Position numbers and translations under genes: made by a program
Origin: Enemella dayhoffiae
Lineage (GTDB): Bacteria; Actinomycetota; Actinomycetes; Propionibacteriales; Propionibacteriaceae
NCBI RefSeq assembly: GCF_002250625.1
Contig: NZ_NMVQ01000034.1
Location: 216,104 to 280,103 of the forward strand
Reading direction: 5' to 3'
DNA: 64,000 nt
Shown here: positions 1-64,000 of the stretch, piece by piece
Position numbering within the stretch: position 1 is the stretch's first letter
Layout: every line of letters starts with the position of its first letter
Notes under the pieces: generated by a model
The model's database searches: none
Told to the model about the DNA's origin: nothing
What the model saw: only the letters and a program-made list of their open reading frames with translations

Positions 1-1697
1 ATGGCGGGCTCGGTTGGATCTATCTGGCCCGGGACCGCAACGTGTCCAACCGGTGGGTGGTGCTCAAGGGCCTGCTCAACTCCGGTGACGCCGACGCCCT
101 GGCCGCGGCCATCGCGGAGCAGCAATTCCTTGCCCAGGTTGAACATCCGCTGATCGTGGAGATCTACAACTTCGTCACCCACGAGGGTGCCGGCTACATC
201 GTGATGGAGTACGTCGGCGGCCGGTCGCTCAAGGAACTGCTGAAGGATCGGATGGAGGCCAACGGCGGCGACTACGACCCGCTGCCGCCGGACCAGGCGA
301 TGGCCTACCTGATCGAGGCGCTGCCGGCTTTCCAGTATCTGCACGACATGGGGCTGGTCTATTGCGACTTCAAGCCCGACAACATCATCCAGGTCGGTGA
401 CGCGATCAAGCTGATCGACCTTGGTGGCGTACGCCGGGCCGACGACGAGGAGTCGGCGATCTATGGCACCGTCGGCTATCAGGCGCCCGAGGTGGCGCGG
501 GCCGGGGTGTCGGTGGAGTCGGACATCTTCACCATCGGGCGCACGCTGATGGTGCTCTGCTCCGAGTTCAAGGGATACCAGACCAGTTTCGAGTTCACCT
601 TGCCGCCGGTCGAGCAGACGCCGCTGTTCCAGCAGAACGACTCGCTCTATCGGCTGCTGCAGAAGTGCTGCGCCCCCGACCCGGCCGACCGGTTCGCCAG
701 CGCCGACGAGCTGCGCGTGCAGCTGCTCGGCGTGCTCCGCGAGACCGTGGCCCGGCGCACCGCCGGCACCGCGCTGACCAGTGCCGCCTCGGTGCTGTTC
801 GAACCGCCGGCCTTCCTTGGCGAACAGCTCGACTGGCACATGCTGCCGAAGCTGCGGCCCGACACCACCGACGCCCAGCACGCCTGGCTCAGCAACGTCG
901 ACATCGACGACCCGCGGGAGCGGCTGGCCGTGCTGGCCCAGGCCCCCGAGGAGTCGGCGGAGGTACGCCTGTTCCGCTGCCAGGCGGCGCTGGAGATCGG
1001 CGACAGCACGCTCGTGGCCGCCGAGACCCGGCAGCTGCTGCAGGCCGACCCGTGGGAGTGGCGGGCGGTCTGGATGTCCGGGCTGGCCGCCCTGCAGGCG
1101 AAGGACTGGACCACCGCGCAGCAGGCGTTCAACGCGGTCTATGGCCAGCTGCCCGGTGAGCTGGCCCCCAAGCTGGCGCTGGCGATGGCCTGCGAGAGCG
1201 GCAAGGAACCGGAGGTGGCCGAGGCGCTCTATGCGACGTGCGTGTCCACCGACGCCAACTACGTCACCCCCTCCGCGTTCGGGCTGGCCCGGATCCGGGC
1301 ACACCGGGGCGACCTCACCTCGGCGGTGGCCGCGCTGGACATGGTGCCGGTGACCAGCCGCGGTTACGCCGAGTCGCGCCGGTTGCGGGCCCGGCACCTG
1401 CTCGCGATGGGCAAGGGGCTGGCCGACCTGGACGAGGCGATGCGCTCGATCGAGGGGGTACGCCTGGACGGCCGCGACGCCGACGAGTTCAGCGTCAACA
1501 TCCTCGAACGCGCACTGACCGAGGTCCGCCGTTCCGGACCCCAGCCCAAGCAGCAGGTGGGCGCCTACCCGGCCCGGGAGGACGCCCTGCGCGCCGGCCT
1601 GGAGCAGGCGTACCGGTCGCTGGCCCGCCACGACGAGCAACGCCGCGTCGAGCTGATCGACCGGGCCAACCGGATGCGCCGCTGGAGCCTGCTGTGA
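1..1697 (+). CDS. pknG: PknG-type serine/threonine protein kinase with TPR domain (5' end outside window)
   Basis: Cytosolic Ser/Thr kinase of the PknG family; in mycobacteria and corynebacteria PknG controls glutamate and 2-oxoglutarate metabolism. The reading frame is open from base 3, so the N-terminus (in the family a rubredoxin-like domain) lies outside. Visible are the glycine loop GGLGWIYLA, the ATP lysine in VVLKG (codon 66-68), the catalytic loop YCDFKPDN (Asp codon 366-368) and IDLGGV in place of DFG, both PknG-like departures from HRD/DFG. The second half is alpha-helical, TPR-like. The stop overlaps the next gene's GTG by 4 bp, indicating translational coupling with the phosphatase. 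Family assignment is confident; substrates are not visible. Confidence 0.93.
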   Translation, partial: GGLGWIYLARDRNVSNRWVVLKGLLNSGDADALAAAIAEQQFLAQVEHPLIVEIYNFVTHEGAGYIVMEYVGGRSLKELLKDRMEANGGDYDPLPPDQAMAYLIEALPAFQYLHDMGLVYCDFKPDNIIQVGDAIKLIDLGGVRRADDEESAIYGTVGYQAPEVARAGVSVESDIFTIGRTLMVLCSEFKGYQTSFEFTLPPVEQTPLFQQNDSLYRLLQKCCAPDPADRFASADELRVQLLGVLRETVARRTAGTALTSAASVLFEPPAFLGEQLDWHMLPKLRPDTTDAQHAWLSNVDIDDPRERLAVLAQAPEESAEVRLFRCQAALEIGDSTLVAAETRQLLQADPWEWRAVWMSGLAALQAKDWTTAQQAFNAVYGQLPGELAPKLALAMACESGKEPEVAEALYATCVSTDANYVTPSAFGLARIRAHRGDLTSAVAALDMVPVTSRGYAESRRLRARHLLAMGKGLADLDEAMRSIEGVRLDGRDADEFSVNILERALTEVRRSGPQPKQQVGAYPAREDALRAGLEQAYRSLARHDEQRRVELIDRANRMRRWSLL

Positions 1698-2866
1698 CCG
1701 AGGAAGGACCTGTCTTGTCCAACGAAGGACCCGGCGTGACCGCCACCGAGGCGCGCGCGGAGACGACGCCCTGTGTCTCCTGCGGCGCCACCGTGCAGCC
1801 GTGGGAGGCCTATTGCGAGGGCTGCGGGGCCCAGCTCACCCCACGCTCCGAGCCCCCGACCCCCGAACCCGAGTCCGCGGACGGTCCGCGGGACAGCCGC
1901 TCGGTCCACCTGCCCCGCGCCGCCCAACCCGAACCGGTCGCGGCGCCCCGACCCTGCCGCGAGTGCGGGGGCACGGTGGACGCCGACGGCTATTGCGAGC
2001 AGTGCGGCGCCAAGGCACCCAGCGAACGGGAGCACTGGAGCGAGACCCCGGCCGGCTGGCTCGGTGGGGTGTGCGACCGCGGCATCCGGCACTCCCGCAA
2101 CGAGGACGCGATGGCGCTGGGGCTGGACGGGGGCCGGGCCGTGCTGGTGGTGTGCGACGGGGTGTCCTCCTCCGAGGACTCCGACGTGGCCTCGCTGGCC
2201 GCCGCCCGGACCGCCCGGGACGTGCTCGGCGCGCAGCGACCGAGTGGCCTGGGGGTCGCCGAGTCCCGGCACCAGGCGGTGCTGGCCGTGCTGGCCGACG
2301 CCGTGGTCGCCGCCAACGACGCGGTCGTCGAGGCCACCGCACCGAGCTCGCGCAACGCGGCCTCCTGCACCTTCGCCGCGGCCGTGGTGGAGGACGGGGA
2401 GATCGCGTACGCCAGCCTGGGTGACTCACGGATCTATTGGTTGGCCGACACCGGCGAGTCGCGCCAGCTCAGCGTGGACGACTCGGTCGCCCAGTTGCAG
2501 ATGGCCGCCGGCGCCAGCCGCGAGCAGGCCGAGAACGGCCCGCAGGCGCACGCGATCACCAAGTGGCTGGGACGCGATGCGCCCGACCTGACCCCGACCG
2601 GCGGGGTGATCGAGGTGCCGGGTGACGGCTGGCTGATGGTCTGCTCCGACGGGCTGTGGAACTATGCGTCGACCCCCGATGAGCTCGAGACCCAGGTGGC
2701 CCGGCTGCTGGTCGCCGATCCGGCGTACGCCGAACCCACCGGGTTGGCCGAGGGGCTGGTCGCCTGGGCGAACGAGCAGGGCGGCAAGGACAACATCACC
2801 GTGGCGCTGGCCCGGTTCGGGGATTCTGCGCTGCCTCCCGAGCACACTGGCCGGGTCCGCGGATAG
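1694..2866 (+). CDS. PP2C-family protein phosphatase with two N-terminal zinc ribbons
   Basis: Metal-dependent Ser/Thr phosphatase likely opposing the upstream PknG. The N-terminus carries two zinc-ribbon units (CVSCG...CEGCG and CRECG...CEQCG) joined by a Pro-rich linker. The PP2C core follows with RNEDAM, CDGVSSS, SLGDSRIYW, CSDGLWN and GGKDNITV, so the metal-binding aspartates are present. GTG 1694 overlaps the pknG stop (GTGA). TTG 1715 and GTG 1736 are in-frame alternatives, each with a purine-rich ribosome site (GAGGAAGGA, GAAGGA). About 390 aa from the first start. Zinc ribbons on a PP2C are an adaptor-type addition and recur on the FHA protein of this operon. Confidence 0.9.
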   Translation: MTEEGPVLSNEGPGVTATEARAETTPCVSCGATVQPWEAYCEGCGAQLTPRSEPPTPEPESADGPRDSRSVHLPRAAQPEPVAAPRPCRECGGTVDADGYCEQCGAKAPSEREHWSETPAGWLGGVCDRGIRHSRNEDAMALGLDGGRAVLVVCDGVSSSEDSDVASLAAARTARDVLGAQRPSGLGVAESRHQAVLAVLADAVVAANDAVVEATAPSSRNAASCTFAAAVVEDGEIAYASLGDSRIYWLADTGESRQLSVDDSVAQLQMAAGASREQAENGPQAHAITKWLGRDAPDLTPTGGVIEVPGDGWLMVCSDGLWNYASTPDELETQVARLLVADPAYAEPTGLAEGLVAWANEQGGKDNITVALARFGDSALPPEHTGRVRG

Positions 2867-2899
2867 GCTGAAGGGCCCAGTCACCAACAGGGGGAGCAG

Positions 2900-4180
2900 A
2901 TGGCCGATTTCACATCCGAGGTCTACCAGAACGAGTTCCTGCCCGACGGCGGTACCGACGTGAACGCGATCGTCACGATCGCCTGCAGCGGGGCCGGTAA
3001 AGCGGGGCAGGGTGCCGGCGGTGACGCGGGAGAGATCATCATCGTCGACACCTCCGGATCGATGGGCGACACGAACATGGAGGCGGCCAAGAGCGCCGCG
3101 ACGGCCGCGCTGGACCACATCGTCGACGGCACCTGGTTCGCCGTGGTCGCCGGCAACCACCAGGCCTATCTCGCCTATCCGGTGACCCGCGGTGGTCAGG
3201 GGATGGTGCGGATGGACTCCTCCACCCGCTATCAGGCGGCGCAGGCGATCCGCTATTTCCACTCCGACGGTGGCACCGCGATGGGGTCGTGGCTGAACCT
3301 CACCCGCGCGCTGTTCAACTCGGTCCCGGGGATCCGTCAGCGGCACGCGATCCTGCTCACCGACGGGGAGAACCACAACGAGACCCCGCAGCAGCTGGAC
3401 GCCGCCATCCAGGCCTCGATCGGGCAGTTCCAGTGCGACTGCCGCGGGATCGGCGTGGACTGGAAGGTGAACGAGATCCGCCGGATCGCGCAGGCGCTGC
3501 TCGGCACCGTTGACCTGATCCCGCACCCGTCGCAGCTGGGGGCGGTGTTCAGCGAACTGATGCAGAAGTCGATGGGTCGTGGCGTGGCCGAGGCCGAGCT
3601 GCGGGTGTGGTCGCCGCAGGGCGCCCAGGTGCTGTTCGTCCGCCAGGTCTCCCCCACCGTCGAGGACCTGACCTCACGCTCGCGGCAGGTGAACCCGCTC
3701 ACCACGGCGTACCCGACCGGAGCCTGGGGTGATGAGTCCCGGGACTATCACGTCGCGGTACGCCTGGCCGCGCGCGCACTGGGCCAGGAGCAGTTGGCCG
3801 CCCGGGTCCAGCTGGCGGTGAACGACCAGGTGGTGACCCAGGCGCTGGTCAAGGCGACCTGGTCCTCCGACGACACGCTGACCACCCGGATCAACCCGGC
3901 GGTGGCGCACTACACCGGGCAGACCGAGCTGGCCGACGCGATCCAGCAGGGGCTGGCCGCCAAGGCGTCCGGAGACGACCGGACCGCCACCACCCGGCTC
4001 GGCCGGGCGGTGCAGCTGGCCCGCGAGACCGGCAACGCCGAGGCGACCGCCAAGCTGCGGAAGGTCGTCGACGTGCAGGACGAGGAAACCGGTACCGTCA
4101 GGTTGAAGCGGTCCGTCGACAAGGCCGATGAGATGGCCCTGGACACCGCCTCCACCAAGACGACGAGGATCCGAGGTTGA
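2900..4180 (+). CDS. VWA-domain protein of the PknG cassette
   Basis: A 426-aa cytosolic protein, no signal peptide seen. It contains a von Willebrand factor A domain with a complete MIDAS start, DTSGSMG at residues 50-56, followed by a downstream LLTDGE segment. The C-terminal third is a mixed domain followed by a charged helical tail (residues about 320-426). A strong ribosome site (GGGGGAGC) precedes ATG 2900. It sits between the phosphatase and the FHA protein and its stop overlaps the FHA reading frame. VWA domains bind protein partners through Mg2+, so it may be a scaffold or phosphorylation target; that role is inference from context. Confidence 0.85.
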   Translation: MADFTSEVYQNEFLPDGGTDVNAIVTIACSGAGKAGQGAGGDAGEIIIVDTSGSMGDTNMEAAKSAATAALDHIVDGTWFAVVAGNHQAYLAYPVTRGGQGMVRMDSSTRYQAAQAIRYFHSDGGTAMGSWLNLTRALFNSVPGIRQRHAILLTDGENHNETPQQLDAAIQASIGQFQCDCRGIGVDWKVNEIRRIAQALLGTVDLIPHPSQLGAVFSELMQKSMGRGVAEAELRVWSPQGAQVLFVRQVSPTVEDLTSRSRQVNPLTTAYPTGAWGDESRDYHVAVRLAARALGQEQLAARVQLAVNDQVVTQALVKATWSSDDTLTTRINPAVAHYTGQTELADAIQQGLAAKASGDDRTATTRLGRAVQLARETGNAEATAKLRKVVDVQDEETGTVRLKRSVDKADEMALDTASTKTTRIRG

Positions 4181-4182
4181 CG

Positions 4183-5121
4183 ATGCCCCCCTCTCCGGGA
4201 CAGCAGTTGCGCTGCCCCGACGGACACGCGAGCCAGTCCGACGACTATTGCGATGTCTGCGGGATGCCCATGTCCAGTGGCGGTGCGGCACCCGCTCCGG
4301 CGTCGCGGCCAGAACCGGCGGCCGCCAAACCGCCGGCTGGCCTGGAATGCCCCAACTGTTCGGTGATGAACGCCGCCGAGGCGCTGTTCTGCGAGGCCTG
4401 CGGCTATGACTTCACCACCGGGACCATGCCCCGCCCCACCCCGAACCCCCTCGACCTGGACACCCCGATGCCCGCCGCAGACTCCGTTGGCGAGCGAGAC
4501 AACAGTGAGTCGAAGGAGGCCGAGCCCGCCCCGGCCAAGGAGACCGCACCGGCTGCGGCGCCGCAGCCGGTGCCGTTCGCCCAGCCGGTCGGCCCGCCCG
4601 CCCAGGCGCAGCAACCCGCCCCGGCCCAGCCGCCCCAGACCGACGAGCGGGCCGAACCGATCCGCTCCACCCCGGCCAGGCCGGACAGGTCGGACAGCGA
4701 CGCCGGATGGGTGCTCGAGGTGTGGATCGACCCGGAGTGGTACGCCCTGCAGCAGAGTTCGGACCCGATGCCCTCACCGGGCCTGCCGCACGTGGTGCCG
4801 CTGCGCAAGCGTTCGGTGCTGATCGGCCGCCCCTCGCGCAGCCGCGGCATCACCCCGGACATCGACTGCGAGCCCGACTCCGGGATCAGCCGGCGCCAGG
4901 CCCAGTTGAGCACCGACGGCACCCGCTGGTTCGTCGAGGACCTCGACTCGGCCAACGGCACCTACGTCGCCGACGCCGCCGGCCCGCTGCCCACCACCCC
5001 GATCCCCTCCGGTCGCCGCCACGAACTCGACGGCGACGACCGGATCTATCTGGGCGCCTGGACCCGGTTGGTGCTGCGTCGCTCGACTCCCGAGGAGCTG
5101 GAGCTGTACGCCGAGGGCTGA
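4183..5121 (+). CDS. FHA-domain protein with N-terminal zinc ribbons
   Basis: Phosphothreonine-binding adaptor of about 312 aa. Two zinc-ribbon motifs occupy the N-terminus (CPDGH...CDVCG and CPNCS...CEACG), then an Ala/Pro/Glu-rich linker of about 100 residues, then a C-terminal FHA domain with VLIGRPS, SGISRRQ and DLDSANGTYV. ATG 4183 is chosen because it lies just after the VWA stop; TTG 4177, which overlaps that stop, is an alternative. FHA proteins such as GarA are PknG substrates in mycobacteria, so this is the natural partner of the kinase at the head of the operon. The zinc ribbons match those of the PP2C protein. Confidence 0.88.
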   Translation: MPPSPGQQLRCPDGHASQSDDYCDVCGMPMSSGGAAPAPASRPEPAAAKPPAGLECPNCSVMNAAEALFCEACGYDFTTGTMPRPTPNPLDLDTPMPAADSVGERDNSESKEAEPAPAKETAPAAAPQPVPFAQPVGPPAQAQQPAPAQPPQTDERAEPIRSTPARPDRSDSDAGWVLEVWIDPEWYALQQSSDPMPSPGLPHVVPLRKRSVLIGRPSRSRGITPDIDCEPDSGISRRQAQLSTDGTRWFVEDLDSANGTYVADAAGPLPTTPIPSGRRHELDGDDRIYLGAWTRLVLRRSTPEELELYAEG

Positions 5122-5208
5122 GCCGGTGCGCCGTCGGCGAACAAACCCCGGAGCGTGCCCGCCGGTGTGGAAAGGTTGAGGCGTACACCGAAGCCTGAGG
5201 AGGCACCC

Positions 5209-5433
5209 GTGGAAGTCAAGGTCGGGATCCAGCACATCGCGCGCGAACTCACCGTCGACACCGACCAGACCGCCGAAGAGGTCCAGGAGGCCTACCTGAA
5301 GGCGCTGGACGGCAACGACACCCTGCTGCTGCACGACGCCAAGGGCGGGCGTACGCTGCTGCGCGCCAGCCAGATCGCCTATCTCGACCTCGGTCAGGAG
5401 CAGGCGCGCAAGGTGGGCTTCGGCGCGGTCTGA
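5209..5433 (+). CDS. DUF3107 family small protein (TB9.4-like)
   Basis: A 74-aa protein beginning VEVKVGIQHIARELTVDT, typical of DUF3107, a short actinobacterial family of unknown function. GTG 5209 is preferred over the longer frame opening upstream because TGAGGAGG lies five bases before it and the family starts here. In mycobacteria the homologue (Rv3208A) stands next to a MiaE-like gene and rhlE, and the same three genes follow one another here. No catalytic motif is apparent. Confidence 0.85.
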   Translation: MEVKVGIQHIARELTVDTDQTAEEVQEAYLKALDGNDTLLLHDAKGGRTLLRASQIAYLDLGQEQARKVGFGAV

Positions 5434-5435
5434 CC

Positions 5436-6149
5436 CTAGCTCGCCAAGCCGAGGCGCTCCATCCGCAGCGCGTGGTTCTCGGTCAGCCGGGCGAACATCC
5501 GCCCGATGGCGTCCAGCGGCATGCCCGGCCGCTGTCCGGCGCCGGTGAGCAGGCCGGTCAGCGCGTCCCGGTCCGCGGCCACCCGCTGGGCCTGGGTGAG
5601 CGCCTCCCCCACCAGCCGCCGACCCCACAGGGCCAACCGTCCGGCGACCTTGGGATCCTCGGCGCAGGCCTGGCGTACCCGACCCACGATGTAGTCCCCG
5701 GCCCGGTCGTCGGCCAGCACGTCGAAGACCAGGTCGCGGGTCTGCGGGTCGACGTAGGCCGCCACCTCGCGATAGAAGTCGGCGGCGAACCCGTCTCCGA
5801 CGTAGGTCTTGACCATGCCCTCCAGCCAGGAGCGGGGGCGGGCGAAGTCGTGATAGGCGTCGAACGGCTGCTGGAACGGCTCCATCGCGACCATCACGTC
5901 CACGTCGCGGTCCAGCAGGTGGCTGCGGACCCGGTCGAAGTGGTTGATCTGCTGGGCCGCCATGGAGGCCATCATCACCTTGTCGGCCAGGGTGGGCGCG
6001 TGGGCGGCGTCGTCGGCCAGCCGCTGGAAGGCGGTCAGCTCGCCGTAGGCGAGGGTGCCGAGGAGGTCCACCACGCCCTGTCCATAGCCGCCGTCGTCGT
6101 CGATTGCGGCCGTGGAACTGTCCGAGACCTCGCGCGGCGTTTCACTCAT
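5436..6149 (-). CDS. Ferritin-like-fold protein, MiaE_2 family
   Basis: An all-helical protein of about 237 aa resembling the actinobacterial MiaE_2 family (ferritin-like, related to the tRNA hydroxylase MiaE). Helical segments contain GELTAFQRL, AAQQINHFDRV, SWLEGMVKTYVG and a terminal ENHALRMERL. The usual ExxH di-iron motif of the second helix reads QINH here, so one carboxylate ligand looks replaced by Gln. ATG 6149 is preferred to GTG 6158 because AGGGTGGG is better spaced. Convergent with DUF3107 and divergent from rhlE, matching Rv3208A-Rv3210c-Rv3211 order in mycobacteria. Enzymatic activity is unproven for this subfamily. Confidence 0.8.
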   Translation of the reverse strand: MSETPREVSDSSTAAIDDDGGYGQGVVDLLGTLAYGELTAFQRLADDAAHAPTLADKVMMASMAAQQINHFDRVRSHLLDRDVDVMVAMEPFQQPFDAYHDFARPRSWLEGMVKTYVGDGFAADFYREVAAYVDPQTRDLVFDVLADDRAGDYIVGRVRQACAEDPKVAGRLALWGRRLVGEALTQAQRVAADRDALTGLLTGAGQRPGMPLDAIGRMFARLTENHALRMERLGLAS

Positions 6150-6334
6150 ATCGCCCACCCTAGCTACACTGGGCCTTCGGCACGCGTCCTCGCGTGCCCT
6201 GCTCTGGCCCGTGCTCAGTCTGCACGCCGCGCCGGGCGAGTCCGAAGCCTCCGGGTCCTGACGGGTCCGGGACCTGATCGTGAGGAATCATCCTGTCCAC
6301 GAACGACACCCACACCGAATCCCTCAGCGACGTC

Positions 6335-7873
6335 GTGGCCGCCGAACTGGTGACCGACGCCGAGCCAGTCGAGGACCAGAAGACCACCTTCGCCGACCTG
6401 GGCGTGCTCCCGGAGATCAGCCAGGCCTTGGATGCCGTCGGCATCACCCATCCGTTCCCGATCCAGGCGATGTCGATCCCGATCGCGCTGGCCGGCACCG
6501 ACATGATCGGTCAGGCCCGCACCGGCACCGGCAAGACGCTGGCGTTCGGCATCTCGCTGCTCCAGCGGATCACCGTCGACCACGAGCCGGGCGTCGCCCC
6601 GCAGGCGCTGGTGGTCGCCCCCACCCGTGAGCTGGCGCTGCAGGTGACCAAGGATCTTGAGGTCGCGTCCACCATCCGCAAGGCCCGCGTGCTGACCGTC
6701 TATGGCGGGGTCGGCTATGATCCGCAGTTGGACGCGCTGGCGGCCGGGGTCGACGTGGTCGTGGGTACGCCCGGGCGGCTGCTCGACCTGGTCAACCGGC
6801 GGGCGCTAGACCTGCGACACGTCAAGGTGCTGGTCCTCGATGAGGCCGACGAGATGCTCGACCTGGGCTTCCTGCCGGACGTGGAGCGCATCCTGGCGAA
6901 CACTCCGGACAGCCGGCAGACGCTGCTGTTCTCGGCCACCATGCCGTCGGCGATCGCCTCGCTGGCCCGCACCCACCTCACCCAACCGGTGAACATCCGC
7001 GCCGAGCACCACGACGAGTCGCAGACGGTGCCGCTGACCACCCAGTTCGTCTATCAGGCCCACGACCTGGACAAGCCGGAGATCATCGGGCGGGTGCTGC
7101 AGGCCGCCGGGGTGGAGAAGGTGATCATCTTCTGCCGCACCAAGCGGGCCGCCCAGCGGATCGCTGACGATCTGGTCGACCGCGGATTCAACGCCGCGCC
7201 GATCCACGGCGACCTGCGTCAGGAGGCGCGGGAGAAGGCGTTGAAGAAGTTCCGTGAGGGGACCGTGCAGGTGCTGGTGGCGACCGACGTCGCCGCCCGC
7301 GGCATCGACGTCTCCGGGGTCAGCCACGTGATCAACCACGAGTGCCCCGACGACGACAAGACCTACGTGCACCGGATCGGGCGGACCGGCCGTGCCGGCG
7401 CCTCCGGTGTCGCGATCACCCTGGTCGACTGGGCCGACCTCACCCGCTGGAAGGTGATCAACAAGGCGCTCGGGTTGGACTTCGATCAGCCGGAGGAGAC
7501 CTACTCGACCTCGGCGCACCTGTTCGCCGACCTGGGCATCCCCGAGGGCACCCGCGGCCGGCTCAAGGCCGCCACTCCCGTTGCCCGGGACCGGGACCGC
7601 GAGGAGGGCACCGAACGCAAGCGCGAGCCGCGCCCCAAGCGGGACCGGAACCGGCGGCGTACCCGCAACGGCGAGGTGCTGGCCTCCGGCGAGAACGGCC
7701 CCGCGCCGGAGGCCGCCACGCCGGCCCGTTCCGCAGAGGGCAACGCCGCGGAGACCAACGGCGCCGAGGGTGAGCAGAAGCCGCGGCGTCGGCGTCGGCG
7801 CTCTCGTGGCCGCGGCCGTGGAGCTGCCGGCGGCGACGGCGATGCGGCTCAGGAGACCGGCTCCGAGAACTGA
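6335..7873 (+). CDS. rhlE: DEAD-box ATP-dependent RNA helicase, RhlE type
   Basis: Cytosolic RNA helicase, 512 aa from GTG 6335. The Q motif lies in FADLGVLPEISQALDAVG...PIQ, Walker A is ARTGTGKT, motif II LDEADEMLD, motif III SATMP and motif VI HRIGRTGRAG. The C-terminus is a basic low-complexity tail ending in Arg-rich RRRRRRSRGRGRG, common in RNA-binding helicases. GTG 6335 has no evident ribosome site. An in-frame CTG at 6293, preceded by GTGAGGA six bases upstream, could be the true start and would add 14 residues. Followed by the acyl-CoA synthetase on the same strand. Confidence 0.93.
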   Translation: MAAELVTDAEPVEDQKTTFADLGVLPEISQALDAVGITHPFPIQAMSIPIALAGTDMIGQARTGTGKTLAFGISLLQRITVDHEPGVAPQALVVAPTRELALQVTKDLEVASTIRKARVLTVYGGVGYDPQLDALAAGVDVVVGTPGRLLDLVNRRALDLRHVKVLVLDEADEMLDLGFLPDVERILANTPDSRQTLLFSATMPSAIASLARTHLTQPVNIRAEHHDESQTVPLTTQFVYQAHDLDKPEIIGRVLQAAGVEKVIIFCRTKRAAQRIADDLVDRGFNAAPIHGDLRQEAREKALKKFREGTVQVLVATDVAARGIDVSGVSHVINHECPDDDKTYVHRIGRTGRAGASGVAITLVDWADLTRWKVINKALGLDFDQPEETYSTSAHLFADLGIPEGTRGRLKAATPVARDRDREEGTERKREPRPKRDRNRRRTRNGEVLASGENGPAPEAATPARSAEGNAAETNGAEGEQKPRRRRRRSRGRGRGAAGGDGDAAQETGSEN

Positions 7874-7921
7874 TTCGCGCGATCCAGCTAGGCAGGGCCG
7901 CCGCAGCGGTAGCATGCGGCC

Positions 7922-9598
7922 ATGGACGGCACAGAGTCGTACGCCGCCGGCCCCACCGAGCCGGCCCTGCTCGAGCAGACCATCGGCGCCAACCTGGCGG
8001 CCACGGTCGCCGCACACCCCGACCGCGACGCGCTGGTCGAGTTCTGGACCGGGCGGCGCTGGACCTATGCCGAGCTCGCCGACGAGGTTGAGCGGGTCGC
8101 GCGCGGGCTGCTGGCCCGTGGGTTGACGGTCGGCGACCGGGTGGGCATCTGGTCGCCGAACTCTGCGGAGTGGGTGTTGTTGCAGTACGCCACCGCGCGG
8201 CTCGGCGTGATCCTGGTCAACATCAACCCCGCCTACCGCACCCACGAGCTGGCCTACGCGCTGAACCAGTCCGAGTGCACCATGCTGGTCGCCGCCCGGG
8301 CGTACAAGACCTCGGCGTACGCCGAGATGATCGCCCAGGTGTCGGCGAACCTGCCGTTCCTCAAGCAGGTGGTGCTGTTCGGCGAACCGGGCGACGGTGC
8401 CGCTGCGCTGCCCGAGGGGTACGCCCCAGCGGGCAAGGAGGCGTTGTCGTGGGCCGACCTGCTCGCCGCCGGGGAGTCGGTGCCGGCCGATCGGGTGGCC
8501 GAGACGGAGCGGGGGCTGTCAGCCGATGACCCGATCAACATCCAGTACACCTCGGGGACGACCGGCTTCCCGAAGGGGGCGACGCTGTCGCACCGCAACA
8601 TCCTGAACAACGGATTCCTAGTCGGGGAAGGGATTCAGCTGACCCACGAGGACCGGCTGGTCTATCCCGTTCCGCTGTATCACTGCTTTGGCATGGTGAT
8701 GTCGTCGCTGGCCTGTGTCAGCCATGGCGCAACTCAGGTGCTGCCCTGCCCGACGTTCGAGGCGGCCAGTTGTCTCGAGGCGGTGCAGGCCGAGCGGGCG
8801 ACGGTGCTGCACGGGGTGCCGACGATGTTCATCGCCGAACAGAACCTGCCCGACTTCGACTCCTATGACCTCTCCACGCTGCGCACCGGGATCATGGCCG
8901 GCTCGCCGTGCCCGGTCGAGGTGATGAAGAAGTGCATGACGCAGATGAACATGACCGAGGTGGGCATCTGCTATGGGATGACCGAGACCTCGCCGGTGTC
9001 CACCCAGACGATGCCCGACGACGACGTCGAACACCGCTGCGGAACCGTGGGGCGGGTGCACCCTCACGTCGAGGTCAAGGTCGTCGATCCGATCGACGGC
9101 AAAACTCTGCCTCGTGGGGAAACCGGTGAATTCTGCACCCGAGGCTATTCGGTGATGCTCGGCTATTGGAACGAGCCGGAGAAGACGGCCGAGGCGATCG
9201 ACGCCGACGGGTGGATGCACACCGGCGACCTGGCGGTGATGCATCCGGACGGCTATCTGAACATCGTCGGGCGGATCAAGGACCTGGTGATCCGCGGTGG
9301 GGAGAACATCTATCCGCGCGAGATCGAGGAGTTCCTCTATCAGCATCCCGACATCACCGACGTCCAGGTGGTCGGAGTACCGGATGAGAAATACGGCGAG
9401 GAGCTGTGCGCGTTCGTGATCACCCGGGACGGCAGGCAGCTGGACACCGCCGACGTGGCCGCGTTCGCCGAGGGAAAGCTGGCCAGGTACAAGATCCCGC
9501 GCTATGTGATGGTGGTCGAGGAGTTCCCGATGACCGTCACCGGCAAGGTGCGCAAGGTCGAGATGCGCTCCACCGCCGCCCAACTGCTGGGGCTCTGA
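7922..9598 (+). CDS. AMP-binding fatty-acyl-CoA synthetase (FadD type)
   Basis: ANL-superfamily ligase activating a carboxylic acid as acyl-AMP and transferring it to CoA, 558 aa (usual length). Signature P-loop YTSGTTGFPKG, A5 motif YGMTETSP, A7 WMHTGDL, hinge GRIKDLVIRGGENIYP, and C-terminal catalytic lysine in TGKVRK. The sequence most resembles long-chain FadD enzymes acting on fatty acids, but chain length cannot be read from the sequence. ATG 7922 starts 48 bases after rhlE. No downstream partner: the next region is a decayed element. Confidence 0.9.
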   Translation: MDGTESYAAGPTEPALLEQTIGANLAATVAAHPDRDALVEFWTGRRWTYAELADEVERVARGLLARGLTVGDRVGIWSPNSAEWVLLQYATARLGVILVNINPAYRTHELAYALNQSECTMLVAARAYKTSAYAEMIAQVSANLPFLKQVVLFGEPGDGAAALPEGYAPAGKEALSWADLLAAGESVPADRVAETERGLSADDPINIQYTSGTTGFPKGATLSHRNILNNGFLVGEGIQLTHEDRLVYPVPLYHCFGMVMSSLACVSHGATQVLPCPTFEAASCLEAVQAERATVLHGVPTMFIAEQNLPDFDSYDLSTLRTGIMAGSPCPVEVMKKCMTQMNMTEVGICYGMTETSPVSTQTMPDDDVEHRCGTVGRVHPHVEVKVVDPIDGKTLPRGETGEFCTRGYSVMLGYWNEPEKTAEAIDADGWMHTGDLAVMHPDGYLNIVGRIKDLVIRGGENIYPREIEEFLYQHPDITDVQVVGVPDEKYGEELCAFVITRDGRQLDTADVAAFAEGKLARYKIPRYVMVVEEFPMTVTGKVRKVEMRSTAAQLLGL

Positions 9599-9763
9599 AC
9601 CAGTGGGCGCACTAACCGATTCATCTCCTATAGCCATCCCCGCGGTGGCCGGCGGATCTGGTAGGAGAGCTCCAGCTCTTCGAGCATCAGTCCGCGCTGC
9701 ATCGGAGACCGGATCGGACTGGTCCTGAACCCGAACAATTCCGACCAACTGGAGATCCCAGCG

Positions 9764-9865
9764 ATGAGGGGAGCTCCAGTCTTCGCGTGCGCCCTGCTGA
9801 TCACCGGCGCCGCATTCCTCCTGGTCGCAGCGATCCTCACCATCGTCAACCTCGCCCTCGACTGA
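9764..9865 (+). CDS. Possible 33-aa single-span membrane protein
   Basis: A short frame reading MRGAPVFACALLITGA followed by a hydrophobic stretch and ending NLALD, which gives one clean transmembrane helix (residues about 6-30). GGAG lies nine bases before the ATG. It sits between the acyl-CoA synthetase and the left inverted repeat of the DUF222 element, and its stop is three bases before that repeat. Unknown function; a chance ORF cannot be excluded. Confidence 0.35.
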   Translation: MRGAPVFACALLITGAAFLLVAAILTIVNLALD

Positions 9866-9867
9866 CC

Positions 9868-9895
9868 GTTCCCGCAGTAGGTCGGCATGCGGAGC
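9868..9895 (+). repeat. Left inverted repeat flanking the DUF222/HNH relic
   Basis: 28 bp starting GTTCCCGCAGTAGGTCGG, matching 25 of 28 positions of the reverse complement of 10780-10807. Part of it (9880-9888, GGTCGGCAT) also pairs with 9906-9914 to form a local 9-bp hairpin. The pair brackets the pseudogene and could be element ends. Confidence 0.6.
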
Positions 9896-10051
9896 TTGCG
9901 GAGCAATGCCGACCGTGTCGAGGGGAACGCCCTTCACCCCTCGGAACGCTGTGACTGGAGTGACCAAAGCTTCTTCGAACTTTTCTGCCCGCACAGCCAT
10001 TCCAGGCCGTTTTCGGGGCAAGACTGTCAGACCCGACTGCGTACTTGAACC

Positions 10052-10738
10052 ATGAGCACAGCAGCCGACACCCCCACGGTGATCACCGCGGTGTCGATGC
10101 TGCCCGAACTCGACAACCTCGCACTCCTCACCGACGAACAAATCCTCGCGTTGCTGGACCGTGCGGGCAGATGGCCGCCGCGGTCGCCGCGGCTCGCGCC
10201 AAGGTGATCGCCGAGACCGAGAAGCGCGAAGCCGCCGAACGAACCCACCTGTGCTCCACCGCCACCTTCCTCACCCGGCACCATCGCCACAGCAGCCGCG
10301 AAGCACGCCGGATCGTCAAGCAGGCGACGACTCTGTTCGGATCGTGATGGACGGCAAAGGCGTCCCGATGGAGGTCGGCACGCCGCAGCGGCTGGTCACC
10401 CCCGAAATCCGGGCCGCTCTGGTGGCCCGTGACCTGGGGTGTGTGTTCCCCGGCTGCACCCACCGGAGGACTGCGAGGCCCACCACATCCAACCGTGGTG
10501 GGCGCACGGCCCCACGAAACTGTGGAACCTGGTACTGCTGTGCCCACACCACCACCGACAGGTCGAACCCGCCCGCGACCGACCCTGGAATGCCGACAAC
10601 CCCGAACGCTGGGCCCTCCGCCTCGACGAAGACGGCCTCCCGTTCGTGATCCCACCGAAGTACTTCAACGCGGACCCGAAGCCCACCCGCCATGCCCGCT
10701 TCCGACACCCCAGGCCCGATGACCCCAACGCCCCCTGA
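10052..10738 (+). pseudogene. DUF222/HNH endonuclease (13E12-repeat family) pseudogene
   Basis: Remnant of the abundant actinobacterial 13E12 family, normally 400-500 aa with an N-terminal DUF222 and a C-terminal HNH nuclease. Only pieces remain and the frame changes at least three times: MSTAADTPTVITAV...ALLDRAG (frame of 10052), then GQMAAAVAAARAKVIAETEK...ARRIVKQA (frame of 10045), then GVPMEVGTPQRLVTPEIRAA...CVFPGC, then DCEAHHIQPWW...LLCPHHHRQV (ending 10738). The HNH histidines survive but the middle of DUF222 is deleted between about 10325 and 10345. Certainly non-functional as one protein. Confidence 0.88.
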
Positions 10739-10746
10739 GCGACCGG

Positions 10747-10767
10747 GTTCCCCTCAACACGGGGAAC
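10747..10767 (+). terminator. Hairpin after the DUF222 relic
   Basis: GTTCCCC, loop TCAACAC, GGGGAAC: a perfect 7-bp stem nine bases after the pseudogene stop. No T-tract follows, so it is either a weak terminator or part of the element's right end, which repeats the GGGGAAC word. Confidence 0.4.
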
Positions 10768-10779
10768 GTGAGAGACCAC

Positions 10780-10807
10780 GCTCCGCAGGCCGACCTACTC
10801 GGGGAAC
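10780..10807 (-). repeat. Right inverted repeat flanking the DUF222/HNH relic
   Basis: Reverse complement reads GTTCCCCGAGTAGGTCGG..., 25/28 identical to 9868-9895. Together they define a 940-bp segment (9868-10807). No clear target-site duplication is visible outside. The following bases (GAGGCTTCGACAGGCTCAGC) resemble a dispersed actinobacterial intergenic repeat. Confidence 0.6.
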
Positions 10808-10822
10808 GAGGCTTCGACAGGC

Positions 10823-11680
10823 TCAGCCGGCGCGGGAGTCCATGAGCTCGCGGAGGCGGGCGTACACCTCGGGGGACGTGGTGTTGGCGCCGAGCAGGAG
10901 GCCGGGTTTGCCGTCACCGTGATAGTCGCTGGAACCGGTTCCCAGCGCGGACAGGGAATCCGCCAGCTCGCGCAACCGGGCCCGGTCGTCTTGACCGTGG
11001 TCCACGTGGTCGACCTCGAAACCGTCCAGCCCGTGCTCGGTGACCAACCGGGTCAGCTCCTCGGGGCCGAGCACCGCGCGACTCCCCCGCCCCCAGGGGT
11101 GCGCGATCACCGCCACCCCGCCGGCGGCCCGAATCAGGGCGATCCCGTCCGCCAACTGGGTGTGATAGCGATCCACGTAGGCCGGTCCCCCCTCGGACAG
11201 GAACCGGTCGAACGCCTCGGTGCGATCCGCGACATAACCCTTGGCGACCATGGCGTCGGCGATGTGCGGACGCCCGATCGAGGGGGCGTCCCCCACGTGG
11301 ACCATCACCTCGGCCTCGGTGAGCGGCATGCCCAACTCCCCCAGCCGTGCGATCATCCGCGGCATCCGGTCGTCGCGACCGGCCCGCACCTTCCGCAGCT
11401 CGGCGTCCAGGGCCGCGTTCGCCCGGTCGGCCCCGTAGGCCAACAGGTGCACCGACCTGCCGCCCAGCTCACACGACATCTCCATCCCCAGCACCAGTTC
11501 GATCCCCTCCACCTCGGCCGCCGCACCAGCCGCGGCCAACCCGTCGAAGGTGTCGTGGTCGGTCAACGCCAGCACCTGCAGCCCGGCCGCCTTCGCCTTC
11601 TGCACCACGACCTCCGGCGCGTCGGTGCCATCGGAGACCGTCGAGTGGCTGTGCAGGTCGATACCGCTTCCGTTGCTCAC
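10823..11680 (-). CDS. PHP-domain phosphoesterase
   Basis: A 285-aa PHP protein, probably a 3',5'-nucleotide bisphosphate phosphatase or RNase AM (TrpH/YciV-like). Metal-site motifs are DLHSHSTVSDG near the N-terminus, LTDHDTFDG, GMEMSCE, IAHPWGRG and GSSDYHG near the C-terminus. GTG 11680 overlaps the gdh stop (GTGA) with GGTGAAGG just upstream, so it is translationally coupled to glutamate dehydrogenase. Substrate is inferred from the family only. Confidence 0.88.
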   Translation of the reverse strand: MSNGSGIDLHSHSTVSDGTDAPEVVVQKAKAAGLQVLALTDHDTFDGLAAAGAAAEVEGIELVLGMEMSCELGGRSVHLLAYGADRANAALDAELRKVRAGRDDRMPRMIARLGELGMPLTEAEVMVHVGDAPSIGRPHIADAMVAKGYVADRTEAFDRFLSEGGPAYVDRYHTQLADGIALIRAAGGVAVIAHPWGRGSRAVLGPEELTRLVTEHGLDGFEVDHVDHGQDDRARLRELADSLSALGTGSSDYHGDGKPGLLLGANTTSPEVYARLRELMDSRAG

Positions 11681-14600
11681 GCCTTCACCGTTCCGTTGTT
11701 CAGCAGGGTGCGCACCTGACGCAGCCCCACCGACAACCGGGCGAGGTCCGGCCCGGATCCGCAGATCGACTCGATGGTGGCGCGCACCTCGGCCAGGTCG
11801 CCGACCCGCTCCGACCAGGCGGCGAGCACCCGCTCCGGGTCGTCCTCCTCGGGAGCTGCGGCCAACGCCTCGGCGGTCAGCTGTGAACGCACCTGCTGCA
11901 GGTCCTCGCGCAGCGCCGCGCGTGCCATGTCGTCCCAACGCCCGAGTCGCGGCAGCGCGGAAACCCTGTCCAGCAACGTGTCCAGGGCCAGCTCCTCGGC
12001 CATCAGGAAGTGCACCCGGGCGACGGTGGTCACCGGACGGCCGGCGGCCCGCGCGGTCTGCGCCATCGGCAGCGACTCGTGCAGCACCCCGGTGGCGGCC
12101 ATCACCTGGGCCAGCTCCGCGGGTACGCCACCGGACAGCAACGATTCCTCATCCTCGGCGTTTCGGGCAGCCCCTCGACCCACCAACAGCTGCGGCAGCT
12201 CGGTCTTCACCTGCTGCACTCCGTCGACGAACTCGTCGATCCGTGCCTGCACGTCGAATTTCCCGTTGCGCTGAGCCAGCAACCAGCGGGTGCCCCGCTC
12301 CACCAGGCGCCGCAGGTCCAGGCGCATCCGAGTCTGGACCGCTGCGTCGATCTGGTTGTCCAGCCGTGCGATGTGCACCTCGTGCAGGCCCACCCGGAAG
12401 ATGGAGCGCGCGGCGAGCTGAGCGCGAATCACGTCGGCCGGGCTGGCCCCGGTCTCCTCCGACAGCCGGTGGCAGGCGGTGCTGCCCGAGGAGTTCACGT
12501 ACCGGTTGACCGTCACCGTGGTGATGATCTCCCGGTGCAGCCGGTGCCCCGGCATCACCTCGGCGAAACGGTCCCGCAACGGCTTGGGGAAATACTGGAG
12601 CAACCGGTCGGCCAGATAGGGGTCATCCGGCAGGTCCGAGGCCAGGATGTCCTGCTCCAGCAGGATCTTGGTATAGGACAGCAGCGTCGACAGCTCGGGC
12701 AGGGTGAGCCCTCGACCGGCCTCGATCCGGCGCTCCATCTCGGAGTTGTCCGGCATGGCCTCCAGCCTGCGATCCAGCAGGCCGACCTCCTCCATCCGCT
12801 GCATCCAACGCTCGTGCATGCCCGCCATGGAGGCCGACTGGAAGGCCGCATTGGCCAGCGCCAGGTTCTGGTCATAGTTGTGCGCCAGAACCAGTTCGGC
12901 GACCTCGTCGGTCATCGACTCGAGCAGTTCCACCCGCTCGTCCTCGCTCAACCGTCCGGCGGCCACCTCGCCGGAGAGCAGGATCTTGATGTTCACCTCG
13001 TGATCGGAGGTGTCCACCCCCGCCGAGTTGTCGATGAAGTCGGTGTTGATCCGCCCGCCCACGGTGGCATACTCGATCCGCCCGAGCTGGGTCAGGCCGA
13101 GGTTTCCGCCCTCGCCCACCGCCTTGCAGCGCAGCTCGTTTCCGTTCACCCGCAGGGAATCGTTGGCCTTGTCGCCGACCTGGGCGTTGGTTTCGCTGCT
13201 GGCCTTGACATAGGTGCCGATGCCGCCGTTCCAGAGCAGGTCGACCGGCGCCTTCAGGATCGCGTTCACCAGGTCATTCGGCGCCAGCGCGGTGACCGAC
13301 TCGTCGAGACCGAGCACGTGGCGCACCTGGTCGGTGATCGGGATCGATTTCGCCTGCCGGGAGTGGATTCCGCCCCCGGTCGAGATCAGCGAGGTGTCGT
13401 ACGCCCCCCAATTGCCCTGGTTGTCGAACAGGCGCTTACGTTCGGCCCAGGTCCGCTCCGGATCGGGATCGGGGTCGAGGAGGATGTGCTGGTGGTTGAA
13501 GGCTGCCACCAGCCGGATGTGCTTGCTCAGCAGCATTCCGTTGCCGAACACGTCCCCGGACATGTCGCCGATGCCGACGCAGCTGAAATCCTCGTTCTGG
13601 CAGTCCACCCCCATCTCGCGGAAGTGTCGCTGCACCGACACCCAGGCTCCTCGGGCGGTGATGCCCATCGCCTTGTGGTCATAACCCACAGAGCCGCCGG
13701 AGGCGAACGCGTCGCCCAGCCAGAAGCCGCGGCGTACCGAGATCTCGTTGGCGGTGTCGGAAAACGTAGCGGTGCCCTTGTCGGCGGCCACCACCAGATA
13801 GGGGTCGTCGCCGTCGTGGCGGACCACATCGGTGGGCGGTTCCAGCTCACCGTCGACGATGTTGTCGGTGACGTCGAGCAGGGAGTTGACGAAGATCTGA
13901 TAGCAGGCGCGGCCCGCCTCGAACCAGGCCCCGCGGTCCACCGCCGGATCGGGCAGCTGCTTGGGATAGAAGCCTCCCTTGGCGCCGACCGGCACGATCA
14001 CCGTGTTCTTCACCATCTGCGCCTTCACCAGGCCCAGCACCTCGGTCCGGAAGTCCTCGCGGCGGTCGGACCAGCGCAACCCGCCGCGGGCCACCTCACC
14101 GAAGCGCAGGTGCACCCCCTCGAGCCTGGGCGAGCAGACGAAGATCTCGTACGCCGGCCGCGGCTCCGGCAGGAGGTCGAGTTGGCGCGGCAGCAGCTTG
14201 ATCGCGACCGCCTTGCGGTCCTTCCGGAACGCGTTGGTGCGCACGATCGCGCGGATCACCGACCAGAAGGCGCGCAGGATCCGGTCGTGATCCAGGCTGT
14301 CCACCTGTTCCAGCAGTTCACCCACCCTCTCATCCGCTGCGGCGACCCGTTCCTCGCGGCCCTGTTCCGCTGCGGGGTCGAATCGGGCCGCGAACAGCTC
14401 GACCAGGGCGGCGGCCAGATCCACCTCAACCAACAGGGTCTGCGCGATGTATTCCTGTGACCACGTGGATCCCGCCTGCTGCAGATAGCGTGAGATGGTG
14501 CGCAGCCACTCCACCTGGCGCCAGGTCAACTCGGCCGAGGTGACCAGCCCGTTCAGCCGGTCAGACTCCGACTCGCCGAAATAGGCGGATCGGAAGGCGG

Positions 14601-16524
14601 CCATGAACCGGTCCCGCGCCTGGGGAGTCCACCGGTCGAGCGCCGACCCGCCGCCGGGGATGCCCAGACCGAAGTCATAGATCATCCCGTTCAACCCGCC
14701 GGGCAGGTTGATCTCGTAGGGGCGTTCGTCGGTGACCCTCACCCCGAGCCGACTCAGATGCGGCAACACCTCCGACAGCGTCATCGTCTTGCCGCGGCGG
14801 AACACCTTGAGCCGCAGGTCGGCCCAGTCGGCGGGCTCGTCGGGGACATAGAGCACCATCGCCATCTCGTCCTGGGCGCCGAGCTCGGCCAGTGCGCTCA
14901 GGTCCATCAACGCGTGCCGGGGGGTGAAGTCCTCCTTGTAGCCCTCGGGCAGGGCGGCCGCCAGCGGGGCCAGGCGGGCCTCCTCGGGATTGTCGGCCGC
15001 CCGCTCGGCGAAGCTGTCGTCCCAGCTCCGAGCCGCGTCGGTCAGCTCCTGCTCCAGACCGGCTACGTCGATGTCGGTGTCGGCCTGGCTCCCCACCGGC
15101 ATCCGCACCACGAAGTGCAGCCGCGCCAGCACCGACTCGTTGGCCCTGGCCTCGAAGGTCACACTTTCGCCGCCGAGGCGTTTGATCAGGATGTCCTCGA
15201 TGGCCGTGCGGACCTTGGTGGTGTAACGGTCTCGCGGCAGGAAAACCATGCAGGACACGAAACGTCCGTAGTGGTCCCGCCGGATGAACAGGCGTACCTG
15301 CCGCCGTTCGCGCAACCGGGCCATCTGCTCGATCAGCGGTGCCAGCACCTCCGCCCTGCCCTGGAACAGCTCATCGCGCGGATAGGACTCGATGGTGGCC
15401 CGGATCGACTTCGCCCCATGGGAGTCGGCGGCGAAACCCGAGTGTTCGAGGATCCGGCGTGCCTTGTCCTTCAGACCCGGGATCCGGGTCACCGAATCGG
15501 TGTACGCCGTGGCCGAGAACAGCCCGAGGAAGCGGCGCTCACCGGTGATCTCGCCGTCATCGCCGAAGACGCGGACCCCGATGTAGTCGAGATAGGCCGG
15601 CCGGTGCACCCGGGAGAGATGATTTCCCTTGGTCACAACCACAAGCTGCGGTTCCTTGTCAGTCGCCGGCAGCGCATGGAAGTCGTTGGCGCGTTCCTGT
15701 TCACCGCGCAGCACGCCGAGCCCGGTGCCGGGCACCGGCTCCATCCGCGGCTCGGCCCCGTCGTCGACGAGCCGGTACTCGCGATAGCCGAGGAAGGTGA
15801 AATGATCCTCACTCAGCCAGTTCAACAGCTCCATCGCGCTGCGGACGTGGGCGTACGGATAGGGCACCGGGCTGTCCTGCAGCAGCTGGACGGTTTCCTC
15901 CATCCGCCGCTTCATGGGCTGCCAGTCCTGCACCGCCTCGGCCACCTGGCCCAATACCTCGCGAAGCCCGCTCTCCAGCTCGGCGTACGCCTTGTCCGGA
16001 TCCGCGCCCAGGGGTGGCACCAGCTCCAGCTGGATCCACGATTCGGCCACCGCATCCGGCTCGCCGGCCCGGTCGGTGTGCACGACCTCCACCAGCCGGC
16101 CGCGGGAATCGCGACGGACGACGAACTGGGGGTGGAACACCTCGCGCAGGTTCCAGCCCTGGCGCAGCACCTCCATCGACACGGTATCGACCAGGAACGG
16201 CATGTCGTCGTTGACCAGTTGCACCACCGCCCGGCCCACCTCGAAGCCGTCCCTTGCCTCGGTCGGCCACCACGCCCGCGATTTCAACTCACCCTGGGAT
16301 CGCTGCCCGGCCAGCTTGAAGTGGCTGCGCACCATCCCGAGCAGCGTGTCCGCCGCCGCCCCGAGCACCTCGGTGGCGTCCACGTGCCGGAAGTAGTGGT
16401 TCAGAAACTCTTCGACCTGCTGTGCCTGCACCCCCAGCGCGGTGATCTCGGCCTCAGCCAACTGGGCCACCTGGCGCAGTCGTTCGGTCTTGTTGGCTTC
16501 CAGTTCCGGTGCGCTTGTCGACAC
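11677..16524 (-). CDS. gdh: NAD-specific glutamate dehydrogenase, large (180-kDa) type
   Basis: Cytosolic enzyme interconverting glutamate and 2-oxoglutarate plus ammonium with NAD. About 1615 aa from GTG 16524, close to mycobacterial Rv2476c. The N-terminal half holds the regulatory ACT-like region; the catalytic core has GGLRWSDRREDFRTEVLGL, VPVGAKGGFYPKQLPD, and the NAD-binding side GEGGNLGLTQLGRIEYA with INTDFIDNSAGVDTSDHEVN. GTG 16524 is chosen over the 45-residue longer frame because upstream residues are not family-like. In mycobacteria this enzyme is regulated by GarA/PknG, and a PknG/FHA cassette is also in this window; the functional link is inference. Confidence 0.95.
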   Translation of the reverse strand: MSTSAPELEANKTERLRQVAQLAEAEITALGVQAQQVEEFLNHYFRHVDATEVLGAAADTLLGMVRSHFKLAGQRSQGELKSRAWWPTEARDGFEVGRAVVQLVNDDMPFLVDTVSMEVLRQGWNLREVFHPQFVVRRDSRGRLVEVVHTDRAGEPDAVAESWIQLELVPPLGADPDKAYAELESGLREVLGQVAEAVQDWQPMKRRMEETVQLLQDSPVPYPYAHVRSAMELLNWLSEDHFTFLGYREYRLVDDGAEPRMEPVPGTGLGVLRGEQERANDFHALPATDKEPQLVVVTKGNHLSRVHRPAYLDYIGVRVFGDDGEITGERRFLGLFSATAYTDSVTRIPGLKDKARRILEHSGFAADSHGAKSIRATIESYPRDELFQGRAEVLAPLIEQMARLRERRQVRLFIRRDHYGRFVSCMVFLPRDRYTTKVRTAIEDILIKRLGGESVTFEARANESVLARLHFVVRMPVGSQADTDIDVAGLEQELTDAARSWDDSFAERAADNPEEARLAPLAAALPEGYKEDFTPRHALMDLSALAELGAQDEMAMVLYVPDEPADWADLRLKVFRRGKTMTLSEVLPHLSRLGVRVTDERPYEINLPGGLNGMIYDFGLGIPGGGSALDRWTPQARDRFMAAFRSAYFGESESDRLNGLVTSAELTWRQVEWLRTISRYLQQAGSTWSQEYIAQTLLVEVDLAAALVELFAARFDPAAEQGREERVAAADERVGELLEQVDSLDHDRILRAFWSVIRAIVRTNAFRKDRKAVAIKLLPRQLDLLPEPRPAYEIFVCSPRLEGVHLRFGEVARGGLRWSDRREDFRTEVLGLVKAQMVKNTVIVPVGAKGGFYPKQLPDPAVDRGAWFEAGRACYQIFVNSLLDVTDNIVDGELEPPTDVVRHDGDDPYLVVAADKGTATFSDTANEISVRRGFWLGDAFASGGSVGYDHKAMGITARGAWVSVQRHFREMGVDCQNEDFSCVGIGDMSGDVFGNGMLLSKHIRLVAAFNHQHILLDPDPDPERTWAERKRLFDNQGNWGAYDTSLISTGGGIHSRQAKSIPITDQVRHVLGLDESVTALAPNDLVNAILKAPVDLLWNGGIGTYVKASSETNAQVGDKANDSLRVNGNELRCKAVGEGGNLGLTQLGRIEYATVGGRINTDFIDNSAGVDTSDHEVNIKILLSGEVAAGRLSEDERVELLESMTDEVAELVLAHNYDQNLALANAAFQSASMAGMHERWMQRMEEVGLLDRRLEAMPDNSEMERRIEAGRGLTLPELSTLLSYTKILLEQDILASDLPDDPYLADRLLQYFPKPLRDRFAEVMPGHRLHREIITTVTVNRYVNSSGSTACHRLSEETGASPADVIRAQLAARSIFRVGLHEVHIARLDNQIDAAVQTRMRLDLRRLVERGTRWLLAQRNGKFDVQARIDEFVDGVQQVKTELPQLLVGRGAARNAEDEESLLSGGVPAELAQVMAATGVLHESLPMAQTARAAGRPVTTVARVHFLMAEELALDTLLDRVSALPRLGRWDDMARAALREDLQQVRSQLTAEALAAAPEEDDPERVLAAWSERVGDLAEVRATIESICGSGPDLARLSVGLRQVRTLLNNGTVKA

Positions 16525-16665
16525 TGTCGCTTTCTCGTTCCTCGGCGTGGGCGGCGAGCCGTCTGTGTGCTGTCGGACACCCCAGTGTGTCCGCGGCTCA
16601 CCATACCGACGAGCAGTCCGCGGATCCGTGCCGGGTCGCGCGCCCAGTTCCGGCATGATGGCGCC

Positions 16666-17133
16666 ATGGACATCACCAGCGCCGCGACCTATCCGGCCGA
16701 GCCCCTCGCCGTCTTCGACCTGTTCACCGATCGTTCCTTCCTGGAGGAGGTGGCCCGCGAGCAGGGGGCCACCGAGTGGGACGTCCAGGTGGTCAGCAAC
16801 ACCACCAGCTCACGGCGTACGCTGCCGGCTCCGCCCCAGGCGCAGAAGTTCACCGGGCAGACCTTGACCATCGTCGAGGAGGTCGCCTGGGGACCGGCCG
16901 ACGGCGACGGTTCCCGCACCGGCCGACTCGCCGTGAACGTGTCCGGTCAGCCGGTGACGATGACCGGCACCGTCCGGCTGACCCCGCGGGACGGGAAGAC
17001 CCTGTTCGACCTGCAGGCGGTGCTGACCGCCAAGGTTCCTCTGTTGGGCAAGAAGATCGAGCAGCTGGCGGCACCGGCGGTGACCGCCGGCTATGAGGTG
17101 CAGGAGCGGGTTGCCCGCAGGCGGCTGGGCTGA
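16666..17133 (+). CDS. DUF2505 domain protein
   Basis: 155 aa, no signal or membrane segment. The pattern MDITSAATYPAEPLAVFDLFTD, DVQVVSNTTSSRRTLP and the closing KKIEQLAAPAVTAGYEVQ fit DUF2505, a START/SRPBCC-like lipid- or ligand-binding fold of unknown function in actinobacteria. ATG 16666 is the only sensible start, as the frame upstream is antisense to gdh. Divergent from gdh with a 141-bp gap. Confidence 0.8.
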   Translation: MDITSAATYPAEPLAVFDLFTDRSFLEEVAREQGATEWDVQVVSNTTSSRRTLPAPPQAQKFTGQTLTIVEEVAWGPADGDGSRTGRLAVNVSGQPVTMTGTVRLTPRDGKTLFDLQAVLTAKVPLLGKKIEQLAAPAVTAGYEVQERVARRRLG

Positions 17134-17136
17134 GGC

Positions 17137-17415
17137 CTAGCTCGCGTCCTCGGCCGGGTCGTCGCTCGCCAGCTCCACTGCGGGAACCGCGGCGGAGGTG
17201 CCGGACATCGGGTCGCTGACCTCGACCACGGCGTTGCTGCCCTCCACCAGCTCGGCGACGGCCTCGGTCGGGGCATCGGTGGTCACCACCGGTTCGGGTT
17301 CGTCGCGGTCGACGGCCGGTTCCAGGGTGACCTCTGCGGCGTACCCGCCGGTGCGCAGCAGTTCGGCGTACTCCTCGGCGGTCGTCTCGTCCTCACAGTG
17401 GATCCGAATGGCCAT
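17137..17415 (-). CDS. Small acidic hypothetical protein
   Basis: 92 aa. The N-terminus MAIRIHCEDETTAEEYAELL...GGYAAEVTLE looks like a small alpha/beta fold; the remainder is Asp/Glu/Val/Ala-rich and probably disordered. I do not recognise a family. Convergent with the DUF2505 gene, only three bases apart. The single start at 17415 is a clean ATG. Confidence 0.6.
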   Translation of the reverse strand: MAIRIHCEDETTAEEYAELLRTGGYAAEVTLEPAVDRDEPEPVVTTDAPTEAVAELVEGSNAVVEVSDPMSGTSAAVPAVELASDDPAEDAS

Positions 17416-17507
17416 ACCAGCAGCCTAGCGTCCCCGACTGTGCTCACGATGAGAGATGATTCGTCTTGACATGTGGAGGTTGCAGCGAGTCGGGGCATGC
17501 TGAACGG

Positions 17508-18299
17508 GTGAGCACCTACAACCACGGACACCACGAGTCGGTCCTGCGGTCGCACCGCTGGCGCACCGTGGACAACTCCGCGGCCTATCTGGCCGATCGG
17601 CTCACCGGCAGCGAGCACCTGCTCGATGTGGGCTGTGGGCCCGGCACGCTGACGGTCGACCTGGCCCGGCACGTGGCCGCGGTGACCGCACTCGAGACCG
17701 GCCCCGAGGAGTTGGAGCTGTGCCGCCGCGAGGCCCACGAACAGGGCCAGGACTACCTCGAGTTCGTGGTCGGTGACGTGTCGGCGCTGGCGTTCCCCGA
17801 CGACACGTTCGACGTGACCCACGCCCACCAGGTGCTCCAGCACCTGATCGACCCGGTGGGCGCGCTGCGGGAGATGGCGCGAGTCACCCGCCCCGGCGGG
17901 CTGGTGGCGGTCCGCGACGTCGACTATGCGACCTTCACCTGGTTTCCGCAGAATCCGCCGCTGCAACGCTGGCTGGAGATCTATCAGGGACTGGCCCGGG
18001 CCAACCGGACCGAGCCCGACGCCGGCCGACGACTGCTGGCCTGGGCGCACGAGGCGGGTCTGCGCCGGGTGCTCCCCACCGCGACGGCGTGGTGCTTCGC
18101 CAACGACGCGGACCGTGCCTGGTGGGGCGGAATGTGGGCCGATCGGGTGCTGCAGTCCCGGTTCGCGGACCAGGCGTACGCCCGCTCTCTGGCCACCTCC
18201 GACGAACTGGCCGAGATCTCCGAGGCCTGGCGCGCGTGGGCCGAACACCCCGACGGCTGGATCTCGCTGACCCACGGCGAGCTGCTGATCGAGGTGTGA
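17508..18299 (+). CDS. Class I SAM-dependent methyltransferase
   Basis: 263 aa. SAM motif I is LLDVGCGPGTLTVDLA (residues about 38-53), motif II-III region EFVVGDVSALAFPDDTFD, motif IV DVTHAHQVLQHLIDP, then the MARVTRPGGLVAVRD strand typical of UbiE/Methyltransf_11 proteins. GTG 17508 is preferred to TTG 17466 because the domain begins STYNHGHHESVLRSH. Substrate unknown; neighbours give no pathway. Confidence 0.85.
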   Translation: MSTYNHGHHESVLRSHRWRTVDNSAAYLADRLTGSEHLLDVGCGPGTLTVDLARHVAAVTALETGPEELELCRREAHEQGQDYLEFVVGDVSALAFPDDTFDVTHAHQVLQHLIDPVGALREMARVTRPGGLVAVRDVDYATFTWFPQNPPLQRWLEIYQGLARANRTEPDAGRRLLAWAHEAGLRRVLPTATAWCFANDADRAWWGGMWADRVLQSRFADQAYARSLATSDELAEISEAWRAWAEHPDGWISLTHGELLIEV

Positions 18300-18302
18300 C
18301 CC

Positions 18303-18695
18303 TCAGCCGGCGCGCAGCACCTCCAGCAGTGCCCGGGCGTACGCGTCCTCGGCGTCTCGCCCGTCGTGGAAGCGGCCGTCGACCAGCACCACCCGGAAGC
18401 CGTCGGCGCGGGCCTCCAGCCGGTCGAAGCGCTCCCCCAGCGCCCGCCGCAGCTGGTCCTCCCGGGGCAGCCAGCGCACCTGGTCGGCCGGGATGGAGTC
18501 CAGCGCCCACTCGGTGGTGCCGTTGAACCGGATCAGCTGACCGTTGCTGAACTGCTCCACCTCGATCGTCATCTCGCTGACGACGAACACCTCGGCGTCC
18601 AGGTCGCGGTCGGGGATCATGAACCGGTCCCCACTGGCCGGGCTCCAGACCAGCCCGGCACCGGCGAGCTGGGCGGCCAGCTCGCAACTGATCAT
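18303..18695 (-). CDS. Conserved hypothetical protein coupled to Ku
   Basis: 130 aa, beginning MISCELAAQLAGAGLVWSPA, with GDRFMIPDRDLDAEVFVVSEMT and FNGTTEWALD. I recognise this as a small actinobacterial family often labelled 'pilus assembly protein CpaE', although it has no ATPase motif and no likeness to real CpaE. The ATG overlaps the Ku stop (ATGA), so it is the last gene of the WS/DGAT - DUF6912 - Ku run. Function unknown. Confidence 0.65.
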   Translation of the reverse strand: MISCELAAQLAGAGLVWSPASGDRFMIPDRDLDAEVFVVSEMTIEVEQFSNGQLIRFNGTTEWALDSIPADQVRWLPREDQLRRALGERFDRLEARADGFRVVLVDGRFHDGRDAEDAYARALLEVLRAG

Positions 18696-19555
18696 CAGCT
18701 GGCCTTGGACTTCTTGGACTTCGACTCGCTCTTCGTCCCCGTCTTCGACTCGGACTTGCCGCCGGCGGCCTCCTCGCGCCGCTTCTTGGCGGCCTCCACC
18801 GACGCGCGGAGGGCGGCGACCAGATCGACCACCTCGGCGTCCTTGGGGGCTTCCTCCTCCTCGGCGGCAACCTCGGTGCCAGCCAGCTTGGCGGTGACCA
18901 CCTCCTCGAGCGCCTCGCGATAGGAGTCGTGGTATTCCTCCGGGTCGAAGTCGCCGGCCAGTGCGTCGATGAACGTCTGCGCCATCTTGACCTCGGCGTC
19001 GGAGACCGTGATGTCGGAGGCCGGAGCGGCGAACTCGCCGTCGCGGATCTCGTCGGGCCAGATCATCGTGTGCATCAGCAGCTGGTCGTCCTTGACCCGG
19101 ATCAGCGCCAGCGATTCCCGGGAACGCAGCGCGACCTTGACCAGGGCGGCGCGGCCGGAGGCGCGCAGGGCGTCACGCAGCAGCACGTAGGGTTTGGCCC
19201 CGGGTCCGTCGGCCTCCATGAAGTAGGTCTTGGCGAAATAGGTGGGGTCGACCTCGGACTCCTCGACGAACTGGACCACCTCCACCGACTTGGTGGTGCT
19301 CAGCGGCAGGTTGTCGAAGTCGGACTGTTCCAGGATCGCCAGCCGGCCGTCGGCGGTCTCGTAACCCTTGGCGATCTCGGCGTACGGGATCTCCTTGCCG
19401 CACTTCTCGCAGACCCGCTTGTATTTGATCCGCCCGCCGTCCTCGGGGTGCACCTGCCGAAACGAGATGTCCTTCTCCTCGGTGGCACTGTAGAGCTTGA
19501 CCGGGATCGTCACCAGTCCGAAGGAGATGGCACCCTTCCAGATTGATCGTGGCAT
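18695..19555 (-). CDS. ku: Ku homodimeric DNA-end-binding protein
   Basis: Bacterial Ku binds double-strand breaks and recruits LigD for non-homologous end joining. 286 aa: MPRSIWKGAISFGLVTIPVKLYSAT start, conserved VCEKCGKEIPYAEIAKGYE, and a C-terminal charged tail (KKRREEAAGGKSESKTG... rich in Lys/Ser) typical of Ku extensions that contact DNA or LigD. No ligD is in the window. Begins one base after the upstream DUF6912-like stop, which suggests co-transcription. Confidence 0.95.
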   Translation of the reverse strand: MPRSIWKGAISFGLVTIPVKLYSATEEKDISFRQVHPEDGGRIKYKRVCEKCGKEIPYAEIAKGYETADGRLAILEQSDFDNLPLSTTKSVEVVQFVEESEVDPTYFAKTYFMEADGPGAKPYVLLRDALRASGRAALVKVALRSRESLALIRVKDDQLLMHTMIWPDEIRDGEFAAPASDITVSDAEVKMAQTFIDALAGDFDPEEYHDSYREALEEVVTAKLAGTEVAAEEEEAPKDAEVVDLVAALRASVEAAKKRREEAAGGKSESKTGTKSESKSKKSKAS

Positions 19556-19556
19556 C

Positions 19557-20066
19557 TCAGTTTTCCTTTCGGGATTGGGAATGCAGCCCGTCGAGCGCCT
19601 GCTCCAGCTCGCTCGGGTCGAACCAGAGCAGGTCGTGCTCGCTGAGTGCCTCGCGCACCGATTCGTCTTCCCACAGCTCCGGCAATTGCTTGCCGTGCAG
19701 GGATTCGGCGTACACCCGCAGGGCGGGCAGGCTTTCCGGGGCGTCGCGGAAGATGGCCCGGGCGGTACGCCACGGCAGCTCGGTCTGCGTCAGGCGGCCG
19801 TACGCCGCTTCGGCCGCGGCCGCACGCAGCGGCGTACTCACCTCGACAGCGAGCACCAGCCGATCGGCACCGGTGCGCAGGCAGTCGAGGGAGGCGAACA
19901 GCTGGGCGGCAAAGTCGGCCTCCTCGGTCTCGTCGGGGCCGTAACCGAACTCTTCGCGCAGCACCGACGTCGCCCCGAAAACGTGCTCGATAACGGATTG
20001 CGAGCCCGCTGCGGCCAGCTGACGGAGCTGATCCGGGGTCGTCGCCCAGAAGACCATGTCACCCAT
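19557..20066 (-). CDS. DUF6912-like hypothetical protein
   Basis: 169 aa (or 166 from the in-frame ATG 20057, the family-like start MVFWATTPDQLRQLA). Middle segment ADRLVLAVEV, RLTQTELPWRTARAIF and C-terminal HDLLWFDPSELEQAL resemble the DUF6912 family of actinobacteria; function unknown. ATG 20066 overlaps the WS/DGAT stop by 8 bp. It ends one base before ku. The family name rests on pattern recall and should be treated as probable. Confidence 0.6.
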   Translation of the reverse strand: MGDMVFWATTPDQLRQLAAAGSQSVIEHVFGATSVLREEFGYGPDETEEADFAAQLFASLDCLRTGADRLVLAVEVSTPLRAAAAEAAYGRLTQTELPWRTARAIFRDAPESLPALRVYAESLHGKQLPELWEDESVREALSEHDLLWFDPSELEQALDGLHSQSRKEN

Positions 20067-21738
20067 CGGCCACCCCCGGACCGCTCCCCGACCCGTTCTC
20101 CGACCCCAGCGGCGGCGTCGCCTTCTGCACGGTGGTTCGTCTTGCCGCCGCCTTCTTGACCGGGGCCTTCTTCACCGCGGCGCTCTGCTTGAGCGGCGCA
20201 GCCTTGGCCGGGGCCTTCTTGACCGGGGCCTTCTTGACCGGGGCCTTCTTCGCGGGCGCCTTCTTGGCTGCCTTCCTGGCGGCTGCCTTCTTGGCGGCCC
20301 GGGTGGGCTGCCGCGACGCCTCGGCCTGGGCCATCGTCTCGGCGAGTTCGTCGCGGGCCTCCAGCAGGCACTGCGCCAGCACCTCCAGGTCGCTCAACGC
20401 GCTCCGGTCGCCGGTCAGCCCGAAGAACACGTTGCCGTCATAGGAGGTCACCCCGATCGACAGCAGGTGCCCGGGCGCCAACGGCAGCACCGGGAAGCTG
20501 GCGACCATCGGCGCTCCCCCCGCATAGAGCGTGTGCTGCGGGCCGGGTGCGTTGGTGATCAACAGATCGTGCGGCCGCCGGGAAAGCGACTCCCCCACCC
20601 GAACGCCGAGCGCGTGCAGCGTGGTCGGAGCGAAACCGGCGATGTCGGAGATCGTCCGTGCCCCCACGGCGCGGCCGGTGTCGGTGTGTGCGCGGGTGCC
20701 GAAGGACACCTGGTGCAGCCGCATCAGCGCGTTCGGCTCGGCCAACGGCAACTGGATCAGGTGCGGCGCGACATGCGAACCGAGCGAGGTGGGTTCGCCG
20801 TCCTCATCGATCACGCTCATCGGCACCATCGCCAACAGCTCACCCCGGCGTACGCTCTCACCGCGGGTCGCCAGCCAGTCGCGCAGGCCACCGGCGATGA
20901 TCGCCAGCACCACGTCGTTGACCGTGTAGCGCTCCTGCATCCGCAGCGCCTTCAACCCCGCCAGCGGCATCGCCACCTGGGCCACCCGGCGCTGCTCCGA
21001 CGGCAGCCCCGCCAACGGGGAGTCGGCCCGCGGCCCGCCGCCGCGCAGCGCCGAACCGGCCAGGTCGCTGAACGCGCCGCCGAACCCGCCGACCGCCTCA
21101 CCGACCGCCAGTGCCGTGCCGAGCAGGTGGGTGACGCTGCGCCTGGTGGTGTCCACGAAGGAGCCGGCATCGGTCAGCCCCTCCCGCAGCGCGTCCACCA
21201 GCAGGTCGACCGGACGCGGCTCGGGGGCCGGCTCCCAGGTGGAGCGGCCGGGGCCGTCGCCCTCCTCCGGGCTGTCGTCCAGCAGCACCTGGCCCAGGTC
21301 GACCGCGTCGACCCCGTCGACCAGGCACTGGTGGGTCTTCATCACCAGTGCGAACCGGTTGTCGGCCAGCCCCTCGACCAGATAGACCTCCCACAGCGGC
21401 CGGTCCCGGTCCATCCGCCGACCCATCACCCGGCCGACGAACTCCTGCAGCTGCTGCATCGTGCCCGGTCGCGGCAGCGCCGAGCGCCGGACGTGGAAGG
21501 TGAGGTCGAAGTCCTGGTCGTCCACCCAGACGGGCGCGGCCAACGCGCCCGGCACCTGCAGCACCCGCATCCGATACCGCGGGACGAAGTCCAGCCGCTG
21601 GGAGATCAGCGCCACCAGCGACTCATAGTCGAAGTCGTCGGAGGCGCTGAAGATGTCCACCGTCCCGACATGGGCCGGTGTGTGCTGGGTGTCCCCGGCC
21701 AACATCGACACCTCACGAGCCGTCAGCCGCTGCGGCAT
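20059..21738 (-). CDS. Wax ester synthase/diacylglycerol acyltransferase (WS/DGAT) with Lys/Ala-rich tail
   Basis: Acyl-CoA:alcohol or diacylglycerol acyltransferase making storage lipids, membrane-associated. About 559 aa. The condensing motif normally HHxxxDG reads HQCLVDG, in KTHQCLVDGVDAVDLGQ. Later family motifs include TNAPGPQHTLYAGGAP. From about residue 485 the protein carries a tail of repeated KKAPVKKAP/KKAAARKAAKKAP units resembling histone H1-like proteins, then a Gly/Ser end. ATG 21738 follows a weak AGGTGG. Its mycobacterial counterpart also lies near secA. Confidence 0.88.
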   Translation of the reverse strand: MPQRLTAREVSMLAGDTQHTPAHVGTVDIFSASDDFDYESLVALISQRLDFVPRYRMRVLQVPGALAAPVWVDDQDFDLTFHVRRSALPRPGTMQQLQEFVGRVMGRRMDRDRPLWEVYLVEGLADNRFALVMKTHQCLVDGVDAVDLGQVLLDDSPEEGDGPGRSTWEPAPEPRPVDLLVDALREGLTDAGSFVDTTRRSVTHLLGTALAVGEAVGGFGGAFSDLAGSALRGGGPRADSPLAGLPSEQRRVAQVAMPLAGLKALRMQERYTVNDVVLAIIAGGLRDWLATRGESVRRGELLAMVPMSVIDEDGEPTSLGSHVAPHLIQLPLAEPNALMRLHQVSFGTRAHTDTGRAVGARTISDIAGFAPTTLHALGVRVGESLSRRPHDLLITNAPGPQHTLYAGGAPMVASFPVLPLAPGHLLSIGVTSYDGNVFFGLTGDRSALSDLEVLAQCLLEARDELAETMAQAEASRQPTRAAKKAAARKAAKKAPAKKAPVKKAPVKKAPAKAAPLKQSAAVKKAPVKKAAARRTTVQKATPPLGSENGSGSGPGVADG

Positions 21739-21894
21739 GCCACCTCCAGTCCCCGGCGGTACCGTCGAGATCCGCCTCGTTGCGGACCACGGTAGCCGAG
21801 TGCAGAACCGCGCGGACGGCGAGTTGTCCACAGATCTGGGCCGCCGGGGCCCGCGGTCGGGCCCGCACCGGACTCGCCGGGGCAGGCTGGGTGC

Positions 21895-22389
21895 ATGTCG
21901 ATCGCACCCGCACTGCTCGTCGAGAGCCACCTCCGACCGGCCCCCGACCACCGGCCCGCCGTGATCAGCTGGCAGCACACACCCGAGATCCTCGCCCACG
22001 CCCCGTTGCCGCTGGTCGACACCCCGAGCTGTGCGGTGGCGGGCGCGGATCCGCTGGACGAGCACACCCGCGGCCAGCTGAGCGCGGTCTGCGCGGCGAT
22101 CATCGACACCGTCGCCGGCCGACGGGCGCCCCAGCAGTTGGTGCGCTGGGTCGACGAACGAGCCCTGGCCGAGATCGTGCTGCGCGCCCGGCAGCAGCGG
22201 CGGCTGGGCCGGTCGGTGGGCGTACGCTCCCAGCGGTTCCAGCGAAACGACGACCGGGTGGAGGCCGTGCTGCGGATCAGCGACGGGAACCGGTCCGAGG
22301 CGGTGGCGCTGCGCTTCGACCAGCTCGGCCGACGGTGGATGTGCCTGGTGGCCGACTTCGGCCCCACGGTTCAGCCGCGGGTGGTGTAG
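21895..22389 (+). CDS. Rv3235 family protein
   Basis: 164 aa. The C-terminal half (QLVRWVDERALAEIVLRARQ, VRSQRFQRNDDRVEA, VALRFDQLGRRWMCLVADFG) matches the Rv3235/DUF6459 family, found beside secA in actinobacteria; function unknown. The N-terminus is Pro-rich and variable. Start ATG 21895 follows GGGTGC. Divergent from WS/DGAT with 156 bp between; its 3' end overlaps the converging deacetylase by 19 bp. Confidence 0.78.
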   Translation: MSIAPALLVESHLRPAPDHRPAVISWQHTPEILAHAPLPLVDTPSCAVAGADPLDEHTRGQLSAVCAAIIDTVAGRRAPQQLVRWVDERALAEIVLRARQQRRLGRSVGVRSQRFQRNDDRVEAVLRISDGNRSEAVALRFDQLGRRWMCLVADFGPTVQPRVV

Positions 22390-23315
22390 ACCTTGCCGGG
22401 CGAGGTGCCACCGAGCAGCTGTGACACCGTGACCAGCGTGTAGCCCTGCCCCTTGAGGTCGGTGATGATGCCGGGCACCGCGTTGACCGTGCTCGGGTGG
22501 ATGTCGTGCATCAGCACGATCGCACCCGGGTGCGCCTGCTTGCGGACGGCGTCGCGGGTGGCGCTGGCGCTGCGGGTCTTCCAGTCCATCGTGTCCACAT
22601 CCCACAGGATCACCGACTCCCCGACCGACGCGGCCGCCGAGTCGACGGCGGCGTTGCGCGCACCGTAGGGCGGCCGGAACACGGTCACGTCGCGCCCGGT
22701 GGTCTGCTTGAGCAGCGCGTGCGTCCCGCCGATCTCCCGGTTCAGCTTGTCCTTGCCGGCCCCGGCCAGGTTGGGGTGGCTCATCGAGTGGTCACCGAGC
22801 TCCATCCCCGGGGTGTCGGCGACCTGCTTGGTGATCGCCGGGTTGGCGCGGATGTTCACCCCCTGCTGGAAGAAGGTGGCCACCACCTGCTCCCTGGTGA
22901 GCATCTCCAGCAACCGCGGGGTGTCCTTGCTCGGCCCGTCGTCGAAGGTGAGCGCGATGCACTTCAGCTTGGCGCAGTCGACCTTGGCGCCCGGGGCGGG
23001 CTGCTGCACCGGGCCGGGCGGTGGCGCCGGAGTGGCCGGTGGCGCCGGCGGGGGCGGGGACGCGGGCTTCGGCGTACCCGGTTTCGCCGTGGCGGTCGAG
23101 GGGGCTGCCTGCGGCGGGGTGGTCACGGGGGCGGGAGTGGTCGGCGCCGCGGTGGTGGGGGCAACGGTCGTCGGCGCGGGGGTGCTGGCCGGCGGCGGTA
23201 CCGGCGTGGCGGCGGGCATCGCCTGCTCACCCGTGCCGGAGCAGCCGGCCAACGCGACCAGGACCAGGGCGGACAGGCCGACGCGCAGACCAGGGAAAGA
23301 AGCCATGACCCTCAT
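22371..23315 (-). CDS. Polysaccharide deacetylase (NodB domain) lipoprotein
   Basis: Exported metal-dependent deacetylase probably acting on peptidoglycan or another cell-wall glycan. Signal peptide with lipobox LVALAGC, then a Pro/Thr/Ala spacer of about 75 residues to span the wall, then the NodB fold: TFDDGPS (catalytic Asp), DHSMSHPNL (metal His), FRPPYGARN, DVDTMDW and LMHDIH. All five motifs are intact. ATG 23315; MASFPGL at 23306 is an alternative. Located downstream of secA on the same strand, though its own export would need only the general Sec route. Confidence 0.92.
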   Translation of the reverse strand: MRVMASFPGLRVGLSALVLVALAGCSGTGEQAMPAATPVPPPASTPAPTTVAPTTAAPTTPAPVTTPPQAAPSTATAKPGTPKPASPPPPAPPATPAPPPGPVQQPAPGAKVDCAKLKCIALTFDDGPSKDTPRLLEMLTREQVVATFFQQGVNIRANPAITKQVADTPGMELGDHSMSHPNLAGAGKDKLNREIGGTHALLKQTTGRDVTVFRPPYGARNAAVDSAAASVGESVILWDVDTMDWKTRSASATRDAVRKQAHPGAIVLMHDIHPSTVNAVPGIITDLKGQGYTLVTVSQLLGGTSPGKVYTTRG

Positions 23316-23370
23316 GCTAGGAGCCCACGGGCCGACCGTCCGGGCGACCCGCCCAGCGAATCGCCGGGGC

Positions 23371-26211
<2,841 letters not shown>

Positions 26212-26309
26212 GAGACTCCTGGCTCCCTAGGTTCTACATCCGTACGCCGCCCGCTGGCGGCAGCCTTCCCCATCGTAGGGGGTCGGGCCCAACCCTGCAG
26301 GGCGACGGC

Positions 26310-26711
26310 TCAGCGGCCGGTGGGACCGTCGCCGTCACCCAGGGCGTCCACGTTCCAGGCGTCGCCGCTCAGCTGATCGACCTCCAGCGGGTCGTCGCCC
26401 TCGGAGACCATCTCGTCCTGGTCCCGGTTGCCCTGTTCGGCGGCCGCCGAGTCGTCTTGTCCGAACTCGCCGCCGAAATCGGCCCACTCGTTGATCTCCT
26501 CACCGGAGGTGCGGACCCGCTCGTCCTCCAGGATCTGGTCGGCCCCCTCCACACCGGTGCCGTACGCGCCCTCGGAGCCGGGCTCGATGTCGTCCTCGTC
26601 GGCGCCCGGGTCGTCGACGTCATCGGGGTCGACCAGGTCGTCGGGGTCCAGGGTCTCGAAGGAGCCGTCGTCGGCGGTCGGGTCGAACTCGTCGTCGCTG
26701 CTGCGGGCCAT
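26310..26711 (-). CDS. Acidic hypothetical protein
   Basis: 133 aa, strongly acidic (Asp/Glu-rich, e.g. LDPDDLVDPDDVDDPGADED) with no hydrophobic segment, probably disordered. ATG 26711 has an excellent AGGAGG ribosome site, so it is likely expressed. Short recognisable elements INEWADFGGEFGQDD and DQLSGDAWNVDALGD do not identify a family for me. Located between secA and the YcaQ-like gene on the same strand. Confidence 0.65.
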   Translation of the reverse strand: MARSSDDEFDPTADDGSFETLDPDDLVDPDDVDDPGADEDDIEPGSEGAYGTGVEGADQILEDERVRTSGEEINEWADFGGEFGQDDSAAAEQGNRDQDEMVSEGDDPLEVDQLSGDAWNVDALGDGDGPTGR

Positions 26712-26778
26712 CGTCGTACCTCCTGATCGATCCGGTCGGGGAGGCCCAGAGTCTATGGTCGGTGACGAACCGCACTGC

Positions 26779-27978
26779 TCACAGGTGCCTGCGCAGCTCG
26801 TCGGCCAGGTCACCACGAGGCACCGCCCGGATCGCGCCGAGCCCGAGCCAGCCGGCCAGCTCGGCCAGCTCGGCGGCCAACTCCCGCGCCACGCGCGTGC
26901 CGTCGTGGCCGGCCTCCAGCCAGGCGGACTGCACGACCAACTCCCCCGCCGCCCGATCCGCCTTCAGGTCGACCCGGGCGACGAACTCCTCGCCCAGCAG
27001 GAACGGATAGACGTAGTAGCCGAAGCGCCGCTTCGGCTCGGGCACATAGATCTCGATCCGGTAGTCGAAGCCGAACAGCCCGGCCAACCGTTTGCGTTCG
27101 AACACCATCGAGTCGAACGGGCTGAGCAGGGCGCGGGCGGCCACGGTGCGCGGGCGGCGAGCGCCGTGCCACAGGTAGGCCGGCCCCCAGCCGGCGACGG
27201 TCACCGGTTGCAACTCCCCCCACTCGACCAGGGTGCTGACCGCCTGTCTCGTTTCGGCGACCGAGAGCCGGAAATAGTCGGCCAGGCAGCCGAGGCTGGC
27301 GACCCCGAGCGCGGTCGCGGCCCGGCGTACCAGGAACAGGTGCGAGTCGGCCACGCTCGGGGTGGGGGCCGCGACGACCGCGGCGGGCAGCACCTTCTCT
27401 GGCAGCGCGAACGCGCGCTCGAACTGGCTGTTGCGGTGCGCGGCGGTGATCCGGCCGCACCAGAACAGCCATTCGCAGGCGGTCTTCACCTCCGACCAGT
27501 TCCAGCCCCAGTGGTCGCGGCGGCGTACCTCGTCGTGCTCGAGCTGGCGGGCGGTGATCGGCCGCGGGGCGGCGGCGATGTCGGTGTACACCCGCTCCAC
27601 CAGGCCGGGCTGCTCGGCCTGCATCCGCCGGATCCCACCCCACGCCTCATCAGCGGCCCGCTCCATCCGGAAGCGCAGCGCCGGGGCCAGGGTGACGTCG
27701 ATCAGGCTGGCGGCGTGCCCCCAGTATTCGAAGAGTCGGCGCGGGGCCCGGTGGGCGGCGCGCTCCAGCAGTGCGGGGTCGTACGCCCCCAGCCGCGAAT
27801 ACAGCGGGAACTGGTGCGCCCGGGCGACCACGTTGATCGAGTCGATCTGGAACTGACCGAGCTGGTTGATCACCTGCTGCACCTGGCGCATCGTGACCGC
27901 GTCGGGGCGCGGCGCCGCCAGGCCCTGGGCGGCGATGGCAATCCGGCGGGCCTGCGCGATCCGCAGCGTGGTGGTCAT
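26779..27978 (-). CDS. Winged-helix DNA glycosylase, YcaQ/AlkX (HTH_42) family
   Basis: 399-aa member of the YcaQ-like family (HTH_42), which excises bulky alkyl or crosslinked bases. The catalytic QxQ/QxD segment appears as LGQFQIDSINVV (residues about 39-50), i.e. the QxD type. Further family marks: HRAPRRLFEYWGHAASL, WSEVKTACEWLFW, LLSPFDSMVFERKRLAGLF. ATG 27978. Followed upstream on the same strand by the PPOX gene, nine bases apart. Activity on a given lesion is inference from the family. Confidence 0.88.
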   Translation of the reverse strand: MTTTLRIAQARRIAIAAQGLAAPRPDAVTMRQVQQVINQLGQFQIDSINVVARAHQFPLYSRLGAYDPALLERAAHRAPRRLFEYWGHAASLIDVTLAPALRFRMERAADEAWGGIRRMQAEQPGLVERVYTDIAAAPRPITARQLEHDEVRRRDHWGWNWSEVKTACEWLFWCGRITAAHRNSQFERAFALPEKVLPAAVVAAPTPSVADSHLFLVRRAATALGVASLGCLADYFRLSVAETRQAVSTLVEWGELQPVTVAGWGPAYLWHGARRPRTVAARALLSPFDSMVFERKRLAGLFGFDYRIEIYVPEPKRRFGYYVYPFLLGEEFVARVDLKADRAAGELVVQSAWLEAGHDGTRVARELAAELAELAGWLGLGAIRAVPRGDLADELRRHL

Positions 27979-27987
27979 GAGGGCTGG

Positions 27988-28380
27988 TCAGGGCAGGGTG
28001 AGCAGCACGGCGGCGTCGTTGCGGCCGAAGCGGTTGCTGAACCGGGAGATGATGGCCTGCACCCCGAAGATGATCGGCACCTGGATGCCGTACTTCTTGC
28101 GGATCGCCCGGCGGGCCGCGGTCAGGTCGGGACCGGCGGTGACCACCTGGCCGGTGCCGACGATCTCCGCCGAGCCCGGTCTCGGCGTACCGGTGCGACT
28201 GCACGGCTGCACGGTCACCCTGGGGTCACGGCGCAACCGCTTGGTCTTCCAGGTGCTGGTCGAGGTGGTGAACGCGGCCCGGCCGTCGGGCAGGGCCGCG
28301 ATCCAGACCGGTGTGGCCACCGGGGTGCCGTCCTTCTTGAAAGTGGTCAGCAGGACGAACTGCTCGTCGGCGATCCTCAC
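27988..28380 (-). CDS. PPOX-class (F420/FMN-type) split-barrel oxidoreductase
   Basis: 130-aa pyridoxamine-5'-phosphate-oxidase-like split barrel, in actinobacteria commonly F420-dependent. Seen: [35 protein letters not shown], and ARRAIRKKYGIQVP. GTG 28380 overlaps the aminotransferase stop (GTGA). No substrate can be named; F420 use is inferred from family membership. Confidence 0.82.
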   Translation of the reverse strand: MRIADEQFVLLTTFKKDGTPVATPVWIAALPDGRAAFTTSTSTWKTKRLRRDPRVTVQPCSRTGTPRPGSAEIVGTGQVVTAGPDLTAARRAIRKKYGIQVPIIFGVQAIISRFSNRFGRNDAAVLLTLP

Positions 28381-29507
28381 CCGCGCAGCGTATCCAGTGC
28401 CGCCGACAGCCGGTCCACGGTCGCGTCCACGTCGGCCCACTTGTCCAGCCCGAACAGTCCGAGTCGGAAGGCGCGATAGTCGGCGGGCTCGTCGACCATC
28501 AGCGGTACGCCCGCGGCGGCCTGGACACCGGCGGCGACGAACTTCTTCCCGGTGGCCAGGTCCGGGTCGTCGGTGTAGGCCACCACCACGGTCGGCGCCT
28601 GCCAGCCCTCGGCGGCGACGGAGGCGAACCCGTGCTCGGCGAGCAGCTCGCGCACCCGGGTGCCGAGCTCGCGCTGGCGCTCGGTCAGCCGCTCCAGCCC
28701 CGCGTCGACGGTCTCCTGCATCACCTGCGCGTTGTGCAGCAGCGAGTCGGTGGGCATGGTCGCGTGATAGCCGTGCTTGCCGTCGCGGTAGCCCTCGGTG
28801 ATGGAGAGCCACTTCTTCAGGTCGTTGGCGAAGCTGGAGGAGCTGCTCTGCTGCACGGCTTCGCGGGCGCGCTCGTTGAGCATCACATAGCCGGCGCACG
28901 GCGTACCCGACCACCCCTTCTGTGGGGCCGAGAGCAGCACGTCCACCCCGACCTCGGTCATGTCCACCCAGAGCGGTCCGGAGGCGACGCAGTCGAGAAC
29001 GAACAGTCCGCCGACAGCGTGGACGGCCTCGGCGACGCGGCGCAGGTAGTCGTCGGTGAGCAGGATTCCCGAGGCGGTCTCGACGTGCGGGGCGAACATC
29101 AGCTCGGGGCGCTGCTCGGCGATGGCCTGCTCGACCTGCTCGATCGGCGCCGGTTCGAACCCGGCCCTGGGCTGGTCGGTGACGGGGCGTGCCTTCAGCA
29201 CCTGGTGCTGGTCGGTGATCCGGCCGGCGTCGATGATCTGAGACCAGCGATAGGAGAAGAACCCGTTGCGCAGCACCAGGCAGCGCCTGTCGTGGGCGAG
29301 CTGGCGGACCACCGACTCCATGCCATAGGAGCCGCCGCCGGGCACCACGGCCACCGTGTCGGCGTGGTAGGTGTCCTGCAGGATCGCGATCAGCTGCTGC
29401 ATCGCGGCCACGAACCGGGCCGACATGTGGTTCAGCGACCGATCGGTGAATACCACCGAGAATTCCAGCAGGCCGTCGGGATCGATGTCTGTGCGGGGCA
29501 GTTCCAT
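28377..29507 (-). CDS. Class V aminotransferase (alanine-glyoxylate aminotransferase-like)
   Basis: PLP-dependent fold-type I enzyme, about 376 aa. The Schiff-base lysine lies in SAPQKGWSG; the cofactor-binding Asp in GLFVLDCVASG; FTDRSLNHMS near the N-terminus matches alanine-glyoxylate/phosphoserine aminotransferase relatives. ATG 29507 is favoured over GTG 29516 because AGGGTGG lies about six bases upstream. Coupled downstream to the PPOX gene. Amino donor and acceptor not determinable here. Confidence 0.85.
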   Translation of the reverse strand: MELPRTDIDPDGLLEFSVVFTDRSLNHMSARFVAAMQQLIAILQDTYHADTVAVVPGGGSYGMESVVRQLAHDRRCLVLRNGFFSYRWSQIIDAGRITDQHQVLKARPVTDQPRAGFEPAPIEQVEQAIAEQRPELMFAPHVETASGILLTDDYLRRVAEAVHAVGGLFVLDCVASGPLWVDMTEVGVDVLLSAPQKGWSGTPCAGYVMLNERAREAVQQSSSSSFANDLKKWLSITEGYRDGKHGYHATMPTDSLLHNAQVMQETVDAGLERLTERQRELGTRVRELLAEHGFASVAAEGWQAPTVVVAYTDDPDLATGKKFVAAGVQAAAGVPLMVDEPADYRAFRLGLFGLDKWADVDATVDRLSAALDTLRG

Positions 29508-29545
29508 GCCCGCCACCCTATTCCCGGCGGCCCACCGGCGTACCC

Positions 29546-30181
29546 TCAGGCGCTGCGCACCGCCTCTGACTCGGTGACGTCGATCCGGATCACGCCGTAG
29601 TCATAGGCCTTGCGGCGATAGACCACGCTCGGCTTGCCGCTGCCGGCGTCCACGAACAGGAAGAAGTCGTGGCCCACCAGCTCCATCTCCTCCAACGCCC
29701 GCTCCAGGGTCATCGGAGCACTGCTGTGCTCCTTCTCCCGGACCACCAGCGGCCCGTCACCGGTGACCTGGATCCCGGCGACCGTCCGGGTCTGGTTCTC
29801 CTCGGGCTCCGACTCGGTCTCGAGCGGCGGAACCTGCAGAGCGGCATCGCGCAGCGACTTGGGGGTGTGATTGCCTCGATGGACCTTCTTGCGGTCGGCC
29901 GCCTTGCGCAACTGGGAACGCAGTTTTTCCAGCGCCTGTTCGAAAGCAGCCAGCTTCTCCTGCGCCGCCGCTTCCGCACGCACCACCGGGCCCTTGCCAC
30001 GCAGGGTGATCTCACAGCGCGCCGATTCGCTCGGCTGGCGCTTGTTTCCGTACGCCGAGACCTGGACCTCGACGCGAATCACCTTCTCCGACAGCTTTTC
30101 GATGGTGGACATCCGCTCCAGCACGTGCGAGCGGAAATCATCCGAGACATGGCAGTGTCGGCCAGTCACCGAGACGTCCAT
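29546..30181 (-). CDS. hpf: Long-form ribosome hibernation promoting factor
   Basis: Binds the 30S decoding region and promotes 100S dimers in starvation. 211 aa from ATG 30181 with AGAGGAGG upstream. N-terminal S30AE domain (MDVSVTGRHCHVSDDFRSHV...), a linker, and the C-terminal dimerisation domain (FFLFVDAGSGKPSVVYRRKAYDYGVIRI), so it is the long HPF. Divergent from the amtB operon across a 432-bp regulatory gap. Confidence 0.95.
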   Translation of the reverse strand: MDVSVTGRHCHVSDDFRSHVLERMSTIEKLSEKVIRVEVQVSAYGNKRQPSESARCEITLRGKGPVVRAEAAAQEKLAAFEQALEKLRSQLRKAADRKKVHRGNHTPKSLRDAALQVPPLETESEPEENQTRTVAGIQVTGDGPLVVREKEHSSAPMTLERALEEMELVGHDFFLFVDAGSGKPSVVYRRKAYDYGVIRIDVTESEAVRSA

Positions 30182-30432
30182 TGCAACCTCCTCTAGATGG
30201 AAAAAGGCACCGATCGCGCCCCTACCGGTCCCGCTGAGCGGGCCGGTGGCGCTTCGGTGCCATACCTCCACGCTAGCCGCACCGCGTGCCGTTTACCAGC
30301 GATTCACCGACAGAACACTTTGGTTTGCCGCATTGGTTTGCTGGGCCCTTCGCCAAGCGCCCCCGCGGCGGGTTTTGCATGCTCGTTGCGGTCCTCGCCC
30401 GCACCCCGAGGGGGTCGCGCCAGGCTGTGCAG

Positions 30433-30457
30433 TCTTGATCGCCCACCGAGATCAAGA
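30433..30457. promoter_or_regulatory. Inverted repeat in the hpf-amtB intergenic region
   Basis: TCTTGATC, nine-base spacer, GATCAAGA: a perfect 8-bp inverted repeat, AT-richer than its surroundings, about mid-way in the gap. It could be an operator for either divergent promoter. No regulator is identifiable from it. Confidence 0.4.
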
Positions 30458-30473
30458 GTGCATCGCGTGTGTG

Positions 30474-30500
30474 GTCCTGCTCACGGGGTGTGAGCAGGAC
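30474..30500. promoter_or_regulatory. Strong 11-bp hairpin in the hpf-amtB intergenic region
   Basis: GTCCTGCTCAC, loop GGGGT, GTGAGCAGGAC. Perfect 11-bp stem with five-base loop and no T-tract, 53 bases before the GlnR-like box. It might be a leader structure of amtB mRNA or a protein site. Confidence 0.4.
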
Positions 30501-30552
30501 GGCACGTCTGCGGCGTACGCCGAAACGAGACCGAAACACGGCGCTCGACACG

Positions 30553-30590
30553 GTGACAGAGCCGTAACACCGCAACAACTCCGACGAAAC
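30553..30590 (+). promoter_or_regulatory. GlnR-like operator before amtB
   Basis: GTGAC-n6-GTAAC-n6-ACAAC-n6-GAAAC: four pentamers each separated by six bases, as in the actinobacterial GlnR box (gTnAC-n6-GaAAC repeated). A second GAAAC-n6-GAAAC pair lies at 30522-30537. Located 23 bases before the amtB ATG. GlnR binding is inference; no glnR gene is in the window. Confidence 0.5.
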
Positions 30591-30613
30591 AGCGGCCGGT
30601 GAGAGTTGTCGCC

Positions 30614-32340
<1,727 letters not shown>

Positions 32341-32354
32341 ACCCGGGAGGACCC

Positions 32355-34115
32355 GTGACCAACGCCGACGACCGTCTCGCCCTGGCGGACGTGCTTCGGC
32401 TCCGCACCAGCACCGGCGCCCGGGGCAACTCCGCCCCGGGCGCCCCGGTTCCGGGTACGCCGACCGCGGACGCCGGCGTACGCCTGCGGGCCGGGCTGGG
32501 CCGGGCCACCGTGCACTGGCTGCTCGATCTGTGGCGGGCCGCCGATGCACCCGACGACGGGGTCGCCCTCGCCTGCACCGGTTCGCTGGCCCGGGGCGAG
32601 TCCGGCCCGTTGAGCGACCTCGACCTGGTGGTGCTGCACGACAAGGGCGCCGACCGGCAGCGCGTGGCCGAGGTCGCCGAGCGGCTCTGGTATCCGATCT
32701 GGGACTCCGGCATCGCGCTGGATCACTCGGTGCGTTCGCTGCAGCAGTGCCGACAGGTTGCCGCCGCCGACCTGAACGTGGCCGGGGCGATGCTCGACCT
32801 GTCCCCCGTCGCCGGGGACGCTGAGCTGGTCCGCCGGGCGGTGAGGCAGCTGGCCGAGGACTGGCGCGCGAACGCCCGCAAGCGGCTCCCGGAACTGCTC
32901 GATCAGGTGCGCGAGCGGCACGAACTGTTCGGCGAACTCGCCCAGTTGCTCGAGCCCGACCTCAAGGAGGCCAAGGGCGGCCTGCGCGACATGTCGGTGC
33001 TGCGGGCGATGACCACCTCCTGGCTGACCGACCGGCCGCACGGAGCCGTCGATGGGGCGTACCACTTCCTGCTGGACGTCCGCGACACCCTGCAGCTGGT
33101 CACCCGACGCCCGCGCAACCTGCTCACCCTGGGCGACCAGGACGAGGTGGCCCACCGGCTCGGGCTCGCCGACGCCGACGAGCTGCTGACTCGGGTCGGC
33201 GCCGCGGCCCGGCAGATCTCGGCGGCCATCGACGCCACCCTGCGTCGGGCCGGGCAGTCCCAGCGAGCCCGGCTGTCGCGCCGCGGTCCGCGGCGCCCGG
33301 AGCTGCGTCCGCTGCACCCGGGTCTATACGCCCACGACGGCGAGCTGGTGCTGGGCCCGGTTCGCGGCGGCGGGCCCGAGGACGCCTCCCTGCTGCCGCT
33401 GCGCGCCGCGGCGCTGTCGGCCACCCAGGCGCTGCCGCTCTCCCCCGCCACGGCCCGCCGGCTGGCCGAGCAACCGGCGCCGACGACGCCCTGGCCCGAA
33501 CCGGCGCGGGGGCTGCTGGTCGAGCTGCTGGGTGGCCCGGAGCTGTTGCAGACCTGGAACACCCTCGACCTGGCCGGCGTGGTGGATCGCTGGATCCCCG
33601 CCTGGGCTGGAATCCGCGACCGACCGCAGCGCAACCCGCTGCACCGGCACACGGTCGACCGGCACAGCCTGGAGACCGTCCTCGAGGCGCAGAAGCTGAC
33701 CGAACGGGTGAGCCGTCCCGACCTGCTGCTGGTCGCCGCCCTGCTGCACGACATCGGCAAGCGGCCCGGGGTGGACGACCACTGTGTCGACGGTGCCCGG
33801 ATGATTCGCCGGATCGCCAGCGAGCTCGGCTTCAGCGGTCCCGACGCCCGCACCCTGGAGCTGCTGGTGGCCGAGCACCTGACCCTGATGGCCCTGGCCA
33901 CCGGCCGTGACACCACCGATCCGGCCACGGCCGCCCAGCTGGGCCGTCGCGTCGGCAACGACCCGGACACCCTGCAACTGCTGGCGGCGCTCAGCGAGGC
34001 CGACTCACGGGCCGCGGGATCTCGGACCTGGAGCAGCGGCCGGGCCAGCCTCGTCCGGGACCTGATGCGGCGCACCACCGCCCTGCTCGATCGCCAGCGC
34101 GCCGCGGCCGGGTGA
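32355..34115 (+). CDS. glnD: PII nucleotidyltransferase GlnD, lacking C-terminal ACT domains
   Basis: Adenylyl/uridylyl-transferase modifying GlnK. 586 aa against about 800 usual. Nucleotidyltransferase motif GSLARGESGPLSDLDLVV, GLND-type LKEAKGGLRDMSVLRAM, and the HD hydrolase HTVDRHSLETV ... LLHDIGKRPG are intact. The protein stops after the HD helices; the two ACT domains that sense glutamine are absent. GTG 32355 with GGGAGGA. The last 111 bp overlap comF on the opposite strand, and the stop coincides with the end of the conserved part of ComF, suggesting a fused deletion endpoint. Confidence 0.92.
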   Translation: MTNADDRLALADVLRLRTSTGARGNSAPGAPVPGTPTADAGVRLRAGLGRATVHWLLDLWRAADAPDDGVALACTGSLARGESGPLSDLDLVVLHDKGADRQRVAEVAERLWYPIWDSGIALDHSVRSLQQCRQVAAADLNVAGAMLDLSPVAGDAELVRRAVRQLAEDWRANARKRLPELLDQVRERHELFGELAQLLEPDLKEAKGGLRDMSVLRAMTTSWLTDRPHGAVDGAYHFLLDVRDTLQLVTRRPRNLLTLGDQDEVAHRLGLADADELLTRVGAAARQISAAIDATLRRAGQSQRARLSRRGPRRPELRPLHPGLYAHDGELVLGPVRGGGPEDASLLPLRAAALSATQALPLSPATARRLAEQPAPTTPWPEPARGLLVELLGGPELLQTWNTLDLAGVVDRWIPAWAGIRDRPQRNPLHRHTVDRHSLETVLEAQKLTERVSRPDLLLVAALLHDIGKRPGVDDHCVDGARMIRRIASELGFSGPDARTLELLVAEHLTLMALATGRDTTDPATAAQLGRRVGNDPDTLQLLAALSEADSRAAGSRTWSSGRASLVRDLMRRTTALLDRQRAAAG

Positions 34116-34793
34116 GCGGCGTACCGTCGCCGCGACGACCGCCGCCCCCAGCACCGGCACCCCGGCGGCCAGCAGGGCCCGGTGTGCCTCGGCCAAGGTG
34201 GCGCCGGTGGTGGTCACGTCGTCGACCAGGATGGCGGTACGCCCCGGTGGTCCGGCCCGCGCCACCAGTGCCCCGGCCAGGTTCTGCCAGCGTTCGGCCG
34301 CAGCCAGCCCGGCCTGGTCGATGACCGCGCCCCGGTGCCGCAGCAGCGCGGCCACCGGCACCCGCAGTCCCGCGTGCCCGGCCAGGAACCGGGCGGCGGT
34401 CCGGGCCAGCGCCCGCGTACAGTCCAGGCCGCGCCGGCGGATCGCCGCGGCGACCGAGGGCATCGGGACCAGCTGATAGACCTCGCCCGCCCGCCCCTGC
34501 CGGGCCAGCAGCACCGCCACCGCCAGCCCCAGCCGTTGCCCGAGCAGCGGCCCCGCCGACAACACCTGATCCTCCTTGAAGGCGGTGAGCACCCGGCGCA
34601 GGATCGGCTCGTAGTCGGCCCCGGCCACGGTGACCGGGAACAGCGGAGGGCTCGGATCGCGGCGTACGAACCCCGGCACCGGTGCGCCGAGCACGCCGCG
34701 GCAGGGGGCGCACAGTCGCCACCCGGGCGTACCGCAGCCCGGACAGCGCCCGCCGAGCAGCAGGTCGGCGGCGGCGTGGATGATGCCGGTCAC
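34005..34793 (-). CDS. comF: ComF-family phosphoribosyltransferase-like protein
   Basis: ComF/GntX family, related to competence protein ComF. N-terminal zinc ribbon CPGCG...CAPC, then a PRTase domain with AILVDDVTTTGATLAEA. GTG 34793 is chosen (VTGIIHAAADLLLGG); GTG 34829 is an in-frame alternative. The family-like part ends at VVAATVRR; the next 36 residues are low-complexity and lie entirely antisense to the glnD 3' end, an abnormal extension. Convergent with glnD. Confidence 0.88.
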   Translation of the reverse strand: MTGIIHAAADLLLGGRCPGCGTPGWRLCAPCRGVLGAPVPGFVRRDPSPPLFPVTVAGADYEPILRRVLTAFKEDQVLSAGPLLGQRLGLAVAVLLARQGRAGEVYQLVPMPSVAAAIRRRGLDCTRALARTAARFLAGHAGLRVPVAALLRHRGAVIDQAGLAAAERWQNLAGALVARAGPPGRTAILVDDVTTTGATLAEAHRALLAAGVPVLGAAVVAATVRRSPGRGALAIEQGGGAPHQVPDEAGPAAAPGPRSRGP

Positions 34794-34860
34794 ACCTGCA
34801 CCATGGCGAGCAATTCCGGAATCGTTCACCCGCGGTGCGCTTGTTCGCCGAGGGCTGAAT

Positions 34861-36609
34861 TCAGCCCGTGTACGCCGCCACCTGCAGGTCGCGGACCAGT
34901 AGCGGCCAGCGATAGTCGTCCTCGTAGCGCCAGGCGCCGTTCCGGCCTACCACCACCGCCCGGGTGCCGACCCGGCGCGGGGTGCCGGCCAGACTGGTGG
35001 CCTGCCAGTTGTCGGGTTGACCGATCTCGGTGACGGTGGCCGCCGACTGGTCGACCCGGAACGGTTTCACCGGCTTCTTGTCGTCCTCGGCCCCGAGCAC
35101 CAGCAAGGTGGCGGCGTCCTCCCAGGTGACATCCACCAGCCGCGCGGGCGCCGGCTGCATGTTGTCGGTCAGCGAGACGGGCCGCCAGCCGTCGATGGTC
35201 ACCTCGGGCTGCGCCCGGTTGATCCGCACCAACCCCAGCTCGGAGACGCCGCCGCGGACCCGGATCACCGCCATCCGGGTGCCGTCGGGCGAGATCCGGA
35301 AGGCGCTCACCCGGGTGCCCTCGAAGCCGAGCAGGGGCACCTGACGCACCTGACCGCCGACACGCAGCCAGGCCTGCTGCCGCAGGGGTCCCTCCAGCAC
35401 CGTCCACAGCTCCTGCTCGCGGGCGGTCACGTATTGCGGGCGCAGGATCTGCTGGCCGTCGGTGATCAGCGGCTCCAGCGGGGTGTCGTTGGACTGGCCC
35501 ACCAGCAGCGAGCTGGCGTTCTCGGTGACCACCGCGATCCGGTCCCCGGTCGCGGTCACCGCGAGTCCGCTCACCCCCTTGGTACGCCCCAGCGGTCCCG
35601 TCACCGGGGCGAGTCCGGGGTTGCCGCCCTCGAGCACGGTGACCACCCCGTCGTTGGTGGCCCCGAGCAGCGAGCCGGGGCTGGACACCGGCACCGGGTC
35701 ATAGCCGCTGAAGGCGCTGATCGGCACCACCCCGACCGCGTTCTGCTCGCGGACCGCCCAGGCGACACCGTTGACGCTGAGGCGTACCCCGGAAACCCCG
35801 CTCGCCTGCCCCAGGGTCCAGGCCACCTGCGCCGCCATCCGCGACCGCTGATCCTCGGCCAGGCCGGTGGCCGCCTCGTTCATCGACACCTCGACCACCC
35901 CGCGGTCGTCCACGAAGGCGGACTGCACGTTGAGCTTCGCCTGCGCCGGGACCGCGCTCACCACGGCCGGCTTCAGCCAGTCGGTCGGCCCGCGGAAGAG
36001 GGCCTGCAGCAGCGCGGTCGGGGTCTGGTTGCCCCGCGGCAGGAAGATCGGATCCGGCACCAGGGTGCGCCAGCCCGGGTCGAAGAAATAGACGTTGCTG
36101 CGCTGATAGAACTTTCCGAACAGATACTGCGAGATCAGCAGCCCGCGCGGCGGGTTCGAGATCCGCCACTGTCCGTCGACGTCGCGGACCATGACGAAGT
36201 CGTGGCGCAGCCGGCCCTGGTCATGCTGGAAGGCGCCATCGGGGCCGATCCGGCCCACCTGCGGTGCCTCCAGGACCGCCGACTCCGGTCCCGAGGAAAC
36301 CCCGTAACCGTCGGCGTACACGCTCACCCCGTCCTCGGGACGCCAGGCGTCGCGGACCGAGGAGGCCAGATATTCCCGCGCGACCGGATAGCCCTGCTGA
36401 AAACTGGCCATCGCCTGCAGGAAGCCGTCGGCGATGGTCCGCGGCGAGGCACCGGGGCGGGGCGGCTCGGGCGCCACCTCCACCGACACGTCGGGCCCCT
36501 GGCTCGGCCCGGCGCCGGCCAGCACCGGCCCGCTGGTGGGGATGTTCACGCAGCCGCCGAGCGCCAGCATCACCAGCAGCACGACGGTGCTGACCGCGGC
36601 CCGCCTCAT
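34861..36609 (-). CDS. lpqB: Lipoprotein LpqB
   Basis: 582-aa secreted lipoprotein modulating MtrAB signalling and cell-wall homeostasis in actinobacteria. Lipobox LALGGC at residues 15-20 within a typical signal peptide; GerMN-like N-terminal region (LLISQYLFGKFYQRSNVYFFDP, PDPIFLPRG) followed by a beta-propeller-like C-terminus. ATG overlaps the mtrB stop (ATGA), the conserved mtrA-mtrB-lpqB operon arrangement. Confidence 0.95.
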   Translation of the reverse strand: MRRAAVSTVVLLVMLALGGCVNIPTSGPVLAGAGPSQGPDVSVEVAPEPPRPGASPRTIADGFLQAMASFQQGYPVAREYLASSVRDAWRPEDGVSVYADGYGVSSGPESAVLEAPQVGRIGPDGAFQHDQGRLRHDFVMVRDVDGQWRISNPPRGLLISQYLFGKFYQRSNVYFFDPGWRTLVPDPIFLPRGNQTPTALLQALFRGPTDWLKPAVVSAVPAQAKLNVQSAFVDDRGVVEVSMNEAATGLAEDQRSRMAAQVAWTLGQASGVSGVRLSVNGVAWAVREQNAVGVVPISAFSGYDPVPVSSPGSLLGATNDGVVTVLEGGNPGLAPVTGPLGRTKGVSGLAVTATGDRIAVVTENASSLLVGQSNDTPLEPLITDGQQILRPQYVTAREQELWTVLEGPLRQQAWLRVGGQVRQVPLLGFEGTRVSAFRISPDGTRMAVIRVRGGVSELGLVRINRAQPEVTIDGWRPVSLTDNMQPAPARLVDVTWEDAATLLVLGAEDDKKPVKPFRVDQSAATVTEIGQPDNWQATSLAGTPRRVGTRAVVVGRNGAWRYEDDYRWPLLVRDLQVAAYTG

Positions 36610-38321
36610 GGCAGCTCCTTGGGCACGGGTACGCCTCCGTCGGCGCGTTGGTGTGTGGCGCTGCGCTCGGCGGCGCCGCGCTCGGCCGCGCTGCGCTCGG
36701 CTGCCAGCCGTTCGGCGGATTCGAGCAGGTCCCGCGGGATCACCGGGAGCGGGGAGATCTCCAGCACCGCGCCGGCGGTCCGGGGCAGCGTGAGCCGGAA
36801 CTGGGCGCCCTGCCCGGGTCGGCCCCAGGCGTTCAGCCAGCCGCCGTGCAGTCGGGCGTCCTCCATCGAGATGGACAGCCCCAGCCCGGTCCCGCCGACG
36901 GTCCGGTTGCGAGCCGGATCGGCCCGCCAGAATCGGTGGAAGACCTGCTTCACCATGCTCGCCTCGAACCCGACGCCGTGGTCGCGCACCGCCACGGCGA
37001 CGGCCTTGTCGTCCCCGGCCACCAGCACGTCGATCGGCCGGGCCTCACCGTGCTCGATCGCGTTGCTGAGCAGGTTGCGCAGGATCCGGCGGACCCGGCG
37101 CACGTCCATCTCCGCGGTGCACGGATCATCCCCGTGCACGCGCAGCTCGATGCCGTTGCGCTCGGCGAACGCGCGCTGGGCCTCGACCTCGCTGCGCACC
37201 ACCTGCAACAGGTCCTGGGTCTCCCGGGCGAGCTCGGCCGCGCCGGCGTCGAACCGGGAGATCTCCAGCAGGTCGCTCAGCAGCGACTCGAACCGGTCCA
37301 GCTCGTCGTGCAACAGCTCGGCCGAGCGCGCCTCGAGCGGACCGAACTCGTCCTTGCCGTCGTGCAGCACCTCGGCCGCCATCCGCACCGTGGTCAACGG
37401 GGTCCGCAGCTCGTGGGACACGTCGGAGACGAAGCGTTGCTGGACGCGGGACAGTTCCTCGAGTTGGGTGATCTGCTTGTGCAGCTCGCCGGCCATGTTG
37501 TTCATCGAGGTGGCCAGCGAGGCCAGGTCGTCGGTACCGCGGACGGTCATCCGGTCCTCCAGGTGACCGGAGGCGATCTGCTCGGCCTGCACCCGGGCCT
37601 CACGGATCGGCGCCACCACCTGGCGCGACACCAGCGCGGCGATGATCGCCAGCAGGATCGTCAACAGGCCACCGGTGGTCAGCGCCGCCCGCTGCAGCAC
37701 GTCCAGGGTCTCCCGTTCCTGGGTGAGCGGGAAGATCAGATACATCGGATAGCGCGCGGAGATCGAGGTCTCCACGGTCGCCCCGATCGCCAGCCCCGGT
37801 TCGCTGGGGCGGCCGTCAGCGTAGTGCACCGCGGTGGGGGTCACCCACAGCTGCCCGTTGCCGCCCTCGCGGGCCACCCGGGCGCGCAGCTCGGCGGGCA
37901 CCGAGTCGGGCAGCACCCGGCCCGAGCGGATGTCGGAGACCGGCCCCTGCACGATCACCTGGTACTGCCCCGACAGCGTGCCGCGGTTGGCCACCTCGAA
38001 GGTCAACTGGGTGAGCAGGTCGTTGCTGGAGCCGGTGCTCAGGTCTGCGGCGCGCAGCTGCCGCTGTGCGGTCTCCACCGCGACCGAGGCCTCGGCCAAC
38101 GACGCCTGACGTTTTCCCGCGAGTACGCCATCGGTGGCCTGTTGCATCAGCAACCAGCCGCCCAGGGCGAGCACGATCGCCGAGGCGAGCAGCGTGGTAC
38201 CGACCACCCGCAGCGGCAACGACCCCCACCACACCCGCGCGGGGACGGTGAGGAACCGGCCCAGCCGCGAACGGGCCCGGGGGCCCTCAGTCAGGCTCGC
38301 CGGCCCGATAACCGATACCAC
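36606..38321 (-). CDS. mtrB: Sensor histidine kinase MtrB
   Basis: Membrane kinase of the MtrAB system, 571 aa. N-terminal TM segment (VVGTTLLASAIVLALGGWLL), extracytoplasmic domain, second TM near residue 230, HAMP, HisKA with SHELRTPLTTVRMAAEVL, and HATPase with DHGVGFEAS and GGTGLGLSI. GTG 38321 overlaps mtrA by 35 bp; no nearer start is evident. The C-terminus ends in Ala/Glu/Arg repeats (AERSAAERGAAERSA). Confidence 0.95.
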   Translation of the reverse strand: MVSVIGPASLTEGPRARSRLGRFLTVPARVWWGSLPLRVVGTTLLASAIVLALGGWLLMQQATDGVLAGKRQASLAEASVAVETAQRQLRAADLSTGSSNDLLTQLTFEVANRGTLSGQYQVIVQGPVSDIRSGRVLPDSVPAELRARVAREGGNGQLWVTPTAVHYADGRPSEPGLAIGATVETSISARYPMYLIFPLTQERETLDVLQRAALTTGGLLTILLAIIAALVSRQVVAPIREARVQAEQIASGHLEDRMTVRGTDDLASLATSMNNMAGELHKQITQLEELSRVQQRFVSDVSHELRTPLTTVRMAAEVLHDGKDEFGPLEARSAELLHDELDRFESLLSDLLEISRFDAGAAELARETQDLLQVVRSEVEAQRAFAERNGIELRVHGDDPCTAEMDVRRVRRILRNLLSNAIEHGEARPIDVLVAGDDKAVAVAVRDHGVGFEASMVKQVFHRFWRADPARNRTVGGTGLGLSISMEDARLHGGWLNAWGRPGQGAQFRLTLPRTAGAVLEISPLPVIPRDLLESAERLAAERSAAERGAAERSATHQRADGGVPVPKELP

Positions 38322-38985
38322 GGACCGTCACCACGATCTTGGGGTGCTCGGGATCCTGCTCCACCTTGGAGCGCAGCCGCTGCACGTGCACGTTCACCAG
38401 GCGGGTGTCGGCGGCGTGGCGGTAGCCCCACACCTGCTCCAGCAGGGTCTCGCGGCTGAACACCTGCTGGGGACGGCGGGCCAGCGCGAGCAGCAGGTCG
38501 AACTCGAGCGGGGTGAGCGGGATCGGCTGCCCGTCCCGCTTCACCGAGTGTCCGGACACCGAGATGGTCAGGTCGCCGATCTCCAGGGTGTCGGTGTCGG
38601 TGTCGTCGGGCAGCCGCCGCAGGCGGGTGCGGATCCGGGCGACCAGCTCCTTGGCCTTGAACGGCTTGGCCACATAGTCGTCGGCGCCCGCCTCCAACCC
38701 GGCCACCACGTCGGTGGTGTCCGACTTGGCGGTCAGCATCACGATCGGTACGCCGGACTCCTCGCGGATGTCGGTGCAGATCTCGACCCCACCGCGGCCG
38801 GGCAGCATCAGATCCAGCAGCACCAGGTCGGGCCGGGAGTCACGGAAGGCGCCCAGCGCGGCATCCCCCTGACCGCACCACACGGTCTCGAAGCCCTCCT
38901 GGCGCAGCACGATCTGCAGCATCTCGGCGAGCGCAGCATCGTCGTCGACGACCAGGATGCGCGCCTGGGACTTCGCTTCGGTCAC
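38287..38985 (-). CDS. mtrA: Response regulator MtrA (OmpR family)
   Basis: 232 aa. Receiver with VVDDDAALAEML and phospho-acceptor Asp in LVLLDLMLPGRGG, then a winged-helix effector (LTPLEFDLLLALARRPQQVF...VRGIGYRAG). GTG 38985 preceded by GGAGGT at suitable distance; GTG 38997 would leave no spacing. In relatives MtrA controls division, peptidoglycan hydrolases and osmoprotection. Here it heads mtrA-mtrB-lpqB. Confidence 0.96.
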   Translation of the reverse strand: MTEAKSQARILVVDDDAALAEMLQIVLRQEGFETVWCGQGDAALGAFRDSRPDLVLLDLMLPGRGGVEICTDIREESGVPIVMLTAKSDTTDVVAGLEAGADDYVAKPFKAKELVARIRTRLRRLPDDTDTDTLEIGDLTISVSGHSVKRDGQPIPLTPLEFDLLLALARRPQQVFSRETLLEQVWGYRHAADTRLVNVHVQRLRSKVEQDPEHPKIVVTVRGIGYRAGEPD

Positions 38986-39084
38986 GGTTGTGCACACCTC
39001 CGGTGGGGGCCAGTTCCGGTAATCCTAGACACTGGTTCCTCACCGGACCGGATTACGCGCCGAACCGATCCCCCGCCAAGTCAC

Positions 39085-40113
39085 TCAGAGCTTGGAATCT
39101 CCGTAGCTCGCATCGTCCATGTCGGTGTTCCCGTAGTTGTCGGGCTGGACCGGCATGTCCGGGGTGGTGGTGTCCGGTGTCGGTGTGGTCGGCATCGTCG
39201 GCGACGGCATGCCCGGGGCGCTCGGGCCCGGCTCCATTTCACTGAGGTCGCCGTCGATCTTGGGCCACTCCTGACCCTTGAACGGCCGCTCGTTGGCGAT
39301 GGCGTCCTTCAACTTGGTCACGCCATCGTCCACCTGCCCCGACCAGGTGCGGATCCCTTCCTTCAGGTCATTGTCGAAGTAGTCCTTGCAGTTCTTGAAC
39401 ACCGAGATGCCGACCCGGGTGCGATAGCCCATGTCCTCCTTGGTCGGCGGCTGGTTCATCTCCATCTCGGACTTCATCTGGATCGCACACTGGGCGACGG
39501 TCAGGTAGAAGCGCTGCAGACCCGACGAACCGTCGTTGAGCGCCCCACCGGAAGCCTGGACCAGCTCGGTGATCTTGGTGAACGCCTGGGTCTGTACGCC
39601 GATGGCGTTCCCGTACGCCGTGGCACCGGAGCCGACCCAGCTGGTCTGCAGCTGCATCTTGCCGACGTCGGTGTTCAGGTTGTCCATCTCCTTGGTCTTG
39701 ATCTCCTTCCACAACTCCGCCTTGTCCCACAGGGTCTTGGGCGAGTTCAGGTGGTACAGGTAGTTGGAGTTCCAGCAGTCGACCAGCTCGTTCCAGACCT
39801 TCGTCTGGTAGTTGCGGAGATCCAGCAGGTACTTGGCCCAGCCGTCGGGGAGTTCCCAGAAGCTGACCTTCTTGGTGGACGTGAAGCAGTTGGCGTTCTC
39901 GTCGAACACCCGAACCTGGAAGTCGCCACCGCTGTGCAGGGAGGAGCCCCGTTCCTTCCAGTGTTTCATCAATTCGGAGTCGTCAAGGTCCTTCTTGTCC
40001 TGGTCGGAGTTGGTCCCGCTCTTCTTCAGCGCGTCGTTGAGGAGGTCCGCGATGTATTTGCCGGCCCCTTCCCAGTGCTTGATCGGGTAGGACGCTTGCT
40101 CACCGGTGGGCAT
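39085..40113 (-). CDS. Large WXG100-like protein, possible type VII secretion substrate
   Basis: 342 aa, no signal peptide. The middle is helical with a WVG turn (MQLQTSWVGSGATAYGNA, residues about 155-172), the WXG hallmark, flanked by long helices. A YxxxD-like element occurs in CKDYFDNDLKEG. The C-terminal 60 residues are Pro/Thr/Met-rich and acidic. GAGGAGAGCC precedes ATG 40113. Twelve bases after the repeat-rich partner. Assignment to ESX export is inference; no EccC/EccD genes are in the window. Confidence 0.6.
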   Translation of the reverse strand: MPTGEQASYPIKHWEGAGKYIADLLNDALKKSGTNSDQDKKDLDDSELMKHWKERGSSLHSGGDFQVRVFDENANCFTSTKKVSFWELPDGWAKYLLDLRNYQTKVWNELVDCWNSNYLYHLNSPKTLWDKAELWKEIKTKEMDNLNTDVGKMQLQTSWVGSGATAYGNAIGVQTQAFTKITELVQASGGALNDGSSGLQRFYLTVAQCAIQMKSEMEMNQPPTKEDMGYRTRVGISVFKNCKDYFDNDLKEGIRTWSGQVDDGVTKLKDAIANERPFKGQEWPKIDGDLSEMEPGPSAPGMPSPTMPTTPTPDTTTPDMPVQPDNYGNTDMDDASYGDSKL

Positions 40114-40125
40114 GGCTCTCCTCGG

Positions 40126-41358
40126 TCACTTCTTCTTGGTGTTCTTGGCGGTCTCGGAGTTCTCCTGCTCGCCCTGCTCATATTTCTTGGCGGTCTTCTC
40201 GAGCCGGTCCGCCACGTCGTTGAAGGTCTTCTCGCCGTCGATCACCCAGGTGTCCACCTTGTCCTGCACCTTGTTGTAACCGTCCGACATCTGGTCGGCG
40301 TACCCGAAGTCCTCCTTCTTCAGCTCGACCTGCTTGAGCTGCTGGCCGACGCGCTTGAACGCCTCGGCGAAGTCGCGCCACAACTTGGCGTCCGCCTTGA
40401 GCTGCTCGAGGCTCACCTTCACGTCGGTCACCCCACCGGCACCGCCCGGACCGCCCGGCATGCTCGGACTCGACGGGCCACCGGGCCCTCCCGGCATCTC
40501 GGGGCTGGACGGGCCGCCCGGCCCACCCGGCATCTTCGGCTGGTCCAGCGACGGGTTCTTCGACGGATCCATCTTCGTGGGGTCCATCTTGGTGGGATCC
40601 AGCTTCGTCGGATCCAGCTTGCTGTCGTCCGGATTGAGCTTGCCCTTGTCGAGGTCGAGCTTGTCCCGATCGTTCAGCCCGAGGTCACGGTTCCGGCTGG
40701 GGTCCAGTCCAAGATCACGGTTGCGACTCGGGTCCAGCCCGAGGTCACGATTCCGACTCGGGTCCAATCCGAGGTCACGATTCCGACTCGAGTCCAGCCC
40801 GAGGTCTCGGCTGCTGTCGAGGCCGGGCATCGCGCTGCGGCTGGTGTCCAGGCCCGGCCGCGATCCCAGCCCATCGGACCCCAGTCCGGACCCGGAGGAA
40901 TCCAGGTGGTCGGGGATCCCGTCACCGTCGAGGTCGTCGGGGATGCCGTCACCGTCGAGATCGCCCTTCACGCCCGAGCCCGATCCCAGTCCCGCGGCCC
41001 GAGTCCCCCCGAGACCAGCGCCGCCAGACCCAAGGCTGTCCGCCTTCAACCCTGCGCCAGCCGCCGTGCCGCCGGAGTTCGGACCAATGCTGCCGCCACC
41101 CATGCCGCTGGCGCCCATGCCCATCTTTCCGGCGCCGAGCCCGCCGGCCGCACCACCGGCACCGCCGCCGGCCCCGGCACCGCCCATCATGCCGGGCGGC
41201 ATCATCATCGGAGCGCCACCGCCGCCCTTGCCCTTGCCCTTGCCGCCCTCGCCGTTGGGGTCGATCAGCGCCTCATAGATGTCGAGGTCCTCGTCGGTGT
41301 CGTCGAACTTGTCCGAGATCGAGGTGTTCCCGGCCCGAAACGTCATCCGCTCGTTCAT
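40126..41358 (-). CDS. Repeat-rich protein with C-terminal WXG100-like helical domain
   Basis: About 410 aa. N-terminus acidic (FDDTDEDLDIYEALIDP) then a long Gly/Met-rich low-complexity region, a duplicated DLDGDGIPD (thrombospondin-3/calcium-like), four or five GLDPSRNRDL decapeptides, LDPTK repeats, three collagen-like MPGGPGGPSSP units, and finally a helical domain of about 105 residues (VSLEQLKADAKLWRDFAEAF ... TFNDVADRLEKTAKKYEQGE) that resembles WXG100/ESX proteins and ends with a YxxxE element. ATG 41358 has GAGGAG upstream and overlaps the upstream stop. Probably secreted or surface-exposed by a type VII-like route; not proven. Confidence 0.65.
   Translation of the reverse strand: MNERMTFRAGNTSISDKFDDTDEDLDIYEALIDPNGEGGKGKGKGGGGAPMMMPPGMMGGAGAGGGAGGAAGGLGAGKMGMGASGMGGGSIGPNSGGTAAGAGLKADSLGSGGAGLGGTRAAGLGSGSGVKGDLDGDGIPDDLDGDGIPDHLDSSGSGLGSDGLGSRPGLDTSRSAMPGLDSSRDLGLDSSRNRDLGLDPSRNRDLGLDPSRNRDLGLDPSRNRDLGLNDRDKLDLDKGKLNPDDSKLDPTKLDPTKMDPTKMDPSKNPSLDQPKMPGGPGGPSSPEMPGGPGGPSSPSMPGGPGGAGGVTDVKVSLEQLKADAKLWRDFAEAFKRVGQQLKQVELKKEDFGYADQMSDGYNKVQDKVDTWVIDGEKTFNDVADRLEKTAKKYEQGEQENSETAKNTKKK
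40681..40800 (-). repeat. Four 30-bp tandem repeats inside the repeat-rich gene
   Basis: Four exact-length units starting GAGGTCACG (or AAGATCACG) and ending TCCAGCCC/TCCAATCC, on the + strand, coding for the decapeptide repeat (L)GLDPSRNRD. Copies differ by a few bases, mostly silent, so selection on the peptide is likely. Confidence 0.85.
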
Positions 41359-42098
41359 CACAGCTCCTCATCCTCGGAAATCCACCCACCGGCGATCAGC
41401 ACCGGCCGAAGCGTCCTTTTGCGCAGCGCGAGTGCCTGGTCGCGTACCTCGTCGTATTCCCCCGGGACCACCACCGGAGGCCGCCATTCGGCGTACGCCC
41501 GGGTCAGGGCCTGTTGCAGGCTGGCCACGATGCGCTCCACCCGCACCCCCTCCACCCACGGCTGGTCGATCGAGATGGTGTCCGGGCGCATCTGCAGGTC
41601 GAGCTCGACCCGGACCTTCTCGTTGTCGCTGCGACCGATCGCCGGCGTGTAGTCGTAGGTGCGGTGCCGCACGTCGCCGCGCTGGTCGAGCTTCTCCAGC
41701 CGCTCGAAGGTCTGCAGGGTCTCCTCGAGCAGCTGGTTGACCTCGAGCTGGCTCATCGGGTGGTCCAGCACCGTTCCGTTGGGTTTTGGCGTACGCCCGG
41801 TCATCAGCGAGAAGGAGGCGATCTCCGGATCGGCCAGGGTGAGCGGCTCGGTGGCGCGCAGCGCCGCCTCGCGGACCGCGGCGGCCAACCCTTGGCCGGC
41901 CTTGTTGCGCCAGTTGTTGGAGATCACGACGCGGACCACCCGGTGCTCGTCGTCGACGGCCACGGCGACCGCCCCGCTGCCGTCGGAGACGAGGTCACCA
42001 CCCAGCTCCGGTTCGTCGACCTGGTCCCCCACGGGGTCGACCGCAGGGGACGACAGCCCGTCCCAGGCGTCATCGTCGTCAAGGTTCCAGTCGGTCAT
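41358..42098 (-). CDS. YbaB-like protein at head of the WXG-like cassette
   Basis: 246 aa. Residues about 40-85 (GAVAVAVDDEHRVVRVVISNNWRNKAGQGLAAAVREA) have the pattern of actinobacterial YbaB/EbfC-like domains, which often accompany type VII loci; the rest is unrecognised, with a helical LLEETLQTFERLEKL segment. ATG 42098; its stop overlaps the next start. First gene of three that probably share one transcript. A chaperone-like role for the WXG-like products is speculation. Confidence 0.6.
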   Translation of the reverse strand: MTDWNLDDDDAWDGLSSPAVDPVGDQVDEPELGGDLVSDGSGAVAVAVDDEHRVVRVVISNNWRNKAGQGLAAAVREAALRATEPLTLADPEIASFSLMTGRTPKPNGTVLDHPMSQLEVNQLLEETLQTFERLEKLDQRGDVRHRTYDYTPAIGRSDNEKVRVELDLQMRPDTISIDQPWVEGVRVERIVASLQQALTRAYAEWRPPVVVPGEYDEVRDQALALRKRTLRPVLIAGGWISEDEEL

Positions 42099-42225
42099 CG
42101 GGGCCCTTCTCGCTCGGTCGATCCAGTTTCACACGTGGCTGGTTCAGCGAGACCGCTCGGCGTCGGCGCAACGAGCGGATGTTTCCACTTCTGTCGCCGT
42201 GGCGCCGTGGGCGCCCGGATCGCCG

Positions 42226-42780
42226 TCAGTTGGCGTCGGGGTCGTCGGTCCAGGTGGAATAGATCGCCGCCTCCAGCGGCTGGCGACGCAGCACCCGGCG
42301 CCACAGGTCCTCCTGGTCGGGACCGAACACGTCGGCGGTGGTGGCCCTGGCCACGATCCACGAGTCCCGGGCCAGTTCACCGTCCAGCTGCCCGGGTGAC
42401 CACCCGGCATAGCCGGCGAAGATCCGCAGGTCGGCGTACGCCCCCGCCACCAGTTCCAGCGGGGTGTCCAGGTGCAGCAGGCCGATGTCGTCGACCACGC
42501 GGCGCCACCCGGGCGGTTCCTCGCTGCCGGCCAGCCGGGCCAGGCAGATGGCGCCGTTGGGCGAGACGGGGCCGCCGTCGAACAGCACCTGCGGCGGGGT
42601 GACGTGGTCCGACCAGCCCGGCAGCACCGCGTCGAGGTCCACCTCGGAATAACGGTTGAGCACCACCCCGAGGGCTCCGGAGTCGTCACAGTCCAGGACC
42701 AGCACCACCGCGCTGTCGAACACACCGTCGCGCAGGGTGATGTGGGAGACGAGCAGGTCTCCGGCGCGGACGGGACTCAC
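42226..42780 (-). CDS. YqgE/AlgH family protein
   Basis: 184 aa, UPF0301/DUF179. Characteristic RAGDLLVSHITLRDGVFDSAVVLVL, GALGVVLNR, LFDGGPVSP, RIFAGYAGWSPGQLDGEL. Function unresolved (AlgH affects alginate regulation in Pseudomonas). GTG 42780. 127 bp upstream of the YbaB-like gene and 23 bp downstream of the dioxygenase stop. Confidence 0.93.
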   Translation of the reverse strand: MSPVRAGDLLVSHITLRDGVFDSAVVLVLDCDDSGALGVVLNRYSEVDLDAVLPGWSDHVTPPQVLFDGGPVSPNGAICLARLAGSEEPPGWRRVVDDIGLLHLDTPLELVAGAYADLRIFAGYAGWSPGQLDGELARDSWIVARATTADVFGPDQEDLWRRVLRRQPLEAAIYSTWTDDPDAN

Positions 42781-42803
42781 ACGCGAAGACTACCGGGGCG
42801 GGT

Positions 42804-43577
42804 TCAGCCGAACTGCCAGGACCGCTTCGACAGGCCGAACCAGAAGCCGTCCACGGTGCTCCGGTTCTGCGTCGACCCGCCGGCAGCAGCGGCACCGAGG
42901 GCGACGTAGAGCGGGGCCCAGTGCTCGGTCCGCGGATGCGCGGCCCGGGCCGCCGGGGCGCGGTGCTGGAAGTCGAGCAGGGCGTCCACGTCACCGGCGG
43001 CGACCGTCTCGGCCGCCCACTGGTCGAACTCGACCGACGGGGTCGGGGCGGGGGCGTCGGCCGGTGCACCTGGGTTGAACCATGCCAGGTTGTGCGTGGT
43101 GAACCCCGACCCGATGATCAGCGTGCCCTCCTCGCGCAGCGGCGCCAGCCGCTCCCCCAGCGCGTACAGCTCGGTGGGTGCCAGCGTCGGCAGGGACAGC
43201 TGCAGCACCGGTACGTCGGCGTCGGGATACATCTCGACCAGCGGAACGTACGCCCCGTGGTCCAGTCCGCGCTGCTCGTCGCGGCGTACGCCCTCACCCA
43301 GCAGCCCGGTCACCCGGTCGGCCAGCCCGGGCGCCAGCGGGGCGTCGTAGCGCACGTCGTAGTAGCGCTTCGGGAAGCCCCAGAAGTCGTAGGTCAGCTC
43401 CACCGGCCGCTGGGTGGCGGAGACGGTGATCGGCGCCTGCTCCCAGTGCGCGGAGACCATCAGGATCTGCTCGGGGCGCTCCAGCCCGGCCGACCAGCGC
43501 GCCAGTTCGGCGGGCCAGGTGGGGTCGTCGGCGAGCGGCGGGGCGCCGTGGGAGAGGAACAGGACGGGCTGGGTCAT
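42804..43577 (-). CDS. DODA-type extradiol ring-cleavage dioxygenase (YgiD-like)
   Basis: Class III extradiol dioxygenase, 257 aa, related to 4,5-DOPA dioxygenase and E. coli YgiD. Metal-site motifs FLSHGAPP at the N-terminus, VSAHWEQ, LDHGAYVPL and IIGSGFTTHNL are all present. ATG 43577 gives the family start MTQPVLFLSHG; no strong ribosome site is visible. Natural substrate is unknown in actinobacteria. Confidence 0.88.
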   Translation of the reverse strand: MTQPVLFLSHGAPPLADDPTWPAELARWSAGLERPEQILMVSAHWEQAPITVSATQRPVELTYDFWGFPKRYYDVRYDAPLAPGLADRVTGLLGEGVRRDEQRGLDHGAYVPLVEMYPDADVPVLQLSLPTLAPTELYALGERLAPLREEGTLIIGSGFTTHNLAWFNPGAPADAPAPTPSVEFDQWAAETVAAGDVDALLDFQHRAPAARAAHPRTEHWAPLYVALGAAAAGGSTQNRSTVDGFWFGLSKRSWQFG

Positions 43578-43751
43578 GCCAAGAGAACGTTTCGGTTTCA
43601 ACTTTCATTCCCGGGCGCGCTCGATGACGAGCGATTCGGGCCGCACCCACTTTCCCGTGGCAGACAGCAGACCGCAGGACCTTCAAACGGATAATTGTCG
43701 CTATGGCCGCTGACGTCCCCGTGGGTCCACATCACATGAGACGTGCAGTTC

Positions 43752-43923
43752 TCAGACGGCGATGACATCCACCAGTTCGTCCAGCCCGGCGAAGTCCTGA
43801 GGGTTCCGGGTCACCAGCGGCAGGTCTTCGGCGACCGCGGTGGCCGCGATCAGCAGGTCGGGGAAGATCCAGCTCGATGACCACAGAGGTGTCCAACAGC
43901 CCCGCAGCCGCTCGCTCAGGCAC
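43752..43923 (-). pseudogene. VapC-like PIN toxin remnant
   Basis: Begins [19 protein letters not shown] (PIN domain start with the first catalytic Asp), then after a frame change continues [21 protein letters not shown] and ends DELVDVIAV, the PIN C-terminus. About 57 codons remain of roughly 130, so an internal deletion removed the middle with two acidic residues. Its GTG overlaps the antitoxin stop. Dead. Confidence 0.82.
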
Positions 43924-44169
43924 GAGGATCCACCGACTGGTCGACGGTCGCACCCAAATCACGCCGGAACTGTTCAGCGTCCACCCGGGGGGACCCCGGA
44001 ACAGTTCGGTCGCCAACCGCACATCCACCAGGCGTCGCCGGCGAAGTGGTCGCAGTTCGCCGACCGGAACCGAGTTCCGTGTGACAACAATGGAGCGCCC
44101 CTCGTCGAGCGCGCTCATGATGCGTCCGCTGTCATTGCGCAACTCACGCTGACTGATGACTTCGCCCAT
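43916..44169 (-). pseudogene. VapB/Phd-type antitoxin, frameshifted
   Basis: MGEVISQRELRNDSGRIM, then LDEGRSIVVTRNSVPVGEL, matches Phd/YefM-type antitoxins. At a C/G run near 43986-43990 the frame changes; the expected end [19 protein letters not shown] is in another frame and stops at 43916. Upstream partner of the VapC remnant. The N-terminal DNA-binding part could still be made, but the toxin-binding tail is lost. Confidence 0.78.
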
Positions 44170-44237
44170 GACCGGGCGTAGCACCACGTGCTACGGCGAC
44201 TCCTGGATTCCATACAGCGGGCCCCCGAAAAGGTGAA

Positions 44238-44265
44238 GGCCCCTGCCAGCGAACCGGCAGGGGCC
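44238..44265 (-). terminator. Terminator of ssrA
   Basis: On the minus strand GGCCCCTGCC, loop GGTTCGCT, GGCAGGGGCC, followed by TTCACCTTTT. A 10-bp GC stem beginning seven bases after the tmRNA discriminator base. Confidence 0.8.
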
Positions 44266-44271
44266 CCAGGG

Positions 44272-44637
44272 TGGAGGTGCGGGGAATCGAACCCCGGTCC
44301 TCGAAGGATGAACTCAGGACTTCTCCGGGCGCAGCCGTTATGGCGGTCTACTTGGCTCCTGCACTCCTAACGGCGGGTTGCAGCCGAGCCCAGTTCTGTG
44401 AAAGTCCCCTGATGACCCCAGAACAAGGTCAGCAGAGCAAGCCTTCTGAATGAGGCCAGGAACCGGACCGAAGGCTAGTCCGGGCTGACCCTTCGGTCAC
44501 TGCTCAGGCAGCGAGAGCGAAGTCAGTGCGCTTGGAATCGGCACTTATTGGTTTCCACGGGGCGTTTACGAGATAACCGTGGATCCTCGGCCCGCTTCTC
44601 CTGGAACTATCGCCCCAAGTCGAAACCGATCACCCCC
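44272..44637 (-). ncRNA. ssrA: Transfer-messenger RNA (tmRNA)
   Basis: Rescues stalled ribosomes with SmpB. The 5' end GGGGGTGATCGGTTTCGAC pairs with the 3' acceptor CACCTCC followed by A; the T-arm is CGGGG-TTCGATT-CCCCG. The tag reading frame, 44504-44542, gives ADSKRTDFALAA then TGA, preceded by the usual AATAAGT before the resume GCC codon. CCA is not encoded (CCC follows the discriminator). About 366 nt. smpB lies 3.2 kb away on the same strand. Confidence 0.96.
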
Positions 44638-44689
44638 TGTTGAGTTGTCCCGGCATCTGAGGGCCGGATGTCCCAGTCTACACGCCGGG

Positions 44690-45370
44690 TCAGTGCCGCG
44701 TCGGCAGTTTTTCGTCGAGCGGCTTCCACGGGATCACCCGGGTGACCGGGTTCTGCCAGGTCTCGCCCTTGGCCGCCTTGGCACCGCCGATGATGGTGAG
44801 CACCAGCCACGCCACCCACATGATCCCCATGATCCAGTCGGTACGCCCGTCGGTCATCCCGGTCAGGATGCCACCGCCGACGAACCCGATCGAGGCGAGC
44901 ACCTGGAAGTTGAACGCCTTGGCCGCCTGCTGCTTGGCGTACGACCCCTTGGAGGCGATGGCCCACATGAACAGCGGGCCGAAGATCCAGGCGAAGAAGA
45001 CCGAGAAGTGCGCGATCGCCGCCGCCGCGCGACCGGTCCGCCCGTCGGCGCCCTGGTTGACCAGGTTGGGTCGGTACGCCGGGTGCAGACCGAGCGCCTG
45101 GCTGGTGCTGGGCACCTGGACCAGACCATAGAACGCTGCGTTCAGCTCGCGACGGGTGTTCGCGGTGAGCACCTGCTCCAAGCGGGCGTCGAACTCGAAC
45201 TCGGTGAGTCGGCCGTCGGCGTACGCCTCGGCGAGAAAGCCCTGCGCCCGGTCCCGTTCGGCGGGGGACACGGACAGGCCCAGACCCGGCACGGTCGGAT
45301 TCTCGTAATTGCTCCGAGAGCTGGTGCCGGTGGCGGCGTAGTCGCGGTACTGCGGGAACTCGGTGCTCAT
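44690..45370 (-). CDS. DUF1707 and DUF4870 domain membrane protein
   Basis: 226 aa. N-terminal DUF1707 (LSVSPAERDRAQGFLAEAY...GRLTEFEFDARLEQVL), a linker, then DUF4870/Tic20-like membrane region with three hydrophobic helices (AHFSVFFAWIFGPLFMWAIA, SIGFVGGGILTGM, WIMGIMWVAWLVLTIIGG). ATG 45370. Located 52 bases upstream of tmRNA on the same strand. Function unknown; possibly an envelope sensor. Confidence 0.85.
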   Translation of the reverse strand: MSTEFPQYRDYAATGTSSRSNYENPTVPGLGLSVSPAERDRAQGFLAEAYADGRLTEFEFDARLEQVLTANTRRELNAAFYGLVQVPSTSQALGLHPAYRPNLVNQGADGRTGRAAAAIAHFSVFFAWIFGPLFMWAIASKGSYAKQQAAKAFNFQVLASIGFVGGGILTGMTDGRTDWIMGIMWVAWLVLTIIGGAKAAKGETWQNPVTRVIPWKPLDEKLPTRH

Positions 45371-45482
45371 GTGTTCAAGTCTCCGCCTCTCGCCGGCTCG
45401 CCGCCATGGGGTGACCCCCGGGCCCGTCCCTGAGTGTCCACCCCGGGGCGATCTGTCAGCGTGGCTGGATAGGGTCGCGTGC

Positions 45483-45857
45483 ATGAACAACGAGAAGCCG
45501 GAAGTGGACTTTCCCGAGGGCCCGCCGCCCACCGACCTGCAGATCACCGACCTCAGCGAGGGCGACGGCCCCGAGGCCCGCGCCGGGGACACCGTGCACG
45601 TGCACTACGTGGGCGTGGCGTACTCCTCGGGCGAGGAGTTCGACTCCTCCTGGAACCGCGGTACGCCGCTGAGCTTCCCGCTCGGCGCGCAGCGCGTGAT
45701 CGCGGGCTGGGACCAGGGCATCCAGGGGATGAAGGTGGGCGGGCGCCGCCAGCTGGTCATCCCGCCGCAGCTGGCGTACGGCGATCAGGGCGCCGGCGGG
45801 GTGATCAAGCCCGGTGAGACGCTGATCTTCGTCTGCGACCTCGTCGGCATCAAGTAG
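45483..45857 (+). CDS. FKBP-type peptidyl-prolyl cis-trans isomerase
   Basis: 124 aa, cytosolic, single FKBP domain. VHVHYVGVAYSSGEEFDSSW, FPLGAQRVIAGWDQGIQGMKVGGRRQLVIPP and LIFVCDLVGI contain the usual active-site Tyr, Phe, Val-Ile and Trp. ATG 45483 gives MNNEKPEVDFPEG, the actinobacterial start. Divergent from the DUF1707 gene. Confidence 0.93.
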   Translation: MNNEKPEVDFPEGPPPTDLQITDLSEGDGPEARAGDTVHVHYVGVAYSSGEEFDSSWNRGTPLSFPLGAQRVIAGWDQGIQGMKVGGRRQLVIPPQLAYGDQGAGGVIKPGETLIFVCDLVGIK

Positions 45858-45903
45858 GTCTCGTTCCCCGAGCTGAGCGAGCGAGGAACGAGCGTCTCGA
45901 AGG
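45857..45903. repeat. Palindromic intergenic repeat after FKBP
   Basis: CTCGTTCCCCGAG ... CGAGGAACGAG: an imperfect palindrome of the kind found dispersed between actinobacterial genes. The 13-mer CTCGGGGAACGAG occurs also at 10798-10810. It lies between convergent genes (FKBP and DUF2207) and may end transcription of both. Confidence 0.55.
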
Positions 45904-45912
45904 GCGGCGGGG

Positions 45913-47772
45913 TCACCAGGAGCCGACCCCGCCGCCTCCGCCACCACCGCCGGAGAAGCCGCCGCCACCGAATGACGAGCCACCGCCGAAGCCCGAGCCG
46001 CTGCTGCCGGTGCTCGGCGACGGCATTGGTGTCGCGGCGGTCTGCAGGGCGCTGCCCAGATAGATGATGTTGAAGGTGCTGAAGTCGCCGTAGTACCAGG
46101 CCGGAGAGGTGTTCGGCAGCCTGCCGGCGGCAACCAGCTCACCGCAGAGTTTGGCCCAGCGCTCGGCGAGGCCGAACATGATCGCCCAGGGAAGATACTT
46201 CGAGAAGATGTCCTCCCCCTCCTCGAACCGCAACTGGTTGGCCTCGGCGGTGGCCAGATAGGTCTGGAACCCCTCGACCTGGTCGCAGACCGCCCGTCCC
46301 TCCGCGGTGCGCTGCCCCCGGCGCATCCGCCCGCGCACGATCAACACCGTCGCCACGATCGGCGCCAGCGGCAGCAGCGCCGCCAGCCCGATCAACGCGC
46401 CGCTGAGCACGTTGCTGAACAGTCCGATCGCCATCATCGCGACCGCCCAGAAGCAGCCGGCACCCAGCTTGACCCCGCTGCCGGTGGAGAGCCGGCGGAA
46501 CCAGCCGCGTTGGGTGACCTGATTCTGCACCGCCCGCGACACCAGCTCGTGCGCCCGGGCCATGCTTCCCCGTGCCCCCAGCGCGGCCACCGCGCCCGGC
46601 GGTCGACCGTGGAAGAGGGCGTTCAGCAGCACGTTCTCGTGCGGGGCACGGGTCACCGACGGGTCCACCAGGGTCGCCTGGTAATTCCGACCGCCGGGGT
46701 GCTGCGGGTCCGGGCCCAGGCTGATCGCGCCGCGGACGGCCAGGTCGATCAGCGTCGCGGTGGTGTCCTGCACGTCCATCGACCCGTCGATCAGCAGCCC
46801 GGCCTCCCCGACCGGGATCCGCGGCGGGGAGAACGCGACCGGGATGTTCACCTTCGGGCTGCGCCCCACCGGCACCTGCTGACCGCGCGCCGGGGTGGTC
46901 CCCGGGGCCAGCCCGAGATAGCGGTCGTCGGTGCCCCTGCGCCGCCAGTACAACCACCCGAGCAGCGGCGCCACGACAGCGCTCACTCCGGTGGCGGCCA
47001 ACCCGCCGTACACCATCCGCTGACCGCTGGCCGCGGAGTTCTCCTGCAGGATGGGCCGGGGGTTCGCCACCAGTCCGGGGCGGATCTTGGCGCCGACGGT
47101 GAGTCCGCTGCCGGCCGCCAGGTCGGACTGACTGAAGCTCGCGGCCCCGGCGCCGGTCACCGACTTCTGCTGGCACTCGGTGCTCGCGCCCGGCGGACCG
47201 GCGAAGCAGGAGGTGTCCTGAGCGCCGCCGGGCACGGTCACCGTGACGGTGGCCCGCCGGATCGGCGCCTGGGTGTCGAAACCGGTGCTGTCCCAATAGA
47301 ACTCGTCGTAGTCGGTGAACGTGCGCATCGCGCCACGGACTGTGTAGCTGATCTGGTAGGTCTCGCTGCGGTCGACCGTCAGGTTGGGGTCACCGATCCG
47401 CACCTGAAGTTTGGCGTCCGAACCGCTGCGGTTCTCCGAGGTGCGGATGCCGGTGGGTGCACCGGTCGGGCTGGTCACCGAGAAGTTGTCGTACTCATAG
47501 ACCGCATCCTGCTTGTCGTCGTACTTCTCGCGGGTGACGAACATCCGGTCGATGCCGTGCCGCCCCGTGCCGCCGAAGTTGTAGACGATCTTCTCGGTGG
47601 CCCTGACCGTCCCGTCGGGGTTCACCGTGTAGCTGATGTCGAAGTTGGAGATCGAGTCGCCGGCTGCGGCGTACGCCCGCGGCGCGGCCACCCAGCCGGA
47701 GGTGGCCAGCAGACCCAGCAACAGCACCAGGCCGAGCAGGGTGAGTGGTCGTCGCCAACGCCGTCGCACCAT
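45913..47772 (-). CDS. DUF2207 domain membrane protein with Gly-rich tail
   Basis: 619 aa. Signal-like first helix (LTLLGLVLLLGLLATSGWV), extracellular DUF2207 domain (ISNFDISYTVNPDGTVRATE), TM near residue 270 (GGLAATGVSAVVAPLLGWLYW), a cytoplasmic part, further TM helices (AVAMMAIGLFSNVLSGALIG), and a C-terminal tail that is Ser/Gly-rich. ATG 47772 with AGGGGGACC; the longer frame upstream is rejected because it overlaps smpB. Unknown function. Confidence 0.85.
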   Translation of the reverse strand: MVRRRWRRPLTLLGLVLLLGLLATSGWVAAPRAYAAAGDSISNFDISYTVNPDGTVRATEKIVYNFGGTGRHGIDRMFVTREKYDDKQDAVYEYDNFSVTSPTGAPTGIRTSENRSGSDAKLQVRIGDPNLTVDRSETYQISYTVRGAMRTFTDYDEFYWDSTGFDTQAPIRRATVTVTVPGGAQDTSCFAGPPGASTECQQKSVTGAGAASFSQSDLAAGSGLTVGAKIRPGLVANPRPILQENSAASGQRMVYGGLAATGVSAVVAPLLGWLYWRRRGTDDRYLGLAPGTTPARGQQVPVGRSPKVNIPVAFSPPRIPVGEAGLLIDGSMDVQDTTATLIDLAVRGAISLGPDPQHPGGRNYQATLVDPSVTRAPHENVLLNALFHGRPPGAVAALGARGSMARAHELVSRAVQNQVTQRGWFRRLSTGSGVKLGAGCFWAVAMMAIGLFSNVLSGALIGLAALLPLAPIVATVLIVRGRMRRGQRTAEGRAVCDQVEGFQTYLATAEANQLRFEEGEDIFSKYLPWAIMFGLAERWAKLCGELVAAGRLPNTSPAWYYGDFSTFNIIYLGSALQTAATPMPSPSTGSSGSGFGGGSSFGGGGFSGGGGGGGGVGSW

Positions 47773-47815
47773 CTGGTCCCCCTGCCGCCCTTGGTCGGTT
47801 CCTCGCTCGGGCGGC

Positions 47816-48286
47816 TCAGCGCCGCTGTCGCTCGGCGAGCGCGCGCTCCGCCTCCCGGTTGGCGTCCCGGGTGCGGATCGTCTGACGCTTGTCATACTCC
47901 TTCTTACCGGTTGCCACGGCGATTTCAACCTTGGCGTACCCGTCGCTGAAATACAGCGACAGCGGAATCAGGGTGGTGCCGGCGTCGGCGAGCCGGCGCT
48001 CGATCCGGTCGATCTCGCGGCGGTGCAGCAGCAGCTTGCGGGTGCGGCGCGCCGTGTGGTTGGTCCAGGTGCCGTGGCTGTACTCGGGGATGTGCGCCTG
48101 CCGGAGCCACACCTCGCCGTCGTCGACGGTGGCGAAGGCGTCCACCAGCGAGGCGCGGCCCTGCCGCAGCGACTTCACCTCGGTGCCGCTGAGCACCATC
48201 CCCGCCTCGAAGGTGTCGTGGATGTGGTAGTCGTGGCGCGCCTTCTTGTTCTGCGCCACCATCTTGCGGCCGGTCTCCTTGGCCAT
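47816..48286 (-). CDS. smpB: SsrA-binding protein SmpB
   Basis: 156 aa, tmRNA partner. [60 protein letters not shown], and the basic C-terminus [23 protein letters not shown] are intact. ATG 48286 preceded by GAGGAGGTGG. Located after the M23 gene in the prfB-ftsEX-smpB order seen in many Gram-positives. Confidence 0.96.
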
Positions 48287-48385
48287 CTCCACCACCTCCT
48301 CGCTCGTTGGACAACTGCGCCAGCCTACCAACGTGCGGTTGTCAGGGCAGGTCAATATCTGCCCTTGCACGGGAACGTCCCCGGG

Positions 48386-48447
48386 GCTGAGTGGCGGAGC
48401 CCGAGGTGAGGACCGATCTCAGAGCGACCGTTTGCGCGCGGAACGCG
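48386..48447. repeat. Intergenic repeat element, copy 1
   Basis: GCTGAGTGGCGGAGCCCGAGG (48386-48406) and CTCAGAGCGACCGTTTGCGC (from 48418) match the two ends of the larger copy at 52078-52199. Located just downstream of the M23 gene on its coding strand, so it may act in termination. Confidence 0.6.
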
Positions 48448-48456
48448 TGGTTCAGC

Positions 48457-49995
48457 TCAATACCAGCTCATCGGGTTGCTGAGGTCGCCGTCGAGCCAGA
48501 CCATCAGGTGCAGGTGGCAGCCGGTGGAATAGCCGGTGGTGCCGACGGAACCGATCACCTGGCCCTTGGTCACCCGCTGCCCCACGTTCACGTTGTAGTT
48601 GATCGCGTGGTTGTAGCCGGTGGTCACATAGCGGCCGTCGACCTTCCCGTGGTCGATCATCAACCGGTTGCCATAGCCCGCGTTGTAGTACTTCTCGGTG
48701 ACGACCCCGTCCGCGGCCGCGCGCAGCGGCGTACCGCAGCCGGCGCCGAAGTCGGTCCCGTCGTGCAGCTTCCAGTAGCCGAGCACCGGGTGCAGCCGCA
48801 TCCCGAACGACGAGGTGATCGGGGCGTTGGTCGGGAAGATGAAGCCGTGGTGGGCGGCGGCGGTCTGCGCCGTGGCGTTCTGCACCGGAGCGGCGACCGG
48901 GACGGCCTTGGCTGCGGCCCTCGGCGCGGCAGCCTTCGGTGCGGGCGCCGGGGCGGGTGCCGCCTGACTGCGGGCCTGAGCCGCCGCACGGTCGCTGGCC
49001 GCCTTGGCGGCCGCGGCATCGGCCCGGGCCTTCGCGGCGGCGGCCTCGCGCGCCTTGCGGGCGTCCTCGGCCCGGCGGGCCTCCTCGGCCTTCTGCTGGG
49101 CGATCCGCTCGGCGATCCGCTGGTCGACCTGGCTGCGCTCGGCGTTCAGCCCATCGAGTGCCTGCTGGTCGGCGGCGAGCTGGTTGCGGGCGGCGGTCTC
49201 GGACTGGGAGTTGGACTGCACCAGCCGGGCGACTGCGGCGGCCTGCTGGGTCGCGGCGCCCTCGAGCTGGGAGATCCGCTTGACGTTCGCCGCGGCGGCA
49301 GCCTTCTCGTCGGCCATCTGCTTCTCGATCGCGGCCTGCTTGTCCTTGGCCGCGGTCAGCTGCCGCTGGGTCTCCTTGAGCTTGTCCATCTCGGCCTGGG
49401 TGGAGTCGAACACGGTGGTCGACCACTGCACCCGGTTGGACACGTCCGAGGTGCCCTCACCGGAAACCAGCATGCCGATCCCGACCAGGCCCGTGCGCTG
49501 CTGATACTGGGTGCGGGCGACCTGGCCGACCTCGATCTGCTGGGCGTCCACGTTGCGCTGCCCCTCGGCCACCGCGGCCTTGGCCTGCTCGAGGTCGTTC
49601 TGCGCCTTGGAGAGCCGCTTGGCGGACTCCTCGTCGGCCTTCTTCGCGTCGGCCAGCTGCTGCTGGATCTCCGCGAGCTGGGCCTGGGCGTCGGCGAGCT
49701 GCTTCTGCGAGGCGGACAGGTTGGCGGTGGCGGTGTTCAGCGCCTGGCTCGATTCGGTCACCTGAGCACCGGTGCTGGCGATCTGCTGGTTCACCCGGTC
49801 GCGCTGCTCGGTCAGGTCGTCGGCGTACGCCCCAGGGGCCAACGCGGTCAGTCCGAGCGCGGCAACGGTCAGGCTGGCCACCGCCAGGCGTACGACCCGG
49901 ACCCGGGCGCGCCGAAGCGTTCCCGCTGCGGATGCACCGTGCCGAGCGACTGCTACGGGTTCGCCCTGGAGGGCGAGGGGAAGATCCCGTGTCAC
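48457..49995 (-). CDS. Secreted coiled-coil M23 (LytM) peptidase, EnvC-like
   Basis: 512 aa. Signal peptide (LAVASLTVAALGLTALAPGAYA), long coiled coils (residues about 60-330, Gln/Ala/Glu/Lys rich), Ala/Pro linker, then a LytM domain with HDGTDFGAGCGTPL and CHLHLMVW, so the zinc-binding His and Asp and HxH are present. Downstream of ftsE-ftsX on the same strand, as EnvC or PcsB partners of FtsEX elsewhere; FtsX would activate it at the septum. This role is inference from context. GTG 49995 is the longest start; the signal helix would allow a later start. Confidence 0.9.
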   Translation of the reverse strand: MTRDLPLALQGEPVAVARHGASAAGTLRRARVRVVRLAVASLTVAALGLTALAPGAYADDLTEQRDRVNQQIASTGAQVTESSQALNTATANLSASQKQLADAQAQLAEIQQQLADAKKADEESAKRLSKAQNDLEQAKAAVAEGQRNVDAQQIEVGQVARTQYQQRTGLVGIGMLVSGEGTSDVSNRVQWSTTVFDSTQAEMDKLKETQRQLTAAKDKQAAIEKQMADEKAAAAANVKRISQLEGAATQQAAAVARLVQSNSQSETAARNQLAADQQALDGLNAERSQVDQRIAERIAQQKAEEARRAEDARKAREAAAAKARADAAAAKAASDRAAAQARSQAAPAPAPAPKAAAPRAAAKAVPVAAPVQNATAQTAAAHHGFIFPTNAPITSSFGMRLHPVLGYWKLHDGTDFGAGCGTPLRAAADGVVTEKYYNAGYGNRLMIDHGKVDGRYVTTGYNHAINYNVNVGQRVTKGQVIGSVGTTGYSTGCHLHLMVWLDGDLSNPMSWY

Positions 49996-50042
49996 AGCTG
50001 GTCCCCAATCGGTCGTGGGCGGCCTGGTGGCTGCCCCTTAGG

Positions 50043-50945
50043 TCACACTCTCAAGTACCTTCTGGTGGCGATGAGCGTGGGAATTATTGCCAGCAGAATT
50101 CCCACGATGGCAACCCCGGCCATGGCCAGTCCCGCGTGGGACCAGCCAATCCAGGGTGAAGCCTTGATCAAGACTTCAGCTTTACGGATGATCAGGAAGT
50201 AAACTCCTGCGGCCAGTGTGGCGCACGCGAGACCCGCTCCGATGATCCCCGCGATCAGCGATTCGAGCAGGAACGGCAGCATGATGTAGAGGTTGCTGGC
50301 GCCGACCAGCCGCATGATGCCGATCTCCCGTCTTCGGGCGAACGCGGCCATTCGGATGGTGTTGCCGATCTGCAGGGCCGCCGCGAGCAGCAGCAGCCCG
50401 GAGGCGATGATGGTCCCCCACTGGAGCAGGCCGAGCCACTCGAACAGCCGGTCCAGCACCTTGTGCAGGTCCTGCACCGCCTGCACCCCCTTGAGGCCGG
50501 CGACCGCGGAGACCACCCCCTGGTACTGCTCGGGGTTCTTCAGTTTGACCCGATAGGACTCCTGCATCTGGTCGACCGTCAGCGAGTCCTGGATCGGGCT
50601 GCCCTCATAGGCCTGCCGGAACTCGTCATAGGCCATCTGCTTGGTCTCGAAGAAGACGTCGGCGACCTCGGGGTTGGTACGCAGGGTCTGCTCGATCTGC
50701 TGCTTCTGCGCCTCGGTGACGTCCTGACCCGGCTCGCAGTTGTCACCGCGGGTGTCCTTGGTGCACAGGAAGACCGAGATCTCGATCTTGTCGTACCAGC
50801 GGCCCTTCATCAGGTCGACCTGCTGGTTGGCCAGCAGTCCCGCCCCGAACAGCGACAGCGACACCCACATCGTGACGACGACCGCGATCGTCATGGTCAG
50901 GTTGCGGCGGAGTCCGGACCAGGTCTCGGCGAAGGTGTGGCGCAT
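50043..50945 (-). CDS. ftsX: Cell-division ABC permease FtsX
   Basis: 300 aa, four TM helices: one after the N-terminal MRHTFAETWSGLRRNLTM, then a large extracellular loop with Cys pair (FLCTKDTRGDNCE) that binds a peptidoglycan hydrolase, then three at the C-terminus. Signature LVGASNLYIMLPFLLES. ATG 50945 with GGAAAG. Partner FtsE is 63 bp upstream and an M23 peptidase follows. Confidence 0.96.
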   Translation of the reverse strand: MRHTFAETWSGLRRNLTMTIAVVVTMWVSLSLFGAGLLANQQVDLMKGRWYDKIEISVFLCTKDTRGDNCEPGQDVTEAQKQQIEQTLRTNPEVADVFFETKQMAYDEFRQAYEGSPIQDSLTVDQMQESYRVKLKNPEQYQGVVSAVAGLKGVQAVQDLHKVLDRLFEWLGLLQWGTIIASGLLLLAAALQIGNTIRMAAFARRREIGIMRLVGASNLYIMLPFLLESLIAGIIGAGLACATLAAGVYFLIIRKAEVLIKASPWIGWSHAGLAMAGVAIVGILLAIIPTLIATRRYLRV

Positions 50946-51008
50946 CTCAGCTTTCCTCCAGGGGCATGGCTGCCCTCGGGCGTACGGGGAAGGTGTGGGT
51001 CGGGGTGC

Positions 51009-51695
51009 TCACTGGTAGCCGTACACCCCCTTGCTCTGGTCGCGGACGACGTCGCCGTCGTCGAGCTCGATCACGCGCTTGCGCATCTGGTCGACGATCG
51101 TGGAGTCGTGGGTGGCCATCACCACGGTGGTGCCGGAGCGGTTGATGCGGTCGAGCAGCTTCATGATGCCGACACTGGTCGCGGGGTCCAGGTTTCCGGT
51201 CGGCTCGTCGGCGATCAGAATCTGCGGGCGGTTGACGAAGGCGCGGGCGACGGCCACGCGCTGCTGCTCGCCGCCGGAGAGCTCCTCGGGGAGCCGGTCG
51301 CCCTTGTTGCCGAGCCCGACCAGCTCCAGGGTCTCGGGGACGGCCTTGCGGATCGTGCTGTTGGACTTGCCGATCACCTGCAGGGCGAAGGCGACGTTCT
51401 CGTGCACGGTCTTGCCCGGCAGCAGTCGGAAGTCCTGGAACACGGTGCCGATCTGGCGGCGCAGCTTGGGGATCTTCCACCCGGGCAACCGGGACAGGTC
51501 CTTGCCCGCGACCCAGATCCGGCCGGTGCTCGGTCGGTATTCACGCAGGATCAGCCGCATGAAGGTGGACTTGCCCGACCCCGAGGCCCCGACCAGGAAG
51601 ACGAACTCGCCCTTGTCGATCTCGACGTCGACATTCCGCAGCGCTGCTCGGCGCTGCCCCTCATACGTCTTGGAGACGTTTTCGAACCGAATCAC
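51009..51695 (-). CDS. ftsE: Cell-division ATP-binding protein FtsE
   Basis: 228 aa. Walker [10 protein letters not shown]-loop VFQDFRLL, signature LSGGEQQR, Walker [14 protein letters not shown]-loop ATHD. GTG 51695 is preferred over ATG 51722: family starts [12 protein letters not shown] and GGAGCAGAA is correctly spaced. Energises FtsX-controlled hydrolase activation during division. A 506-bp intergenic region with several repeats lies upstream. Confidence 0.96.
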
Positions 51696-51873
51696 TTCTG
51701 CTCCGGCCGGGATCGACGTCATGCCCAGTGGGCATGCCCCGGCAACGGGAAGCGCAGGGGAACGGCCTGCGGTGAGTCTAGGTGGGCGGTCCGCTGCGGG
51801 CCGCGCATTAGGCGTACGCCCGGTGTGTCTGTGAACGACCGCCTCTCCCCCTCCGTGGGCCCCGCGGAAAGTG

Positions 51874-51996
51874 ATCGGGCATCCGATCGGTTCATCGGGC
51901 AGGGCAAATCGACATCGGGCGCCCGATATGGCGTGACAATTTCGGCCGCCCGATGACCAATTGGTCCGCCCGATGAAATAGTCGGATGCCCGATCA
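51874..51996. promoter_or_regulatory. Inverted array of seven ATCGGGC words upstream of ftsE
   Basis: ATCGGGC occurs at 51875, 51895 and 51915, exactly 20 bp apart; its reverse complement GCCCGAT at 51922, 51949, 51969 and 51989. The last three are again 20 bp apart. Arms 51874-51928 and 51942-51996 are imperfect inverted copies around an AT-richer centre. Placed between prfB and ftsE; likely a cooperative protein-binding site or structured element. Confidence 0.7.
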
Positions 51997-52024
51997 TTTT
52001 TCGGGCCCCCAGCGACCCCGCGCC

Positions 52025-52078
52025 CTGGGAGCCTCCCCTGGGCTGGGAGCCTCCCCTGGGCTGGGAGCGTCCCCTGGG
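52025..52078. repeat. Three 18-bp tandem repeats
   Basis: CTGGGAGCCTCCCCTGGG repeated three times without gap (third copy has one G for C), each with a small GGGAGCCTCCC palindrome. It lies directly beside the 52079 hairpin in the prfB-ftsE gap. Coding in no plausible frame. Confidence 0.85.
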
Positions 52079-52199
52079 CTGAGTTGGCGAGCCCGAGGAC
52101 GAAATCCGGTACGCCGACCCGCAGCCGGTCAGCTCACCGCACCCGGATTTCGACCGAAGCGAACCAACTCAGAGCGACCGTTCGCGCGACGGAGCGCGC
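52078..52199 (-). repeat. Intergenic repeat element, copy 2, hairpin after prfB
   Basis: CTGAGTTGG (52079) pairs with CCAACTCAG (52164-52172), and CGAAATCCGG (52100) with CCGGATTTCG (52143-52152), giving a long stem with a 33-base top loop. The outer ends match copy 1 at 48386-48447. It begins two bases after the prfB stop, so it may terminate prfB. Confidence 0.7.
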
Positions 52200-52201
52200 A
52201 A

Positions 52202-53305
52202 TCACACGTCCTGCTGTTTGCGCCAGCGGATGCCGGCGTCGATGAACGCGTCGATCTCTCCGTCGAAGACGGCGTCGGTGTTGCCGGTCTCGTGCTCGGT
52301 ACGCAGGTCCTTGACCATCTGATACGGGTGCAGCACATAGGACCGCATCTGGGCACCCCAGGAGCCGCCGCCGTCGCTCTTCAGCGCGTTCATCTCGGCC
52401 TCCTTCTCCTGCCGGGCACGCTCGAGCAGCCGGGACTGGAGCACCCGCATGGCCGCGGCCTTGTTCTGCAGCTGCGACTTCTCGTTCTGGCAGGAGACGA
52501 CCACCCCGGTCGGCAGGTGGGTGATCCGCACCGCGGAGTCGGTGGTGTTCACCGACTGCCCGCCCGGGCCCGAGGAGCGGAACACGTCGATCCGCAGATC
52601 GGATTCGGGGATGTCGATGTGGTCGGTCTCCTCGGTCACCGGCAGCACGTCGACCCCGGCAAACGAGGTCTGGCGGCGGCCCTGGTTGTCGAACGGCGAG
52701 ATCCGCACCAGCCGGTGAGTGCCCTGTTCGACCGACAGCGTCCCGTAGGCGAACGGCGCGCGCACGGTGAAGGTGGCCGACTTGATGCCCGCCTCCTCGG
52801 CGTACGAGGTGTCATAGACCTCGGTGCCATAGCCGTGCCGCTCGGCCCAGCGCAGGTACATCCGCAGCAGCTTCTCGGCGAAGTCGGACGCGTCAACTCC
52901 GCCGGCCTCGGCGCGGATGGTGACCACGGCCTCGCGCTCGTCGTATTCCCCCGACAAGAGGGTCCGCACCTCCATCGCCTCGACGTCGCGGCTGAGCCGG
53001 GTGAGTTCGCGCTCGGCCTCGGCGATCGAGTCCGCGTCCCCCTCCTCGGTGCCGAGTTCGACGAGTACGCCGAGGTCCTCCAGTCGCGAGCGCAGGGCCT
53101 CGACCCGGTTCAGCTCGTTCTGCAGGTGCGACAGCCGGGAGGTGACCCGCTGGGCGTTCTCCTGGTCATCCCACAGGTCGGGGGCGGCGACCTGTTCCTC
53201 CAGGGAGGCGATCTCCGCCTTCTTGGAATCGGGGTCGACGACCTTCTCGATCGAGCTCAGCGAGCGATCGAGGGCGGCCAGGGAGGTTCCGAAGTCAACT
53301 GCCAC
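52202..53305 (-). CDS. prfB: Peptide chain release factor 2
   Basis: Terminates translation at UGA and UAA. 367 aa from GTG 53305 ([16 protein letters not shown]). Stop-codon recognition SPF in [18 protein letters not shown], and GGQ in [16 protein letters not shown]. No in-frame UGA or +1 programmed frameshift is present, unlike E. coli prfB. Eleven bases downstream of the XRE regulator on the same strand. Confidence 0.96.
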
Positions 53306-53316
53306 AGCGCACAAGC

Positions 53317-53865
53317 CTACCGCTGCTCGCTGACCAGCACCGCCAGCGCGCCTCCGGGGCCGCCCTCGAACACGTGCGGGGCGTCCCCCGGATAGCTGAT
53401 GAAGTCGCCAGCGTGCAGTTCGACCGGTCGGTCGGCCGGCCCGATCAGCGCGCTGCCGGAGCACAGCAGCACGTGCTCGGTGGTGCCTCCCGGGTGCGGA
53501 TCGGACTCCCGGCGTGCCCCCTCGGCGACCTCGAGCCGATAGATGTCACGCCGGCTTCCCGGCGGCGCGCTGGAGAGCAGGGTGGCCAGATAGCCGCCGG
53601 CCTCCGAGGCGTACGCCACCCCCTCGCCCGCGCGCAGCACGGTCACCTGGACCGGTTCGAGGTCGACCAGCCGGGAGAACGGGATGCCCAACGCGGTGGC
53701 CAACGCCCACAGCGTCTCGACGCTGGGATTGCCGCTGCCGGCCTCCAGCTGGGACAGGGTCGATTTGGCCACCCCCGCGCGCCGCGCCAGCTCTCCCATC
53801 GACCAACCGACCCGGGCGCGTTCGCGCTGCAACCCGGTCGCGACCGCCTGCACGGGGTCCGACAT
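53317..53865 (-). CDS. XRE-family regulator with C-terminal cupin
   Basis: 182 aa. [30 protein letters not shown] (residues about 27-53), then a cupin ([34 protein letters not shown]) that likely binds an effector. Such regulators commonly control divergent amino-acid exporters; azlCD is transcribed away from it, and two palindromes lie between. ATG 53865 with GGTGGAGC. The longer frame to 53967 crosses those operators and is rejected. Confidence 0.9.
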
Positions 53866-53885
53866 GTTCGCTCCACCAATCCAAC

Positions 53886-53903
53886 TGTTCGCATTGACGA
53901 ACA
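53886..53903. promoter_or_regulatory. Palindromic operator 1, XRE-azlC gap
   Basis: TGTTCG-N6-CGAACA, 18 bp, perfect 6-bp arms. Shares arms TGTTC/GAACA with site 2, 27 bp away centre to centre. Likely bound by the adjacent XRE-cupin regulator. Confidence 0.6.
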
Positions 53904-53912
53904 TCAAGGCGT

Positions 53913-53930
53913 TGTTCAGACTGTAGAACA
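53913..53930. promoter_or_regulatory. Palindromic operator 2, XRE-azlC gap
   Basis: TGTTC-N8-GAACA, 18 bp. Same overall length and arm sequence as site 1. A further half-site GTGAACAC lies at about 53944. Confidence 0.58.
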
Positions 53931-53972
53931 TTCGTCCGACGTAGTGAACACACGGAGAAGGATTCACCCACC

Positions 53973-54692
53973 ATGTCCGAGCTGCCGTTGCGCCGCTCCC
54001 CCGGTTTTCGGGCCGGCGTGTCGATCGCCCTGGCCGTCGGGGTCTACGGAGTCTCCTTCGGTGCCCTGTCGGCGGCCGCCGGGTTGAACCTGTGGCAGAC
54101 CCAGGCGCTCAGCCTGCTCATGTTCACCGGCGGCTCCCAGTTCGCGTTCATCGGGGTGCTCGCCGGCGGCGGGTCTGGCCTGTCCGCGCTCGGCGCGGCG
54201 AGCCTGCTCGGCATTCGCAACGGGGTGTACGGGATGCAGGTCAACGCCGCGCTGCGACCGCACGGCTGGCGGCGTCCGGTGGCCGCCCAGCTGACCATCG
54301 ACGAGTCCACCGCCACCGCCCTCGGCCAACAGGGACCCGTCGAGACGCGCCGCGGCTTCTGGACCGCCGGCATCGGAATCTTTGTGCTCTGGAACGCATT
54401 CACCCTGGTCGGCGCCCTGGCCGGCAACGCCCTCGGTGACCCGAAACAGTGGGGGCTGGACGGGGCCGCGGTGGCCGCCTTCGTCGGTCTGCTCTGGCCA
54501 CGCCTCAAGGGCCGCGAACCCGTGGCGCTGGCGGTGGTGTGCGCGGTGGTCACCGCCGCCTGCATCCCCTTCCTGCCGGCCGGCGTACCGATCCTGGTCG
54601 CCGCGGCCGTCGCCGCCCTGGTGGGCTGGTTCGGCCGCGGCCCGGCCGACGAGGGGATGGAGCCCGACTTCGAGGTCGGTGGTTCGCGATGA
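53973..54692 (+). CDS. azlC: AzlC family branched-chain amino acid exporter subunit
   Basis: 239 aa, about six hydrophobic helices. GFRAGVSIALAVGVYGVSFGALSAAAGL, LLMFTGGSQFAFIGVLAGGG and GIRNGVYGMQVN are AzlC hallmarks. With AzlD it exports branched-chain amino acids or analogues. Start ATG 53973 follows GGAGAAGGA. Its stop overlaps azlD start (ATGA). Confidence 0.93.
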   Translation: MSELPLRRSPGFRAGVSIALAVGVYGVSFGALSAAAGLNLWQTQALSLLMFTGGSQFAFIGVLAGGGSGLSALGAASLLGIRNGVYGMQVNAALRPHGWRRPVAAQLTIDESTATALGQQGPVETRRGFWTAGIGIFVLWNAFTLVGALAGNALGDPKQWGLDGAAVAAFVGLLWPRLKGREPVALAVVCAVVTAACIPFLPAGVPILVAAAVAALVGWFGRGPADEGMEPDFEVGGSR

Positions 54693-54997
54693 TGTGGTGG
54701 TGGGTGCTGGGCGCCTGTGCGATCGCGTTCGCGACCAAGGGTGCGGGTTTTCTGATCCCGGCGCACCGGCTCGAGTCGCCCCGGATCACCCGGGTCGCGG
54801 GAGTGATGACGATCGGGCTGCTGGCGGCGTTGATCACCATGAACACCTTCGCCGACGGGCAACGGCTCCGCCTCGACGCCCGGATCGTCGCCCTGGCGGT
54901 GGCGATGATCGCCTTCGCGCTGCGCGCCCCCTATCTGCTGGTGGTCGTGCTGGGCGCCGCGGCGGCCGCGGGCGTACGCCTGCTCGGCTGGGGCTGA
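54689..54997 (+). CDS. azlD: AzlD family exporter small subunit
   Basis: 102 aa, four hydrophobic segments (MMWWWVLGACAIAFATKGAG, VAGVMTIGLLAALITMNT, LAVAMIAFALR, YLLVVVLGAAAAAGV). ATG 54689 (or the adjacent ATG 54692) overlaps the azlC stop. Partner of AzlC. Convergent with ribF, 11 bp apart. Confidence 0.9.
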   Translation: MMWWWVLGACAIAFATKGAGFLIPAHRLESPRITRVAGVMTIGLLAALITMNTFADGQRLRLDARIVALAVAMIAFALRAPYLLVVVLGAAAAAGVRLLGWG

Positions 54998-55008
54998 GGT
55001 CGCCCGGC

Positions 55009-55926
55009 TCAGCCCAGACCCAGCACCCGCCGGGTCTCCTCGACGTCGGCACCGATCTGCTCGATCAGCTGCGGGATCCCCTCGAACTTCACGTTCCCCC
55101 GCAGTCGCTGCACGAAGTCGACGCTGACCTGTACGCCGTAGAGCTCGAGGTCGTCGCGGTCGAGCACGTGCGCCTCGACCACCACCTCCGGCACGTCGTC
55201 GAAGGTGGGGTTGGTGCCGACCGAGATGGCGGCCGGCCACAGGGGCGCATTCGGCAGGTCGCAGCGCCGCAACCACCCGGCGTACACCCCGTCCGCGGGA
55301 GCGGCGAACCCCTTCGGGACGGGCAGGTTGGCCGTGGGGAAACCGAACTCGCGGCCGCGCTGGTGGCCCACCACGACCTCGCCGGTGAAGCTGAACAGCC
55401 GGCCCAGGTGCTGGGCGGCGGTGGCCACGTCCCCCTCGGCGAGCAGTCGCCTGATCTCGGTGGAACTGGTGGTGTGGTGCTCGGTGACCAGCAACTCGAG
55501 GACGCTCACCGCAAACGGGCGGGTCCCGTCCAGCCCCTGAGCGCCCAGCTCGGTGAGGGTGTCGACGGTGCCGGCCGCGCGATGCCCGAACCGGAAGTTC
55601 TGTCCCACCACGACCCGCACCGGGTGCAGCGGCAGCAGCTTCTCGCGCACGAAGTCCTCCGGTGAGGTGGCCATCAGTTCCGGGGTGAACCGGATCACCT
55701 CGACCTGGTCGGCGCCGGCCTCGCGCAGCAGGGAGATCCGGTGCGACAGGTCGCACAGCAGCAGCGGCTCCTGGCCCGGACGGACCACCGACATCGGGTG
55801 CGGCCAGAAGGTCACCGCGACCAGTCGCGCACCCGGTTCCGGGGTGCGCGCGGCCCGCAGCACCTCCTGGTGTCCCTTGTGCACGCCATCGAAGTTTCCG
55901 ATGACGACGACGCTGGGCTGATCCAC
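55009..55926 (-). CDS. ribF: Bifunctional riboflavin kinase/FAD synthetase
   Basis: 305 aa. N-terminal FMN adenylyltransferase with VVIGNFDGVHKGHQ and the later VVVGQNFRFGHRAAG; C-terminal riboflavin kinase with GEFGFPTANL-type REFGFPTANLPVP and ISVGTNPTF. Makes FMN and FAD. GTG 55926. Normally follows truB in actinobacteria; here a GH70 gene and an LGFP relic stand between. Confidence 0.95.
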   Translation of the reverse strand: MDQPSVVVIGNFDGVHKGHQEVLRAARTPEPGARLVAVTFWPHPMSVVRPGQEPLLLCDLSHRISLLREAGADQVEVIRFTPELMATSPEDFVREKLLPLHPVRVVVGQNFRFGHRAAGTVDTLTELGAQGLDGTRPFAVSVLELLVTEHHTTSSTEIRRLLAEGDVATAAQHLGRLFSFTGEVVVGHQRGREFGFPTANLPVPKGFAAPADGVYAGWLRRCDLPNAPLWPAAISVGTNPTFDDVPEVVVEAHVLDRDDLELYGVQVSVDFVQRLRGNVKFEGIPQLIEQIGADVEETRRVLGLG

Positions 55927-56102
55927 GTGGCCATCCTCACTGTTCGCACCCGGTCCGAAATGCTTCGGAGCGATCGTAGCGAGATTCGCCGACGGGCCGA
56001 TTCGCGGTAACGAGTCGGCAACGATCCACGGGTTGCTGAGAGTCCATCAGGAATTGGGCAGAGGATGAGTCGGCCAAATGACCGAATCCCCAGGAGAAGT
56101 AG

Positions 56103-59100
56103 ATGAGATCACCCCGGGTGCCCCGCACCGTGGGCACCGTGGCGCTGGCCGGCGCCGTGCTGTTCGGGCTCACCATCCCGCAGGCCGCCGCCACCCCCAC
56201 GCCTGCGAAGCCGACGGCCACCACCGCGACCCCGCAGGCACCGGCCAAGCCGCGGGCCGACTTCACCAGCTTCGACGACCGGGTGATCTTCCAGTCCTTT
56301 TCGCTGTTCCAGCCCTACGAGTCCAACATGTACGCGAGGCTGGCCGGCCAGACCGGACAGCTGAACTCCTGGGGCGTGACCGACGTCTGGCTGCCGCCCG
56401 CCTACCGCGCCTTCGGCATGTCCCGCTACCTGGAGGGGTACGCCGTCACCGACCGCTACGACCTCGGCGAGTTTCCCCAGGGTCCGAACAACTCGGTGCC
56501 GACCAAGTACGGCACCTCCGCCGAGTTGAAGTCGCTGATGAGCTCCCTGCACGGTGCCAATCTGAAGGGGCAGATGGACCTGGTGCCCAACCAGATGATG
56601 GGCCTCAGCGGTCGGGAGGCGGTGACCGCGACCCGGACCGACCGCAACGGCGCGCTCTACGTCGGGAAGGACGGCCAGAAGACCGACTTCATCAACCAGA
56701 TGTACCTCCCCTACACCAGGGGCGGCGGCCAGGGCCAGGCGCAGTATGGCGCGATCAAGGAGTTCAACAAGTCCCACTGGAACGGCACCTCGCTGCAGGA
56801 GATCGGGTTCGGGGACACGCTCAAGGACGCTACCGGGAAGCCCTACCGGGTCGATCAGACCGACCCCGCCGCCAACAACGTGCCGGCGTGGATGAACCCG
56901 AGTCTCGGCCACAACCAGGTCGACGGCTATCTGTCGGCGCGAGAGGCCTACGAGCTCTCGCCGGGCAACTGGCGGCCCTACCTGGTGAATGACCCGAACT
57001 TCGTCACCTACGCCACCAAGAAGTGCGGCTTCGCCGACGAGACGGCCGTCAAGACCGGCACCGGCTCGAAGTCCATCTGGGACTGCCGGGACGCGTTCAT
57101 CGACCCGCGCCAGGACTACAAGGCCAACCCGGAGGCGCTGCCCGGGATCAAGTACAACTACTGGGGCGAGCAGCCGTCGGTGGAGAACTCGTTCACCGGC
57201 ATTGACGATCACGACGAGATCCTGTTCGCCGGCCACACACGGTTGAACGACAACATGATCTCGGCCCACGGGTTCCTGGTGGGCAACGACTTCGACAACG
57301 CGCGCGCCGACGTGCAGGCAGAGCAGCGGCACTGGGTGCAGTGGCTGTTGAACCAGTACGGGTTCGACGGCTTCCGCGTCGACGCCGCCGCCCACTTCCC
57401 CACCGCGATCCTCGACATGGTCTCCCAGGAGACCGCGAAGAAGTTCAACAACGACCCCAGCCGCTATCTCGACTATCTCGAGACGTACTACAACGGCGCA
57501 CAGAACGCCTACGTCGACAGCACCGGAAATCGGGCCCTGGCGATGGATTCGGCGAACTTCAACGCCATGAACGACTCGCTGTCGGGCACCGCCCCGGTCG
57601 GCAACATCTACCGCAACTCGGACGCCAACGTGACCGGCTCCCGGGCGACCGGCGGCAGCTATCGACCCAACTGGTCCTTCTCCAACAACCACGACCAGGA
57701 GAAGCACTGGCTGAACTACATCCTGTTCAAGCAGCTGGGCATCACCAACTACTGCACCGGCGGGCCGACCGTCTGCAAGTCGTTCACCCTGGACTGGACA
57801 CCCGAGGCGGAGCGTCAGGCGCTGCTCGAATGGAACGCCGACCTGGACCGTCCGAGCAGCCAGAAGAAGACGTCGCCGAAGAACGTGCCGGCACGTTACG
57901 CGGCGATGCTGACCAACAAGGCCACCACGCCCACCGTGTACTACGGCGACCTCTACCGCACCAACGGCTCCTACATGACCGAGAAGACGCCCTATTTCGA
58001 CGAGATCGACAACCTGCTGAAGGCGCGCAAGTCCTACGCCAAGGGTGACCAGAAGGTTTACGACTTCGGCAACGACCTGAGCGCCAGCGTACGCACGGGC
58101 CTGGACCGGGCGACCGGGCTGGCCACCGTGATCAGCAACAACCCGGCCATCAACCGGAGCATCCGGGTGGACATGGGACGCGATCACACCAACCAGAGCT
58201 ATCGCGACGTCACCGGCAAGAACACTCAGGTGCTGACCACCGACGGCCAGGGCATCCTCACCGTGCCGGTGAAGGGGTCAGACTCCACGCCCGAGGTGTC
58301 CGGTTATCTGGGAGTGTGGGCTCCGGTGGACACGGTGACGCAGAAGCTGACCCACGGTGCGATCGACGCCAAATGGCAGGCTGACAAGGCGATCCTGGGG
58401 CAGCCGACCTCGCCGGAGAACTGCTTCCTGCGCGACGGTGGCTGCTTCCAGACCTTCGAGCGAGGCACGATCTATTGGTCGCCGGCGACCGGCGCGCACT
58501 GGGTCCGCGGCGCGATCATGCAGAAGTGGGGCCAGCAGGGCTGGGAGAACGGATGGCTCGGCTATCCCACCACCGATGAGAATTGTGGCCTGCGCAACGG
58601 CGGCTGCTGGCAGGGATTCCAGGGTGGGTTGATCTATTGGGCGCCGGCCACCGGAGCCTGGTCGGTCAAGGGTCGGATCCTGGATGCCTATGCCAACCAG
58701 GGTTGGGAAACCTCGCGGCTCGGTTATCCGATCTCGGACGAGATCTGCGGTCTTCGTGATGGCGGGTGTGTCAGCCGGTTCCAGGGTGGCCTGATCTACT
58801 GGTCGCCGGCCACCGGTGCCGGCGTGGTGCTGGGTGCGATCCAGGGGGCGTACGCCGCCCAGGGCTGGGAGACCGGGATCGGTTATCCGCTGGGGAATGA
58901 GGCGTGCGGGCTGCGGGATGGCGGCTGCCTGCAGCACTTCCAGTACGGCAGCATCTACTACTCCCCCGCGACCGGTGCCCAGGTGGTCAAGGGTGCGATC
59001 AAGGACGCCTGGGCCAGCCAGGGCTGGGAAACCGGGCGCCTCGGTTACCCGACCACGGGAGAGCAGTGCAACGCGGCCGGCAACGACTGCGTGCAGTACT

Positions 59101-59153
59101 ACCAGGGCGGCCGGATCACCTGGAACGCCGCCACGGGCAGCAGAATCTGGTGA
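56103..59153 (+). CDS. Secreted GH70-type glucansucrase-like enzyme with five LGFP repeats
   Basis: 1016 aa. Signal peptide (TVGTVALAGAVLFGLTIPQAAA), catalytic module, and five C-terminal LGFP repeats from about residue 748, each with a Cys pair (CGLRDGGC) and SPATGA; LGFP repeats bind cell-wall glycan. GH70 marks: MDLVPNQMMGL with VTATR (motif I, Asp159), GFRVDAAAH (nucleophile Asp427), DYLETYYNGA (acid/base Glu460), NNHDQE (Asp531), and GNDFDNARADVQAEQ before the nucleophile. Motif order is I-II-III-IV, i.e. not circularly permuted, like GtfC/GtfD-type alpha-glucanotransferases. Ribosome site AGGAGAAG. Donor (sucrose or starch) unknown. Confidence 0.85.
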   Translation: MRSPRVPRTVGTVALAGAVLFGLTIPQAAATPTPAKPTATTATPQAPAKPRADFTSFDDRVIFQSFSLFQPYESNMYARLAGQTGQLNSWGVTDVWLPPAYRAFGMSRYLEGYAVTDRYDLGEFPQGPNNSVPTKYGTSAELKSLMSSLHGANLKGQMDLVPNQMMGLSGREAVTATRTDRNGALYVGKDGQKTDFINQMYLPYTRGGGQGQAQYGAIKEFNKSHWNGTSLQEIGFGDTLKDATGKPYRVDQTDPAANNVPAWMNPSLGHNQVDGYLSAREAYELSPGNWRPYLVNDPNFVTYATKKCGFADETAVKTGTGSKSIWDCRDAFIDPRQDYKANPEALPGIKYNYWGEQPSVENSFTGIDDHDEILFAGHTRLNDNMISAHGFLVGNDFDNARADVQAEQRHWVQWLLNQYGFDGFRVDAAAHFPTAILDMVSQETAKKFNNDPSRYLDYLETYYNGAQNAYVDSTGNRALAMDSANFNAMNDSLSGTAPVGNIYRNSDANVTGSRATGGSYRPNWSFSNNHDQEKHWLNYILFKQLGITNYCTGGPTVCKSFTLDWTPEAERQALLEWNADLDRPSSQKKTSPKNVPARYAAMLTNKATTPTVYYGDLYRTNGSYMTEKTPYFDEIDNLLKARKSYAKGDQKVYDFGNDLSASVRTGLDRATGLATVISNNPAINRSIRVDMGRDHTNQSYRDVTGKNTQVLTTDGQGILTVPVKGSDSTPEVSGYLGVWAPVDTVTQKLTHGAIDAKWQADKAILGQPTSPENCFLRDGGCFQTFERGTIYWSPATGAHWVRGAIMQKWGQQGWENGWLGYPTTDENCGLRNGGCWQGFQGGLIYWAPATGAWSVKGRILDAYANQGWETSRLGYPISDEICGLRDGGCVSRFQGGLIYWSPATGAGVVLGAIQGAYAAQGWETGIGYPLGNEACGLRDGGCLQHFQYGSIYYSPATGAQVVKGAIKDAWASQGWETGRLGYPTTGEQCNAAGNDCVQYYQGGRITWNAATGSRIW

Positions 59154-59170
59154 CCGGCAACTGAGGTGAC

Positions 59171-59202
59171 ACGGGGCGGATCCGATCTCGGATCCGCCCC
59201 GT
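59171..59202 (+). terminator. Strong intrinsic terminator after the GH70 gene
   Basis: ACGGGGCGGATCCG, loop ATCT, CGGATCCGCCCCGT then TTCGTTTG. A perfect 14-bp stem 18 bases after the stop, with a T-containing tail. Nearly self-complementary, so it could also work from the minus strand. Confidence 0.88.
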
Positions 59203-59330
59203 TTCGTTTGCCCGCGCGGCTTCTGACCGATCGTCGACTCTCGACCCGTTCACGAGAGTTCGCGGAATCCATGGCACGAAAGCGATTCCTCGGCCATGAT
59301 TCAGTCAACCGCAGCCTCGGGAGCGCCACG

Positions 59331-59720
59331 ATGATGCGTCGCCTGCTGGTCACCGCCACCGTCGGCGTCAGCCGCACGTTCCGGGCCGGTGACCAGCCCG
59401 CGCGAAACCCCGGCACCCACGGCCGCTGGGAGGCCCACCACCCCCACCTCACCCAGCCCGGCTCCGGTGTCCCCGATCCAGCAGACCTGGCTCAGCAACC
59501 AGTGGTTGGGGGAACCGGTCGGCCAGGAATCCTGCGGACTGCGCGGTCGCCGGCCAGAAGGCGGACGGCCCCCCGTCGTGGGCGCCAGCTACCTCCGGTG
59601 GGACGACCTGCACCGAGTGAGTGCTTCCAGCTGTTCCAGGCCGAGCGCCGGTGTCACCAGGGCTTCCAGGGTGGTTGGATCGAGTGGTCCGACCGGTCCG
59701 GGATCCGCGCCAGCCGCTGA
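59331..59720 (+). pseudogene. Relic of a secreted LGFP-repeat protein
   Basis: Starts MMRRLLVTATVGVSRT (signal-like), then loses frame. In the neighbouring frame QQTWLSNQWLGEPVGQESC and CGLRG resemble an LGFP repeat; later CHQGFQGGWIEWSDR in the first frame resembles the next repeat's FQGG motif. At least two frame changes, so not functional. Likely a decayed paralogue of the upstream LGFP protein. Ends exactly at truB's stop. Confidence 0.65.
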
Positions 59721-60611
59721 TCAGCAGAAGACGGCCTCGGCCTTGGCACCTGCTGGTTCGGTTTCGTCCGCGGCGTACAGGGCCAGGAACTTGCCGTCGT
59801 GCATCATCGCGGTGAGCGCATCGAGGCGTACGCCGGAAAGCTTCTGTCCATAGGAGATCGCGCGGGCCTGCGCCTGGTCGAGCTCGAGGGTCGGGAAGCA
59901 CTCGGCGGCCACCTCGTCGATCCCGATCAGCGACACCTCATCGGTACCGTGGTCGACCACCTGGGCCCGGTCCAGCGCGAACGGACCGACCCGGGTACGC
60001 CGCAGCGCCGTCAGGTGTCCCCCGCAGCCGAGCGCGGCCCCCAGGTCGCGGGCCAGCGCCCGGATGTAGGTTCCCGAGGAGCAGCGCACGCGGACCCGCA
60101 GATCCAGCACGGGGACTCCGTCAGACTCGGCGGTTTCGCTGCCCAGCAAGGCGAATTCGCTCACCGTGACCGGCCGCGCCCTCAGCTCGACCTCCTCCCC
60201 GGCCCGCATGCGGGCGTACGCCCGTTTGCCGTCGATCTTGATGGCCGACACCGCCGTCGGCACCTGCTGGATCTCACCGCGAAACGGCTGCATCGCCTGT
60301 TCCAGCACGGAATGCTCGAGCGGCCCACAGCCCGGGCGAGCAGTGCCCTCCCCCTCGGCGTCGTCGGTGACGGTCGACTCACCCAGCCGGATCGTGGCGG
60401 CGTACTCCTTCTCGGTCAGCATCAGGTGACCGAGCAGCCGGGTCGCCCGGTTCACCCCGACCAGCAGCACCCCGGTCGCCATCGGATCGAGGGTGCCAGC
60501 GTGCCCCACCTTGCGGGTGCCGAGCAGTCGGCGGCACCGGCCCACCACCTGGTGGGAGGTCCACCCGGCCGGCTTGTCGACGACCAGGACGCCGGACTCG
60601 ACGGCCGTCAC
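59721..60611 (-). CDS. truB: tRNA pseudouridine-55 synthase TruB
   Basis: Modifies uridine-55 in tRNA T-loops, 296 aa. [17 protein letters not shown], catalytic Asp in [29 protein letters not shown] 60611 overlaps the rbfA stop (GTGA). Downstream of rbfA as in many bacteria. Confidence 0.95.
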
Positions 60612-61060
60612 CGGCCGCCGTCGCGAGCCTGGTCCTCCTCGCCCTCCTCCGGACGGCGATAGGGGTCTGCGTCGCCGGCATAGCTCGCCCCGGCGGCCCG
60701 CTGCGCCAACTCGGCGTCGTGGTTGCGGGTGCTGGCCAGCAGCTCCTCGATGTGCCGGGCGTTCTCCGGCATGGCGTCGGCGACGAAGGCGATCGACGGG
60801 GCGAACCGCAGACCGAGCTGCTTGCCGATCGTGGAGCGGATCAACCCCTTGGCCGAGTCGAGCGCGGCCTGCGAGGCGGCCAGGTCGGACTGCTCCCCCA
60901 GCACGGTGTAGAAGATCGTCGCCTCCCGGGAGTCGCCGGTCAGCCGCACATCGGTCACCGTGACGAAGCCGAGGCGCGGGTCCTTGATCCGGCGCTCCAG
61001 CATCTGGGCGGTGATCACCTTGATCTGGTCGGCCAGCTTCTGCACACGTGGGTTGCTCAT
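60608..61060 (-). CDS. rbfA: Ribosome-binding factor A
   Basis: 30S maturation factor, 150 aa from ATG 61060 (TTG 61069 would add three residues). [31 protein letters not shown] and [17 protein letters not shown] [12 protein letters not shown] are family marks. C-terminal acidic-basic tail ([16 protein letters not shown]). The infB gene, usually directly upstream, is separated here by a DinB gene and a pspC relic on the opposite strand. Confidence 0.94.
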
Positions 61061-61124
61061 AGCGCTCAATTATTCCAGACCCGCGCCGCTGCGGCGTACC
61101 TCACCGGTGGCTAGGCTGCCGGAC

Positions 61125-61613
61125 ATGACCGAACCGGACCTGGCGGTACGCACCGCCGAGGAGCGGGACGCCCTGCTCGGGTTCGTGGAGCACTCCCGGG
61201 GTGAGATCCGGCAACTGCTCGACGATCTCACCGATGAGGAACTGCGCAGCCGCCTGGTGCCGTCGGCGACCACGGTGCTCGGTCTGGTGAAGCACTGCAC
61301 CTTCGTGGAGCGGGTCTGGTTCCTGGCCACTCTCGGTGGCCGCCCCCGCAGCGAACTCGGCCTCCCCGAGACGGTGGAGCCGAGCTTCGAGCTCCACCCG
61401 GCAGACACCGCAGACTCAGTTCGTGCGGCCTTCGATGCGGCCTGCGCGCAGTCCCGGCAGCTGGTCGCGGGACTCGCCCTGGACGACGAGGTCGAGCACC
61501 GCCGCTTCGGCCGGCTCAGCGTGCGCTGGATCCTGCTGCACCTGGTGAGGGAGTACGCCCGGCACGCCGGTCACGGCGACATCCTGCGCGAGCAGCTGCT
61601 CGCCCGCCGCTGA
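61125..61613 (+). CDS. DinB-family (DUF664) protein
   Basis: 162 aa, four-helix DinB/DUF664 fold. GLVKHCTFVERVWFLATLGG carries the first metal His, and the C-terminal HLVREYARHAGHGDILREQL gives the HxxxH-type motif. Related proteins are mycothiol- or bacillithiol-dependent S-transferases; activity is inferred. ATG 61125; no strong ribosome site is visible. Inserted, on the opposite strand, between rbfA and infB. Confidence 0.85.
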   Translation: MTEPDLAVRTAEERDALLGFVEHSRGEIRQLLDDLTDEELRSRLVPSATTVLGLVKHCTFVERVWFLATLGGRPRSELGLPETVEPSFELHPADTADSVRAAFDAACAQSRQLVAGLALDDEVEHRRFGRLSVRWILLHLVREYARHAGHGDILREQLLARR

Positions 61614-61747
61614 GCGGGCCAGCCCCCGGATCGTCCCGGAGCCGAGCGTACGCCAACCCCCGGCCCTGCCCTGAACTCGGCCCGAGACACTGGATTCGGA
61701 CCCGTTCTCGGGTCATGGTGCAGTGACAACCGACGAAAGGCATCACC

Positions 61748-61905
61748 ATGAGCACCCTGTCCCGTCCCCGCCACAACCGGATGATCGCCGGCGTCTGCGC
61801 CGGACTGGGCCGCCGGTTCGGCATGAGCGCCGGCTGAGCTGCCTGCTGCCCGGCCCGCAGATCCTGATCTATCTGGCGCTGTGGGTGATCCTGCCCAGCG
61901 AATGA
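61748..61905 (+). pseudogene. PspC-domain small membrane protein, frameshifted
   Basis: MSTLSRPRHNRMIAGVCAGL and GRRFGMSA match a PspC domain, then TGA. The continuation CLLPGPQILIYLALWVILPSE is in another frame, as in an intact relative of about 59 aa. A small deletion (some eight codons plus one base) at about 61832-61838 explains it. Non-functional as read. Confidence 0.75.
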
Positions 61906-61924
61906 TCTGCTGAAGCCCCGAACG

Positions 61925-61966
61925 CGAGCGATCCCGCGTACCCAATCGGGTACGCGGGATCGCTCG
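61925..61966. terminator. Bidirectional hairpin between pspC relic and infB
   Basis: CGAGCGATCCCGCGTACCC, loop AATC, GGGTACGCGGGATCGCTCG then TTT. Perfect 19-bp stem. Stands between convergent genes; it ends infB from the minus side and the pspC relic from the plus side. Confidence 0.88.
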
Positions 61967-61986
61967 TTTCAGGCGTACACCTCAGC

Positions 61987-64000
<2,014 letters not shown>

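What the first reader, a model, noticed from the sequence alone, without database searches (positions are those of the whole stretch)
56103..59153. Non-permuted GH70 glucansucrase-like enzyme with LGFP cell-wall anchor in an actinomycete
GH70 dextransucrases of lactic acid bacteria have motif order II-III-IV-I. Here the order is I (Asp159), II (Asp427), III (Glu460), IV (Asp531), as reported for GtfC/GtfD-like enzymes, yet the flanking sequence (VPNQ...VTATR, GNDFDNARADVQAEQ) is GH70-like rather than ordinary GH13. The five C-terminal LGFP repeats with Cys pairs suggest a wall-attached exo-enzyme. An extracellular alpha-glucan or conversion of starch/sucrose could follow. This combination looks uncommon to me.
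Basis: partly seen in the sequence, partly recalled or inferred. Interest (0 to 1): 0.7.

Follow-up and report, generated by a model that had tools for sequence, protein, structure and literature searches.

The report
Wall-displayed starch-relinking GH70 enzyme
This actinomycete gene encodes a GH70 enzyme in the unswapped (non-permuted) domain order followed by five LGFP repeats; it is predicted to be secreted, likely held on the cell wall, and would cut and re-link starch-type sugars; the combination was described in 2024, but our trees suggest that those enzymes were filed under the wrong subfamily.

Summary

The combination is in print: PMC11299179 (2024) reports it in three Propionibacteriaceae and files it as GtfD. 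Here 13 of 13 LGFP enzymes keep a GtfC-length loop A1 (27-30 residues; 14-15 in 24 of 24 GtfD) and a long loop B. Three careful trees of three put the LGFP clade outside GtfD; holding the two together is rejected in one (p-AU 0.022), not in the others (0.067, 0.074). In two trees the clade lies apart from GtfC too; in one it is GtfC's sister.

Best reading: a wall-retained, tunnelled 4,6-alpha-glucanotransferase of a third non-permuted lineage. Activity, product, tunnel and wall binding are untested. It lies between ribF and truB and occurs in 3 of 198 family genomes. New member of a known kind; modest interest.

The parts
56103..59153 (+). whole gene: GH70 core plus five LGFP repeats, 1016 aa
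56103..56195 (+). likely Sec signal peptide, aa 1-31 (boundary estimated by eye)
   Evidence: sequence: basic start, hydrophobic stretch, AAA before TP; aa 1-47 have pLDDT under 50
56268..58328 (+). non-permuted GH70 core (domains A, B, IV, C), aa 56-742
56412..56444 (+). loop A2, aa 104-114, 11 residues (alpha-glucanotransferase length)
56577..56579 (+). motif I Asp159 (MDLVPNQ)
56817..57155 (+). domain IV, about aa 239-351 (ends approximate), with Cys308 and Cys328
   Evidence: alignment to GtfC residues 223-332, 113 residues; Cys columns invariant in 12 of 12
57165..57263 (+). loop B region, aa 355-387, 33 residues
   Evidence: 31-33 in LGFP clade, 38 in GtfC, 22-27 in GtfD
57381..57383 (+). 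motif II Asp427, nucleophile (by alignment)
57480..57482 (+). motif III Glu460, acid/base (by alignment); Tyr462 two residues on
57693..57695 (+). motif IV Asp531, transition-state stabiliser (by alignment)
57732..57812 (+). loop A1 region, aa 544-570, 27 residues, with Cys551 and Cys558
   Evidence: 27-30 in 13 of 13 LGFP, 27-28 in 14 of 14 GtfC, 14-15 in 24 of 24 GtfD
58395..58553 (+). LGFP repeat 1
58557..58712 (+). LGFP repeat 2
58719..58877 (+). LGFP repeat 3
58881..59036 (+). LGFP repeat 4
59040..59144 (+). LGFP repeat 5 (shorter match, profile 1-35)
55009..55926 (-). neighbour ribF (riboflavin kinase/FAD synthetase)
   Evidence: Pfam
59721..60611 (-). neighbour truB (tRNA pseudouridine synthase)
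   Evidence: Pfam

Best explanation
The gene encodes a non-permuted GH70 protein with five LGFP repeats, predicted to be a secreted 4,6-alpha-glucanotransferase that likely stays on the cell wall. [quoted passage not shown] Inferred from solved GtfC and GtfB enzymes: Asp427 attacks an alpha-1,4 bond of starch, glycogen or maltodextrin held in a tunnel roofed by loops A1 and B, forms a glucosyl (or maltosyl) enzyme, and passes it to the 6-OH of another chain, giving a mainly linear alpha-1,4/alpha-1,6 glucan. Inferred from MytA: the LGFP array holds the enzyme, and perhaps its product, at the wall. By descent it likely belongs to a separate lineage beside GtfC, not to GtfD where such enzymes were filed in print.
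Against: I found no measured activity for an LGFP-bearing GH70 (paper searches). Linkage is not fixed by sequence: a 4,3-alpha-glucanotransferase exists in GH70 (PMC5216370, listing and abstract start only), and the four acceptor-site positions here are T365, I367, H389, H431; the T/I pair of the first two occurs in none of the 14 GtfC. The tunnel was not measured on coordinates. LGFP+GtfD is not rejected in two of three trees. LGFP+GtfC is rejected in one tree (p 0.0088), not in another (0.085), and is a clade in a third (95/89). The root rests on a long outgroup branch. Wall binding is by analogy only.
Confidence: 0.68

Rival explanations
1. It is a GtfD-type alpha-glucanotransferase, as PMC11299179 files its Propionibacteriaceae relatives, with a more open groove and a branched, reuteran-like product.
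For: Published label for three species, two of which (Enemella evansiae, Propioniferax innocua) are in my set. Core identity of the 13 LGFP enzymes to Geobacillus GtfC is 44.5-49.8%, inside the 40.4-49.9% band that PMC9732880 gives for its GtfD group (the regions compared may differ). AU does not reject LGFP+GtfD in two of three trees.
Against: Loop A1 is 27-30 residues against 14-15 in 24 of 24 GtfD, and loop B 31-33 against 22-27; PMC9732880 says that GtfD seem to have evolved shorter loops A1. GtfD is closed without LGFP in three of three careful trees at 100/98, 100/99 and 100/100. LGFP is nearer GtfC than GtfD in identity.
Confidence: 0.12
2. It is a hydrolysing alpha-amylase of the GH13_5 kind that merely resembles GH70.
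For: NCBIfam's five hits are all PRK09441 alpha-amylase models, all far below cut-off (best 166.9 bits against 382); GH13_5-type amylase folds are the next matches in the PDB. Alpha-glucanotransferases often keep some hydrolysis (recalled).
Against: Domain IV (113 residues) and the GH70 loops are present; the five GH13_5 rows are cut off by a 100/100 branch; the Pfam E-value is 6.7e-49 for Glyco_hydro_70 and 8.6e-10 for Alpha-amylase.
Confidence: 0.07
3. It is a sucrose-using glucansucrase, as the first title suggests.
For: Shares GH70 sequence stretches (such as DN....VQAE and VTxTR-like motifs) with permuted enzymes.
Against: Loop A2 is 11 residues, not 16-21, and motif III has Tyr, not Trp. 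Permuted enzymes form their own clade.
Confidence: 0.03
4. The LGFP array is not a wall anchor but binds the glucan substrate or product, the enzyme being released.
For: Other GH70 enzymes carry glucan-binding domains (PMC12375890, abstract start only). Of 16 other LGFP proteins scanned, one has a GH16 and one a lectin domain.
Against: The same array sits on glucosaminidase, CHAP, lytic-transglycolase-type, amidase and L,D-transpeptidase domains; MytA LGFP domains interacted with peptidoglycan-arabinogalactan, as told in PMC11299179.
Confidence: 0.15

Closest known systems
LGFP-bearing non-permuted GH70 of Propionibacteriaceae (entries 257-259 of PMC11299179; species named there: Propioniferax innocua, Enemella evansiae, a Naumannella)
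   Same: Core, five C-terminal LGFP repeats, conserved Cys pairs, family of origin; 69% identical to the E. evansiae protein P0004 over residues 50-740
   Different: Same kind of protein. I differ on the label: loops and trees do not fit GtfD. The window enzyme and P0002-P0005 also have a Cys pair in loop A1.
GtfC 4,6-alpha-glucanotransferase of Geobacillus 12AMOR1 (7zc0)
   Different: 45.5% core identity; LGFP repeats instead of two Ig-like domains; loop B region five residues shorter; T/I/H/H instead of T/V/Y/H at the acceptor positions; extra Cys pairs
GtfD of Paenibacillus beijingensis (P0034)
   Same: Non-permuted, loop A2 of 11 residues, motif III Tyr
   Different: Loop A1 15 and loop B 22 residues; motif IV HDQEH; domain IV 125 residues; 43.3% identity
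MytA (mycoloyltransferase A) of Corynebacterium glutamicum, 6sx4
   Different: Different catalytic domain; MytA lacks the Cys pairs (PMC11299179)

Membership tests
GH70 | Glyco_hydro_70 profile above the curated cut-off | tested here: met
   167.2 bits against 24
GH70 | GH70 sequences group apart from GH13_5 | tested here: met
   100/100 branch, 50 GH70 against 5 GH13_5 rows
GH70 | domain IV inserted in domain B | tested here: met
   113 residues aligned to GtfC 223-332; model matches 7zc0 over 673 residues
GH70 alpha-glucanotransferase (GtfB/C/D) | loop A2 of 11 residues and Tyr two after the acid/base | tested here: met
   FGMSRYLEGYA; Tyr462
GH70 alpha-glucanotransferase (GtfB/C/D) | cleaves alpha-1,4 and makes alpha-1,6 bonds, inactive with sucrose | not testable with these tools
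   needs purified enzyme
GtfC | non-permuted, long loops A1 and B giving a tunnel | tested here: inconclusive
   Loop A1 27 residues as in GtfC; loop B region 33 against 38; tunnel not measured on coordinates
GtfC | forms one clade with known GtfC | tested here: inconclusive
   In no tree nested within GtfC; sister to it in one (95/89); union rejected in one (p 0.0088), not rejected in one (p 0.085)
GtfC | 52.9-76.3% identity to GbGtfC (band given in PMC9732880) | tested here: not met
   45.5% over the core (my 13 other GtfC gave 61.1-79.6% by the same measure)
GtfD | short loop A1 | tested here: not met
   27 residues against 14-15 in 24 of 24 GtfD
GtfD | forms one clade with known GtfD | tested here: inconclusive
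   Outside GtfD in three of three careful trees; union rejected in one (p 0.022), not in two (0.074; 0.067)
glucansucrase | permuted order II-III-IV-I, long loop A2, motif III Trp | tested here: not met
   order I-II-III-IV, 11 residues, Tyr
LGFP repeat proteins | PF08310 above cut-off, MytA-like stalk | tested here: met
LGFP repeat proteins | binding to the cell wall | not testable with these tools
   inferred from MytA and from partner domains

The most novel reading that the evidence does not exclude
The LGFP-bearing enzymes are a third non-permuted subfamily of GH70, neither GtfC nor GtfD, that split off before GtfC, GtfD and the circularly permuted enzymes parted. It keeps the ancestral tunnel lid, in some members pinned by a disulfide, and displays a starch-relinking enzyme on the wall of an actinomycete that also has an EmbC-type arabinosyltransferase.
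Probability: 0.35. Interest if true: 0.5.

Novelty: new member of a known kind. Interest (0 to 1): 0.35.

Why it matters
GH70 is a well-known case of circular permutation in enzyme evolution and a source of starch-modifying enzymes for low-glycaemic food. If the LGFP clade is an early, tunnelled, non-permuted branch, then the tunnel would predate the split of GtfC, GtfD and the permuted enzymes, and the shortened loops of GtfD would be a later loss. It would also give a new, possibly disulfide-stiffened set of enzymes to assay, and a published subfamily label to correct. A wall-held starch-relinking enzyme would suggest how some actinomycetes could build an alpha-glucan coat without sucrose.

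Tried and rejected
Rejected: sucrose donor (loop A2 and motif III); plain GH13_5 amylase; the GtfD label as it stands (loops; trees), though two of three AU tests do not reject it.

Led nowhere or went against me. (1) I asked whether LGFP arrays go with an EmbC-type arabinosyltransferase (PF04602), since MytA LGFP interacts with peptidoglycan-arabinogalactan. Over a sample of 384 genomes of the class it is not exclusive: of 10 genomes with 14 or more LGFP matches (ceiling 17) 5 have PF04602; LGFP occurs in 37 of 38 genomes with PF04602 but also in 102 of 346 without; 35 of the 38 are in one family (f4), and outside it 2 of 3 have LGFP. Relatedness is not corrected for. (2) Paper searches for cell-wall sugars of Enemella and Propioniferax gave nothing that I used (listings only). 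(3) Nine GH13 ORFs of the genome were looked at by eye for signal peptides: none seen in the seven whose frame was clear; L022 and L029 were not resolved, so I do not claim that this is the only secreted alpha-glucan enzyme. (4) The LGFP-like remnant downstream did not reach Pfam's LGFP family in either frame.

Limits. The trees hold rows chosen by me (55, 41, 43), not every hit; the protein search scored 7988 candidates and listed 120 of 1627 hits. P0029, a long metagenomic row, joined the LGFP clade (89/81) and was left out. P0010 was replaced by its near-identical L036 in these three trees. The sampling resembles the published one only in having no GH13 rows. PMC11299179's supplement could not be read, so I matched its entries by species, not by accession. 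Class and phylum genomes are samples. The groups GtfC and GtfD are my assignment from characterised members and tree position.

Full report
OBSERVATION. The frame at 56103-59153 (+) is intact and encodes 1016 residues. It begins with a signal-like stretch, then a GH70 core (residues about 56-742), then five LGFP repeats. D427, E460 and D531 align with D413, E446 and D517 of Geobacillus GtfC.

SUBSTRATE CLASS. PMC11299179 (passages; sections 11-13) separates sucrases from starch-acting enzymes by loop A2 (16-21 against 11 residues) and by the residue two after the acid/base (Trp or small against, usually, Tyr). Here loop A2 has 11 residues and the residue is Tyr462; both hold in 13 of 13 LGFP enzymes. 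The donor is therefore most likely an alpha-1,4-glucan, not sucrose. Linkage specificity is inference.

ALREADY IN PRINT. The same paper reports non-permuted GH70 enzymes with five LGFP repeats and conserved Cys pairs in three Propionibacteriaceae (it names Propioniferax innocua, Enemella evansiae and Naumannella), proposes wall interaction by analogy to MytA, and files them as GtfD. A full-text search for GH70 with LGFP in the held library found this paper alone. The window genome shares its genus with G218, whose contig of 63,921 bases has the length given for the contig of the Enemella evansiae protein P0004, so the organism is probably an Enemella.

THE LABEL. PMC9732880 (abstract; sections 12 part 1, 17, 18 and 19) says that GtfD seem to have evolved shorter loops A1 and that GtfC keep a tunnel, which loops A1 and B form. 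I aligned 13 LGFP, 14 GtfC, 24 GtfD and 9 other non-permuted enzymes; the groups GtfC and GtfD are my assignment from characterised members and tree position. Loop A1 region (GbGtfC 530-556): 27-30, 27-28 and 14-15 residues. Loop B region (336-373): 31-33, 38 and 22-27. Motif IV reads HDQEK in 11 of 13 LGFP and 14 of 14 GtfC. Mean identity LGFP-GtfC is 47.1%, LGFP-GtfD 40.8%, GtfC-GtfD 46.7%. E. evansiae (P0004) and P. innocua (L036), two of the three published species, are among the 13.

TREES. With five GH13_5 rows as outgroup, permuted enzymes re-ordered and loop A1 left out (55 rows, 507 columns), LGFP is a clade (12 rows, 98/96) outside a 100/98 group of GtfC, P0026, permuted enzymes and GtfD; one long metagenomic row, P0029, joins LGFP (89/81). 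AU tests reject LGFP+GtfD (p 0.022) and LGFP+GtfC (p 0.0088). With LGFP, GtfC, GtfD and permuted only (41 rows), LGFP is sister to GtfC (95/89); LGFP+GtfD is not rejected (p 0.074). With non-permuted rows only, domain IV in and both loops out (43 rows, 631 columns), LGFP is 100/100 and outside a 99/97 group of GtfC, P0026 and GtfD; LGFP+GtfD p 0.067, LGFP+GtfC p 0.085. An earlier quick tree (51 rows) agrees. So three careful trees of three exclude LGFP from GtfD, one significantly; whether it is sister to GtfC or an earlier branch depends on sampling and on the outgroup, which is long (2.05 changes per column).

EXTRA CYSTEINES. Cys308/Cys328 lie in domain IV; those columns are invariant in 12 of 12 LGFP enzymes. 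Cys551/Cys558 lie in loop A1 and are shared by P0001-P0005 only, 5 of 13. Disulfides are predicted, not shown. The second pair would stiffen the tunnel lid.

WALL ATTACHMENT. The genome has 107 LGFP matches, in about 22 frames besides this gene (my grouping by eye). I scanned 16 of these with Pfam; partner domains were: glucosaminidase, CHAP, lytic-transglycolase-type DPBB, amidase_2, YkuD, polysaccharide deacetylase (6 wall-acting, counting the deacetylase), 5'-nucleotidase, GSDH/PKD, GH16, B_lectin, exo/endo-phosphatase (5 others), and none (5). That fits a general wall-display module. The genome also has an EmbC-type arabinosyltransferase (PF04602 and EmbC C-terminal domain). The LGFP-EmbC link is strong in the family (5 of 5 against 2 of 193) but not exclusive in the class.

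SETTING AND SPREAD. The gene lies between ribF and truB. In G220 and G221 the contigs end within ribF, so the slot could not be seen. GH70 occurs in 3 of 198 family genomes and 2 of 5 of the genus, the window's own included; one genome of the genus is 87% complete. Its G+C is 65.8% against 69.3% for the window. This patchiness suggests gain or loss as an accessory gene.

VERDICT. A real, well-read observation; a new member of a kind published in 2024. What is added is a tested objection to its published subfamily, a loop A1 Cys pair, and the genome-wide use of the LGFP module.

Noticed in passing
G000 contig C34:60556-61929 (L140:3564-6485, - strand), outside the window: EmbC-type arabinosyltransferase (PF04602, EmbC C-terminal domain) next to a glycogen-phosphorylase-like gene; PF04602 is found in 7 of 198 genomes of this family; suggests an arabinan in the wall.
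   Followed up: partly
own genome, 107 matches on many contigs: Large expansion of LGFP repeats, attached to peptidoglycan-acting and other enzymes.
   Followed up: partly
window 59389-59720: Downstream of the gene two overlapping frames each show part of an LGFP-like stretch (WLGEPVGQESCGLR; CHQGFQGGWIEW); looks like a decayed LGFP gene; no Pfam LGFP match.
   Followed up: partly
L137:4459-5450 (G219): The truB-ribF slot that holds GH70 in two genomes of the genus holds an ion-channel-like frame (by eye) in a third: a variable slot in a housekeeping cluster.
   Followed up: partly
proteins P0028, P0030, P0036, P0039, P0042: Metagenomic non-permuted GH70 clade (99/86) with a loop B region of 36 residues and, in four of five, an intermediate loop A1 of 21; branches deepest in the rooted tree.
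   Followed up: no
proteins P0047-P0049, P0052, P0053, P0055-P0058 (Frigoribacterium, Nocardioides and unnamed): A second, at least partly actinobacterial group of non-permuted GH70, of GtfD type by loops, with other C-terminal domains.
   Followed up: no
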